DNA from: a virus | IMG/VR virus record: IMGVR_UViG_3300035695_000011 | Span: 1-40,086 of that record | Length of the DNA stretch: 40,086 bases | Strand: one strand, 5' to 3' | Shown: positions 1 through 40,086 of the stretch, piece by piece | How positions within the stretch are numbered: position 1 is the first letter of the stretch | How the letters are laid out: each line of letters begins with the position of its first letter | Notes under the pieces: model-generated | Databases searched by the model: none | What the model saw: only the letters and a program-made list of their open reading frames with translations | Told to the model about the DNA's origin: nothing | Made by a program: the position numbers and the translations under genes

Positions 1-32
1 GGGTCCGAACCGTCCCATGCCGAATGCATCAT
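1..32 (-). CDS. 5' end of the gene completed at 39818-40078
   Basis: An ATG at position 32 overlaps the stop of the 29-451 gene (ATGA) and starts a frame reading MMHSAWDGSDP that runs off the window. The intact copy at the right edge reads MMHSAWEGSDP, so this is the same gene seen from the other end of a circular map. The two base differences give Asp versus Glu here and Ile versus Thr in the last codon of the upstream gene. Confidence 0.7.
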   Translation of the reverse strand, partial: MMHSAWDGSD

Positions 33-40
33 ATTCCCCC
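1..40. repeat. left copy of terminal near-repeat
   Basis: These 40 bases match the last 40 bases of the window (40047-40086) except at positions 12 (g versus t) and 33 (a versus g). In both copies the sequence holds the start of the same leftward gene (ATGATG, protein MMHSAW...). This looks like the overlap of a circular contig or a terminal redundancy carrying natural strain variation. A tandem duplication of the gene start is the alternative. Confidence 0.8.
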
Positions 41-451
41 CTCTACGTAATCAATCACTCTAAAGTCCTCCCAATCGCAAGCTTCGCTCTCGTCTTCGCA
101 TGACTCATTAACGATATCCCACTCTAATTCGTAATGATCACCCGCCGAATTAGTAGCGCATCCTCGATAGACGATTTCCCCATTGGGATTCTGCTCAATG
201 TACGGATATTGCGTTAATACTAGTTTTTTCCCCTCGTGCGACACCTCGCCATATTGATCAAAGTACCAGTCCTCTACATCGCCAGCTAATTCTTTCTCCT
301 CCTCGGAATTAAATTTTAAATACCCTTCCTCATCGATCGTTACACTTATTCCCGCGTCATCGTGCATCGACGCCAAAGCCTGGGCTTTCGTTTTGCCGAA
401 GTAAGCTCCCATGTCTACTCCGGCTTTGCTCGAAATCCAAAAATATTCCAT
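29..451 (-). CDS. acidic hypothetical protein, first gene of leftward early operon
   Basis: The protein is 140 aa and rich in Asp and Glu, especially in its last third (stretches such as ESCEDESEACDWEDF). I do not recognise a family. The start at 451 is chosen because GGAG lies seven bases upstream. An in-frame ATG at 490 and a start at 517 are also possible but have poorer spacing. It is the promoter-proximal gene of a leftward unit that continues, across the window edge, into 40078-39255. Small acidic early phage proteins sometimes mimic DNA to block host defence; that is only a suggestion from composition and position. Confidence 0.75.
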   Translation of the reverse strand: MEYFWISSKAGVDMGAYFGKTKAQALASMHDDAGISVTIDEEGYLKFNSEEEKELAGDVEDWYFDQYGEVSHEGKKLVLTQYPYIEQNPNGEIVYRGCATNSAGDHYELEWDIVNESCEDESEACDWEDFRVIDYVEGGI

Positions 452-557
452 TTTCTTTCTCCATCCTTGAGATTGTTGTTGTTTGTCCATATCTCCGCTC
501 ACCGCTACTACTCTCAAGCCTACGCTATCGAGGAGACATGTTTGCTTTGATACCCCT

Positions 558-586
558 AATCTAACACACTCCAGCGTTTAGCACAA
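558..586 (-). promoter_or_regulatory. candidate leftward early promoter
   Basis: On the minus strand TTGTGC (581-586) and TAGATT (558-563) are separated by 17 bases, a passable sigma-70 layout upstream of the leftward operon. The -35 box is part of an AGCACAACA repeat, so a protein bound there would block it. The consensus match is modest. Confidence 0.4.
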
Positions 587-603
587 CAGAAATAAGCACA
601 ACA
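579..603. promoter_or_regulatory. two direct operator-like repeats AGCACAACA
   Basis: AGCACAACA occurs at 580-588 and again at 595-603, 15 bases apart. The same nine bases occur at 34803-34811 in the control region of the Cro-like gene, where an inverted AGCACAA copy is also present. Placement between two divergent early units fits operators read by one regulator. Confidence 0.5.
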
Positions 604-635
604 ACGATAAATCTTCATCAAAATAAAGATTATAC

Positions 636-665
636 TTGCACATCCTCGTATTTGTCCCCTAGGAT
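636..665 (+). promoter_or_regulatory. candidate rightward early promoter
   Basis: TTGCAC (636-641) and TAGGAT (660-665) are spaced by 18 bases and lie just upstream of the gene at 687. The spacer contains TTTGTCCCC (651-659), which is repeated at 34867-34875 upstream of the Cro-like gene. The rest of the 452-686 intergenic stretch shows no gene. Confidence 0.35.
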
Positions 666-686
666 ATTGTGTAAACGAGGTTTGCA

Positions 687-1079
687 ATGGGTACACCAGG
701 GGTCCCTCTAGGGATCACAGAACTCGACATAGTCGACGCCATCAAAAAGCACGGGGGAACCATGAAGGATGCCGCGGCAGAGCTCAGAATCTGTCGCACA
801 TACCTCTGGGACCTGATTCGAGAGCAATACCCTCATCTCTATCCTGTGATCGATAAGGCAAGAGAGGATTGGGACCGCAGACTTATCGAAGACGCCGAAA
901 CCTTTGTAAGGCGATGTGTAAAGCATGAATTTGAAGACCCCAAGATTGCCTTAGACGCGAGCAAATTTACCTTGAAGTCTAAAGGCAGAAAACGTAAATG
1001 GGATGTAGTCGAGGATGAGGCCAAGAAGAACGAAGGCGCTATGGTCGACAGAATGAAAAGCGTGGAAGTGGTGGAGTAA
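687..1079 (+). CDS. helix-turn-helix protein, possible terminase small subunit
   Basis: This 130 aa protein has an N-terminal helix-turn-helix-like region (about residues 9-45), a helical middle, and a basic stretch near residues 91-105 (ASKFTLKSKGRKRKW). Small terminases often have this shape: an HTH that binds the pac or cos site, an oligomerising core, and a C-terminal contact with the large subunit. No other small-terminase candidate is visible, but this gene lies far from the large subunit at 23884-25179 and heads the rightward early genes, so an early regulator is equally possible. GAGG lies about seven bases before the ATG. Confidence 0.55.
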   Translation: MGTPGVPLGITELDIVDAIKKHGGTMKDAAAELRICRTYLWDLIREQYPHLYPVIDKAREDWDRRLIEDAETFVRRCVKHEFEDPKIALDASKFTLKSKGRKRKWDVVEDEAKKNEGAMVDRMKSVEVVE

Positions 1080-1325
1080 GTGGCCCGACAAGTAGTCCAT
1101 AACGGAAATAACCAGATGGCCAGCACGGTGGATATAGCGTGCGCACTTACAGTCGGTGCGCGCCAGTCTGTTAGGGTTATCTATCACGACAAAGAGACCG
1201 ATAGTCGCGTGGTTTGTCATATGGGCGTGCACACAGCTCAGGAGTTAATAGAGAGCCTTAAGCGAGTTGTCAGATTGTCTAAAGAGGGGTCGAAGCTGCA
1301 TGGACACGAAAATTCCTTATTATGA
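1080..1325 (+). CDS. hypothetical protein
   Basis: An 81 aa protein starting at a GTG directly after the stop of the previous gene, with GGTGGAG just upstream. I recognise no family. The sequence is mixed alpha/beta with a basic C-terminal half. Its 3' end overlaps the next gene by 26 bases, as expected in this tightly packed operon. Confidence 0.6.
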   Translation: MARQVVHNGNNQMASTVDIACALTVGARQSVRVIYHDKETDSRVVCHMGVHTAQELIESLKRVVRLSKEGSKLHGHENSLL

Positions 1326-1791
1326 TCGGATTTTGAGCGCAGAGGCGGCTCAATTATTACATGATTTCGATAGATGGCAAACACAAATGGCTTTGAAAAC
1401 AACTGGAGAACCTAAACCATTTCCTGAATGGAATTCAGTCGAAGAGTTTCAGGTGCCCCTCAATGTAACTGTCATTCTTAGGGCCGGAGATGCCTTGACA
1501 TTGTACTACTTGGACCGCGCGCCTGAAAAAATTAGAGCCACCCATTGGATGTATGCCCCCGAGCCTCCGGAGCCTGAGCCTAAGCGGGGAGTTTGGGTGA
1601 GTGTTGAGGATGGATTGCCGCCCGCGTACGTAGGTATTCTGGTTAAGATGCGTTCATCCGATCCTTGTAGTTGGTTTAAAGCCGAAAGGAAAGATAATGG
1701 CTCATATTGGATATTCGGACATGATCGTGACTATACAGTTGATGAGGATAATGTCAGTTATTGGTACCTCCCGCACGAGTTTGAGACATGA
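1300..1791 (+). CDS. tandem DUF551-like protein
   Basis: This 163 aa protein appears to hold two diverged copies of the DUF551 layout. The first half ends ATHWMYAPEPPE; the second starts WVSVEDGLPP and ends VSYWYLPHEFE. DUF551 proteins are small phage and prophage proteins of unknown function, with W-I-S-V near the start and T-H-W-M-P-L-P at the end. The start at 1300 is preferred over upstream in-frame codons because the DUF-like part begins after it. It is one of at least five DUF551-type genes here. Confidence 0.65.
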   Translation: MDTKIPYYDRILSAEAAQLLHDFDRWQTQMALKTTGEPKPFPEWNSVEEFQVPLNVTVILRAGDALTLYYLDRAPEKIRATHWMYAPEPPEPEPKRGVWVSVEDGLPPAYVGILVKMRSSDPCSWFKAERKDNGSYWIFGHDRDYTVDEDNVSYWYLPHEFET

Positions 1792-2174
1792 AGACTATTG
1801 CAACATATCCTCCGGAAATCATCCAGAGTTTTGATCGACTGCTTTTAAAACGGCCAACCATCAAAAAAGAAGATTCTCACACTCTATGGCTAATCATGGA
1901 GTATCTCCGGACGTTGACATATAAGCTAAAAAGGGATCCCCGTAGAGCGCTGAAGTTTGTAAATCTCGAAAGGAAGTTTAGGATCATCTATGTCAAAATT
2001 CGGCAGCAAGAAGAAGAACATAAAGCAGCGTCAACTAACGCTATCAAAGAGCCCTTTTATTGGCATGGAATGCCTGATCGCAAGCGCCGAGAGGTATTTG
2101 AAAAAGTTAGAAGAGCGGCCAAAAAACATCATGGCAAACGTTGGTATACCGGTGAGAATGAGGCGCCAGAATGA
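1788..2174 (+). CDS. basic hypothetical protein
   Basis: This 128 aa protein is strongly basic and mostly helical by composition, with a Lys/Arg-rich C-terminal region (residues 95-120). Its ATG overlaps the upstream stop (ATGA), which supports coupled translation and decides the start. It may bind nucleic acid, but no family is recognised. A second open frame (1990-2181) lies inside its 3' part and is probably a shadow. Confidence 0.6.
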   Translation: MKTIATYPPEIIQSFDRLLLKRPTIKKEDSHTLWLIMEYLRTLTYKLKRDPRRALKFVNLERKFRIIYVKIRQQEEEHKAASTNAIKEPFYWHGMPDRKRREVFEKVRRAAKKHHGKRWYTGENEAPE

Positions 2175-2184
2175 GATTTGAGCG

Positions 2185-2274
2185 ATGATTGATTGCCTTA
2201 TCCGCCTGATCATTACAATCCTGGGTGTGTTTTTGGGAAACATGTTGTGGGCCTGGTGGTGTCGTGGACGCTGA
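2185..2274 (+). CDS. 29-aa membrane peptide
   Basis: The short frame reads one hydrophobic helix (LIRLIITILGVFLG and following Met-Leu-Trp residues) with a short basic tail ending CRGR. It overlaps the next tiny membrane gene by 11 bases. Such micro-genes in series are typical of phage holin, antiholin or superinfection-exclusion functions. It is accepted because the whole chain 2185-2490 is linked by overlaps. Confidence 0.45.
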   Translation: MIDCLIRLIITILGVFLGNMLWAWWCRGR

Positions 2275-2368
2275 TGTTATAGCCTTAGCGGGATTGATCT
2301 TTTTTACAATCACCCTAGCGATTGCAGCGTTGCTGCTGTTGTGGGATTACATGACGGGGGGAAGATGA
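2264..2368 (+). CDS. 34-aa membrane peptide
   Basis: A GTG start gives a 34-residue peptide that is one long hydrophobic helix (about residues 6-27) followed by WDYMTGGR. Its stop overlaps the next ATG (ATGA at 2365-2368). The role is unknown; a holin-like or regulatory membrane peptide is plausible. Confidence 0.45.
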   Translation: MDADVIALAGLIFFTITLAIAALLLLWDYMTGGR

Positions 2369-2490
2369 ACTATTGCATATCTTGGGGGCTTTTAATAACC
2401 GAGATTATTCTTGGTCTTATTCTTTATGACCTATCGCGTATCTTAGCGGCCCTTGAAACAATAATCGAACTTATGAAGGTGACCCAATGA
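2365..2490 (+). CDS. 41-aa membrane protein
   Basis: The frame has an N-terminal hydrophobic segment (residues 5-22) and an amphipathic tail (RILAALETIIELMKVTQ). Both ends overlap neighbours as ATGA, strong evidence that it is translated. With the lipoprotein gene that follows it could form part of a lysis cassette. Confidence 0.5.
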   Translation: MNYCISWGLLITEIILGLILYDLSRILAALETIIELMKVTQ

Positions 2491-2672
2491 AAGAACTCCT
2501 TTTGGCAACGGTATTGCCCTTAAGCTTGGGGATGACAGCTTGTAGCAGCTTTAGAGAGGATCTTTTTCCTCGTAGGCACTATCAAGGCGATATATTCAAT
2601 GTTCAGCTCGTTTACGACGAAGGCGAAGACTGGGAAGATGATGAGGATTGGTGGATATGTCAAAAGAAGTGA
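2487..2672 (+). CDS. small lipoprotein, possible outer-membrane spanin
   Basis: This 61 aa protein begins with a signal peptide (MKELLLATVLPLSLG) ending in a lipobox, MTAC, so Cys19 should be lipidated. The mature part is about 43 residues, with a very acidic end (DEGEDWEDDEDWW). Outer-membrane spanin subunits are small lipoproteins like this one and act with an inner-membrane coiled-coil partner at the end of lysis; 4681-4878 would be a candidate partner, although spanin genes usually adjoin. A surface lipoprotein that excludes other phages is an alternative. Confidence 0.6.
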   Translation: MKELLLATVLPLSLGMTACSSFREDLFPRRHYQGDIFNVQLVYDEGEDWEDDEDWWICQKK

Positions 2673-2917
2673 TTAAACAGATCGCTGACGTCTTAGATGA
2701 TCGCAGGAATATGCGGAGACAGGCGGATGCCATGTTCTATGATGTCGTGGATGTGATCTTTTTGCAGGAGTGCCGTCTTAGGGGGGTTAGCGACACCGAA
2801 ATTGTTGATTATCTTATGCAAATCGGGAAATCGTCGCGTAGCGTTGACCGAGAACTGTTTGCGGATATGACGGAAGACTTGCTTGAGCTAATGGAGGTCG
2901 ACCGTGGAAACCCCTGA
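2657..2917 (+). CDS. hypothetical helical protein
   Basis: An 86 aa protein, mostly helical and charged, starting MSKEVIKQIADVLDDRR. The start at 2657 lies within the end of the previous gene; a TTG at 2648 would add three residues. No family is recognised. It overlaps the next gene by 14 bases. Confidence 0.6.
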   Translation: MSKEVIKQIADVLDDRRNMRRQADAMFYDVVDVIFLQECRLRGVSDTEIVDYLMQIGKSSRSVDRELFADMTEDLLELMEVDRGNP

Positions 2918-3119
2918 TAATATGTCTTATGTTAAGGAAAAGGGTGATGCCACAATGCATCTCAATCTATTGCCTGACGCATTGATCAAAAATATTTGTC
3001 TTCAAAAGGGCGACACGTCTGTGACCATTACCCTAGAGGCATTGTGGGATCTTCTACACCAACCGGTCAAGATGCAGTTTATTGCGGGAAATAGTATGAG
3101 GAAAGATGGATTGGATTAG
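2904..3119 (+). CDS. hypothetical protein
   Basis: A 71 aa protein starting at GTG inside the preceding gene. An internal ATG (MHLNLLPDALIKN...) could be the true start. The downstream DUF551 gene begins within its last codons (3106). No family is recognised. Confidence 0.5.
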   Translation: METPDNMSYVKEKGDATMHLNLLPDALIKNICLQKGDTSVTITLEALWDLLHQPVKMQFIAGNSMRKDGLD

Positions 3120-3303
3120 TGTGACACAGAAAGAGCCGATGGTCGAAGGTGAATACCTGTGTTTTTTAACACCGCACCACCTAGCTGGGCAATATGATGT
3201 CTTACCATGGACCCCCGACCATGGCTGGAGTTCGACCGGCTGGGGAGAAGAACATAAAGTAACACATTGGATGCCTTTGCAACCCCCGCGTGGAGACGAA
3301 TAA
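3106..3303 (+). CDS. DUF551 family protein
   Basis: This 65 aa protein has the complete DUF551 layout: MDWISVTQKEP at the start and VTHWMPLQPPRGDE at the end. Family members are small phage proteins of unknown function. Its stop overlaps the ATG of a second DUF551 gene (TAATGG at 3301-3306), so the two look like a tandem duplication. Confidence 0.8.
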   Translation: MDWISVTQKEPMVEGEYLCFLTPHHLAGQYDVLPWTPDHGWSSTGWGEEHKVTHWMPLQPPRGDE

Positions 3304-3686
3304 TGGATTGGATTAGCATAAAGGATCAAAAGCCCCCCGTTTTCGAGCGCGTCTTGTGTTATGTGCCTCCTGGATATTCTGGTGACGACGTCATGCAGGT
3401 CCTAACCTATTATGAGCACAGTTATGAGGAAAACCGAAAAATGATGATCTTTCGCGGCATAGATAGGTCATGGACTGAGGATTGGATCACTCATTGGATG
3501 CCATTGCCCTCACCGCCTGCCGAAAACCATATCGGTGACACTAACAAAATGGTCGACAAGTCGGTCACAGCTGATATTTTAGAACGACTCGAAAAACTGG
3601 AGCAACGACCATATATTACTTTTTCTCCTCAGGAGGTAACCGAAGGGCGGGGCTTTCGGATTGACAACAAAACGGTCGACGCATGA
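3303..3686 (+). CDS. DUF551 protein with C-terminal extension
   Basis: This 127 aa protein starts MDWISIKDQKPP and reaches ITHWMPLPSPPAE near residue 70, a full DUF551 unit. It then continues for about 55 residues with a short coiled-coil-like helix (DILERLEKLEQR) and a polar tail. The fusion is unusual, because the family normally ends at the LPxPPE motif. The start at 3303 overlaps the upstream stop. Confidence 0.75.
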   Translation: MDWISIKDQKPPVFERVLCYVPPGYSGDDVMQVLTYYEHSYEENRKMMIFRGIDRSWTEDWITHWMPLPSPPAENHIGDTNKMVDKSVTADILERLEKLEQRPYITFSPQEVTEGRGFRIDNKTVDA

Positions 3687-3979
3687 GTGTGAGGACGGAA
3701 ATTCTTTGGAATGCGATGGAGGATGGGTCGGAGGATCAGGCGAAGGCGATGCTTAAGGACTATGTTACCCAGCATGCATGCTTGATATGCCTAGGATGCC
3801 CCCCTAATGTGTCTGTGGCCAATTGCGACGCTTATTTTTATGCATCTGACAACGTGGAAGATGGACAGGATGGAGATCGCTATTTGGTTGTGGGATATGG
3901 CCCCAAGGGGTTCCTTCATCGCAAATGGGTAACCCCTCAGAGTTTTGACAAAGCAAAGGAGAGGTTCGATGGCGTTTAG
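3683..3979 (+). CDS. Cys-containing hypothetical protein
   Basis: A 98 aa protein with a cysteine cluster (CLICLGCPP, about residues 33-41, and a further Cys at about 50) that could bind a metal or form disulfides. Its ATGA start overlaps the upstream stop and its 3' end overlaps the next gene. Function unknown. Confidence 0.6.
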   Translation: MSVRTEILWNAMEDGSEDQAKAMLKDYVTQHACLICLGCPPNVSVANCDAYFYASDNVEDGQDGDRYLVVGYGPKGFLHRKWVTPQSFDKAKERFDGV

Positions 3980-4166
3980 CGATAAATGGCCTGTACGATA
4001 TCCGAGCCTGTATGAGCGATACAATATTACTCCAGACGAGGCTAAGGACTTGTCGACTAAGATTTATTACCTTCGGTCTGTCGAGAAAAAGTCTTTCGCT
4101 AGGATCGCTTTGCAGTTAGATGTTCCCGAACCGCTTGTCAAGCTGTTGTGGAGAAGGATGAAATAA
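3969..4166 (+). CDS. small HTH-like protein
   Basis: This 65 aa protein ends with a likely helix-turn-helix: KKSFARIALQLDVPEPLVKLLWRR resembles sigma-factor or transposase-type HTHs in which an Ala-Gly-like turn separates two helices. It may be a small DNA-binding regulator. The start at 3969 follows GGAG (3960-3963) by five bases; an upstream in-frame start at 3945 is less likely. Confidence 0.5.
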   Translation: MAFSDKWPVRYPSLYERYNITPDEAKDLSTKIYYLRSVEKKSFARIALQLDVPEPLVKLLWRRMK

Positions 4167-4312
4167 TGGACTATCTCGACCTTCTAATTGAGCTGAGTTT
4201 CCACCGCGTTCCCTTCGATGAATGGCCCGAAGAACTTAAGGCTATAGGGGGCTTAAGTGAGGATTGCCTTGGACCCGTCATTCCACCAATGCCTATGCCG
4301 GAGGACAAGTAA
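4166..4312 (+). CDS. 48-aa hypothetical protein
   Basis: The frame starts at an ATG that overlaps the upstream stop (TAATG) and ends at a TAA that overlaps the next ATG in the same way. The peptide is acidic and Pro-rich at its end (PVIPPMPMPEDK). The two flanking overlaps make it a convincing small gene despite its size. Confidence 0.55.
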   Translation: MDYLDLLIELSFHRVPFDEWPEELKAIGGLSEDCLGPVIPPMPMPEDK

Positions 4313-4617
4313 TGGGCATGTTTTGCGCCTGTGGCTCACGTAGAGGCGGTTTAATCGATGAAAAATGTACATGCGATTTTACTGGATGGTATGACATACA
4401 CGATAGATTACCCGAAGTCCCTGGGCTTTATGAGGTACGGGTGCATTCCAATTCCGGAGATATTTACTATGACACTGCCGAATTCCTTACAGCGCCTCTT
4501 AGGCGAGAAAATGATGGTCCATTTGGAAATTTAGATCTCGAGTATGATTGGGGTTTTCCTTTCGACTCATGGGATTCGGACCATGTAAGGATGTGGCGAC
4601 CGCTCCAAGACAAATAA
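4312..4617 (+). CDS. DUF551-like protein with N-terminal Cys cluster
   Basis: A 101 aa protein. Four cysteines in the first 20 residues (CACGS...KCTC) could form a small zinc knuckle. The rest follows the DUF551 pattern: GWYDIHDRLPEVPGLYEV at the start and DSDHVRMWRPLQDK at the end. The combination of a Cys knuckle and a DUF551 fold is unusual in this set of paralogs. The start at 4312 overlaps the upstream stop. Confidence 0.65.
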   Translation: MGMFCACGSRRGGLIDEKCTCDFTGWYDIHDRLPEVPGLYEVRVHSNSGDIYYDTAEFLTAPLRRENDGPFGNLDLEYDWGFPFDSWDSDHVRMWRPLQDK

Positions 4618-4644
4618 ATCCTTCAGATTGCTGTATTTTAGCGG

Positions 4645-4670
4645 CTTGTGATAGGTTTGGGTATCACAAG
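4645..4670 (+). promoter_or_regulatory. perfect 9-bp inverted repeat before the 4681 gene
   Basis: CTTGTGATA (4645-4653) and TATCACAAG (4662-4670) are exact inverse complements around an eight-base loop, immediately followed by a GGGGGTGAG ribosome-binding site. It could be an operator or an RNA hairpin that governs translation of the small membrane gene at 4681. No T-run follows, so it is not a typical terminator. Confidence 0.5.
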
Positions 4671-4680
4671 GGGGTGAGTT

Positions 4681-4878
4681 ATGGATTGGATTCAGACTTT
4701 TACAGTAATGAGTGTTCTAGGCGGCATAATGTTTTATTTGATGGGTCGTGTCGATGGAGCACTCAATCGAATGGATCAGGACCTTAAGTCGCTGCACAAT
4801 GACATGACAGCTGCTAATCAGCGCATAGATACTCTGTATCAGATGTTCGTGGACCTGCTCAAGGAAGGAAGAAGATGA
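4681..4878 (+). CDS. small membrane protein with coiled coil (holin or inner spanin candidate)
   Basis: This 65 aa protein has an N-terminal transmembrane helix (about residues 5-22) and a heptad-like coiled coil (about residues 25-60, including LNRMDQDLKSLHNDM). This layout suits an inner-membrane spanin or an XhlA-type lysis accessory, although XhlA has the opposite order. A strong GGGGGTGAG site precedes the ATG. It overlaps the next tiny membrane gene by four bases. Confidence 0.6.
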   Translation: MDWIQTFTVMSVLGGIMFYLMGRVDGALNRMDQDLKSLHNDMTAANQRIDTLYQMFVDLLKEGRR

Positions 4879-4970
4879 TGGGAATTTTATTTGGTGGTCT
4901 GACCGTGCTTTGGTTAATCCAGATGTGGGCAAGCAGATCTGAATGCGACGATTACAATCGCGTACCCTAG
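4875..4970 (+). CDS. 31-aa membrane peptide
   Basis: The ATGA overlap with 4681-4878 fixes the start (a second ATG follows at once). The peptide has one hydrophobic helix (GILFGGLTVLWLIQMWA) and a polar tail. Its TAG shares CTAG (4967-4970) with the stop codon of the convergent virion gene, so the two genes end in the same four bases. Confidence 0.5.
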   Translation: MMGILFGGLTVLWLIQMWASRSECDDYNRVP

Positions 4971-6328
4971 CCAGCAATGAATGGCGTGAACTTACGTCCT
5001 TTGCCTTTGGATTTTAGATATTCGCTATGTTGAACCTTCTCAACACCTTCGTTCAAGTTCTTGAATGCTCTATTGGCTGCGGCTGCATTGCCTGCTAGGC
5101 TCTCGCTAACTACTTCCAAATAATACTTTCGGAGCGTTGGGTTTTGCATCACTCTTTGGGTAAGCATTGCGGTTTGTGCTGTCGCTAAGGTAGCTCCAAT
5201 AGCGCTTGCTGTCCCAAAGGGAAAGGCGGACCCTATTCCAAACAAAATGCCAGCAGGGCCGGCTAAGAGCGGATTCTTTACGTTGTTTTTCACGAAGTCT
5301 TTTATTTCTTCGCTAGCAGCTAGTCCCCTAGCGGATTCATTAGCCGTTCTATAGGCCTTTAGCCATTCCGGGGCATGCTGTTTACCATAATCGTTGATAG
5401 CCTCGTTAAGGGAATGGTCTATCTCGTTTAGGCCGGCGCGGACAAGCTTCTTATCACTCTTGGCGAGCTCTCTTAATGCTGGCTGCCTTCGAAGTTCATT
5501 AATGTTTCTTCTCGCTTCTATGAGGTCATCGAGAGCAATACCACCTGAAGCTGCCTTATCATATATTTGACGCAAGGGAGAAAGAATCTGTGCCTTGTTA
5601 GGGGTGTTGAATCCTTTTTCGAGCCTAGAAAGTTGGTCATCGAATCTATTCAATCCTTTCGAAAAATCTACGATGGCATTTTTGGGCTGAACCGCTTGAG
5701 CGTTTTTGTAAAGTTGTCCGGTGTGTTTCGCAGCGTTCCCCCTGGTGGCTAGGTCGATAAGAAGTGTCGCTCCTATTTTGGCTATTCCTTGTTCTCCTTC
5801 TGAGCCTTCTAACGCTTCGACGGCCTTTTTAGTGCCCTGACCTGCAATGGCTTGTCCGATAGGCACTAGCCATTTGTTAGCTTGTCGTTTGGGGTCGAAC
5901 AGAGAGCCTATGTCGCCGAACAGTTCATGAAGCGTCTTCTCATCCTCGGATTGAGGTTCGAGTTGTTCCCCTGTAAGTTCCTTTGTGATCCCTCTAAGGT
6001 TCTCTGAGGTAGGGAATGTAGCACCGGGAATGTCTCTATTAACGAACTTACGGAAGATAGGCTCCTCTTTACCCGTGATCCCCTCAAAGGCAGATATAAT
6101 TCCTGACTTGGCGAAGTCTAGAAGGTCACCGTATTTCCCCCCAAAAGCTTCAGCAGCTCGAACAGGTGCGGCTAGGGCCGTTCGTTTTGTAGGCGATAAG
6201 GTAGATTGATCCGGCTGTTCTTGATGAGCAGGAAATTCACCGAAGTCTAGACCACTATCGGATTCATTTTGCTCAGCTCGAGATTCTTCATTATAGATGT
6301 AGGCGGGAATAGCACCGAATTGGTTCAT
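4967..6328 (-). CDS. probable internal virion / DNA ejection protein
   Basis: This 453 aa protein has a polar N-terminal third, a long helical charged middle, and one glycine/alanine-rich hydrophobic segment (residues 353-390) near the C-terminus. It is the last gene of the leftward virion cluster and overlaps the 6325-7536 gene. Podoviruses place their ejection proteins here; these leave the capsid with the DNA and help form a channel across the cell envelope. The assignment rests on position, length and the hydrophobic patch, not on a recognised domain. No lytic transglycosylase motif is visible. Confidence 0.5.
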   Translation of the reverse strand: MNQFGAIPAYIYNEESRAEQNESDSGLDFGEFPAHQEQPDQSTLSPTKRTALAAPVRAAEAFGGKYGDLLDFAKSGIISAFEGITGKEEPIFRKFVNRDIPGATFPTSENLRGITKELTGEQLEPQSEDEKTLHELFGDIGSLFDPKRQANKWLVPIGQAIAGQGTKKAVEALEGSEGEQGIAKIGATLLIDLATRGNAAKHTGQLYKNAQAVQPKNAIVDFSKGLNRFDDQLSRLEKGFNTPNKAQILSPLRQIYDKAASGGIALDDLIEARRNINELRRQPALRELAKSDKKLVRAGLNEIDHSLNEAINDYGKQHAPEWLKAYRTANESARGLAASEEIKDFVKNNVKNPLLAGPAGILFGIGSAFPFGTASAIGATLATAQTAMLTQRVMQNPTLRKYYLEVVSESLAGNAAAANRAFKNLNEGVEKVQHSEYLKSKGKGRKFTPFIAG

Positions 6329-7536
6329 AACTTCTCGTATTTTCCTTGAGCTTCGGCTTTCGAAACGTTTTCGTTAGGTACGTTAACGAATTGACCCTCA
6401 GGTGTTAGCATCAGGGTGTGCCCCTGCGGAACACTTTTCTTGTACTTGGCGACCTCATTTTTATCGAATTTGACGGCTCTTTTGGTGAGCATAGCCAGTT
6501 CTTTCTTGGCCTTTTCTTGCCCTTGCTTCTGCTTCGCGTTGATTCCTTTGTAAAGCCGATCATAGTCGACGTTACGAACTCCGCCAGCTTTGTCAAACCC
6601 TTCCACGACAGCCTGAGCATTTGATTTATTCAAATCGTTGATAATCTGCATTTGTTCGAGGATAATTTCTCTACCTTCTTCGGTATTAGCCAGAGAGGGT
6701 AAGCGTTTCTTGAATTGCTCAATATCGAAGTTTGTTACTCTAGAGCCAAATGTGTCTTTGGCCGTGGTCAAAAAGTCCGCGACGGTTTTGGTGAAAAGTT
6801 GAGCTTCAGGGCTTGCCAAGGCGGGAACTCTAATATCCCCCGTCTGCCAATCTACGTTTAGGCGCTCGAATCCTTTAGGTAATGTACCGGTTTTATTTAG
6901 GTTAACGAGTTGACCAACACGGATTGATTCAGAATCTGCCGCCTTGGAGTCTTTAACGGCGTCTTGATAAATAGGAAGTTGAGACTTGTAGCGTTGTTCT
7001 CTTAGCTGAAAATCTTCCGTAGGAGTCAGTAAGCGCTGGTTCTTTTTAGGTTTCGGCTGAGGTTGTTCTCCTAACTCTGTAATTTCACCCTCGGGTCTTG
7101 GAATTTCCTCTTCCCCGACATCTTCATAGGGGACATTTCTAGATTGTTCTTTATGCCACGCCTTTAGGATTTCGGTTTTTCCTCCTTCGGTGGCCGAAGC
7201 GTATTGCTTTGCCCACGCATCCGGCATCCCCATTTGGAGGGCCTGTTGATAGATCAATTCTGGAGTATTGGCATGGTCAGCTCTGGCTTTCTGGCCTATC
7301 TTCTCAGACTCGAGATGCTGCTTATAGCCTTCTCTGAGGTTAGCCTTCACTTCGGGATCGCGAACGCCTTCGATTGCCTTGAACCAATCCATAGGGCTTG
7401 ATTCCGCATTTAGGCCACTTAGGACGCGCTGGAGTTCTCCCTGCTGAGCTTGCTGCTTCCCATGGGCGTGGACTCCGCCTATGGCACTTGTAAGCAATCC
7501 TGATAGCGGGTTTGGGTCGGAAGGTAGTACAAACAT
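6325..7536 (-). CDS. probable internal virion / DNA ejection protein
   Basis: This 403 aa protein is Gln-, Lys- and Glu-rich and mostly helical, with a low-complexity Pro/Glu linker around residues 135-165. It overlaps both neighbours by about four bases or one base, in a block of three genes that resembles the ejection-protein block of P22-like phages. No catalytic motif is seen. An internal scaffold or a tail component is possible. Confidence 0.45.
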   Translation of the reverse strand: MFVLPSDPNPLSGLLTSAIGGVHAHGKQQAQQGELQRVLSGLNAESSPMDWFKAIEGVRDPEVKANLREGYKQHLESEKIGQKARADHANTPELIYQQALQMGMPDAWAKQYASATEGGKTEILKAWHKEQSRNVPYEDVGEEEIPRPEGEITELGEQPQPKPKKNQRLLTPTEDFQLREQRYKSQLPIYQDAVKDSKAADSESIRVGQLVNLNKTGTLPKGFERLNVDWQTGDIRVPALASPEAQLFTKTVADFLTTAKDTFGSRVTNFDIEQFKKRLPSLANTEEGREIILEQMQIINDLNKSNAQAVVEGFDKAGGVRNVDYDRLYKGINAKQKQGQEKAKKELAMLTKRAVKFDKNEVAKYKKSVPQGHTLMLTPEGQFVNVPNENVSKAEAQGKYEKL

Positions 7537-8201
7537 TAGCGACCTCCTTGAAGTCCTTGAAGCCCGGGTGTATAGCCAGTTTGCTGCAGAGGGTTGGCTG
7601 ATCCATACCGTTGAAGCAGATTTTGCACCGTCTGGCCCCCGTATTGCTGGTTAGCCTGATCGAAGATGCCTGGTGTTCCCTGCTGAACGTAGGGCGTATT
7701 TTGCTTATTCAAGCCGACATTCGCATAATTATTCAACTGATTGATCGCGGATTCTCTTAGTCTGGCTCTTTGAGTAGAAAGGTCTCCTGAGAGTTGGCGT
7801 CCCGCCTGTGCAAGTGCCAGATTTAAGCTTCCTGATCCCTTCTCTTGGCCTCCAAGAAATCGATCTAACAAGAAAGGCACCGTCTGTTCCTGGAATTGCT
7901 CCTGATAAGGGCGCTCGAAGTCTTCAAAAGCACCTGGCTCATTGCTTAAAATCTGCTGGAGATAATCGAACACAGACGGAGTGAGGTTTTGAGCGCCCTG
8001 GAGAGCCTGTCCCTGGAATTGTTGTTGCTCAGGTGTGTAAGGATTGTAGTTTTTGAGTTTTGTTTTCTTGCCTTTACCACCCCCAAAGAGTCCGACGAGA
8101 CCCCCTAATCCTGCCCCTACAGCCGTTCCTACTGGTCCTCCTGCCATACCGAGTCCAGCCCCTGCTAGAGCTCCGCTTGCTGCATTCCCTAAATCAACCA
8201 T
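7536..8201 (-). CDS. probable ejection protein with glycine-rich membrane segment
   Basis: A 221 aa protein. Residues 6-47 are a Gly/Ala/Leu-rich hydrophobic stretch (ALAGAGLGMAGGPVG and following) that ends in a basic run (GKGKKTKLKN). The remainder is Gln/Asn-rich. A glycine-zipper-like N-terminus of this kind is common in small phage ejection proteins that insert in the host membrane. Position between a virion gene and two likely ejection genes supports this. Confidence 0.5.
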   Translation of the reverse strand: MVDLGNAASGALAGAGLGMAGGPVGTAVGAGLGGLVGLFGGGKGKKTKLKNYNPYTPEQQQFQGQALQGAQNLTPSVFDYLQQILSNEPGAFEDFERPYQEQFQEQTVPFLLDRFLGGQEKGSGSLNLALAQAGRQLSGDLSTQRARLRESAINQLNNYANVGLNKQNTPYVQQGTPGIFDQANQQYGGQTVQNLLQRYGSANPLQQTGYTPGLQGLQGGR

Positions 8202-8202
8202 A

Positions 8203-8664
8203 TCACACCTTCACATACTCTAGGACAAGATAACCTGAGACCACATTAGGGCTCGCTGCCCCTACATTGATTGTATACGTTGTCGTAGTTACGATCACTT
8301 CAATATTCGCATTAGCCGTGACACTCGCGTGCGGGATCGGTCGGAAGTCGGGGACGTTCGTGACAACTGTACCATAAATATTCGTGCAGTACTTGATTGT
8401 GGTAATACCTGTAGGGATGGGGCCCGAAGTGCCACCTGCTGCGATTGCTCCAACGGTAAAAACTTTCCTAAATACCGGAGATCCATCGACCCAGGTCTGT
8501 CCAGACTGAAACTCAGCAGACTGATAAAGTCCATTCTGTCTAACATTAACGGCATTAGCAACAGAAGTATAGACACCGCTGAGGAATAGGCGAAATTGTT
8601 CGTCATCCTGCACCTGGTGATTTCGAAATGTCGGAAGGAAGCCTACATCTAGTGGCACTACCAT
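8203..8664 (-). CDS. virion structural protein (short-tail associated)
   Basis: A 153 aa protein of beta-rich composition. The middle carries VNVRQNGLYQSAEFQSGQTW and an IYGTVVTN motif, a layout I recall in tail-adjacent structural proteins of podoviruses and lambdoid phages. The family is not named with certainty. It lies directly downstream of the large tail gene (one base gap) and before the ejection block. Confidence 0.5.
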   Translation of the reverse strand: MVVPLDVGFLPTFRNHQVQDDEQFRLFLSGVYTSVANAVNVRQNGLYQSAEFQSGQTWVDGSPVFRKVFTVGAIAAGGTSGPIPTGITTIKYCTNIYGTVVTNVPDFRPIPHASVTANANIEVIVTTTTYTINVGAASPNVVSGYLVLEYVKV

Positions 8665-11211
8665 TTAGCTAAATCCTCCCAACGGAGTAAAATAGAGGAT
8701 GATTGCATGCAGTACGACATTAGATTGATTAATAGCAGGAGTACGCATCTGTGCATCGCTCATACTTAGCAAAATCTGAGCAGTTGACCCGTAGCCGTCT
8801 ACGTAGAACCGTTTCCATATTTGATCCCCAAACTTCTGAAAGGAGTAGAAGGGTAGCGGACTTAACGGGTATTGTCCTGATTCTGGCCGTGTTGTTACAA
8901 TCGGGACACCTCTGGACGTTCCTGGCGTAGAGACTTCAAGGTCATTAGTATCGGAGAAGTCCGAGAAGAAACCTACGGTTAACTCTCCATCAGAAGTGCG
9001 GTCAAAGAGGAATTCGAGCTTGGACGCCATGTAGCGTCTTCCGTCTTGCCAGAATGGCGTGAATTGTTTCGTCGCAATCGTCACGTTAAGGACGACGGTG
9101 ATGACCCCTCCGCCGGTGTATGAACCGGTGATGTCCGCAAAAGGCATGTCGATTGTGAATGTGTTGGCTGTAGGTTCGCCGACAATCTGGTAAGTGAAAC
9201 CATTGAGGCCGTTTTTGCCTGCCGCTGGCGCGATTCCTAAAGCTCCCGTAACGATTACGTACTGTCCTTCGAAAAGACCATGCTGCCAGCTCTGAATCGT
9301 CGTGTAAACTGGCGTAGTAGCGGCTGCGCTAAGAGCCTGTACCATCAAGGATGGGTCGCCGTAAGTGGAATCGTCGTAGACCTCAACAAATCCCTGTTGG
9401 TTACCATAGCAAATGGCGGGAAAGGCCGCCTGTGTATACCCAGAATCCCAAGGCACCGTCCATTCGTCCCACGTTTTATAGGGCAACGTATCCCAGGTAT
9501 ATCCTGTCACAGATTGGTAATATCCGATGGCAGTTGCCTGATCCTGCCAGAAGCTGAATGTGTTGTTGCGGTAGTTGTAGATCAGCATCGTATTCGGAAA
9601 GAATTTCTTCGTTCCATCGGATGTGTTAGCAGGATTGCCCCCAGGATATGCCCAGTAAACGGATTCTAGGAAAAAATCTCTAATGCCAGAAATTCGTTGT
9701 GGACCGTCCCCGCTGTTGTGGACTTCGAATACCACACTTGGTATGACTGCATCGATTCTGGACATTTCAAAACCGTTACAGGTGTGAACCCCCACATTAC
9801 CGAAGGTAAGTAGACCGTTGTCGAATTCCACTGGGCTAAATGTTGCCTCGGCTCCAAGCTCATTGTTGATCCTCTGCCAAAAAAACGGTTTAGCGTCGTT
9901 GCCAGTGGGAACCAAGTTCCATGTGGAATTCTCGAATTCTACAATCAATTGGTCCTTGATGAAGCCACAACCGACGATCGAGTCGAGGGTATCGGCATCG
10001 GCGAAGTTACCTCGCGCAGCGATGTCTTCTCTCCAGCCATTTACCAGGGCATCATTTGATACCAAAACCGATTCCCCGGCGAGTCTTTCGGACCATCTCG
10101 CCCGCTGTTTAAAGTTGACGGTGTCGCTTAGATTAGGATTAGTGCCTTCAAAGGTGTTGAGAGCCACGAATCTTCCCTGGTAAGGAACAACAATAAGCGC
10201 TCCCTCAAGAAATGTCGCAGAATTGAGAATTGGGTTGTAGTTGGTCCATGTCGTTCCATTCCAATAGCGAATCCCATCGCCAGAGATGTTACGATTAGGG
10301 GTTACAAGAACGCCTGAGGTTGCAGCAGCTCCTGCGAATGCGCTTGAGTCAATGTTGGTCGTAATTACGTTACCGGCTACAAGTGTGACAAGGCCTATCG
10401 CTCCATTGAAGCTCGGATTGTCTGCGTTATTGAGGTAGACAGTATCACCCGCCACGATAATAGGAGCTAGCGCAGTCGTTGTGACCACCATATTAACCGC
10501 TTTTGTAGCTGCGGTAATGGTATAGCCTTGGAGGCCTGGCACATCGTTTGTGGCCCAAAACAGATTGTTGTGGTTGGCATCTTGCTGATAATTCGTCGTC
10601 CAAAACTGCTGTGAATCCGTTCCCGACCAGGTTGTGACGAGTGTTGAAGGCAATTCTTCGAAGAGTTGCGTGCCATTGTTGTATTCGTAGGCAAAGGTGG
10701 TATCGAACCAGATCGTCATTTCTTGGTTGATTGTGGCAGCGATTTCCTTGGTCCTAACCCCCATGACAGGCAGACCAGGATAGTATCCAAAAGTCACGGT
10801 GGTGGCAGTCCCAGGCGCAACAGTTGTGGTTAAATCTGCGACTCCTGTGGCGTAGTTAATTGTGCCAGAATTTCCGAAAGTCGCCGAGGTGAGTGTGGAA
10901 TTGCCTTGGTCAGTGAAGACAACAGCACCCGACGTTATAACCACAGTGCCAGGCACTAGAGACGCATTGGTGCCCAGGGATAGTAAAGAGATGATATTGA
11001 AGGACCATGGACTAGCGCCGCTATTACCAAGGGATTGAGCCGTTAGATTGCGTCTAAGTCTTCCTAGGTTGGAATATCCATCTTTGCGTTCAACCCGTCC
11101 CCTAAACACGAATGCGTTGACAAGGTTAGGAAACGCTTGATCGGGGATCATGAACGGCTTCAGATCCTGCTTTACGCCGATGTCATAAGGTCCGATCAGG
11201 ATGGGTTGCAT
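8665..11211 (-). CDS. large tail / packaged-DNA stabilisation protein
   Basis: This 848 aa protein starts MQPILIGPYDIGVKQDLKPF. Large beta-rich proteins with this type of start occupy the P22 gp10-like or tail-tubular position in short-tailed phages, closing the portal below the connector. It contains modules also found in other virion proteins here: a GTINYATGVADL unit near residue 120, an HG-F type beta repeat (WQHGLFEGQYVIVTG) in the last third, and a related unit near residue 240. The start at 11211 overlaps the upstream stop (TAATG). The frame stays open upstream to 11364, but that part shadows the preceding gene and is not coding in this frame. Confidence 0.65.
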   Translation of the reverse strand: MQPILIGPYDIGVKQDLKPFMIPDQAFPNLVNAFVFRGRVERKDGYSNLGRLRRNLTAQSLGNSGASPWSFNIISLLSLGTNASLVPGTVVITSGAVVFTDQGNSTLTSATFGNSGTINYATGVADLTTTVAPGTATTVTFGYYPGLPVMGVRTKEIAATINQEMTIWFDTTFAYEYNNGTQLFEELPSTLVTTWSGTDSQQFWTTNYQQDANHNNLFWATNDVPGLQGYTITAATKAVNMVVTTTALAPIIVAGDTVYLNNADNPSFNGAIGLVTLVAGNVITTNIDSSAFAGAAATSGVLVTPNRNISGDGIRYWNGTTWTNYNPILNSATFLEGALIVVPYQGRFVALNTFEGTNPNLSDTVNFKQRARWSERLAGESVLVSNDALVNGWREDIAARGNFADADTLDSIVGCGFIKDQLIVEFENSTWNLVPTGNDAKPFFWQRINNELGAEATFSPVEFDNGLLTFGNVGVHTCNGFEMSRIDAVIPSVVFEVHNSGDGPQRISGIRDFFLESVYWAYPGGNPANTSDGTKKFFPNTMLIYNYRNNTFSFWQDQATAIGYYQSVTGYTWDTLPYKTWDEWTVPWDSGYTQAAFPAICYGNQQGFVEVYDDSTYGDPSLMVQALSAAATTPVYTTIQSWQHGLFEGQYVIVTGALGIAPAAGKNGLNGFTYQIVGEPTANTFTIDMPFADITGSYTGGGVITVVLNVTIATKQFTPFWQDGRRYMASKLEFLFDRTSDGELTVGFFSDFSDTNDLEVSTPGTSRGVPIVTTRPESGQYPLSPLPFYSFQKFGDQIWKRFYVDGYGSTAQILLSMSDAQMRTPAINQSNVVLHAIILYFTPLGGFS

Positions 11212-11780
11212 TAGGTAGATCCTATGGCTAAGAAGTAAGTGGAAACGTTGGTAAGTGACCCCCCCGAGCCATTTACAGCGGACAGGGTGAATCCGGATGC
11301 ATTGGCAGAAATGGCATTGACGATGACGGCTCCCGTATTGTTGGCGTTGACCATCACGGACCAAACCGACCCCGTAAAAATTATGGGAAAGCTGATCGTT
11401 CCTCCGTCATTAGCCACTTGGAAACCCCATTGTATTAAAAGCCCACCTGCAAGGTAAGTATACCCTGAAGCGGCATTCAAAACTGCGCTACTTGTCAGCT
11501 GAGTAGGGGTGCCATTGTTGTCGAAAAATAATTGAGACTGACCGGATACTGACTTAGCGAAAAGAACACTACTTGCTCCTGCGAAACCAGGAGTACCTGC
11601 AAGGTTGTTGAAAGTCACTTGCGCATGGGTTCCCACGTTCGCTGTTCCTGTCGTGGTGGGAAATTCATGGTCTCTGGCTCCCCATACGGCTAGATACTGA
11701 GAATTATCCGTCATTAGAGGTCTATCCTGAGCTGGCTGGTGAGTCCCTGTCGGTAGGTTAGCGGTGTATGTGAATACCAT
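11211..11780 (-). CDS. fibre-like virion protein with gp53-type C-terminus
   Basis: A 189 aa protein. The last 90 residues match the pattern of the gp53-like C-terminal domain of phage tail fibres: SGYTYLAGGLLIQWG, then ISFPIIF, then alternating small and hydrophobic residues. That domain is the receptor-side tip in several phage fibres. Here it sits among tail genes, far from the main fibre locus (25310-30666), so it may be a separate side fibre or a tail-tip cap. Confidence 0.6.
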   Translation of the reverse strand: MVFTYTANLPTGTHQPAQDRPLMTDNSQYLAVWGARDHEFPTTTGTANVGTHAQVTFNNLAGTPGFAGASSVLFAKSVSGQSQLFFDNNGTPTQLTSSAVLNAASGYTYLAGGLLIQWGFQVANDGGTISFPIIFTGSVWSVMVNANNTGAVIVNAISANASGFTLSAVNGSGGSLTNVSTYFLAIGST

Positions 11781-12920
11781 TTATGCCTCTTTAACTTTGA
11801 GTGAAAATAAGTTTCTATTTGCATCTACACGCGCTCGCGCGATCTGGCAATACTCAGCTTCTTTTTCGATGCCTATGGCTTCATATCCTAGGCGTGTTGC
11901 GGCGACTATCGTTGTGCCTGAGCCAGCGAAGGGATCGAGCAGAATACCGCCTTTAGGTGGCATCACAAGCTTGATGAGGTATTCCATCAGGGCTAGAGGT
12001 TTGACAGTTGGGTGGTGGTTCTTCATACAAATGGATCTTTTATTACCTGATCCAGTTAACATTTCTCCACCGCCTAGAGTTCTTTTTCCTGTGATCTCTG
12101 GTAACTCCTCCAAACCCTGATTCCGTTCACTGCTAGAAGCTTTGGCTACGTAGAAAAAGCGCGAGGCACCCCCGGAGTCATTATGTCCCTTTAAGGTCTT
12201 TACATAGTTTTTGTGTGCAGCTCGCTGATAGCCTTCATGGACTTTCGAGGAACCCCATGAATCAGTCATATTTTTTTTACTCTTGCTTTGCCCACTCTGC
12301 TGATCGAGCATTTCGGCTGCCTCTTCGTCCAGGATTAAGTTCGCTGGCCAGCGGCCCATATTCGTGTCGAATTTTTTAGATGGATCATCTGGGCCAAATG
12401 AGCCCAAACAATTGGTTCCCTTTTTTTGGCTCAGCGATGCCGGTACTCTACGTATTGTTCCTATCCTACACTCATCAATATTAATCCCAGCCACACCCCA
12501 CTTCTCTGCGTTCTGTGCGAAGGTTCCATCGAGTGGTTTCATTGCAACGATGATTGGTTCCCAGGCGGGTTTAAGTGCTGAGCCATAACCTTGCCAGTCT
12601 TCACCTAGTTGCTTACCGAAATTATGACTTTTAGGGAATCCCGAACCGTAAAGCCACGAAACGCAATCCCTTACTTCCCATCCTGCGTCCTCGATAGAGC
12701 ATGCTAGGCGATGGAAGGTGCGAGTGCCACCGAAGGCTAGAAGATGGGAACCCGGCTTGGCTATTCTGAGTGCTTCTTGCCAGATTTCCTGCATGGGAAG
12801 GCCTGAATCCCACTTCTTGCCCATGAAACCTAGACCATATGGAGGATCAGTGACGATAGCGTCGATGCTATTGTCGTGCATGGTTTGCATATAATCTAGG
12901 CAATCGGCGTTGTGTATCAC
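11781..12920 (-). CDS. DNA N6-adenine or N4-cytosine methyltransferase, beta class
   Basis: This 379 aa enzyme would methylate the amino group of adenine or cytosine in phage DNA with S-adenosylmethionine. The catalytic motif DPPY (residues 25-28) comes first and the cofactor motif DPFAGSGTT (about 329-337) last. This order defines beta-class enzymes (Pfam N6_N4_Mtase), and the target-recognition region lies between them. NHHPTVKPLALMEYL before the cofactor motif is typical of phage orphan enzymes. No restriction partner is nearby, so protection from host restriction is the likely role. It is inserted between tail genes and transcribed with them, so methylation would occur late. Confidence 0.9.
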   Translation of the reverse strand: MIHNADCLDYMQTMHDNSIDAIVTDPPYGLGFMGKKWDSGLPMQEIWQEALRIAKPGSHLLAFGGTRTFHRLACSIEDAGWEVRDCVSWLYGSGFPKSHNFGKQLGEDWQGYGSALKPAWEPIIVAMKPLDGTFAQNAEKWGVAGINIDECRIGTIRRVPASLSQKKGTNCLGSFGPDDPSKKFDTNMGRWPANLILDEEAAEMLDQQSGQSKSKKNMTDSWGSSKVHEGYQRAAHKNYVKTLKGHNDSGGASRFFYVAKASSSERNQGLEELPEITGKRTLGGGEMLTGSGNKRSICMKNHHPTVKPLALMEYLIKLVMPPKGGILLDPFAGSGTTIVAATRLGYEAIGIEKEAEYCQIARARVDANRNLFSLKVKEA

Positions 12921-12926
12921 TTTTCC

Positions 12927-14069
12927 TTAAAAGTTGTTAAACCAGTTATTTCCCTGCCCATAATTCAGCTGATCGGTATAGATCGTGGCAGCTCGCTCGT
13001 TATTTTGCTCTACGATGGTCCTACGAAGAACTAGGCGCATTTGCTTGTCGTAGAAAGGATACAGCTTTGCGACGGTGTCCCAATCGCCTCTATCTTCGAG
13101 GAGTTTGAGTGATGCCCCCCAGGCTGCAAGCTGCCACCACTGTTTGAGTTGTGGCGTATCTGTGCTGCTAACAAAGCCTCTCGCAATTGGGTTAGAACCT
13201 CCGACGGTATATGGATTGGGCGGCGAGTCGAGTACTGGGTCATTTGTTCCTGCTCCAATAGGCGGCGTGTATGTTTGTCCAATAGGCGGGTTGTAAAGAG
13301 CTCCGGTAATAGCTGCGATGGGATTGATATAGGCTTGGATGTTGACGATGTAGGCAGCGTTAGGAATAGGTCTAAGGTAAATAGTGTCGGCGTAGAAGAG
13401 CATCGCAACAGGCCTAGAAGGAACGTAAGGCACAAATTGCACCTGAATAGTTGCCGTGTTAGGCAATGGAGCTAGAAAGTTCAGCGAGATAACGCCAGTG
13501 GTGTAATTAATAGTGGAACCCGCGGCGATTCCATTGCCTTGAAAAACGCCCGTTGTCGTATTGGTTGGGGTATCTGTTCCTGTCGCTATGCCTAATCCTG
13601 TAGCACTATCTATCGCGCATACCACTGTATTGCTCTGTAAAACACCGCCTGGTGGAATTCCTCCCGGAAGCTGAAGTGTGAAAGTGTAAGGTCCTAGAAT
13701 CCCACTTCCAGAAGGACCTGTAAAGGACAGTCCCAGCCTCGGATAGAGCATGTAGAAGTTATCTTGCGACTGCGTAAAGAAACTTTGGTACCCGTTGATG
13801 TAAACTGGAGGTTCGATTGTGATGATTGTATCAGTTGGAAGCCTGTAGGTTTCCTGCATGGGGATCGTGGCAAACGAATAGTTGGACAGGCAGTTCTTTA
13901 GGCGTAGCTCTTGAGGCATATCATAGAGATACCAGGTATTGATATACTGCACAATCTGGTCATCACTGATCATGTTTGGAGAAGGCGACTTGGTAATCAA
14001 CCTCACCTTCGTTATGATGTCTCCGAGCGTATTCGGCAGTCCTGGTGCTACTGTAGGAGGGTATGACAT
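12927..14069 (-). CDS. head-to-tail connector-like protein
   Basis: A 380 aa protein. The N-terminus (TLGDIITKVRLITKSPSPNM, then DDQIVQYINTWYLYDMPQEL) resembles connector/adaptor proteins that sit under the portal of podoviruses. The middle carries a beta module STINYTTGVISLNFLAPLPN followed by YVPSRPV, also found in the 848 aa tail protein; the C-terminal part is helical again. Order in the cluster (after the head genes, before the large tail gene) fits a gp4-like role. Confidence 0.55.
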   Translation of the reverse strand: MSYPPTVAPGLPNTLGDIITKVRLITKSPSPNMISDDQIVQYINTWYLYDMPQELRLKNCLSNYSFATIPMQETYRLPTDTIITIEPPVYINGYQSFFTQSQDNFYMLYPRLGLSFTGPSGSGILGPYTFTLQLPGGIPPGGVLQSNTVVCAIDSATGLGIATGTDTPTNTTTGVFQGNGIAAGSTINYTTGVISLNFLAPLPNTATIQVQFVPYVPSRPVAMLFYADTIYLRPIPNAAYIVNIQAYINPIAAITGALYNPPIGQTYTPPIGAGTNDPVLDSPPNPYTVGGSNPIARGFVSSTDTPQLKQWWQLAAWGASLKLLEDRGDWDTVAKLYPFYDKQMRLVLRRTIVEQNNERAATIYTDQLNYGQGNNWFNNF

Positions 14070-14078
14070 TTCATTCCT

Positions 14079-14447
14079 TTAAGCAATGTTATCCAGGGCA
14101 GTCCCTGTGATCCAAACAGCTTGGGCATTTGTAAAGCCAGAAGCGGTGTAAGCGGTAAATGTAGGTGCCACAAATGGGTCTAATCCAGTGGTGTCCAAGT
14201 GTGTCGTAAAAGTGGTCGGACCAGTGACTACAATGGTGCTCTGTTCATTCAATGACATTCCGTAGGTCGCCGGAACAATGATTTGAACAGTATAGCCACT
14301 GGACCAACCGTGTGGAGCTGATGTTGTTACGTCGGCATTTAACGCATTCGTCACGTTGGAAACGAGATTGCTTACCGGCTGGAAGTCCGACAGAATCGGA
14401 GTCATATTAGCCGCGCCAGGTGAAAAATCTGTTATTTGCCCAGGCAT
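14079..14447 (-). CDS. virion protein with HG-type beta module
   Basis: A 122 aa protein. From about residue 35 it holds one copy of a beta repeat with the signature SAPHGWSSGYTVQI, LNEQSTIVVTG, FTTHLDTTGLDPF. The same repeat type occurs in the 329 aa head protein and the 848 aa tail protein. It is similar to FCCH-like repeats seen in phage structural proteins. Start and stop overlap neighbours (TAATG with the 14447-14638 gene). Confidence 0.55.
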   Translation of the reverse strand: MPGQITDFSPGAANMTPILSDFQPVSNLVSNVTNALNADVTTSAPHGWSSGYTVQIIVPATYGMSLNEQSTIVVTGPTTFTTHLDTTGLDPFVAPTFTAYTASGFTNAQAVWITGTALDNIA

Positions 14448-14638
14448 TATTTCTTTCTTAGTCCCTTTAGAGTCTCTGCGAGAACGGCTCGCTTGCGCAG
14501 GGTTGGATTCTTGCTATGCTCAGCTTTCTTGAGTTTAGATTCGGGGATCTTTTTCCCTTGTTTAACTCCAAGTTCCTTATGGAGCGCGCCAGGATGCTTT
14601 ATAGCTCCCGCGATCCAATTCTTTTTGCCTTCAGACAT
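14447..14638 (-). CDS. small basic phage protein (KPGALHKELGV family)
   Basis: This 63 aa protein is strongly basic and reads KNWIAGAIKHPGALHKELGV, then KKIPESKLKKAEHSKNPTLR, a pattern I recall from a small protein encoded among head genes of many phages. Function is unestablished; charge suggests binding to DNA or to an acidic virion surface. It overlaps both neighbours by one base. Confidence 0.7.
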   Translation of the reverse strand: MSEGKKNWIAGAIKHPGALHKELGVKQGKKIPESKLKKAEHSKNPTLRKRAVLAETLKGLRKK

Positions 14639-15120
14639 TATTGAAACTCCATGCTCGAAAATCCAAATCGTCGATTCTTCTTACCCATGCCCACAATCGG
14701 GTTGCCCATGCTATCAAGAAGATGCGAGTTGGTTGGATAGAAGGTGCCAGATCCTTGAAATTCATTCTCGAATCGCTTCGCCACATACTTAGGAACGGTA
14801 TATGTTTGACCATCGAAAAACTCATATTTTGTCGGGTTTTCTCCGTTGAAGGCCATTGCGGTGAAGGTAACCGTTCCCCCGAGAGGCTCGTAGCAGCGGA
14901 ATACTCCGGTGACCATTTGGCCATCTTTTTCCGCGAGATAATCAAGGTAAGCTTTTTTTTCCTCTCTCGTCAAGGTCTGACAAAAGTTTTTTTTATCTTT
15001 TCCTTGAAGTGTCTCGATTTTGCTGAATAGTTGCCCGTAATCTTGGGCAGATGGTGCTGAATTTTGTGTTGTTTGCATCTCTTTCGTCTCCTCTAAGATT
15101 TGCTTTTTGGGTCTTGCCAT
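14638..15120 (-). CDS. virion-associated protein
   Basis: A 160 aa protein. A polar, Gln-rich N-terminus precedes a compact domain containing VTGVFRCYEPLGGTVTFTAM, then YEFFDGQTYTVPKYVAKRFE. I recall phage head-cluster proteins with this YxVPxxVAxHLN-like core, but not a named function. RBS AAAGGAG stands before the ATG, directly behind the hairpin at 15140-15156. Confidence 0.55.
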   Translation of the reverse strand: MARPKKQILEETKEMQTTQNSAPSAQDYGQLFSKIETLQGKDKKNFCQTLTREEKKAYLDYLAEKDGQMVTGVFRCYEPLGGTVTFTAMAFNGENPTKYEFFDGQTYTVPKYVAKRFENEFQGSGTFYPTNSHLLDSMGNPIVGMGKKNRRFGFSSMEFQ

Positions 15121-15131
15121 ATTACTCCTTT

Positions 15132-15156
15132 AAAAAGGACGGGGTCATCGACCCCG
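15132..15156 (-). terminator. rho-independent terminator after the capsid genes
   Basis: On the minus strand a seven-base-pair stem CGGGGTC/GACCCCG with a three-base loop is followed by TCC and five Ts. It lies between the 15175-16164 gene and the next leftward gene and would reduce transcription downstream of the strongly expressed capsid genes. The T-run begins three bases after the stem, so termination is probably partial. Confidence 0.65.
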
Positions 15157-15174
15157 CCCAATGGAGAATCAGTT

Positions 15175-16164
15175 CTAAGATGTTTGCAACTGCTCTGCTT
15201 TCCAAGCTCGCCAGTAGATCAAATCACCGTTGATACCCGCCGGGCTATTAGCCCCAGCCGCCAGGTACATTCCTCGGATTGCTGTGTTCCTGGTCGCTCC
15301 ATCTAACACGTCTTGGTTGCCCAATGGATTAGATGCAGGATTTGGTCCATCGCCAAACGGCACAGCGCTAGGCAAGGTATGAGGCGTAGCAGCTGTTGCA
15401 GTTAGGGGGAATGCAAACGCAGTGAACGCGCTGGAATCAATATCCACGGTCACTGTGTTATTGGTTGTGTTAATCGCAGTGATTAAGCCACGTAGACCGC
15501 TAATCTGGGTCATTCCATACATCGCTGGAACTACACCAAAGACGATGCGCTGACCGACGGTTAGATTGTGTGTCACAGAGAAGGTCACAACAGCTGAAGT
15601 AGCCTGCGTGATCGCTGTGATGAACAATCTGCGTGGATAGTACATCGGTTGGTTTTTAATGACCCTATAGGTGACAGCGGTACCGTTAACAGCACCAGCA
15701 GGTCCGTAAGGAATCCTGAAAGAGGTGTTAGCCGTTACCTGGTCTACTGTGAACTGATAACCGCTTAGTTGCAGGGCACCGGTTACGTTATAAACCTCTA
15801 CAATGTCTCCGTCAACGAGGGTACCTGTACCCGCAGTTGTGAAGATCTTTGTAGCTGCTGTGTAGGTGGTACCTGTCAAAGCAGGTCCAGGAGTTTGAGG
15901 ATCGGCGGTATTCAGAAGAGTGAATCCACCAGAGGTGAGGTCACTGATTGTTAGAACACCAGCAGCATCCGTAGCTTCCTGAATTCCGGTATCAGCAGCC
16001 ATACCACGCTGCCAACGGAATTTAACACCTGAGCCGTTCACGTTTGTCGCAATCTTCGTCCAGTTGTCGACTTCAAAGAAGTCCACATCGCAGGGAAGAT
16101 TGACCGAGTGCGCGGTTCCGTCACTAGTGAAGGAACCCTGTACATAATGATCTAAAACAGACAT
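15175..16164 (-). CDS. major virion structural protein (head decoration or related)
   Basis: This 329 aa beta-rich protein is immediately downstream of the capsid gene and ahead of a terminator, so it should be made in quantity. It contains one HG-F type module (about residues 185-255: VTHNLTVGQRIVF, MYGMTQISGLRGLITAI, VTVDIDSSAFTAFAFP) of the kind also present in two other virion genes. Decoration or cement protein is the best guess; a tail sheath is excluded by phage type. Confidence 0.55.
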   Translation of the reverse strand: MSVLDHYVQGSFTSDGTAHSVNLPCDVDFFEVDNWTKIATNVNGSGVKFRWQRGMAADTGIQEATDAAGVLTISDLTSGGFTLLNTADPQTPGPALTGTTYTAATKIFTTAGTGTLVDGDIVEVYNVTGALQLSGYQFTVDQVTANTSFRIPYGPAGAVNGTAVTYRVIKNQPMYYPRRLFITAITQATSAVVTFSVTHNLTVGQRIVFGVVPAMYGMTQISGLRGLITAINTTNNTVTVDIDSSAFTAFAFPLTATAATPHTLPSAVPFGDGPNPASNPLGNQDVLDGATRNTAIRGMYLAAGANSPAGINGDLIYWRAWKAEQLQTS

Positions 16165-16175
16165 GAAATACCTCC

Positions 16176-17123
16176 TTATGGTCTTTGCGTCATGCGTAGG
16201 TTAATAACCCAGGCGTCGTTTGTGATACGAGGCACTTCAGCCATTTTCCAACCACAAGATGCGTTGAGAGCCAGCGGTCCATCATAGATAGGTGGGCGAT
16301 AGATAAACTGTGCAGAGTATCCATCCTGCTCGATGCAGGCGTATGCCTCCATACCTACGCAGAACATGTTGTAAACGTTTGCCCCAAGTGCCGAAGCATT
16401 TGGTGTAACGCTACCAATCGAGCTGAGCAAGATACGCAGGTTCGATACAGAACCCCACTCAGGGCGCAAAACAGTAGCCTGATACGGATATTGAGCTTTG
16501 GCGATGAAACCAGAGATGTTCTCAATAGACCGGATCAAGTCTGTCGAACCCAGAGCAAAGTAAGCATCCCTTACAGGAGCTGTACCGAACTTGTCATCAC
16601 CTTCGATATTGTCTTCGATGGTGTAAGCATTATTGCCTGCTAGTGTTTGGATAACATTATCCACGTCACTACGGTTTGGTTCTGTGGGGTTGTCCCCGTT
16701 AGAACCACCTGTGCAGTTGATGAACGATGCGGTCGATGCAAGCATGTTACGCGTAAGTTCGTCTTCTGTCTGTCTTAAGCTCACACCCAAACGTTGTGCA
16801 GCCTCATTGAGGACCGGATCTTGGTTTTGGAGAGTGACTTGCTCATTGAGATAGATGTACGTTCCATAAAAGTCCATCTTCGCGTCGATGTCTACGGCCG
16901 TCAATTGCTGTGGAGGCGGTGTGATGCCGCTGTTGCCCAGTGGTACCGTAGCAGTAGCCAAAGGGTTGTATCTCCTCATGCGCAAAGTAGTACCACCATT
17001 TCGTGGCATTGCTTTCAGCATGGCGGGGATCTTGTGGATAAGATAAGGAACTGGGACAGACAGTAGCTTAAAGGAAAACGACTGCTGTACCGGTGCTGGA
17101 AGCACACTGGAAGTCGTGATCAT
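16176..17123 (-). CDS. major capsid protein, N4-gp56 family
   Basis: This 315 aa protein forms the icosahedral shell. It follows the N4-gp56 capsid pattern: an N-terminal arm, a central MPRNGGTTLRMRRYNPL, then PPPQQLTAVDIDAKMDFYGTY and YIYLNEQVTLQNQDPVLNEA. It ends in beta-rich sequence with the usual late-domain motif VINLRMTQRP. Length suits the family. It lies between a scaffold-like gene and the 329 aa virion gene, the expected order for head genes. Confidence 0.85.
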   Translation of the reverse strand: MITTSSVLPAPVQQSFSFKLLSVPVPYLIHKIPAMLKAMPRNGGTTLRMRRYNPLATATVPLGNSGITPPPQQLTAVDIDAKMDFYGTYIYLNEQVTLQNQDPVLNEAAQRLGVSLRQTEDELTRNMLASTASFINCTGGSNGDNPTEPNRSDVDNVIQTLAGNNAYTIEDNIEGDDKFGTAPVRDAYFALGSTDLIRSIENISGFIAKAQYPYQATVLRPEWGSVSNLRILLSSIGSVTPNASALGANVYNMFCVGMEAYACIEQDGYSAQFIYRPPIYDGPLALNASCGWKMAEVPRITNDAWVINLRMTQRP

Positions 17124-17140
17124 GCGTAAACCTCATTGGT

Positions 17141-17851
17141 CTACGCGCCTTTGCGAGCTGCGGCCATTTCCGCCAGGAGATGCTTTTTGAGCTCGGGTGT
17201 GAGGCCATTCACGAATAGGTTAGCTTCTGCAAGCGGACCCTGCTTTCTTACCGCCTGAACGGACATAGGCTTTTTGCTGTTTTCTTCAGCTTTGAGCTTA
17301 TCTGGAAGTGTTTGTTTCATCCTGTACCATTCAGAGGCTTTGATTGCTTCGTAGGTGGCTGTACCTTGCTCATAGGGATCTTCTTTAAGTGAGGCTAAAG
17401 CTTTAGCAAGGGCGCGATTGTTAGTTGCTAAATATTTAACGCTCTCTTCGTTCACAACCTCGTGGTAGTCAGGAAAGTCACGTTTAAGAGTCCTTTCGAC
17501 ATCATTAAGGTTTGGCTGGGATCGTTGAGCTACTTGCTGTTTTAAAGCCTGAATCTCACGATATAACTTCCTTTCTGAGTCGGTTAAGAGCTCTTCCTCG
17601 GGATCTGGCTGCGCGGGCGCTTGTTGTTGCCTGCGTAGATGTTCCAATTCCTGAGCCATCAACATTTGCTGATGTTGTGCTAGCTCCAGCTTACGTTGTT
17701 GTTCATCGATTCGAGCCCGAGCCATCTTCCAGTTTTTATCCTGTAGGTCCTCTACGGGAGATTCTGAAGAATCCTCGGCACTTAGCGCTTGTTCCTGTTC
17801 AGGTGGGATGACTTCCTGATTAACATCCAAAATATCAGAAACTTCGCTCAT
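17141..17851 (-). CDS. scaffold-like protein
   Basis: This 236 aa protein is acidic at its start and dominated by a Gln-rich coiled coil (about residues 42-110, for example LELAQHQQMLMAQELEHLRR). It has no hydrophobic core. Scaffolding proteins of this type guide capsid assembly and then leave the head. Position just upstream of the capsid gene supports the assignment. The start is preceded by AGGGGA. Confidence 0.75.
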   Translation of the reverse strand: MSEVSDILDVNQEVIPPEQEQALSAEDSSESPVEDLQDKNWKMARARIDEQQRKLELAQHQQMLMAQELEHLRRQQQAPAQPDPEEELLTDSERKLYREIQALKQQVAQRSQPNLNDVERTLKRDFPDYHEVVNEESVKYLATNNRALAKALASLKEDPYEQGTATYEAIKASEWYRMKQTLPDKLKAEENSKKPMSVQAVRKQGPLAEANLFVNGLTPELKKHLLAEMAAARKGA

Positions 17852-18124
17852 ATTTTCCCCTAGTTGGCGAGTCTAGATACAGCCTACGACATCCGCTGTC
17901 GTCGCGTAATTTCATGCTAACGTAAAGTATTTATTTTAGGAAGTTTTACTTTTCGGGTAAGTGCTTTTAGTGATAGTTTGAAGGGGTCGTAGCGCGACCG
18001 CAATGGCCTAGTCGTAAATGAGCCCCCTGCCTTTGATGCTAGCGCAGGGTTAACATTGGCAAGCATAGGCAGCCCGCAGCCTGGTAGCTCCAAAAGCGGG
18101 CAATTTTATTGGAGAAAATCGAAA
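17852..18124. promoter_or_regulatory. divergent control region between head genes and methyltransferase unit
   Basis: There is no convincing gene in these 273 bases. It must carry promoters for the leftward head operon and the rightward 18125-19230 unit. On the minus strand TTACCC and TAAAAT with a 16-base spacer (around 17930-17960) is a weak candidate. Hairpins are visible at 17886-17902 (ACGACA/TGTCGT, loop TCCGC) in the leader of the scaffold gene, and at 18072-18101 (GCCCGC/GCGGGC) just before the RBS of the 18125 gene. Both may affect translation or transcription. Confidence 0.4.
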
Positions 18125-18331
18125 ATGGGCATCAAGGAAGACGACTACAATAGATGCTGGCTAATAATCGAGGACGTGGGCAACGTTCCCGTTTCCTATT
18201 GGAATGCGATGCCTCTTCCGGATCACATCAAACTAGCATTAGAAACCATCTCTAAATATGCCTGGAGAGATGTCTCGGCTCAGCAAGCTTTCTGCGATGC
18301 CCATCAGCATTTCGGCGAGATCGATAATTAG
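18125..18331 (+). CDS. small hypothetical protein ahead of the tRNA
   Basis: A 68 aa protein starting MGIKEDDYNRCWLIIEDVG, with GGAG (18111-18114) upstream. An upstream in-frame TTG (18056) would add 23 residues, but it has no ribosome-binding site and overlaps the hairpin. No family is recognised. The final base of its stop codon is the first base of the tRNA, so the two are produced from one transcript. Confidence 0.55.
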   Translation: MGIKEDDYNRCWLIIEDVGNVPVSYWNAMPLPDHIKLALETISKYAWRDVSAQQAFCDAHQHFGEIDN

Positions 18332-18402
18332 GCCCTGTGGTGTAATGGTTAGCACACTTCACTTTCTATGAGAGAGCGTCGGTTCGAATCCGGCCAGGGT
18401 CA
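18331..18402 (+). tRNA. tRNA, probably Glu (UUC)
   Basis: A cloverleaf is readable: acceptor GGCCCTG pairs with CAGGGTC (one G-U); the D arm has GTGT/GCAC and an eight-base loop with GG; the T arm has GTCGG/CCGGC around TTCGAAT; discriminator is A and no CCA is encoded. With standard spacing the anticodon is TTC (18364-18366). T11-A24, T13-G22 and a four-base variable region are features of bacterial tRNA-Glu. The anticodon stem is weak (one mismatch at 27-43, one G-U), base 37 is U where a purine is normal, and a shifted loop would read TCT (Arg). Confidence 0.75.
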
Positions 18403-18405
18403 AAA

Positions 18406-19230
18406 ATGGTATTGAATGGCTTGGATTTATTTAGCGGAATCGGAGGACTTAGTCTCGCACTCAGTGAATGGGTCCGACCAATCGCCTATTGCGAAATCGA
18501 CTCCTACTGTCAAGGAGTGCTCCTGTCTAGACAGTCCGTGGGACATATTTCATCCGCTCCTATCTGGGACGATATACGGACGTTCCCTGACATATTTCAA
18601 CCCGGATTCATTGATATCATCTTCGGCGGATTCCCATGCCAGGACATCAGCGTTGCAGGCAGTGGACAGGGCTTGGCAGGAGAGCGAAGCGGGCTTTTTT
18701 TTGAGATCATTCGACTTGTCCGAGAAATACAGCCACCCTTTATTTTCCTGGAAAACGTCCCGGCAATCAGAACCCGAGGACTTGATACCGTGCTCAAAGA
18801 ATTTGCCAAAGCACGGTATGATTGTCGATGGACGATGCTATCAGCTGCGGATGTCGGAGCTCCCCATAAAAGAGAACGATGGTTTTTGTTGGCAAGACGA
18901 AGACCAGATTCAGCGGAAATTCATTCCCACCCCGATGGCGAACAATCTCCCCAGATCAAAGAAAGCGAAAGAAGTTCACTCGTCCGGTCCGAGATTGGTG
19001 GATTACGTGAGAATGTGGGCCACACCAACAGCAAGGGATTGGAGGGTGGGAAAGAGCAACAATGCGAGGAACTCAAGGCCATTGAGCGAAGTGATTGGTG
19101 GTCAGCTGAGCCCGATGTGGGTAGAGTGGTTAATGGGCTTCCCCATAGGGTGGACAGAATTAGAGGCCTGGGCAATTCCGTGGTTCCTAAGCAGGCGAAA
19201 GAAGCGTTTAAAAGATTAATGGGACTGTAA
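18406..19230 (+). CDS. dcm: DNA C5-cytosine methyltransferase
   Basis: This 274 aa enzyme transfers a methyl group from S-adenosylmethionine to carbon 5 of cytosine. All core motifs are present: I LDLFSGIGG (6-14), IV GGFPCQDIS with catalytic Cys78, VI ENV (116-118), VIII KRERWF (155-160), and IX/X RGLGNSVVP (253-261) with a short C-terminal helix. The target-recognition region between VIII and IX is short, as in compact phage orphan enzymes. No restriction gene is near, so self-protection is likely. The only visible ribosome-binding site (AGGG, 18396-18399) lies in the acceptor arm of the tRNA. A second frame is open through nearly the whole gene (18416-19219). Confidence 0.93.
   Translation: MVLNGLDLFSGIGGLSLALSEWVRPIAYCEIDSYCQGVLLSRQSVGHISSAPIWDDIRTFPDIFQPGFIDIIFGGFPCQDISVAGSGQGLAGERSGLFFEIIRLVREIQPPFIFLENVPAIRTRGLDTVLKEFAKARYDCRWTMLSAADVGAPHKRERWFLLARRRPDSAEIHSHPDGEQSPQIKESERSSLVRSEIGGLRENVGHTNSKGLEGGKEQQCEELKAIERSDWWSAEPDVGRVVNGLPHRVDRIRGLGNSVVPKQAKEAFKRLMGL
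18416..19219 (+). CDS. overprinted protein within dcm, +1 frame
   Basis: A 267-codon frame runs inside the methyltransferase gene without a stop and starts at an ATG directly after a TGA in that frame. Its C-terminal half carries motifs I recall from stand-alone phage proteins found with Dcm: HARTSALQ, SWKTSR, PKHGMIVDGRCYQLR, WATPTARDW, NSRPLSEVIGGQLSP and WVEWLMGFPIGWTELE. The same bases give EPDVGRVVNGLPHRVDRI in the methyltransferase frame, so both products look conserved. Function is unknown. No own ribosome-binding site is evident, so expression would need reinitiation, leaky scanning from 18406, or an internal start. Confidence 0.6.
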   Translation: MAWIYLAESEDLVSHSVNGSDQSPIAKSTPTVKECSCLDSPWDIFHPLLSGTIYGRSLTYFNPDSLISSSADSHARTSALQAVDRAWQESEAGFFLRSFDLSEKYSHPLFSWKTSRQSEPEDLIPCSKNLPKHGMIVDGRCYQLRMSELPIKENDGFCWQDEDQIQRKFIPTPMANNLPRSKKAKEVHSSGPRLVDYVRMWATPTARDWRVGKSNNARNSRPLSEVIGGQLSPMWVEWLMGFPIGWTELEAWAIPWFLSRRKKRLKD

Positions 19231-19605
19231 ACATTCATCGCACCGAGTCTTAGCCCATCCATGGGGATAATGAGTTGCGGGCTTGCCGCAGACTTCGCAG
19301 GTATAAGCACTTTTGACTTCCGCGTCACAAATAGCGTCATCCATTTCATCTGTCGACGTAGACATATAGAAGCAGAGAATGCCCCACTTTTCTTTGACCT
19401 GTTCCGCGCATGGAACAGATTCGTTATCAATATCGAAATCCTCCATGAACGGAACGATCATCTCTTCGAGTTTGGCACTCAATTCATTGATAATGTCGAA
19501 CCATCCATCGCCGCATTCGAATGCGAAGCTATAACCTAATTCTACGGCTCTTCGATAAAGATAGGGATATTTTTCCGTTAGAATCTTGGAGTTCTCGCGA
19601 TTCAA
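19216..19605 (-). CDS. conserved phage protein with Cys-rich end
   Basis: A 129 aa protein from TTG at 19605, which overlaps the upstream stop (TTGA) and has AAAGGGA seven bases before it. Upstream in-frame codons up to 19722 shadow the preceding gene. The pattern KYPYLYRR, ECGDGWFDIINEL, EQVKEKWGILCFYM and a final CEVCGKPA...TRCDEC matches a widespread hypothetical phage protein, probably zinc-binding at its C-terminus. It converges on dcm, with the last 15 bases shared. Confidence 0.65.
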   Translation of the reverse strand: MNRENSKILTEKYPYLYRRAVELGYSFAFECGDGWFDIINELSAKLEEMIVPFMEDFDIDNESVPCAEQVKEKWGILCFYMSTSTDEMDDAICDAEVKSAYTCEVCGKPATHYPHGWAKTRCDECLQSH

Positions 19606-20051
19606 ATCAGCGTCCCTTTCAGAAAGCAGCGACAGAAGTAGGAAAGTTCTTCCTCGTTCTTTTCTGGGATAAAGGCCGGATGGGCCATCATATGGGTCGT
19701 TTCGATATCTGGGATGCACCAAACAAAGCGTAGATCTTCGGCTTTGGGGTCATACCAATACAGGGAAAGGTCATAGGAAGGGCTAGGACGGGTCTGGCGG
19801 TAGTAAAATTGAGTCCGAATGACATTGGCAAGGTGGCGCTCTTTACGGAGCTGTACGCAAACGTAGAAAGGCTTCTCTTTGCCTAACGCCTGCTCCCCTC
19901 GCCTAGCGCAATCGATGAGGCTATTTACGTAGCCCTTGGTCATTTCTTTCTGAGTGTCAACGACAGGCTGTTGACCATCATAAACCTCGGCCAACCGCTG
20001 ACAGGCGGCCCCTATTGTTTCGATTGGCTCATTGTCCTTCGTTTCCATCAT
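19602..20051 (-). CDS. conserved phage hypothetical protein
   Basis: A 149 aa protein. The core PFYVCVQLRKERHLANVIRT followed by FYYRQTRPSPSYDLSLYWYD and FVWCIPDIET resembles a conserved head-cluster phage protein of unknown role. It overlaps the next leftward gene by TTGA and the preceding one by four bases. Confidence 0.6.
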   Translation of the reverse strand: MMETKDNEPIETIGAACQRLAEVYDGQQPVVDTQKEMTKGYVNSLIDCARRGEQALGKEKPFYVCVQLRKERHLANVIRTQFYYRQTRPSPSYDLSLYWYDPKAEDLRFVWCIPDIETTHMMAHPAFIPEKNEEELSYFCRCFLKGTLI

Positions 20052-20233
20052 CGCTTGCTTTGCCTTTGTATATCTATGCCGATGTCCTTTCGACTGCCGA
20101 TTTCACGAGTGTAATCTTTTTCCGCGTCGGCCTTCGGTTGCTTATACTCTAAGACCTGGTTAGAAGCATGCTTCTTTCTCAAGGTCCTTTCCAACAACTT
20201 CTCAGCCTTTCTAGGTCTCGGCATAGTGGGCAT
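20048..20233 (-). CDS. small basic protein
   Basis: A 61 aa basic, helical protein (RKAEKLLERTLRKKHASNQV). Its ATG overlaps the upstream stop (TAATG) and its end overlaps the next ATG. It resembles the small basic helper proteins often encoded between portal and head genes. Function unknown. Confidence 0.55.
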   Translation of the reverse strand: MPTMPRPRKAEKLLERTLRKKHASNQVLEYKQPKADAEKDYTREIGSRKDIGIDIQRQSKR

Positions 20234-20442
20234 TACTTACCTATGGCTCTCTTGCGAGGCTTATCCTGCAATTTCATCTCTTTTTTCATAGACTTGCTTT
20301 CGGGCATCTTCTTGGCATAGTCTTTCTCCATATCCGCGACGACGTCTGTTTTAGACTGCTTGGCGTCCTTATGAGCACTCTTCTTCATCAGCTTCTTGCC
20401 AAGAGTATTGGTTCCCTTGGGAGCCTTGGGGGCATGGATCAT
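20233..20442 (-). CDS. small Lys-rich protein
   Basis: A 69 aa protein with about one third Lys or Arg. AAGGAG precedes the ATG. It overlaps the preceding gene by 74 bases in a different frame. Probably binds nucleic acid or an acidic virion partner; no family is recognised. Confidence 0.55.
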   Translation of the reverse strand: MIHAPKAPKGTNTLGKKLMKKSAHKDAKQSKTDVVADMEKDYAKKMPESKSMKKEMKLQDKPRKRAIGK

Positions 20443-20608
20443 TAAAATAACTCCTTTCGATTCTTACGCCGCTGAAAGTAAGTAATTCCTCAATTACCCT
20501 CGAGCCCTCCGACGCCCTAGATATCGTAACATAATCCCCTTTGGATATGTCGCGAGACCCGTCATCAAGCTGTTGGATAACTGAGGGATCTACCCACTCG
20601 TCATGCAT
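20369..20608 (-). CDS. hypothetical protein
   Basis: A 79 aa protein starting MHDEWVDPSVIQQLDDGSRD. Its ATG overlaps the upstream stop (TAATG), which supports translation. A small beta-rich domain (DYVTISRASEGSRVIEELLT) may be a head-completion fold, but this is a guess. The last 25 codons overlap the next gene. Confidence 0.5.
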   Translation of the reverse strand: MHDEWVDPSVIQQLDDGSRDISKGDYVTISRASEGSRVIEELLTFSGVRIERSYFNDPCPQGSQGNQYSWQEADEEECS

Positions 20609-20826
20609 TAATACATTCCGCGATCTAGATTTTTGCGCTTTTTGCCACTTTCTTGCTTAGCATCGCCTTCGAGACGCATCATGGTATCGTCTAACTCTGG
20701 CATGTTATAGCTATATCCGTTGGATGGATATTGTTCCATAACAACTTCGGTAGGCATATTGGCATGCTTTCCCTGACCCATTCTGTGGCCTTCTTCTTCC
20801 GAGGTTCCCCCCATAAACTTTTTCAT
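20608..20826 (-). CDS. small hypothetical protein after the portal gene
   Basis: A 72 aa Gly-, Met- and Lys-rich protein starting MKKFMGGTSEEEGHRMGQG, with TAGGAG before the ATG. No family is recognised. It sits ten bases downstream of the portal gene. Confidence 0.55.
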   Translation of the reverse strand: MKKFMGGTSEEEGHRMGQGKHANMPTEVVMEQYPSNGYSYNMPELDDTMMRLEGDAKQESGKKRKNLDRGMY

Positions 20827-20836
20827 CTTACAACTC

Positions 20837-22897
20837 CTAGTTGCTTTTTTCGGCTACGGCCTGCGCGGCGGTTGCTTCACTGGCTTCGCCTTTCATTTGT
20901 TCTCGTTCTGACCGATTTCGGTGGCTCTCTTCAATCGTATGCAAGAGCCCCATTAAATCGACAATAGATTTTTCATCCATGGCTTCTAATTCCTTCAGGG
21001 CCTTGAGTTCATTATAGACGCTCATGGCTCTCTGATTTTCCGCTTCTGCTAAGCGCTCTACAGCCAATGCCCTGTTCTCCTGAACACGAGCTACACGCTC
21101 TATGCCTAGGCCTTCGTTAGCTGTGCTCTGTGCCTGTAAGTTTTTAATCTGAGCCTGCTGTAGGGCCATAGCCATTTGATGCTGTTCCTGGGCCATTTGT
21201 GAGGATTGCTCGGATCTGGCTTGCGTCTTCTCAACAAGCTCGCGCTTATTCTGTAGAGTTGCGGATTCAAGGAGGTCTTCGGGTGTGATCATGTCCCCGA
21301 GCACTTCCCGCAGTTGCAACATCTGAGCAAAATTCATCTGACGCTGCGTTGTCGTATCCAAACCTTCTTCTACGGCGCAATCATACTCTGCAAACACCTT
21401 GCTATAGAATTCAGGGGCAGGTTCTTCTCCGATAATCCTTCGTATCTTTCCAGGCGTATAGTTAGCCTGCATAAGTTCCATCTTGATTTCGCCGCATACC
21501 TTTTGGGTAAAGTCGGCTTGATCGAATAGGATTTGGAGGGTTGTCAATCCCGCGCCCTGACGCAACATAGAGAGGATGCCGGCTTTCTCATCGGTCGCAG
21601 ATCCTAACAGCTCTTCGTTAACCCCAGAAATCTCCATGATCTCACGGCCCATGATCTCACTGAGCTGGAACATGCTTGAAGGTATCGCGGGAGCCGAAAT
21701 AAATTCGACATCGGTCATTTCCGCTTCTTTCTTCAAAGCGAATTGGCGACCCTGGCCCTGCATGAAAACACTCTTAGGGTCAACTAAAGAGTCCTCTTTG
21801 TATTTGACTCCTGAATTGATCTGGCTTTCAAGGATATCCAATTCAATGATTTTGCGCCTATTGTAGAGGTATTGCGCATCACGAAGACCCCTCACCACAC
21901 CCTGACAGCGGTATGGAAAATACGGTATTTGTGGTGAATAATATCCGAGCATCGCAGCGAATGGATAGCGATCAATGCCCATGGGATTGCGTCCATGATA
22001 CATCGTGCGACCATTTACCATAATCGCGAGTTTTACCGTCGGAATGATTTGATCAATGACTTTAATTTGAGGATGGCTCCTCGCAAACATTGACATGCTT
22101 TCTTCATCATATTTCCACTCCAAAGTTTCTCCGGACTCTACATCAACCAGAAGTTTTCTGGAGCGATAATCCAGGTAGAAAAATTCATCATAAGAAAGAA
22201 GATCCTGCATAGCATAGTTGTAAGCCTCGGGTTGAAACTGAAACTTGCCGTCACGCCATCCACGGGCATACATTGAATTGATTAGGTCTTTCTGGTCAGG
22301 GAGAATTGATTTAAGCTCGATCTTAGAAAGCCACTTACGAGTCCATATGAAGCGGCAATCGCTGAGGTCGTGCTTTTTGAAGAATGGGTCGATTAGATAT
22401 TCGTTGTAGGAGACGTTGTCACATTTGATATCCCCGTTAACCGGATCCTCTCTGTAGTCCATCCAAAAGGACAATAGGTTCATTCCAGTGTCAATCGCAC
22501 CGCCTTCAAAAGCTTGTGAAAAGGTATCCGCAAAATTCATCCGACGGTCAGCGTCGATCATTAATTTAGAGAATTGATCTGCTCCGATTTCGCCCTTATT
22601 ATGGACAGGCGTCACAACCGTGCTCTTACGGTGCTGTCGCTGATATCCGCCGATCATGTTTCTGATTCGGCGAATCCTATTGAAGTTAAATTGACGTCTT
22701 CTGAAAGCAGGAAGATTGCCGTAGATATCATTCCAAAGGGTTTGATCGCCCGCTACAAATCGGGAATCGATATCACTTTCCGACCAAAAAGATTGTTGGA
22801 TCTGAATACTTGAGGCGTAATAGTACTCGATCATCTCATGAACGGTACGGTCATCCTGATCGTAGTACTGCGTGTCAATTTGAGGGAAAAGAGTCAC
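20837..22897 (-). CDS. portal protein, P22 type
   Basis: This 686 aa protein forms the dodecameric ring through which DNA is packaged and released. Length and layout match P22-type portals (about 725 aa): a helical N-terminal part (RRQFNFNRIRRIRNMIGGYQ), a central core with FPYRCQGVVRGLRDAQYLYNR and SGVNEELLGS, and a long Gln/Ala-rich C-terminal helix (about residues 560-660) like the P22 barrel. The frame begins at a GTG with no close ribosome-binding site. The nearby AGGGGA serves an ATG ten bases upstream in another frame, so the start is uncertain. Confidence 0.85.
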   Translation of the reverse strand: MTLFPQIDTQYYDQDDRTVHEMIEYYYASSIQIQQSFWSESDIDSRFVAGDQTLWNDIYGNLPAFRRRQFNFNRIRRIRNMIGGYQRQHRKSTVVTPVHNKGEIGADQFSKLMIDADRRMNFADTFSQAFEGGAIDTGMNLLSFWMDYREDPVNGDIKCDNVSYNEYLIDPFFKKHDLSDCRFIWTRKWLSKIELKSILPDQKDLINSMYARGWRDGKFQFQPEAYNYAMQDLLSYDEFFYLDYRSRKLLVDVESGETLEWKYDEESMSMFARSHPQIKVIDQIIPTVKLAIMVNGRTMYHGRNPMGIDRYPFAAMLGYYSPQIPYFPYRCQGVVRGLRDAQYLYNRRKIIELDILESQINSGVKYKEDSLVDPKSVFMQGQGRQFALKKEAEMTDVEFISAPAIPSSMFQLSEIMGREIMEISGVNEELLGSATDEKAGILSMLRQGAGLTTLQILFDQADFTQKVCGEIKMELMQANYTPGKIRRIIGEEPAPEFYSKVFAEYDCAVEEGLDTTTQRQMNFAQMLQLREVLGDMITPEDLLESATLQNKRELVEKTQARSEQSSQMAQEQHQMAMALQQAQIKNLQAQSTANEGLGIERVARVQENRALAVERLAEAENQRAMSVYNELKALKELEAMDEKSIVDLMGLLHTIEESHRNRSEREQMKGEASEATAAQAVAEKSN

Positions 22898-22941
22898 GGC
22901 AAGCCATTTTATTTTTCCCCTAGACTACCTTATGGCTTACC
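22898..22941 (-). promoter_or_regulatory. hairpin flush with the portal start codon
   Basis: On the leftward transcript GGTAAGCCAT and ATGGCTTGCC pair over ten bases (one U-G), with the AGGGGA ribosome-binding site in the loop and the portal GTG directly after the stem. It could restrain translation of the portal, which is needed in only twelve copies per particle. Confidence 0.4.
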
Positions 22942-22954
22942 CAGTGTAAAGAAA

Positions 22955-23164
22955 TTACTTTGCTTCATTGGCCCATTGCTTTCGCTTCTTCGCAAATGCT
23001 AGGTCAATGGCCACCTCTCTCTTGGAATCCGCAGCAGCTTCCTTGAGACCTTTGGCCTTTTCAGACTTATAACGGCTCATTGCTCCTTTGGCCTCCTGCT
23101 TGGCTTCTGTAGCGAAAAGTGATTCCCTCTTGTGGACGATCTTTCGTGACTTAGATTTTTTCAC
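22955..23164 (-). CDS. small basic protein
   Basis: A 69 aa Lys/Ala-rich helical protein beginning at GTG 23164 (VKKSKSRKIVHKRESLF). Upstream codons in this frame, up to 23302, shadow the preceding gene. Placed between terminase and portal genes; function unknown. Confidence 0.5.
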   Translation of the reverse strand: MKKSKSRKIVHKRESLFATEAKQEAKGAMSRYKSEKAKGLKEAAADSKREVAIDLAFAKKRKQWANEAK

Positions 23165-23570
23165 CTCGAGCCTTTCTTGTAAATTGATTGGGTCTGGAAT
23201 ATTCAAAATCAACCAAATAGGGTTCGCCGATCTTTTTGTCATGTGAATATGTTTTCGGCCAAAATCGCGTATCACCATAAGGAATAGGTTGGCCGTCTTC
23301 ATAGGTGAAACTTATCTCACAACGAACATAATTACAGTTACACTCGCTAAATGGAAGTTGGCATTCAAAGCATTCCTCAGGTCTGTCCTCTTCAATCGCA
23401 TATTGGTGTAAAAAGTTGTTTTTTGCCAATGCGTTGCAGGTCCTTTTATGATGAAACTGAAAATCAGCGATAGAGGAAGTCCCTATCCAATCCTCTCCAT
23501 TGAATTCGGAGTAGATTATTTCCTCACCGCATTCGAGGCATTTGATCTTTTGAAATCCCTTAAGAGTCAT
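23151..23570 (-). CDS. zinc-finger-like hypothetical protein
   Basis: A 139 aa protein. Cysteines occur as CLECGEE near residue 11 and as CFECQLPFSECNC near residues 68-80, with His residues between (FHHKRTC), so two zinc sites are plausible. The start at 23570 is set by an ATGA overlap with the upstream stop. Lies in the terminase-portal interval; function unknown. Confidence 0.55.
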   Translation of the reverse strand: MTLKGFQKIKCLECGEEIIYSEFNGEDWIGTSSIADFQFHHKRTCNALAKNNFLHQYAIEEDRPEECFECQLPFSECNCNYVRCEISFTYEDGQPIPYGDTRFWPKTYSHDKKIGEPYLVDFEYSRPNQFTRKARGEKI

Positions 23571-23884
23571 AATTTTGACCATGTCCTTACGTCCATGCCT
23601 TTGTGCGTCAGGTCGGGATATTTATGTTTTAGGCATTCGGTAAGAGTGTCAAGTTCAACCGAAGTGAGAGTTTCTACCATTGGGTAACCCTTTAGATGAT
23701 CGTGCAAATTGACGATATTTGTGACCGTCTTCCATGAATTTCTCACCTTATAGATCGTCAAGAAATACTGTAGTTCCTTGGCTAGCCGCTCTTGGGAAGT
23801 ATTGCGTAAAACATCTTTGCCGTAGAGTTTTCCGTCCGGATAATTTACGGTGGCATCTTCGAGCCCCCTATAGAGTGAGTCCAT
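23567..23884 (-). CDS. hypothetical protein next to terminase
   Basis: A 105 aa helical protein starting MDSLYRGLEDATVNY at 23884, where the ATG overlaps the terminase stop (TAATG). No family is recognised. Its position invites a packaging accessory role, but nothing in the sequence proves it. Confidence 0.6.
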   Translation of the reverse strand: MDSLYRGLEDATVNYPDGKLYGKDVLRNTSQERLAKELQYFLTIYKVRNSWKTVTNIVNLHDHLKGYPMVETLTSVELDTLTECLKHKYPDLTHKGMDVRTWSKL

Positions 23885-25179
23885 TACCACATCCTCTCGT
23901 CGAAAAATTTACCATGTCCCGCATGATAGTCAGGGATGATCCCGGCATCACGTTTATGCTGCTCAATATCTTCGGCGGTCCAACGGGGCCCTTCTTTTTT
24001 GAACCAGTGTGTATATAGAGCATAACGGCAGGCATCCATGGCATGATCGTTTTCCTTCAAGGGTTTGTCCTCTCCTCTCGATGACGCTTTAGGATCCCAA
24101 CGATAAGTGGAAAATTCTTCGAGCGTCTTCGTACAGTTGCCACATACCTTAAATGTGCCATTGCTGAGGCATATTGAAGTATAACGTATACCGTCGAGAA
24201 CGTCATTGTCTGCGTCAATAAGGCCACTAAATCCCTGGCGTTGAAGTTCAACTTTGAACGATGCAGCAGAAGGGTCAATGTAGATAGCTCTAACATTGTG
24301 ACCCGCGATGAATTTTTTGAGGTCTTCGGCGTACTCCGTGTCAGTTTTTTGACGGAGCGTCTTCCTAGAATCGTAGTAATATTCTTTCTGGAGCCATCGG
24401 TTCGGATAAGTACGTTCGGAATAGCCGATGAGCGAGAAGGCGCAGGGATTAGTCGTTCCATAATCCACACCCACAACATAGTAATCAGCAGCGCCGGGAA
24501 GAGCGTCAATGACATGCAAGTTTCGATCGAAAAAATCATAGACTGTACCTTCGGCAAGGACCCATTTTCCCTCTATGTATCTCTCATACCATAATCCCTG
24601 ATATTCCCTTTTGATGCTATCTTTAAAGGACTTATCTAATGAGGGATTATCGTCCAAGACGAAATCCCAGTGCTTGAGGTCAATCTCTCCTTTTCGATCG
24701 AGTAATTCCACTTTGACCCAGTGGAAGGGAGAGTCTGTGTTGGTAGATCCGAAAAACTTTGCTCCCGGGACCGACAATCGGGATTGGAGCATCTTAAACA
24801 CATTATAGGGAATAACTGTGATCTCGTCGACATAGGCACCAGCGAGGGTGCTTCCTCGGATTTTATGTTCAGCGCGTTCATCATTAGCCCCTATCAAATG
24901 GATGGTGCGGTTGTAAAGATTGGCTTCCGCTCGTCCTAAAAAATACTGAAATCGGCTTCCTAGAATGTCTTTGAGAGGACCTAAGACGTTTCTCTTAATC
25001 GTACCCAGCGATTTTCCGACTATAGCAAAATCACCAGGCGGCCCCTTCAAGCAAAATTCATCGAAGCGAAGCAGAGAAGAAAACGTCTTGCCACTTCGCA
25101 CCGCGCCAACCCATACATTTAGACGAGCGTCACTATCTTTAATGCTAATATCCTGTTTCTTGCTTATCTTCAAGTGCAT
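23884..25179 (-). CDS. terminase large subunit
   Basis: This 431 aa motor pumps DNA into the prohead and cuts it. The ATPase half shows Walker A GAVRSGKT (25-32) and Walker B GAYVDEI with Asp118/Glu119. The nuclease half (from about 232) has the RNase H-like acidic residues: Asp239 in VVGVDYGTTN, Asp302 in IYIDPSAAS, and Asp378/Asp382 in NDHAMDACRYAL. Length is normal for the PBSX/P22-like group. A GGGGAT site precedes the ATG. It is the first gene of the leftward late block and diverges from the fibre operon. Confidence 0.93.
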   Translation of the reverse strand: MHLKISKKQDISIKDSDARLNVWVGAVRSGKTFSSLLRFDEFCLKGPPGDFAIVGKSLGTIKRNVLGPLKDILGSRFQYFLGRAEANLYNRTIHLIGANDERAEHKIRGSTLAGAYVDEITVIPYNVFKMLQSRLSVPGAKFFGSTNTDSPFHWVKVELLDRKGEIDLKHWDFVLDDNPSLDKSFKDSIKREYQGLWYERYIEGKWVLAEGTVYDFFDRNLHVIDALPGAADYYVVGVDYGTTNPCAFSLIGYSERTYPNRWLQKEYYYDSRKTLRQKTDTEYAEDLKKFIAGHNVRAIYIDPSAASFKVELQRQGFSGLIDADNDVLDGIRYTSICLSNGTFKVCGNCTKTLEEFSTYRWDPKASSRGEDKPLKENDHAMDACRYALYTHWFKKEGPRWTAEDIEQHKRDAGIIPDYHAGHGKFFDERMW

Positions 25180-25256
25180 CCGTTAATCCCCGATTCAGGC
25201 GTTTATCTTCATATAAAAGGTAAATCCACATCCTGGCAACCTTTTTCTTCTTTACT

Positions 25257-25286
25257 CTATCAACTAAATATTTGACTTGATAGAAT
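25257..25286 (+). promoter_or_regulatory. extended -10 promoter with dyad, fibre operon
   Basis: TGATAGAAT (25278-25286) is a TGnTAxAAT extended -10 element just upstream of the fibre gene RBS (AGGAG) and ATG. CTATCAA (25257-25263) and TTGATAG (25277-25283) form a perfect seven-base dyad over the -35/-10 region, a plausible operator. The -35 box is poor, as is usual for extended -10 promoters. The rest of 25180-25309 shows no gene. Confidence 0.5.
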
Positions 25287-25309
25287 GCAGAAAAACAGGA
25301 GCAAACGCC

Positions 25310-26911
25310 ATGTCAGATGTTTTCAATGTCGGTGCAGACCCCCTCTCATACAGTGGTATAGCCCAGAATCCCCCTCCAATACTATCTTCACGAGACCCTA
25401 CTTCAGCAGACATCGGCTATCCCGATGGTCAACAATGGACCAATACCTCAGCCGGCACAAACTGGTTTCTAGGTAGTGTGTTAGCTGGTGCCGCAACATG
25501 GAATCTAGCTGGAGCTGGCTCGTCAGGTGCTGTAATCAGCTTTACAGGCGATGCAGGCGGCGCAGAAGTGCCTGACGGGGGAGGTAACTTCAATCTACTC
25601 GGAACTCTTAACCAGATAACGACTACGGGTTCAGCTAATACAGAAACCTTATCTCTCTCGGCAACTCTTGTAGCTCCAGGTTCAATCACTTCCACAACAT
25701 CCATTGCGGCAGGCACGACGCTTACATCAGTAGGAGCTACTACGCTAGCCACGACTGGAGCAAGCGTTAACACCTTTGGTAATGCAACAGGAGCGACCTC
25801 TGTTACATTGACATCCGGTTCTGGGGGCATCACACTGACAGCTACAAACGCAGCCCTTACAGAGAACTCTGGTACAGGAACGCTAGGCATTAGTACAGAC
25901 GCAGCAGCGACAACGGTCAACGTTGCCACAGGAGCTGGGGCAAAGACTGCTACATTTGGTTCCACCAACACAACCTCCACTACAGCGATTCACTCCGGCA
26001 GCGGCGGTATCACAGCCGCTACTAGCACAAACGGCCCTGTAACAATAAGCAGCGGTACGGGAACCATCGGCATCAGCGCAGACGCAACAGCCACAACAGT
26101 CAATGTAGCAACAGGAGCCGGAGCCAAAACAGCGACCTTCGGCTCTACAGATACAACATCGACCACGGCCATTCATTCTGGAAGTACAGGTATCACCGTA
26201 GCGACTTCTACTAATGGTCCTGTAACTGTAACAAGTGGGACAGGAACCGTTGCCATTAGCGCCGATGCCGCAGCCACAACAGTCAACGTGGCAACCGGTG
26301 CAGGCGCGAAAACGGCCACGTTTGGTTCCACCAATTCGACCTCTACAACAGCCATCCACTCGGGATCGAGCGGTATTACGGTTGCTACCTCAACTAATGG
26401 TCCAATCGCTGTCACAAGCGGCACAGGAGCTCTTAGCATCTCCGATGACGCAGCAGCTACTACCGTTAAACTAGGCACAGGCGCAGCGGCCAAAACGGTG
26501 ACTGTTGGATCTACAACCACAACCTCGTCCACGACAATCAATGGTGGTTCTAATGGCATTGTTATCGTCCCTACAGCTGGGAATATCTCAATTACTCCTG
26601 GGACTGGCTCTGTAGCCTCACCAACAGCCTCTATCACGATCAATGATCGTTTTGGCGTCGCAACCTTTACGGGATTCACAACAGCATCGGCGGGTACACA
26701 AGATTTCACGATCTCGAATACTACAGTGACTACTACGTCAGCGGTAGATGTGAGAGTCTCCAATCTAAACGCCTCTACAAATAACGCTCAAATGGGTGTC
26801 CTTGGTGTGACACAAGCCGCCAACTCCCTAATCATTCACACAAAGAACAACGGTGCAGGAGCTTTAGGTGCAGGCGACAACGTATTAATCACTTTCTGGA
26901 TCTATAGCTAG
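25310..26911 (+). CDS. tail fibre with repetitive beta shaft
   Basis: A 533 aa protein. The N-terminal 120 residues (RDPTSADIGYPDGQQWTNT, then GAATWNLAG and VPDGGGNFNLLG) form an anchor shared with the 28984-30666 fibre. The centre is four near-identical 61-residue repeats (TTVNVATGAGAKTATFGSTN, AIHSGS-GIT-ATSTNGP, SGTGT-ISADA), a beta-helical shaft type. The end (about 430-533) is a distinct non-repetitive head that probably touches the receptor. AGGAG precedes the ATG; the frame is open upstream to 25277, but that is leader. Confidence 0.8.
   Translation: MSDVFNVGADPLSYSGIAQNPPPILSSRDPTSADIGYPDGQQWTNTSAGTNWFLGSVLAGAATWNLAGAGSSGAVISFTGDAGGAEVPDGGGNFNLLGTLNQITTTGSANTETLSLSATLVAPGSITSTTSIAAGTTLTSVGATTLATTGASVNTFGNATGATSVTLTSGSGGITLTATNAALTENSGTGTLGISTDAAATTVNVATGAGAKTATFGSTNTTSTTAIHSGSGGITAATSTNGPVTISSGTGTIGISADATATTVNVATGAGAKTATFGSTDTTSTTAIHSGSTGITVATSTNGPVTVTSGTGTVAISADAAATTVNVATGAGAKTATFGSTNSTSTTAIHSGSSGITVATSTNGPIAVTSGTGALSISDDAAATTVKLGTGAAAKTVTVGSTTTTSSTTINGGSNGIVIVPTAGNISITPGTGSVASPTASITINDRFGVATFTGFTTASAGTQDFTISNTTVTTTSAVDVRVSNLNASTNNAQMGVLGVTQAANSLIIHTKNNGAGALGAGDNVLITFWIYS
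25910..26600 (+). repeat. 183-bp tandem coding repeat, four units
   Basis: Equivalent points (the Thr-Thr-Val codons) occur at 25910, 26093, 26276 and 26459, an exact 183-base period (61 codons). The first three units are very similar; the fourth has diverged (TTVKLGTGAAAKTVTVGST). An older, more diverged unit lies upstream. Such arrays can gain or lose units by recombination and so change fibre length. Confidence 0.85.
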
Positions 26912-26919
26912 GAGAACTG

Positions 26920-27267
26920 ATGCCCTATTCTAACGCGGTAGTTTTCGAAGATCTAAGATCGCACGCAGCGGCTCCCGGAGCAACATATGTGGTTTGCGGT
27001 GCAGCATATACTAATCGCATCGTAGAAGTGGCGTTCATCAATAACACCAACGGAGACATCGTTGTGACCGATGACGCCTCCGTTAGTGTAGGCAAGTTTT
27101 ATCTCACAGCAGGATCTTATAGAGTGGTAGACATCCGTACGAATTCCGCCAATCTAACAGATCTTACGGGCTCGCTTCATCTCCAATTTTATGTCAAAGA
27201 TGGTACCACAGCGTCCACGACGGGAAATTTCTATATCGAGGCTATTAGCGTAAGGACTCTTCCATGA
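26920..27267 (+). CDS. small fibre-locus structural protein
   Basis: A 115 aa beta-rich protein (VVFEDLRSHAAAPGATYVV...). It follows the fibre gene by eight bases, with AGGAG in between, and overlaps the next gene as ATGA. No family is named. Probably a chaperone-like or adaptor piece of the fibre complex. Confidence 0.55.
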   Translation: MPYSNAVVFEDLRSHAAAPGATYVVCGAAYTNRIVEVAFINNTNGDIVVTDDASVSVGKFYLTAGSYRVVDIRTNSANLTDLTGSLHLQFYVKDGTTASTTGNFYIEAISVRTLP

Positions 27268-27770
27268 GCCAAGCAGGCTTTGTAAGCGTAGCTGGAGGGG
27301 GTGGAGCAACCACCTTCGTAGAAGATACAGGATCAGCGACTCCAGTAGCAGGAGTTCTTAATATCCTTGGGGGTGTAGGTTGCACGACAACTGGCTCGGG
27401 GAATACGGTTACGATTGACGTAAGCACCGTTGGATTTGACTGGGTAAACGTGACAGGTGCCAGCGCCCAGATGGTCAAGGAACACGGTTACGCTGCGAAC
27501 AGCGCCGGATTGGTTACCCTGGCATTGCCACTTCCCGGAGGGACCCAGTTTGGAGATACCATCGCGGTTATGGGAGTCGGCGCAGGAGGATGGAAGGTAA
27601 CCCAAGGAGCGGGCCAACAGATTATTATCGGCGCGGGCCAATCTACTTTAGGAGCCGCAGGATTTATTCAGGCTACAACTACAACTGATGCCATCGAATT
27701 AGTTTGCGGACCAGACAATCTTACCTGGCGCTGTGTAGTAGCTCCACAAGGTAACCCAACAGTATCATAA
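27264..27770 (+). CDS. fibre-locus protein, paralog A
   Basis: A 168 aa protein. After a Gly-rich start it holds a domain of about 105 residues with the pattern WVNVTGASAQM, GYAANSAGLVTLALPLPGG, GDTIAVMG, QQIIIGAGQSTLG, LVCGPDNLTWRC. The next gene has the same domain, so the two arose by duplication. Similar small domains occur at the tips of phage fibres; receptor binding is inferred only. Confidence 0.6.
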   Translation: MSQAGFVSVAGGGGATTFVEDTGSATPVAGVLNILGGVGCTTTGSGNTVTIDVSTVGFDWVNVTGASAQMVKEHGYAANSAGLVTLALPLPGGTQFGDTIAVMGVGAGGWKVTQGAGQQIIIGAGQSTLGAAGFIQATTTTDAIELVCGPDNLTWRCVVAPQGNPTVS

Positions 27771-27782
27771 GGAAGGACTCTC

Positions 27783-28274
27783 ATGGCTACAGCCAACGCA
27801 ATCAATGCCAATAGCGCCGGGATCATAGCGTATGATGCCGCAGGAACCTTTTCAGGACGCACCATCACAGCCGGCAACACCGGTGTGGTAATCACCAATG
27901 GCAATGGCACCGGCGGCAACCCTACAATTAGCGTAGCAGGCCTAGGAATGCCCTGGACTGTCGTAACTGGCGCTAGCCAGGCAATGACTTCCAACAACGG
28001 TTATATCGCAAATAGAGCCGGCACAGTGGCATTCACATTGCCTACTACATCGGCAGTTGGAGACGTTATCATTGTTACGGGTATCAACACGGCAACAGGA
28101 TGGTCTATAGCGTATACAACAAATCAACAGATCTTTTTCGGCGCAGCCACAGCAACTTTGACAACCGGATCTTTGGCCTCTACCGCGATAAGAGATAGCG
28201 TGACTCTTGTCTGTATGACGGCAAATCTCACCTGGAACGTGATAAATTCAGTAGGAAACATCACAGTAGCATAA
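27783..28274 (+). CDS. fibre-locus protein, paralog B
   Basis: A 163 aa protein homologous to the preceding one over its last 110 residues: WTVVTGASQAM, GYIANRAGTVAFTLPTT, GDVIIVTGIN, QQIFFGAATATL, LVCMTANLTWNV. The N-terminal 50 residues (ANSAGIIAYDAAGTFSGRT) are a different linker common in fibre proteins. AAGGA precedes the start. Confidence 0.6.
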   Translation: MATANAINANSAGIIAYDAAGTFSGRTITAGNTGVVITNGNGTGGNPTISVAGLGMPWTVVTGASQAMTSNNGYIANRAGTVAFTLPTTSAVGDVIIVTGINTATGWSIAYTTNQQIFFGAATATLTTGSLASTAIRDSVTLVCMTANLTWNVINSVGNITVA

Positions 28275-28281
28275 GGATATC

Positions 28282-28974
28282 ATGGTCACCAATAACGCAG
28301 CGAACAATCCTACGGGTGCATCAGGTACTGTTCTTCAAGGCCAGGGCGTAGGAACAGCTTCCGCCTTCTCGACAGCCACCTATCCAGCTACAGCTACAGG
28401 GACAGGCACAATTCTTCGAGCCGATGGCACAAACTGGGCAGCGACTACAAGCACCTACCCAAACACCAACGCAGTAAATACATTGCTCTATGCCTCATCC
28501 GCTAACGTGATGGCGGCTCTGGCAACAGCCAATAGTGGTGTAGTTCAAACAAACTCTAGCGGCGTTCCTAGCGTGGCTACAGCGACTACATGGACACCTA
28601 CAGTAGTAGGTTCAGGCACAGCAGGAACGGCGAGCTATACGGTACAGGTTGGTCGATATGTTCAGATAGGTCCTATGGTATTTGTTTCTTGGCTTCTTAA
28701 CTGGACCTCGGGAACCGGAACCACGAATTTATTGATTGGCGGTCTTCCGGTTAATATTGTTAATACCGCCAGTTTGAGATCTGTAGGGACATTGACACTT
28801 GGGAACGCTCTGGCACCACCCGCAAATACAGTAAATACTTATGTAACAGCCGCCGGAGATGCAAATCAGACTCAATTATTTTGCCAAACTAGCAATTCAA
28901 GCGGAAACACGGTGGCGTTGGCTTATGCCGCATCAGGTTTATGTGTTGGCTCCATCATGTATTGGGCAGCATAA
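28282..28974 (+). CDS. fibre-type protein with WTPTVVG domain
   Basis: A 230 aa protein. Residues 1-110 are low-complexity Thr/Ala/Asn fibre sequence; the rest follows a recurrent phage fibre domain (ATTWTPTVVGSGTAGTASYT, GRYVQIGPMVFVSW, LLIGGLPVNI). This C-terminal domain is widespread in phage fibres and is a likely surface-binding unit. It is the fourth gene of the locus. Confidence 0.65.
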   Translation: MVTNNAANNPTGASGTVLQGQGVGTASAFSTATYPATATGTGTILRADGTNWAATTSTYPNTNAVNTLLYASSANVMAALATANSGVVQTNSSGVPSVATATTWTPTVVGSGTAGTASYTVQVGRYVQIGPMVFVSWLLNWTSGTGTTNLLIGGLPVNIVNTASLRSVGTLTLGNALAPPANTVNTYVTAAGDANQTQLFCQTSNSSGNTVALAYAASGLCVGSIMYWAA

Positions 28975-28983
28975 AGGATAGTA

Positions 28984-30666
28984 ATGGTCAATGCCACAGG
29001 TCAAATTGGACTCCCGCCTATCCAGGTGTCTCCCCTTGGATATACGGGTAGTCCGTTAAACTTTGTGCCGATCACCTCTGCGGGCAGAGATCCTACGACG
29101 CTAGACATTGGTTATCCTACAGGTTGTGAATGGACCAATACAGTAACACTCGATGTTTGGAAACTTCTCGGATTCATATCAGGAGCCGCGGACTGGGTAA
29201 AGATGGCCGCAGGAAGTATTCCGGGTGGTACAGTCATCAGCCTATCCGATACCGTTGGAGGTGGAACCAAGGTCTTCCCCGATGGGACGGGCAATATCAG
29301 CCTCACTGGTACCGCGGGCCAAATAACCGTTACCGCCAATCCGGGGACAAATAACCTTAATTTTTCGCTTAGTTCCGGGACTTTAGTGCATGGCTTGACC
29401 CCACAAGCTCATACCGCTCCTGGTACTGACCCTGTAGTGGCGAACGGCAGTGGATTAATCGCAGTCTCGGGAGCAGCTGTCGCAGCTGCCACAATCCCGG
29501 TTAGAAGCGATAGCTTGGCAGCTAACACGCTTACCATCGAAGTCCAACGCACCAGCACTTCCGCCGCTACAAACGCAACACAGCAAGGTTTAGCAAGCTT
29601 CAATAGCGCCCAATTCACAGCGGACGCAAGCGGGTGGGTTAACCTAATCGGTGGAACAGGTCCAGCTCTCTTGACAATGTCAGATGATGTCAATGCCCTG
29701 GTCTCCCCAAGTGGGACAGGAAATATCCAGTTGGTGGGTCATGTGGTAGAGGCAGGAGCCACGAAGTTTTCGACTATCGTTGCAGGCACAAATCTACTCA
29801 ATATCAACCCTATGAGCCCTGCAAGGTGGATCGTCGATCCCCTAGGATTCAACGGCACCCACACGACCATCGTCGCGGCCATGGCTGCGGCTACATCTGG
29901 CGATACCATCTTTATCATGCCAGGGACCTATTCCGGCGCACTTACGTTAAAAGCTGGAGTTAATTTAGCAGCCTTTGCTTGCGATTCCTACACACCAAAC
30001 GTCATCGTGTCCGGAAATGTGACTGCATCATATAACGGAACTGTCTCATGCTCAGGGATAAACTTCAAAGCAGCTGCTGGTGTATCTATAGCGTGCTCTG
30101 GAGCATCGAGCTCCTTGTTAGAGCTTGTCGATTGCACAGTGTCTGCAGTGAATGGAACAGGGATAACAGTAAACGATGCCACTTTTGTGGTGGCGCTCGA
30201 ACACTGCATATGGGGAGCCACGGCAGGAAATGCCTGTTTTGATATCACATCAGGATTCATCACCTCAAGACGATCCACAATAAACGGAGCCGATGGGACA
30301 GCGAATACAATCGCGGGATCTTTCAACGCGTATCAAAGTGATTTCTCTATTTCAATGACTACAAGTGGAACGGGAACCATTAACGCATTCCAATGTGCTT
30401 TCAATAATGCAGCCAACACCACGCCTATCACCACAGCAGGAACGGGAATTTCCATCACCTCGAACTGCTATTTCAATGCTGGAACAGCTACAGCGCTTAC
30501 CATAGGCGCGGGTACCACTCTGTTCGTGATGAATGCTACAGTCACTTCCTCCAACGCCAATGCTATAGCAGGCGCTGGAACAATGAAGTACGGCTATATC
30601 GTGTTTGGGGGAACTTCCTCAACGATCGCAGGCACCGTCACTGCCACTGCTCTCACAGTCATCTAA
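28984..30666 (+). CDS. tailspike-like fibre with parallel beta-helix
   Basis: This 560 aa protein shares its N-terminal anchor with the 25310 fibre (RDPTTLDIGYPTGCEWTNT, VFPDGTGNISLTGTAGQI). From about residue 270 it becomes a pectate-lyase-type beta-helix: ARWIVDPLGFNGTHTTIVAA, SGDTIFIMPGTYSGALTLKA, then many short Asn/Ser/Thr-rich rungs to the end. Such spikes bind and sometimes cut surface polysaccharide. I see no clear catalytic pair. The 3' end overlaps a convergent small gene by 48 bases. Confidence 0.75.
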   Translation: MVNATGQIGLPPIQVSPLGYTGSPLNFVPITSAGRDPTTLDIGYPTGCEWTNTVTLDVWKLLGFISGAADWVKMAAGSIPGGTVISLSDTVGGGTKVFPDGTGNISLTGTAGQITVTANPGTNNLNFSLSSGTLVHGLTPQAHTAPGTDPVVANGSGLIAVSGAAVAAATIPVRSDSLAANTLTIEVQRTSTSAATNATQQGLASFNSAQFTADASGWVNLIGGTGPALLTMSDDVNALVSPSGTGNIQLVGHVVEAGATKFSTIVAGTNLLNINPMSPARWIVDPLGFNGTHTTIVAAMAAATSGDTIFIMPGTYSGALTLKAGVNLAAFACDSYTPNVIVSGNVTASYNGTVSCSGINFKAAAGVSIACSGASSSLLELVDCTVSAVNGTGITVNDATFVVALEHCIWGATAGNACFDITSGFITSRRSTINGADGTANTIAGSFNAYQSDFSISMTTSGTGTINAFQCAFNNAANTTPITTAGTGISITSNCYFNAGTATALTIGAGTTLFVMNATVTSSNANAIAGAGTMKYGYIVFGGTSSTIAGTVTATALTVI

Positions 30667-30864
30667 GACAAGCAGCGTTAAGGTATAAGCGTCAACCTGG
30701 CCTTTCCAATAGAATATTTCAGCATCATGCTTCCCATATTTAAGACAGCATTCCAAATGCTGTGATGCTGACATCCTCATGGCATCCACCATTTCTCGGC
30801 ATTCATTAGCTTGGCAACCATACGGTAAAATCGTACAGCTCAAAGCGAACAGGAACATGCGCAT
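30619..30864 (-). CDS. small Cys-rich secreted or membrane protein
   Basis: An 81 aa protein. The N-terminal MRMFLFALSCTILPYGCQAN looks like a signal peptide, with a cysteine at 17 that is a poor lipobox. The mature part has paired cysteines (LECCLKYGKHD). It may be an exclusion or lysis accessory protein. It is the last gene of the leftward recombination unit; its 3' end lies inside the convergent spike gene. Confidence 0.5.
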   Translation of the reverse strand: MRMFLFALSCTILPYGCQANECREMVDAMRMSASQHLECCLKYGKHDAEIFYWKGQVDAYTLTLLVLDDCESSGSDGACDR

Positions 30865-31055
30865 AATGCCCTCTCAATGATTTGCAAACGTCTCTCTAGA
30901 TCTTCTATTCGGCTATCCGACACATTATGCTTAGCGAAGGTTTTTTTGCGAACCCTATCTAGCGTTGCCTGCATATTAGCACATCGCTCCCGAATCTCCG
31001 CCACCTCGGGACTGTCGAACAGGTCCGGATGCCATTCAAGTTTCTCGGCTAACAT
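30840..31055 (-). CDS. small helical protein
   Basis: A 71 aa charged protein with a predicted coiled coil (residues 18-60, VAEIRERCANMQATLDRVRK then DSRIEDLERRLQIIERAL) and a CACSC end. No family is recognised. It overlaps both neighbours (19 bases upstream, 25 downstream). Confidence 0.5.
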   Translation of the reverse strand: MLAEKLEWHPDLFDSPEVAEIRERCANMQATLDRVRKKTFAKHNVSDSRIEDLERRLQIIERALCACSCSL

Positions 31056-31578
31056 TTCTTTCCTCCATTATTAATTTTATTTCAGATAACGCTGGGGCAC
31101 ACGGATTCAAGATATCTACTCCCTGTTCTATCATGTACCCATAGACGCTACTTAGCCGTCTCAAATGCCCTGCAATCGTCGCCGGTGAAACCTGTCTTAA
31201 ATGGCCCGTGGACGGATCTTTTGGGTTGCCCCCCCGACGAACTTTTTCGGTTAACTGCTGCCTCGTCTTTTCTAAAATCATTTTTGAGGTTAGCGAGGTT
31301 AAAGGAACTCCCATCCACTCGGGATAAGTGCTAAATAATGACTTCAAATCCTTCGCGGAAGGACCTGAAATAGACTGTATCTTGAGATCTACAGCGTCTC
31401 CAATCGTGATCATTTCTCCGTTAGCAGGAGAAAAAGCCGACATGTTATCAAGAAGTCTCTCTTTATACCAAGCCCACAACTTAGCATCCGATTCTTCCCG
31501 AAATCCCGCTGTAAATTCCGCATCTTTTCTGCGGATTTGCACACGAAACCTTTCACCTTGTTTTGTGATCGTTGCCAT
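31036..31578 (-). CDS. integrase-like protein without catalytic domain
   Basis: A 180 aa protein. Residues 1-50 (MATITKQGERFRVQIRRKDA, SDAKLWAWYKE) match the arm-site-binding domain of phage tyrosine integrases; residues 60-165 match the SAM-like core-binding domain (ATIAGHLRRLSSVYGYMIEQ). The frame then stops where the catalytic domain with its Arg-His-Arg-Tyr residues should begin; typical integrases are 330-400 aa. The next frames are unrelated genes, so this is not a simple frameshift. It could be an integration relic, or a DNA-binding protein reusing the integrase fold as a regulator or recombination helper. Confidence 0.65.
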   Translation of the reverse strand: MATITKQGERFRVQIRRKDAEFTAGFREESDAKLWAWYKERLLDNMSAFSPANGEMITIGDAVDLKIQSISGPSAKDLKSLFSTYPEWMGVPLTSLTSKMILEKTRQQLTEKVRRGGNPKDPSTGHLRQVSPATIAGHLRRLSSVYGYMIEQGVDILNPCAPALSEIKLIMEERNVSRET

Positions 31579-32875
31579 ATTCCTCCTTCAAGTCATGCAT
31601 CCAGTTCAAAAACGCAGCTTCCTCGAACGTGATAGGTTCATGAAAACAAATTCCCTTAGTCCTCAACCGCTCAAGCTGCCTAAAACTTGCATCGGATTTC
31701 AGGAATTCTACCCTTGGAGAATCTCTAAAATCCATTTTCTCAACCACCACCTGAATTTCATCGATTGAGATAAGTTCTTCATGCAATCGTCGAAAGGTGA
31801 TGCCATCCGGATATTCAAAAGGCTCATTCCTAGGCCGTCCGGCTATCGTATCAAAATGGCAAAGATTATGTGCTTCATCGGTAATGTCGTATACGTCACA
31901 AGCCATCTTACCAGGAAATTTTCTGACTCCACGACCTATCATTTGAGAATATAAAGATTTAGACTTCGTAGGCCTAGCCAGGATTAAAGCATTTATGGAT
32001 GGCTCATCAAATCCTTCCGTCAGCACTTGACAGTTTGTCAAAACACGCAGTTCCCCCGATGCAAAATCACGAATCATTTTCCTGCGAGTCTCTTCTGGCA
32101 ATCCTCCATGGATGCAACCACTTTTTATTCCAATTTCACAAAGGCTCGAATTTATTCGTTCCGATTGATCCACGCTGATGCAAAATATCAATGTCTTTTT
32201 CTCAACACAATGCTTCGTGTAGGTATCTATGATGACCTGATTCCGGCTAGAATTATCCAATTTGTTTAATTCTACAAAAGAAAGGTCGCCATTCGAACTA
32301 TTACGGACGTCTATTAAATGTTTAGTTTTAACGCGATAGCCGCGCAGATCACATAGATGCCCCTGGTCGATAAGGTCAAAAAGGGTTTGGGAATAGGTCT
32401 TCTTCCCAAAAATATCTAGCAGATTTTTGCCGTCCAATCGTTCAGGCGTGGCGGTCATTCCCAAGATTTTTATGCTTCTGGGAGTCTCCTTTAAATAATC
32501 TACAAATTTACTATATATTTTTGATTTGCTACGGTGAGCTTCATCGACAATCAAGGTGTTGAACTTCAGGTCATTCAATGAACCTCGTTGATATGCCATC
32601 GAGACAGCCGCGTTGGTCATAATCTTATGCTTTGAATAAGATGAGTCCTTCCCATAAACGAGCTTAAGAGCGTCCTGAATCTGAACCACCAGATCCCTGG
32701 TGGGACATGTGATCAATGCCTGTAGCCGAGGATTTCTTTTCAAAAAGGATGAAAATATAATAGTCTTCCCAGATCCGGTCGGCAGCTGAACGAGCTGGGT
32801 GTCACTGACATTAAATTCTTCCTCAATGGCGTCAATGCACTCAGTTTGATATGATCTAAGTTTTATCATCATCAC
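31553..32875 (-). CDS. superfamily 2 DEAH-type helicase
   Basis: A 440 aa ATP-dependent nucleic-acid motor. Motifs: I PTGSGKT (32-38), II DEAH (111-114), III TAT (141-143), V TEGFD (286-290), VI QMIGRGVR (311-318), and an RSYQ Q-like motif at 8-10. It resembles phage UvsW/RecG-like or type III restriction-like helicases that remodel recombination forks. Context with a RecT-like protein and an exonuclease supports a role in phage recombination and replication restart. Confidence 0.9.
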   Translation of the reverse strand: MMMIKLRSYQTECIDAIEEEFNVSDTQLVQLPTGSGKTIIFSSFLKRNPRLQALITCPTRDLVVQIQDALKLVYGKDSSYSKHKIMTNAAVSMAYQRGSLNDLKFNTLIVDEAHRSKSKIYSKFVDYLKETPRSIKILGMTATPERLDGKNLLDIFGKKTYSQTLFDLIDQGHLCDLRGYRVKTKHLIDVRNSSNGDLSFVELNKLDNSSRNQVIIDTYTKHCVEKKTLIFCISVDQSERINSSLCEIGIKSGCIHGGLPEETRRKMIRDFASGELRVLTNCQVLTEGFDEPSINALILARPTKSKSLYSQMIGRGVRKFPGKMACDVYDITDEAHNLCHFDTIAGRPRNEPFEYPDGITFRRLHEELISIDEIQVVVEKMDFRDSPRVEFLKSDASFRQLERLRTKGICFHEPITFEEAAFLNWMHDLKEEYGNDHKTR

Positions 32876-33137
32876 TTTCCATTTTCTTCATATGCTCTCT
32901 AAAATCCGACACAGCCTCAATCATCAAGGGAATGAATTCGTCCAGGTCGATATTTGCGGTCACCAGCATTTGAATAAAAACCGAGGACACAGCATTCATC
33001 GAGACTGACGAGGAAAACTTGCTGTAGAGCTCCCGATTAACAAAATCGGTCAGTAGGCGCACGGCCACCCTCGTTACGTCCTTATAATCTTCTGAGGACT
33101 CCTTTCCTGGCCCATAGGCCTTATATAGGTCTGACAT
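32856..33137 (-). CDS. small hypothetical protein between exonuclease and helicase
   Basis: A 93 aa helical, acidic protein (VTRVAVRLLTDFVNRELYSK...). It starts one base after the exonuclease stop region and overlaps the helicase start by 20 bases. Position suggests a recombination accessory; no family is recognised. Confidence 0.55.
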   Translation of the reverse strand: MSDLYKAYGPGKESSEDYKDVTRVAVRLLTDFVNRELYSKFSSSVSMNAVSSVFIQMLVTANIDLDEFIPLMIEAVSDFREHMKKMESDDDKT

Positions 33138-33992
33138 CTAGCTCACCTTCCTTATCGTCCACTTGATCACCGCATCACCACGGTACTTTTCCAGATCTAC
33201 GTTTTGAAGCTCCGGGATCTCCTTGTACTTAACGGAGCCCTTGCTAATCGTCTTTATAGCCTCATAGTCGCGTCCACGGGCTGGTTGGCAGTCACAGATC
33301 TCTTTCATCTCTGCAATGGCCTTGGCCTTGCGATCTTCGGCCTCTTTAAGCATCCGGTTGCAATTCTCAACGATCTCACCCAAATGCTCCCAGCGCTCAC
33401 TTTCCACCGTGAGAATCTCTAACTCCTTCTGTGTAGGCGGAGGCGCTATACCCTCTTGTAGGCAGCGCCAGAAGTCGGTTTCCATCCGTATGATCTTCTC
33501 GGCGAGCTCCTCGTTATGCTTGTACTCCAAGATTACCCCTTTTTGGTTTCGGTAGTCATAGCTAAAATAGTGCATGCGATCTAGTCCCGTACACAATAGC
33601 TGCTGTTCCAATTGAGGTAAATACTTTTCGGGGATCTTTCCCTTGAGCGCAAGCGCATGATCAGCCTCACCAGGAATCTTAATTTCCACGATTAGTGACT
33701 CGTCAATGTCCATCCCATCAAGAGATGCAATCATCCACGGAATGCTCTCATGCTGCACCACGCGGTCAATCATTAACAACCCCGTCATGGACTCGTAAAG
33801 CGTTCTAGCCTCGGGTTCCAGGTCTTTCCCGCGCTTCATCCACGGCATTTCTTGCAACTCTTGACCTGATCTCTTCCTCTCCCAAAGTCCTCGTGGAGTC
33901 TCCCAGGGGCTAACCCCCAGGATGATTGGAGCTTCACTTGCACCGATCTTGTTTCTTCTGAATTCTAACCACTCTTTTGATCCTTGACGCAT
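33138..33992 (-). CDS. YqaJ/lambda-exo type recombination nuclease
   Basis: A 284 aa protein of the YqaJ viral recombinase family (Pfam PF09588). It would digest one strand of double-stranded DNA ends to give single strands for annealing. Typical motifs are QGSKEWLEFRRNKIGASEA at the start, GKDLEPEAR (55-63), and the catalytic core with Asp92 (SLDGM) and Glu103-Ile-Lys105 (VEIKIPG). It directly follows the RecT-like gene, the usual partner, and length is normal. Confidence 0.88.
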   Translation of the reverse strand: MRQGSKEWLEFRRNKIGASEAPIILGVSPWETPRGLWERKRSGQELQEMPWMKRGKDLEPEARTLYESMTGLLMIDRVVQHESIPWMIASLDGMDIDESLIVEIKIPGEADHALALKGKIPEKYLPQLEQQLLCTGLDRMHYFSYDYRNQKGVILEYKHNEELAEKIIRMETDFWRCLQEGIAPPPTQKELEILTVESERWEHLGEIVENCNRMLKEAEDRKAKAIAEMKEICDCQPARGRDYEAIKTISKGSVKYKEIPELQNVDLEKYRGDAVIKWTIRKVS

Positions 33993-33994
33993 GA

Positions 33995-34756
33995 TTACTC
34001 TCCTTTGACTTCTTCTGTCGTTTGAGCCATTTCAGCTGCTAGACGCTTGTCTGAGCGTTCCTGGCACCACGAATGTAGTTTATGAAACTTCTCTTTTGGG
34101 ATATCTTCCAGACGGTCCACTTGTCCGGACTTTAGAACCTTAGATAGTCCTTCAGGGTCATCCTTAAGCAAGTTTTCGATTAATAGCACCTGGCCAGGTT
34201 CAATGGTTTCGGAAACAGATTCGCTCCATTCAGCGGTATTGTCAGTAGGGATGTCGTCGATTTCCTCCTTGACGTACATACCAGCAGTAACATCCGGGAA
34301 CAGTTGTCGGCATAGTCTACCCAGAGCACGAGCGAACAACATATCCTCTGGCCACTTTTCCCAAGCACCACCAGACTTATAAATCCCGGCCTTCTGCGCA
34401 TCTGCAATAGAAAACGGCACTGTAATGGTATCACCGGTGTCTTTACGCTTTCCGTGGAGGATGCAGCATTGCGCATTAGATTTAGGGTCTTTCACAATGC
34501 TATGGCCAGCCTGGCGAACCATTTGGTTCATCAACTTGGCGTACATCCCAACCCGACCTTGCAGATAATAGAGGCCTTCATTGAGAGCAATCAGCGGATG
34601 GATATTGATCACCTTAGCCATTTGCATAATTGCAAACATGCCATCTGCTCCGAGCTTGGCATAGTGCTTAGTATTGGCAAGCTTGTTCGCCGCTTCCTGC
34701 ATCGCGACAATCTCGCCCAAAAATTCCTTAGCATCCCACTTAACTATTTGATTCAT
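33995..34756 (-). CDS. RecT-like single-strand annealing protein
   Basis: A 253 aa protein with the core of phage RecT-like annealing proteins: MAKVINIHPLIALNEGLYYL, GRVGMYAKLMNQMVRQAGHS, then EKWPEDMLFARALGRLCRQL ending FPDVTAGMYV. It would pair single strands made by the downstream exonuclease. The C-terminal 60 residues are an acidic, separate segment. It is the first gene of the leftward recombination unit, reading from the 34757-34896 control region. Confidence 0.75.
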   Translation of the reverse strand: MNQIVKWDAKEFLGEIVAMQEAANKLANTKHYAKLGADGMFAIMQMAKVINIHPLIALNEGLYYLQGRVGMYAKLMNQMVRQAGHSIVKDPKSNAQCCILHGKRKDTGDTITVPFSIADAQKAGIYKSGGAWEKWPEDMLFARALGRLCRQLFPDVTAGMYVKEEIDDIPTDNTAEWSESVSETIEPGQVLLIENLLKDDPEGLSKVLKSGQVDRLEDIPKEKFHKLHSWCQERSDKRLAAEMAQTTEEVKGE

Positions 34757-34896
34757 AACAACCTTCCTTTTTGACGGTCATTTGATTGATGTATCAGATC
34801 GTAGCACAACAAGGGGTTTACCACAACCATAAAAATAGCATTCTCAAAAATAGCGCATTGTGCTACTTTGTCCCCACCTTAACCCAAGGAGGTACT
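34757..34896. promoter_or_regulatory. divergent early control region with paired operators
   Basis: GTAGCACAA (34801-34809) and its exact inverse TTGTGCTAC (34858-34866) form a nine-base dyad 48 bases apart. On the minus strand TTGTGG (34821-34826) and TACGAT (34798-34803) with a 17-base spacer are a candidate promoter for the recombination genes, and the first operator overlaps its -10. TTTGTCCCC (34867-34875) also recurs at 651-659. The same AGCACAACA word occurs twice at 580-603. Confidence 0.55.
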
Positions 34897-35223
34897 ATGC
34901 TTTTAAAAGAATATCTTCAAAAACACAATATGTCTGTAAATCATTTTTCCATTGTCATCGACCGCACCTTGAATCATACCGCAAGGTATGTCAATTCAGG
35001 CGATCCCATGCCACAAAAGCTGGCTGAGTTTGTCGAAAAGGTAACTGAGGGAGAGGTCACCCGTGAAGAGCTCTTGATGCCCTACAAGTTTCCCAAACCG
35101 GTTTTGAGCAAGGTCAGGATGTCCCCCACAAAAGAGCGACGTAGGAAAACCCGAATCGCCCTCATAGGCCTGCTACAACGGGCCATGAGAATCGAGGAAG
35201 ACATACAGGAGGACATGGTATGA
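34897..35223 (+). CDS. Cro-like HTH regulator
   Basis: A 108 aa protein. Residues 1-60 (MLLKEYLQKHNMSVNHFSIV, TLNHTARYVNSGDPMPQKLA) fit a small lambda-repressor-type HTH; the rest is basic. It probably binds the AGCACAA operators in its own leader and at 580-603, balancing the early units. AAGGAGGT lies immediately before the ATG, one of the best ribosome-binding sites in the window. The open frame extends upstream to 34786 through the operator region, but that is not coding. No second repressor gene is seen. Confidence 0.65.
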   Translation: MLLKEYLQKHNMSVNHFSIVIDRTLNHTARYVNSGDPMPQKLAEFVEKVTEGEVTREELLMPYKFPKPVLSKVRMSPTKERRRKTRIALIGLLQRAMRIEEDIQEDMV

Positions 35224-35405
35224 TCCCATGGATTCCAGTGACAGAAAAGCTTCCAGAGAACAACGTTGAGGTCCTAAAATTTGTGAAAAACTGGAAAGGA
35301 TATAATTCCTTTATAACCCTTGGATGTTTCGAAAAGGGTCACGAGAACGAATGCGTTACGCATTGGATGCCCCTTCCAGAATTTCCAGAGGAGCAAGATA
35401 AATAG
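35220..35405 (+). CDS. DUF551 family protein
   Basis: A 61 aa protein with a full DUF551 pattern (PWIPVTEKLPENNVEVLKFV at the start, VTHWMPLPEFPEEQDK at the end). Its ATGA start overlaps the upstream stop. It is a distant paralog of the copies at 1300, 3106, 3303 and 4312, here in the regulator operon. Confidence 0.8.
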   Translation: MIPWIPVTEKLPENNVEVLKFVKNWKGYNSFITLGCFEKGHENECVTHWMPLPEFPEEQDK

Positions 35406-35855
35406 AAAAAAGCGCGGGACCACCCCGCGCCACGAAAGAACCTGCCCTTAATGTAACCTTTAACTTTTGACTTGTCAAGAATCTAGAGGCAGGCTTAACG
35501 TGGTCCACAAGCGGCTGCAACCGCACTGTAGACCTCTGCACAAAGAAAAGGCGTGCTTCCCATCCCTGGTGTCACGCCTTACGGAACCCTCGCCCGTATG
35601 CCCGAATCATACCATAGCGATTCGTCCAATCTCAATCTAAAAAACAATCTTTATTCCCCCGAGTCGCCCCCGACAAAAAGGGTGACAGCAAAACAAAATA
35701 AGAATAGGCTAGAAAAAGAAAAGCCCGGGCTGCGAACCCAGGCCTTTTGTGATTCTGGCGCCAACCGCCAAAAATCGGATGTCATTCCACACCCGATTAT
35801 AGCAGATGCGGCGCCAGAGTCAAGTTTAAGAAAAAACTTGATACAGGATTCTCGC
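35406..35855. other. 450-base hairpin-rich region before the initiator gene
   Basis: No convincing gene lies here. Inverted repeats follow one another: GCGCGGG/CCCGCGC (35412-35430), GCGG/CCGC (35511-35524), AAGGCGTG/CACGCCTT (35548-35580), CGAATC/GATTCG (35603-35624), an imperfect A4...T4 hairpin (35719-35748), a 12-base-pair outer stem 35751-35762/35810-35821 enclosing AATCGG/CCGATT (35773-35798), and TCAAGTTT/AAACTTGA (35820-35841). The first three are preceded by A-runs, so some could end leftward transcripts. It may be a leader, an origin element, or a structured RNA. The initiator frame is open back to 35553 without a good start. Confidence 0.6.
35719..35748. terminator. possible bidirectional terminator
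   Basis: AAAAG-CC-GGG pairs with CCC-GG-CTTTT around loop CTGCGAA (one bulge, one mismatch). The symmetrical A-run and T-run let it act on transcripts of either strand. It would attenuate transcription from the regulator operon into the initiator. Confidence 0.4.
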
Positions 35856-36821
35856 ATGGCTCTCTCTCAAGGTTACATCAGAATACCTAGATCGCTCGTG
35901 GACGATCCTTATTATCTAGCGGCTAGCGTCTTTCACAAGCAGGTCCTTCTTACAATCATTAAGCTTGCCTGCTGGCGTCCCTATGAATTTAACGACAACG
36001 GAAATACGATCAATTTGGAGCCGGGGCAGCTATGTATCAGTATGCGAGAACTCACGAAAAAATGTGGTAAGGGAATAACGAAAAACCACGTTGAAGGTGC
36101 GTTAAAATATTTTGAAAAGCAAAGAGAAGTGAGACAAGAAGTCAGACAAACAATCAGACACGAAGTCAGACACAAAAAAACCATCATAACCATCACAGAT
36201 CAAGACGCTTCCGCGCTATTTAAAAACGCCGATCAGACAGAAAGTCAGACAAACTTTCAGACAGAAAGTCAGACACAAACGAATATCCTAAAAAATCCTA
36301 AAGAACCTAAAGACTGTTTAAAAGAAGCGAATGCGAAAAGGGAAAAGGGAATCGCGTCATCCCTTTCGCTTTCGCCTCTTTTTTTTGAATCGGATGAGGA
36401 AAAATCAAAAGAGTTCGAAGACCTCTGGGATTCGGTAGGTTTTCGTGGAATCCAGCAGCATCAGGTGGCTGGAGGCATCGCGAAGATGGATGTTTTCACA
36501 TGGCTCAAGCAGCACTCCGTTGCCCAAATCGAGATAGCGATTTTGGAGGCGATGAAAAAACCGAGAAGGAATTACCCGAGCTACATTCAAAAAATGCTCA
36601 GCGCGGGTATCGCAAGGGAACGCGAAAACGAAGAAGTCAATCGACAGTGGTGCGAAGAGACCAATATTGAACAATATGGTTTCTTTGAAGTTGCGGCTAA
36701 ATACCTTAAGGATAATTTCCTGAAAAAAGAATACTATTTTCATCTCCCTCCCGAAATGTTTGCCCGGATAATTTATGCGTCGATTCAGGAGTGGAAGGAA
36801 GTTCAAGAAAAAGGCCATTAA
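35856..36821 (+). CDS. replication initiator with winged-helix domain
   Basis: A 321 aa protein. Residues 1-95 (IRIPRSLVDDPYYLAASVFH, LLTIIKLACWRPYEF, ISMRELTKKCGKGITKNHVE) form a winged-helix domain like those of phage O-type and DnaD-type initiators, which bind origin repeats and recruit the helicase. Residues 92-145 are a polar linker encoded by two DNA iteron arrays (VRQ-EVRQ-TIRH and QTES-QTNF). The C-terminal half is helical and likely contacts the helicase. Placement of iterons inside the gene mirrors lambda O. AGGA precedes the start codon. Confidence 0.7.
   Translation: MALSQGYIRIPRSLVDDPYYLAASVFHKQVLLTIIKLACWRPYEFNDNGNTINLEPGQLCISMRELTKKCGKGITKNHVEGALKYFEKQREVRQEVRQTIRHEVRHKKTIITITDQDASALFKNADQTESQTNFQTESQTQTNILKNPKEPKDCLKEANAKREKGIASSLSLSPLFFESDEEKSKEFEDLWDSVGFRGIQQHQVAGGIAKMDVFTWLKQHSVAQIEIAILEAMKKPRRNYPSYIQKMLSAGIARERENEEVNRQWCEETNIEQYGFFEVAAKYLKDNFLKKEYYFHLPPEMFARIIYASIQEWKEVQEKGH
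36130..36275 (+). repeat. origin iterons: two arrays of four 12-bp repeats
   Basis: TCAGACA (first copy TGAGACA) begins at 36130, 36142, 36154 and 36166, then TCAGACA again at 36233, 36245, 36257 and 36269. The period is exactly 12 bases in both arrays; flanks often extend to AAGTCAGACA. Array 1 reads VRQ-type codons and array 2 reads CAG-ACA (Gln-Thr) codons, because the frame is shifted by one base between arrays. AT-rich sequence (ATCCTAAAAAATCCTAAAG and on, 36285-36325) follows and could melt. Function as a replication origin is inferred from the lambda O arrangement. Confidence 0.75.
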
Positions 36822-36877
36822 ACCGTTGAGGATAATGCCAGAAGCCGATAAAATGCTTTTAACCCAGGAGGTCCCCA

Positions 36878-37198
36878 GTGCGATGCAAGGTTAACGGTTT
36901 CGATGCTGATGTGCCCGATGGATCCCTGATCTGCTCGCAGCGAATGCCCGAGGGGCAATACCTCCTTCGAACCCCCGATGATTTTTACGTCCTCCGAGGC
37001 TGCAAGCGGTGCATGTGCCTAAAAAAAACAGAGGATTTTTATCGGGGAAAAGCGCACTGTAAGGACTGTCACAAAAGGATCGTAGTATCATGGCAAAAAC
37101 GAAACCCGGATCTGGTGAAGAAATACAAATGCAAGTCGAACAGGATATGGCGTTTACGGGAAAAACAGAGCCAGTTATTAGCCTCATCGTGCCGATAA
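36878..37198 (+). CDS. zinc-knuckle protein, HNH-leader-like
   Basis: A 106 aa protein starting at GTG after AGGAGGT. Residues 40-70 carry CKRCMCLKKTEDFYRGKAHC-KDC, a four-cysteine site common in front of phage HNH endonucleases and in small DNA-binding proteins, then a basic tail. No HNH motif follows. It overlaps the RusA-like gene by up to 109 bases, depending on that gene's start. Confidence 0.6.
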   Translation: MRCKVNGFDADVPDGSLICSQRMPEGQYLLRTPDDFYVLRGCKRCMCLKKTEDFYRGKAHCKDCHKRIVVSWQKRNPDLVKKYKCKSNRIWRLREKQSQLLASSCR

Positions 37199-37656
37199 AA
37201 ATACAGACCTCAGCCAACATGTGGGAGCATTGGTCAAAAAAAAGAGCTCGTGATAACACTCAGGAGCTCATGATTAGGCTTGCCCTCAGGGATGCATCAG
37301 GCGTTCCTCCCGGTGTACCATGCTTGCCATTGCAAATCAAACTCACCCGCATCGCCCCTAAACCATTGGACTACGACAACTTAGTGGCCGCGTTAAAAAG
37401 ATCTGTGGATACCGTCGCCGATTGGATAACCCCGGGACTTCGCAGAGGACGAGCTGATTCGGTTAAGGGTGTGGAATTTTTTTACGGCCAGCAAAAGGGC
37501 AAAGTCCGCGAATATGGTCTCAAAATCGAAATCTGGGATCACAAAACGCAATCGAATGGGCCGAATTCGCATTTTAAGACACCGCCAAGCCCGCAAAGTG
37601 GGGACACAGATCAAATCACACAGACCGTCATAAAAAATACAACAGAAGCCAAATAA
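37090..37656 (+). CDS. RusA-like Holliday-junction resolvase
   Basis: A 188 aa (maximum) protein. The core ITRIAPKPLDYDNLVAALKR, SVDTVADWI and later FFYGQQKGK is the RusA family layout; Asp94 and Asp96 in LDYDN are likely metal ligands. RusA enzymes cut four-way junctions made during phage recombination and late replication. The true start may be 37129 or 37147, since upstream codons overlap the preceding gene. The C-terminal 40 residues are a polar tail absent from most family members. Confidence 0.65.
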   Translation: MAKTKPGSGEEIQMQVEQDMAFTGKTEPVISLIVPIKIQTSANMWEHWSKKRARDNTQELMIRLALRDASGVPPGVPCLPLQIKLTRIAPKPLDYDNLVAALKRSVDTVADWITPGLRRGRADSVKGVEFFYGQQKGKVREYGLKIEIWDHKTQSNGPNSHFKTPPSPQSGDTDQITQTVIKNTTEAK

Positions 37657-37673
37657 ACCACGCCTGATAAATC

Positions 37674-37994
37674 ATGACAAAAAAACGCTTTCGAATCTGC
37701 GAACCCTGCGCCGACGAATATTTACCTTTTCAAATCTACAATTCCACGGGTACACGCTACGCAATCTGCGATACCTGCAACTGCTGGGCCCTCACCGAAT
37801 TCGTCCAGTCTAAACCCGGAGGTGGAATTTTCTTCGGTGCTCCAACCCTTCGCGATTATGATAAAATCCTCAATGAGCTAGAAACCGCCTATGCCGAAGC
37901 ATCCTCATCCGGAAACTTTATCGTCGCCGAAGATATCGCCGAAATGATAGAAAAATTCGAAAAAGAAAAAGCCGAAGGCAGCACCTATGACTGA
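37674..37994 (+). CDS. zinc-ribbon hypothetical protein
   Basis: A 106 aa protein with two CxxC pairs (RICEPCADE at 9-12 and AICDTCNCW at 32-35), a small zinc ribbon, and a helical acidic tail (EDIAEMIEKFEKEKAEG). Ribosome-binding site is weak. It overlaps the next gene by eight bases. Function unknown. Confidence 0.6.
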   Translation: MTKKRFRICEPCADEYLPFQIYNSTGTRYAICDTCNCWALTEFVQSKPGGGIFFGAPTLRDYDKILNELETAYAEASSSGNFIVAEDIAEMIEKFEKEKAEGSTYD

Positions 37995-38247
37995 TCAAAA
38001 ATTGTTCCATGTCGAAGTAAATTTTCTGAATCGCGGCCAGAGCACATTCCGGACGTATTACCGCGACGCACATGACCTTGTCGACGATTGTCTCAATTGC
38101 GAAATGGCTGAGTTTTACGATCCCATCGCGGATAGCACAACGGCCTTTCGCGGAAAAGACGTCCTAGCAGTAATCACAAAGGAGATTAGTACAGATGCCC
38201 TTCAAGAGCAAATCACAGCAGCGTTTCCTATTTGCAAACAATCCTGA
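37987..38247 (+). CDS. hypothetical protein
   Basis: An 86 aa protein (LFHVEVNFLNRGQSTFRTYY) with a mixed alpha/beta pattern. Its 3' part overlaps the 38195 gene by 53 bases. It contains TAGCACAAC (38133-38141), like the operator word, probably by chance. No family is recognised. Confidence 0.55.
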   Translation: MTDQKLFHVEVNFLNRGQSTFRTYYRDAHDLVDDCLNCEMAEFYDPIADSTTAFRGKDVLAVITKEISTDALQEQITAAFPICKQS

Positions 38248-38350
38248 GGTGGCCAAAGAGTTTGCAGAGCATACTTCAAAAGCGCAATACAAAAACCTCC
38301 CACAGCATGTTAAAAAAGTCAAAACACCCAAAAAGAAGGTGAAAAAATAA
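38195..38350 (+). CDS. 51-aa basic phage protein (MPFKSKSQQRFLFA type)
   Basis: This frame starts at 38195, inside the preceding gene, with AAAGGAG upstream, and its stop overlaps the next ATG (TAATG). It reads MPFKSKSQQRFLFANNPEVA, a start I recall from a widespread small phage protein (KSxAQxRYMFA). The remainder is Lys-rich. Function is unknown. Confidence 0.7.
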   Translation: MPFKSKSQQRFLFANNPEVAKEFAEHTSKAQYKNLPQHVKKVKTPKKKVKK

Positions 38351-38550
38351 TGGATCGGCGAATGCATAAAGTCACCAAAAAGATCGAAACAGCCGAACAC
38401 AACCTTCGCAAAGGCAAAGCTAAAGCCGCCGAGCGCGTTCTAAAAGCAGCTGCAAGCGCAAACGAAAAGCTTGTTAAGATCGATCGCGATGTTAGAGATC
38501 CCGCTTTGGAGAAATATGAAAAGATAAAGCATAAGAAAGGATGTAAGTAA
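38350..38550 (+). CDS. small basic coiled-coil protein
   Basis: A 66 aa Lys/Ala-rich helical protein (MDRRMHKVTKKIETAEHNLR, KAKAAERVLKAAASANEK). Start and stop overlap neighbours as TAATG. Probably binds nucleic acid; no family is recognised. Confidence 0.6.
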   Translation: MDRRMHKVTKKIETAEHNLRKGKAKAAERVLKAAASANEKLVKIDRDVRDPALEKYEKIKHKKGCK

Positions 38551-38792
38551 TGCCTTGTATTTGTCACGGAGCTATGACGCCAGATGAGATCCTCAATGAA
38601 ATCCTGAGATCGCCGGAATATCCCCCTATCAAAGACCATCTCCAAAAAGCGGCAGAACTCATTTGGAGCAGTAAAAAGTTTCCGGCTGAATATTCTAAAG
38701 AAGATTATGCAAAAATATGGGAACAGGCGTTCAGTCATCTTTTGAGAGGTTGCCCTGAAAAAGTGTCACGAAACGAAGAAAAGGCGTTCTAA
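38550..38792 (+). CDS. hypothetical protein
   Basis: An 80 aa helical protein starting MPCICHGAMTPDEILNEILR. The cysteines at 3 and 5 with His6 could bind metal. Starts within the upstream stop; the next gene starts at the following base. Function unknown. Confidence 0.55.
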   Translation: MPCICHGAMTPDEILNEILRSPEYPPIKDHLQKAAELIWSSKKFPAEYSKEDYAKIWEQAFSHLLRGCPEKVSRNEEKAF

Positions 38793-38978
38793 GTGATATT
38801 AAAAATTGAGCTCGAAGTCTCCGAAGTCCTAGACCTCTTAGAAAATCTCGATCAATGCGAATCCGAAGGGTATATGAACTTCGGGGACCCTGCATTTTCC
38901 GCAAAGCAAAAACTTTTGGACGCCATCCGCGAATATGATTTAAATACGGATTATAGGTATGGTGACGATCAGCTCTGA
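38793..38978 (+). CDS. small acidic protein
   Basis: A 61 aa protein from a GTG immediately after the upstream stop (MILKIELEVSEVLDLLENLD...). It is acidic and helical. It overlaps the next gene by 20 bases. No family is recognised. Confidence 0.5.
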   Translation: MILKIELEVSEVLDLLENLDQCESEGYMNFGDPAFSAKQKLLDAIREYDLNTDYRYGDDQL

Positions 38979-39186
38979 CCTTCCTCCTCGAGTGTTCGGA
39001 AACAACGATCTTTGGTTCGCACCAAAGAGCAAAGTCACTTACGTCCCCGACATTCCTCGCCACCGATGGACGCCTATTTCCGCATTCTCCGAAGCCGAGA
39101 TGGAGATTACCAGTATCCCTTTCGTCAAAAACTCCCGCGTGCTCAAAAACCGCGACCGAGAGGATGCCATTGAGGGAAAACCTTGA
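38959..39186 (+). CDS. hypothetical protein, last gene of rightward unit
   Basis: A 75 aa protein (MVTISSDLPPRVFGNNDLWF), beta-rich, with Pro-rich segments. It ends shortly before the 39202-39228 hairpin, which lacks a T-run in this direction. Function unknown. Confidence 0.5.
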   Translation: MVTISSDLPPRVFGNNDLWFAPKSKVTYVPDIPRHRWTPISAFSEAEMEITSIPFVKNSRVLKNRDREDAIEGKP

Positions 39187-39201
39187 CGCAATTCTGACAA
39201 T

Positions 39202-39228
39202 AAAAAAAGCCCCAGCATAAGCCGGGGC
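39202..39228 (-). terminator. rho-independent terminator of the leftward early operon
   Basis: On the minus strand GCCCCGGC and GCTGGGGC pair over eight bases (one G-U) around TTAT, followed by seven Ts. It lies 27 bases beyond the stop of the 39255-39473 gene and ends the leftward unit that begins near 451 on the circular map. Confidence 0.85.
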
Positions 39229-39254
39229 CAAGGACGGATGGAGAGTCTTAAATT

Positions 39255-39473
39255 TTACGCTATCATAGACACCAGTTTCGACGCGAATGTTTCGCCGCAA
39301 CTCACCCGCTTGCGGTTCAGGGTTAGCATGTCAATCGCCCTAATCAAGCATTCCTCCGACTTTTGGCGCTGAGCCTGCGTGATCGCCTCCCCCTCAGCGT
39401 TCTCGATCATCTCAATCCAAAACATCGCAGCCTTCGTCCAGTATCTAAAGTCGTCCAATTGCTTAGCATTCAT
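39255..39473 (-). CDS. hypothetical protein, MNxKQLD paralog
   Basis: A 72 aa helical protein starting MNAKQLDDFRYWTKAAMFWI. The start resembles the neighbouring upstream gene (MNSKQLDEDRHFLESEGLKW), suggesting an ancient duplication. The C-terminus is basic (LNRKRV). Last gene of the leftward operon, overlapped by the upstream gene by 11 bases. Function unknown. Confidence 0.6.
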   Translation of the reverse strand: MNAKQLDDFRYWTKAAMFWIEMIENAEGEAITQAQRQKSEECLIRAIDMLTLNRKRVSCGETFASKLVSMIA

Positions 39474-39648
39474 CTCGATGGCTCCTGTGTTTTTCTAGCA
39501 GGTTTATAGTTTGTATTGTGATCATCCATAAAACTGTCGACAATACGAAATCTTCAAAGCTTACCCCATTTTCCATGGCCCTTGTCTTCCACTTCAGACC
39601 TTCCGACTCCAAGAAATGTCTATCTTCGTCTAGTTGTTTTGAGTTCAT
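39463..39648 (-). CDS. hypothetical protein, MNxKQLD paralog
   Basis: A 61 aa protein starting at 39648, where ATG overlaps the upstream stop (ATGA). It has a hydrophobic segment (about residues 31-46, FVLSTVLWMITIQTIN) and a His/Arg tail, so membrane association is possible. Upstream in-frame codons to 39759 shadow the preceding gene. Confidence 0.55.
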   Translation of the reverse strand: MNSKQLDEDRHFLESEGLKWKTRAMENGVSFEDFVLSTVLWMITIQTINLLEKHRSHRDEC

Positions 39649-39821
39649 TGCTCTATCCTCGTAATTGAAATTAGGTCGACGAAAGGACGGTCCGACTCCA
39701 CAAACCAGGTTTCTACTCGATCCAGAATGATCTCCATCAAATTTGACCAGTCTTTGCACGAAACATGATATATATATTTTTCCCCATCCTTTTTTAGCAC
39801 CACTTTGTAGCTAGCGTTCAT
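39645..39821 (-). CDS. 58-aa hypothetical protein
   Basis: The frame MNASYKVVLKKDGEKYIYHV... runs from 39821 to a TGA at 39645, linked at both ends by ATGA overlaps (39818-39821 and 39645-39648). The overlaps make it a convincing gene of the leftward operon. It looks like a small alpha/beta domain with acidic stretches. Function unknown. Confidence 0.65.
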   Translation of the reverse strand: MNASYKVVLKKDGEKYIYHVSCKDWSNLMEIILDRVETWFVESDRPFVDLISITRIEQ

Positions 39822-40078
39822 ATTAACGTCCTTTTGTTTGTATAAATATCTCTCAGTTCGTCCTTAGGGCATAGCATCCCTGTCCTATGGCATAGCTGCT
39901 CTATCGCCACATCGACCCCTTCCAGGTCAAGCTCGCCTCCCCTATACAAAACCTTAATCAGGTCTTGTAAGTCCTCGCGCACACAATCCATTTCCTTCTC
40001 TTTGTCCGCGCAATCCCAGCAATCCCCGGATGAACAGTCCTCCCACGGGTCCGAACCTTCCCATGCCGAATGCATCAT
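39818..40078 (-). CDS. acidic Cys-containing protein spanning the contig junction
   Basis: An 86 aa protein starting MMHSAWEGSDPWEDCSSGDC. It is acidic and has a Cys cluster (DCSSGDCWDCADKE) that could bind a metal. Its first bases are repeated at the left edge of the window, where the gene overlaps the 29-451 stop. Second gene of the leftward early operon on a circular map. Confidence 0.65.
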   Translation of the reverse strand: MMHSAWEGSDPWEDCSSGDCWDCADKEKEMDCVREDLQDLIKVLYRGGELDLEGVDVAIEQLCHRTGMLCPKDELRDIYTNKRTLI

Positions 40079-40086
40079 GTTCCCCC
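40047..40086. repeat. right copy of terminal near-repeat
   Basis: This copy matches positions 1-40 at 38 of 40 bases. It contains GGGGGAACATGATG, the ribosome-binding site and start of the 39818-40078 gene, read leftward. See the left copy for the interpretation. Confidence 0.8.

Follow-up and report, generated by a model that had tools for sequence, protein, structure and literature searches.

M.EcoHK31I is a C5-cytosine methyltransferase whose small chain, a protein of about 176 aa, is encoded inside the gene for its large chain in another reading frame. M.AquI and M.EcoHK31I (YGGCCR) are established two-polypeptide members of this enzyme class: in M.AquI the conserved motifs are divided between two chains, and in M.EcoHK31I the large chain carries motifs I-VIII and X, with the predicted recognition domain also assigned to it, and the small chain carries motif IX alone (PMC3404938). 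In Streptococcus thermophilus phages, totally overlapping pairs of C5-methyltransferase ORFs have been described, an S. pneumoniae phage and Tn5252 being cited as earlier examples (PMC5601072), so that overlapping two-frame C5-methyltransferases are already published and the kind is known. For a nearly coextensive layout with tandem starts, such as the one presented here, we found no description in a limited open-access literature, which is weak evidence.

The window, by which we mean the whole stretch of 40,086 nucleotides analysed here, is a tailed-phage record with genes for a major head protein, portal and terminase. On its + strand, flanked by genes on the - strand, lies an ORF of 274 codons (18406-19230) that matches PF00145 (E=5e-41, aa 4-195) and is taken as the large subunit of a C5-cytosine methyltransferase, here called alpha. 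The +1 frame of the same DNA holds a second ORF, beta, of 267 codons from ATG to stop (18416-19219, + strand), which matches phrog_1008 (E=4e-19); the third frame has 20 stops across the stretch where beta is open. A preliminary description had reported a +1 frame open for 267 codons inside a complete methyltransferase gene, which our analysis confirms: all four motifs that it quoted for the second frame are located in beta, and the methyltransferase segment that it quoted, EPDVGRVVNGLPHRVDRI, is found in alpha. The two ORFs share a start region (18396-18418, + strand) comprising a Shine-Dalgarno-like AGGG at 18396-18399, the alpha ATG at 18406 (with TTG at 18412, + strand, as a possible alternative) and the beta ATG at 18416. 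A tRNA-Arg (TCT) gene (18331-18402) ends 3 bases before the alpha ATG, so near that the AGGG lies inside it, and processing of this tRNA could compete with translation of the locus; among 44 relatives scanned, one had any tRNA nearby, and there it was not adjacent. A promoter scan upstream of the locus gave no consensus match.

We propose that alpha and beta are the two chains of an obligate two-subunit C5-cytosine methyltransferase of the M.EcoHK31I kind, both made from the same DNA, and place the probability of this reading at roughly 0.78; the earlier suggestion that the two products work together is likewise judged probable. Motifs I-VIII of alpha would form the core for SAM binding and catalysis, and alpha would also supply the helix of motif X, with a disordered linker in place of the target-recognition domain and motif IX of ordinary enzymes. 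Beta would fill this gap with a variable, presumably target-recognising region and a block resembling motif IX, and would add an N-terminal domain. One ribosome-binding site would serve two start codons separated by a few bases, ribosomes using either, such that one message would yield both subunits, and the assembled enzyme would methylate cytosines, presumably in phage DNA as a protection against host restriction. What the analysis shows is that both frames are conserved and selected across the family, that a beta start is conserved and that alpha is without recognition domain and motif IX; from there we infer beta translation, subunit assembly, activity, target and purpose.

Alpha contains motifs I-VIII and X and is without the recognition domain and motif IX. 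Motifs I, IV (PCQ), VI (ENV), VIII and X of the PF00145 core are all present, and F9, G11, P77-C78, E116-N117, R158 and G256-N257 are invariant in 51 alphas. In hhalign comparisons with ordinary enzymes, alpha aligned over I-VIII and X only, with a gap between VIII and X, and neither recognition domain nor motif IX was found within its chain; the motif X region itself (RVDRIRGLGNSVVPK, frame 0, 19147-19191, + strand) aligned to ordinary motif X at E=0.002. The stretch between VIII and X varies among relatives and is predicted to be disordered, and in the AlphaFold2 model of alpha (mean pLDDT 80) the core is confident and most of residues 188-243 score below 50; about 168 columns of the model match M.HhaI and M.HaeIII. 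Counting against the part of the two-subunit model that puts recognition on beta is the placement of the predicted recognition domain of M.EcoHK31I in its large chain (PMC3404938).

The content of beta is harder to read from known proteins. Searches of beta against Pfam and PDB sequences gave no match, and AlphaFold2 modelled beta alone with low confidence (pLDDT 58). Its in-genome matches to phrog_1008, a profile matched by 79 of 80 betas, span 18611-19072 and 19097-19162, the first of them starting at 18611, where homology to short-beta relatives also begins. The most constrained part of beta, residues 229-249 (GQLSPMWVEWLMGFPIGWTEL, 19100-19162, + strand), is a motif-IX-like block whose end is overlapped by the alpha motif X region; along the DNA this beta block, LSPMWVEWLMGFPIGW, directly precedes motif X. 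The block alone gave no significant match to ordinary motif IX by hhalign or by motif matrix. In phiBT1-like betas, however, block and motif X stand in one chain and both fall in register with ordinary enzymes (E=2e-4), and a comparison with phrog_116 also supports this IX and X register. We read motif IX as carried by beta, and beta is presumably the bearer of the recognition region as well, position and variability being the sole basis for the latter. The resulting DNA order (I-VIII, followed by IX in +1 and by X in frame 0) is that of an ordinary enzyme and would also suit programmed frameshifting from frame 0 to +1 and back to 0, yielding a single complete enzyme. This we regard as very improbable: two shifts would be required, and beta has its own conserved start and an open frame that reaches back well beyond any place where a shift would be useful.

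Much of the score of any +1-frame profile match is forced by alpha, and such matches were dropped as sole proof of homology. Since similarity in the second frame can be forced in this way, we rely on tests that hold alpha fixed. When the alpha protein and codon usage are kept and synonymous codons shuffled, the beta frame should contain 7.4 stops; in 20,000 permutations of alpha codons it was never stop-free (minimum 2), so a chance ORF was set aside, and chance does not explain the open beta frame of the window. Among 38 non-redundant members found through alpha alone, 49 stops are seen in the +1 frame where 223 ± 11 would be expected, nearly all of those seen at codons 0-2 or the 3' end, and the +2 frame of the same members has 539 against 508 expected. 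Over most of the gene, third bases at unchanged alpha residues are conserved beyond what shuffling predicts, with a peak at beta 223-242 (z=37); at beta 66-82 and 168-197 the 38-member set shows no such excess.

Substitutions between close relatives agree. In 22 close pairs, changes silent in alpha that alter beta reach 0.33 times the rate of changes silent in both frames (95% CI 0.25-0.44), compared with 0.90 (0.68-1.19) for the same ratio in flanking control ORFs, and alpha-silent changes that would stop beta number 5 against 33 expected (controls: 57 against 55 for changes of this type). Within these pairs, alpha is relaxed and beta tighter in the last third of the gene, and the opposite holds in the first two thirds. 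Redundancy, pair-distance and region cut-offs were each used at one setting. Both frames are thus conserved and under purifying selection across the family, which the preliminary description had proposed to test. Because the 22 pairs, which are independent and mix long and short beta forms, exclude the window itself, we infer selection on its own copy of beta only from the family; the nearest relative to the window beta among the loci listed is about 45% identical in beta. One might suppose that the openness and apparent conservation of the +1 frame merely reflect a conserved alpha, given that synonymous shuffles of alpha still reach 181 bits on the beta profile, but the real window sequence scores 340 bits, about 10 sd above those shuffles, ordinary methyltransferases have no comparable open frame, and the tests with alpha fixed reject such an artefact, which leaves it scarcely credible.

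The start of beta is conserved in the group to which the window belongs: among 86 wide-overlap relatives, 80 carry ATG or GTG at precisely the same position, in the examples listed mostly 4-13 bases 3' of the chosen alpha start. Part of this 86-member set was found via a pattern containing the beta start, and loci ascertained through alpha agree. The alpha Asn codon at that position is AAT in 71 cases and AAC in 2 (471:575 elsewhere; p=2e-22). Six of the 86 are missing the tandem start, and the locus closest to the window by beta among those listed (L002) has a stop at beta codon 7. In a second group, with short beta, the start lies inside alpha at about codon 54, and a Shine-Dalgarno match is found at this internal start in 66% of cases versus 18% at random positions. 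The window beta might likewise start inside alpha as part of a two-subunit enzyme, for instance at the beta-frame TTG at residue 66 (18611-18613, + strand, with a weak GGA upstream), giving a protein of about 202 aa, with the first 65 codons open for other reasons. Distant relatives that start internally and have stops before about beta residue 56-66 speak for this, as does weak constraint in some N-terminal stretches. We nevertheless think it rather unlikely for the window, in whose group the tandem start is strongly conserved; beta stops are also avoided over the first 68 codons (1 seen, 11.5 expected), and the alpha-ascertained set has no stops there.

A search with beta gave, as its best 80, viral loci in every one of which a methyltransferase gene carries beta, always offset by +1. 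Since beta peptide patterns could bias such a set, the search was repeated with alpha only, and the +1 frame over alpha matched beta in all of the best 80 loci. Two distant betas used as queries added 98 further loci, all +1 overlaps and none stand-alone. Searches with the window beta and these two (best 80 loci each) yielded no stand-alone beta, and the beta N-terminal domain is seen only overprinted on methyltransferase genes. The stand-alone family suggested in the preliminary description is therefore not borne out, beta being always on a methyltransferase gene at +1 in the loci screened, and the idea that the second frame is a separate gene copied into register was considered, found unsupported and set aside. 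That description had listed, as grounds for abandoning it, no homologues outside methyltransferase genes, stops in relatives and unreduced synonymous variation: the first is what we find, but stops are avoided and synonymous variation is reduced. In the beta-bearing methyltransferase family, overlaps of this kind are not rare.

Layouts were tabulated by script over the loci of each stage. Bacterial genomes and a Leptospira plasmid carry members of the family as well. In 99 Clostridia genomes, the strong beta matches lie over genes in which the PF00145 match runs to about 165-195; full-length ordinary enzymes match beta weakly, with stops interrupting, and ordinary methyltransferases have no comparable open +1 frame. 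The Clostridium porci genome G003 has 11 PF00145 matches in which ordinary and beta-type are mixed (loci L095, L197, L201, L204, L206 and L208-L214). In the phiBT1-like group the overlap of alpha and beta is only partial and motif X lies on beta. Some depositors have given beta its own CDS; in most annotated relatives examined, alpha alone is annotated. A few members have one frame or both disrupted (L016, L082, L105, L152/L153): in phage Ochi17 (L082:2133-2892) a single indel appears to break both frames, the fragments being annotated as two methyltransferases, and in L152 and L153 (1989-2847) a single indel likewise appears to disrupt the two frames together. At L041:1792-2574 an in-frame HNH-like insertion with cysteine pairs appears to interrupt alpha, reminiscent of the phage-methylase insertions in PMC11855218. 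In phiBT1 (L084:2408-3337) an unannotated 310-codon beta ORF lies between gp11 and gp9.1, the latter annotated as a methylase that is possibly inactive; the split enzyme of this phage may be intact.

A different layout is found in MM1-like phages, which have a complete methyltransferase; in 60 of 80 loci both IX and X are in frame. Its +1 frame has 11 stops against 120 expected over codons 45-185 and shows no avoidance outside them, and in phage MM1, whose complete, monomeric methyltransferase lies at L352:7480-8637, the +1 ORF14 over these codons looks selected, with stop avoidance across 18 non-redundant relatives. The MM1-like ORF somewhat resembles the beta N-terminal domain beyond what alpha forces, with a mean z of 2.5 in 14 related loci compared with 0.4 in 8 ordinary enzymes, and may represent either an earlier stage or a case that arose independently. 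The keeping of a +1 ORF on complete methyltransferases also counts against the two-subunit model, and beta-like proteins may therefore have another role. Beta could be translated yet stay outside the catalytic complex as a regulator, chaperone or specificity factor, as the stop avoidance in MM1-like phages, whose methyltransferase is complete, would suggest. We hold this to be improbable for the window's family, in which alpha itself is without motif IX and recognition domain, and phiBT1-like betas hold motif X too, so that parts of the enzyme sit on beta there.

Taking the two-subunit enzyme as the preferred reading, a tentative and on balance doubtful history is that a +1 ORF was first overprinted on a complete core and that a later frame-shifting indel captured the recognition domain and motif IX. 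If so, the early +1 ORF was kept for its own function, still visible in MM1-like phages, the ancestral frame along the gene would read 0, +1, 0, and the outcome would be two near-equal proteins on one DNA with one ribosome-binding site. It is unusual for a long overlap on one strand to encode two proteins that are both conserved parts of an enzyme, and annotation commonly leaves one of the two frames out; if the two-subunit reading is true, a second subunit is hidden in many phage 'dcm' genes, including phiBT1 gp9.1. The family offers a natural comparison of two proteins evolving under one sequence, and of three ways of starting a second subunit: a tandem start, an internal ribosome-binding site and a partly separate gene.

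Set beside known systems, beta belongs to a family already annotated in public phages as phrog_1008 ('DNA methyltransferase'), a profile of 329 positions that also covers motif-X-bearing betas and whose name is silent on overprinting. The S. thermophilus 5093-group phages, MM1 and Tn5252 share with the window a stretch of DNA that holds two conserved, overlapping ORFs in different frames (PMC5601072). In the S. pneumoniae phage MM1 the second ORF is also in +1, but the large ORF there encodes a complete enzyme that has IX and X itself, and the ORF in +1, nested and 141 aa long (phrog_16143), is not a coextensive bearer of motif IX. The split of M.AquI is shared by the phiBT1-like relatives, with IX and X on beta; in the window, by contrast, motif X is on alpha. 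M.EcoHK31I is like the window in two respects: alpha has the same set of motifs as its large chain, I-VIII and X, and the second chain is encoded on the DNA of the first in another frame. It differs in that its recognition domain is placed in the large chain, none being detectable in the window alpha, and in that its small chain has about 176 aa, the window beta being nearly coextensive with alpha.

Follow-up and report, generated by a model that had tools for sequence, protein, structure and literature searches.

Embedded origins and the initiator of the window

A replication origin inside an initiator gene is of a known kind, with lambda O, SPP1 gene 38, and pSK41 rep as examples. In lambda and the Stx phages, the iterons lie in the middle of the O gene, and an AT-rich tract adjoins them (PMC7466680). 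The annotated lambda iterons fall in codon phases 0, 2, 2, and 1; thus, keeping iterons across frames is not new. In SPP1, gp38 binds oriL inside gene 38 (PMC6316719). The N-terminal domain of pSK41 Rep binds four boxes in the center of rep, and the linker encoded there is dispensable in trans (PMC5703833). ORF20 of 80alpha is not complementable in trans, which suggests an embedded origin (PMC5499656); the 80alpha record marks a putative origin in its initiator gene, and no 11-bp repeat pattern was found in ORF20. For TP-J34, too, the record annotates direct repeats within the initiator gene.

The DNA analyzed here, called the window, is the whole of a complete virus record from IMG/VR (40,086 bases). 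It belongs to a tailed phage, in which genes for terminase, portal, RecT, a RecE-like exonuclease, and a DNA helicase were recognized, and the RecT and RecE-like genes adjoin the initiator gene. No DnaB-type helicase or DnaC-type loader was recognized among the genes scanned, some small ones of which had no identification. In a profile search, residues 5-181 of the initiator matched PHROG_2514, "DnaD-like helicase loader" (E 7.2e-12), and on this match the initiator is a member of the phage DnaD-like initiator family PHROG_2514. The sequence-only reading had called the system lambda-type. This description is apt for the working principle but not for membership, because the protein scored 17.3 bits against Pfam Phage_rep_O, below the gathering cut-off of 28.7, which places it outside the lambda O family, and PHROG_2514 matches instead.

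An AlphaFold2 model built on an alignment with 24 relatives showed good confidence at residues ~11-90, moderate confidence to residue 115, and pLDDT <50 at residues 126-178. The predicted winged helix contains a recognition helix at residues 76-93 and wing strands at residues 99-105 and 108-114. The C-terminal part folded alone gave a low-confidence model. The best structural neighbors of the initiator model include the plasmid initiators 4pql, 4pt7, 4pta, and 5kbj with Z of 7.0-7.5, tied with CodY and CRP, and the likeness to plasmid initiators is suggestive only. Foldseek returned no significant match, and the initiator sequence, compared with the PDB in view of RepA_N, had no match there. 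The PHROG_2514 family profile matched DnaD structures weakly (8ojj, E 0.005).

The window locus resembles lambda O and ori-lambda in that both the iterons and the AT-rich tract lie mid-gene in the initiator gene, with all three codon phases used in lambda. In contrast to the window, lambda has only one array, in which iterons of 18 bp follow each other at 20-24 bp, besides the Pfam difference given above. By published description, SPP1 also has direct repeats in the initiator's own gene that are bound by the initiator, with an AT-rich unwinding element adjoining (PMC6316719), but it also possesses another origin, oriR, and encodes a loader and a helicase of its own. Comparable in plan is the RepA_N protein pSK41 Rep, which has a winged-helix N-terminal domain that binds boxes in the middle of rep, an origin encoding the linker, and a DnaD-like fold (PMC5703833). 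However, pSK41 is a plasmid, a sequence match to its Rep was not detected, and the model Z of ~7 was not above that of unrelated entries.

Iteron arrays and the adjoining AT-rich DNA

Two arrays of four direct repeats each are located in the initiator gene (Table 1). The step within each array is exactly 12 bp, and the distance from the last start of array 1 (36166) to the first start of array 2 (36233) is 67 bp. The arrays had been described earlier as eight TCAGACA words in two 12-bp arrays of four. The positions and the period were reproduced, but the eight words are not identical: seven are exact and one, at 36130, is the one-mismatch form TGAGACA. The iteron core is near-invariant, with 55/56 positions kept across the eight copies, and the 5-bp spacers vary; copies 5 and 7 are identical 12-mers. 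Elsewhere in the 40 kb, TCAGACA occurs as two single copies, which is not above the chance expectation.

Table 1. Coordinates of the initiator gene, its repeats, and neighboring predicted elements in the window
Feature	Position	Strand	Description
Initiator gene	35856..36821	+	321 aa; ATG at 35856; PHROG_2514 and AlphaFold2 model
Initiator domains	winged helix, residues ~11-115; disordered linker, 126-178; then helical C-terminal part		Predicted with AlphaFold2
Array 1	36130..36172	+	Four 12-bp iterons: TGAGACA at 36130, TCAGACA at 36142, 36154, 36166
Spacer between arrays	36173..36232	+	Encodes second wing strand IITIT and linker start
Array 2	36233..36275	+	Four 12-bp iterons: TCAGACA at 36233, 36245, 36257, 36269
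Probable DNA unwinding element	36276..36330	+	AT-rich; directly after array 2
Possible short antisense RNA unit	35712..35823	-	Upstream of initiator; predicted by consensus scan and folding
Second promoter-plus-terminator pair	35411-35478	-	Same gap between upstream gene and initiator; consensus scan

Relative to the ATG, array 1 stands in codon phase 1 and encodes the peptide VRQE VRQT IRHE VRHK, whereas array 2 stands in codon phase 2 and encodes DQTE SQTN FQTE SQTQ. The frame therefore differs between the two arrays of one gene and gives unrelated peptides, as had been claimed. According to the model, array 1 encodes residues ~92-106, at the end of the recognition helix and in the first wing strand, and array 2 encodes residues ~127-140, at the beginning of the predicted disordered linker. 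When codons were resampled from phage usage with the protein fixed (3,000 trials), the largest cluster of a single 7-mer was 4, in comparison with the 7 observed. Permuting the initiator gene's own synonymous codons gave the same outcome. Among 29 window genes tested, the initiator gene alone departed from its own synonymous-codon shuffle. These results showed that the tandem direct repeats in the initiator gene exceed what the coding sequence explains. Because the same DNA word is read in two frames and the codon nulls never reached the observed clustering, selection is attributed to the DNA rather than to the peptide, and the earlier proposal that the word itself is selected is supported by the synonymous-codon controls.

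An AT-rich stretch had also been proposed at 36285-36325, and it is real; close to the array, stability is lowest in the 50 bp at 36277-36327, which rank at the 0.18th percentile of the window. The candidate unwinding element holds three copies of the 10-bp repeat ATCCTAAAGA at 36285-36313. An adjacent AT-rich unwinding element is expected of an in-gene iteron origin, and the window has such a stretch, which is predicted to melt. Across 30 members of the family, the DNA that directly follows the array was at the mean 3rd percentile of gene stability, in comparison with 29% for random placement, and none of 20,000 random draws reached this value. The GC skew of the window showed no clear switch and was uninformative on the origin. 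In addition, the ~16 codons after the array in the family genes (from ~36280 in the window) carry A in the second position at 68%, in comparison with 40% elsewhere, and on the other strand these A-rich positions give TnnT runs. The runs resemble the DnaD recognition element with TnnT motifs in oriC of B. subtilis (PMC10201434). We set aside a reading of these codons as a DnaD recognition element, since polar linkers use such codons anyway.

Relatives of the initiator gene

Relatives were reached through an alignment query, phage records, and the DNA word itself. Viral-contig scans with the initiator alone or with the exonuclease found zero relatives. A scan of viral contigs for TCAGACA repeated every 11 bp gave two contigs, L206 and L213, apparently of one phage. 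The L213 initiator matches PHROG_2514 (E 9.6e-17) and is 34% identical to the window initiator over the N-terminal 137 residues. Identities between the two phages were 41% for terminase, 31% for portal, 36% for RecT, 38% for the upstream regulator, and 40% for the downstream gene; on these comparisons, L213 and the window phage are related and syntenic. In L213, the wing-coding DNA carries TCAGACA twice at a 12-bp step (codon phases 1 and 1), and the linker-coding DNA carries it five times at steps of 12, 11, 11, and 11 bp (codon phases 2, 2, 1, 0, and 2). The mixed 11/12-bp spacing leads to the use of all three frames. The last wing copy and the first linker copy are 67 bp apart, as in the window. 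Thus, the word, its places, and the gap are kept between the two phages, and the frames and residues change. Since L213 was found through the word, its having TCAGACA is not independent evidence; its homology and synteny, the placement of copies in the wing, and the gap do count as such.

A family set of 45 non-redundant genes was collected by protein similarity alone, besides the window gene and the initiator gene of contig L004. In 31 of these 45 relatives, at least four clustered copies of one 7-mer were found (p <= 0.01, synonymous shuffling). With the usual period of 11 bp, nearly all of these clusters pass through two or three frames. In about one-third of the family, clustered repeats are weak or absent. 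The in-gene iteron architecture is therefore common in the family but not universal. The sequence-only reading had proposed that the repeats should persist in relatives while linker residues vary, and this was borne out by L213 and ~30 family members, which keep word arrays across frames in the same linker. The PHROG_2514 and PHROG_186 initiators, for example those of Staphylococcus phages TEM123 and PVL, Bacillus phage Palmer, and Listeria phage vB_LmoS_188, belong to the same family and have the same gene plan: the iterons lie inside the gene, in the wing-coding and linker-coding parts, and DNA of low stability comes next. Most of these relatives differ from the window in period (11 bp rather than 12 bp) and in the number of wing copies (one or two rather than four), and the window word is not theirs.

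The word varies between phages of one host group and travels with the initiator gene. TEM123 has six copies of AACAAAT at exact 11-bp steps, and the PVL word is AACATCA; GAACAGC occurs in a Pseudomonas phage, GGCAAGC in a Vibrio phage, and TGTCCAA in a Cronobacter phage, and CTAACAA, CTAACAG, and others were found besides. Many relatives have one or two word copies at the wing place that matches array 1, and several members have no wing copy. A linker word fits its own wing better than the wings of other phages (15 word classes; 1 of 20,000 permutations), which shows covariation of wing and linker. In members with a wing copy, the wing-to-linker distance is mostly 67-68, 78-79, or 90-91 bp, and these classes may partly reflect the conserved strand that the intervening DNA encodes. 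The wing-plus-linker layout, with four wing copies in the window, seems to be undescribed; in the open-access literature, we found no description of wing-coding iterons or of wing-linker covariation.

Other loci with the word TCAGACA were also recorded. Most contigs with 12-bp TCAGACA arrays were unrelated, the arrays lying at intergenic sites, in low-complexity proteins, or in small other genes. In L001 and L004, the initiator is mainly of another PHROG, and the 12-bp array reads TCAGACAACGTA on the opposite strand; the shared word was taken as a coincidence. The L004 initiator (1618-2400) best matches PHROG_23776 and has six perfect 12-bp repeats of TGATACGTTGTC in one frame in its linker. 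The L214 initiator (1229-1942) best matches PHROG_270 and has TCAGACA at 11-bp steps in all three frames in the linker, so that it shares the word with the window despite a different initiator type.

Function of the arrays and alternative explanations

The best explanation of the arrays is that they are iterons bound by the product of the gene in which they lie and that, together with the AT-rich stretch, they very probably constitute a theta replication origin embedded in that gene. We infer initiator binding to the iterons, melting of 36276-36330, and a start of replication at this site. The iterons would be occupied along the DNA by several winged-helix domains, and the strain of binding would open the AT-rich stretch. 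The C-terminal part would then recruit the host replicative helicase, either directly or via a host loader. Since the DNA of the origin is coding DNA as well, array 2 would be placed in the disordered linker and array 1 in the wing; the linker would tolerate array 2, as the sequence there would hardly matter. One DNA stretch would be held to two jobs, coding and origin function. A more tentative proposal, which we consider rather unlikely, is a bipartite family origin, in which iterons lie in wing-coding DNA, a change of word would rewrite wing and origin together, and a unit of ~150 bp containing both specificity and site could be swapped between phages. The wing-linker covariation makes such a joint change of initiator and origin specificity testable. 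A word repeated at 11-12 bp, at a fixed place and in any frame, could also serve as a finder, from the sequence only, of the origin and its probable recognition word in a large phage group.

Alternatively, the repeats could be operators, used by the initiator or by another regulator to control expression of the gene, and not an origin. The initiator is a predicted winged-helix DNA binder, which makes autoregulation plausible; several promoter-like sites lie upstream of its gene, and binding inside the gene could act as a roadblock. However, the arrays lie 270-420 bp inside the gene, and an exact copy of the word is absent near the gene start. The low-stability element directly downstream recurs family-wide, and related or analogous genes have experimentally supported origins at the same position. 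We therefore consider operators in place of an origin improbable, and the operator and origin functions are compatible, not exclusive.

A second alternative is that the peptide is selected, as a repetitive linker of VRQ/IRH and QTES, or that the repeats arose by neutral tandem duplication through replication slippage. Local duplication probably contributed, as the identical 12-mers of copies 5 and 7 indicate, and repetitive peptides raise the codon-shuffle null slightly. However, one 7-mer is kept in two frames with unrelated peptides, resampling with the protein fixed never gave more than four clustered copies, the cores are conserved while the spacers vary, and the relatives with an 11-bp period use all three frames. 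The frame and codon tests already speak against peptide selection or slippage as the sole cause, which is very unlikely. The least probable alternative is that the arrays are sites for another factor, such as a host initiator, a nucleoid protein, or a packaging or recombination signal; the RecT and RecE-like genes next door are in its favor and the initiator is only the presumed binder, but phages that share a host group have different words, each accompanying its initiator gene, and the wing-coding copy changes with the linker word, as expected for a binder encoded there.

Besides the embedded origin, a possible antisense unit upstream of the initiator gene was predicted (Table 1). On the minus strand, it has a strong promoter-like site at 35823-35796 with an extended -10 (TTGACT-16-TATAAT) and a terminator with a 13-bp stem at 35747-35719. 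The predicted RNA of ~75 nt, at 35789-35712, would be antisense to the initiator leader. The whole contig has two promoter-terminator pairs, both in the gap between the upstream gene and the initiator, in a scan that missed lambda oop and is thus not decisive. A similar unit lies upstream of the L213 initiator, at position 1614 on its + strand. The predicted RNA is comparable to the lambda OOP RNA, which runs leftward from pO and overlaps cII (PMC5869508), and to pSK41 RNAI (PMC5703833). The unit is a possible adjunct and would not be essential to the origin reading.

The initiator leader at 35750-35822 (+) contains a 13-nt inverted repeat, TGATTCTGGCGCC and GGCGCCAGAGTCA, one arm of which is covered by the predicted antisense RNA. 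The leader folds much better than its shuffles (z -4.4). A search of Rfam gave sub-threshold matches only. Elsewhere in the window, a 183-bp tandem repeat (25896-26428; 2.9 copies, 71% match) lies within a long tail-protein-like ORF. In the region 18331-19230, a tRNA-Arg (TCT) lies directly upstream of a C5-cytosine methyltransferase gene, and a long overlapping ORF of 267 aa occupies 18416-19219 in another frame.
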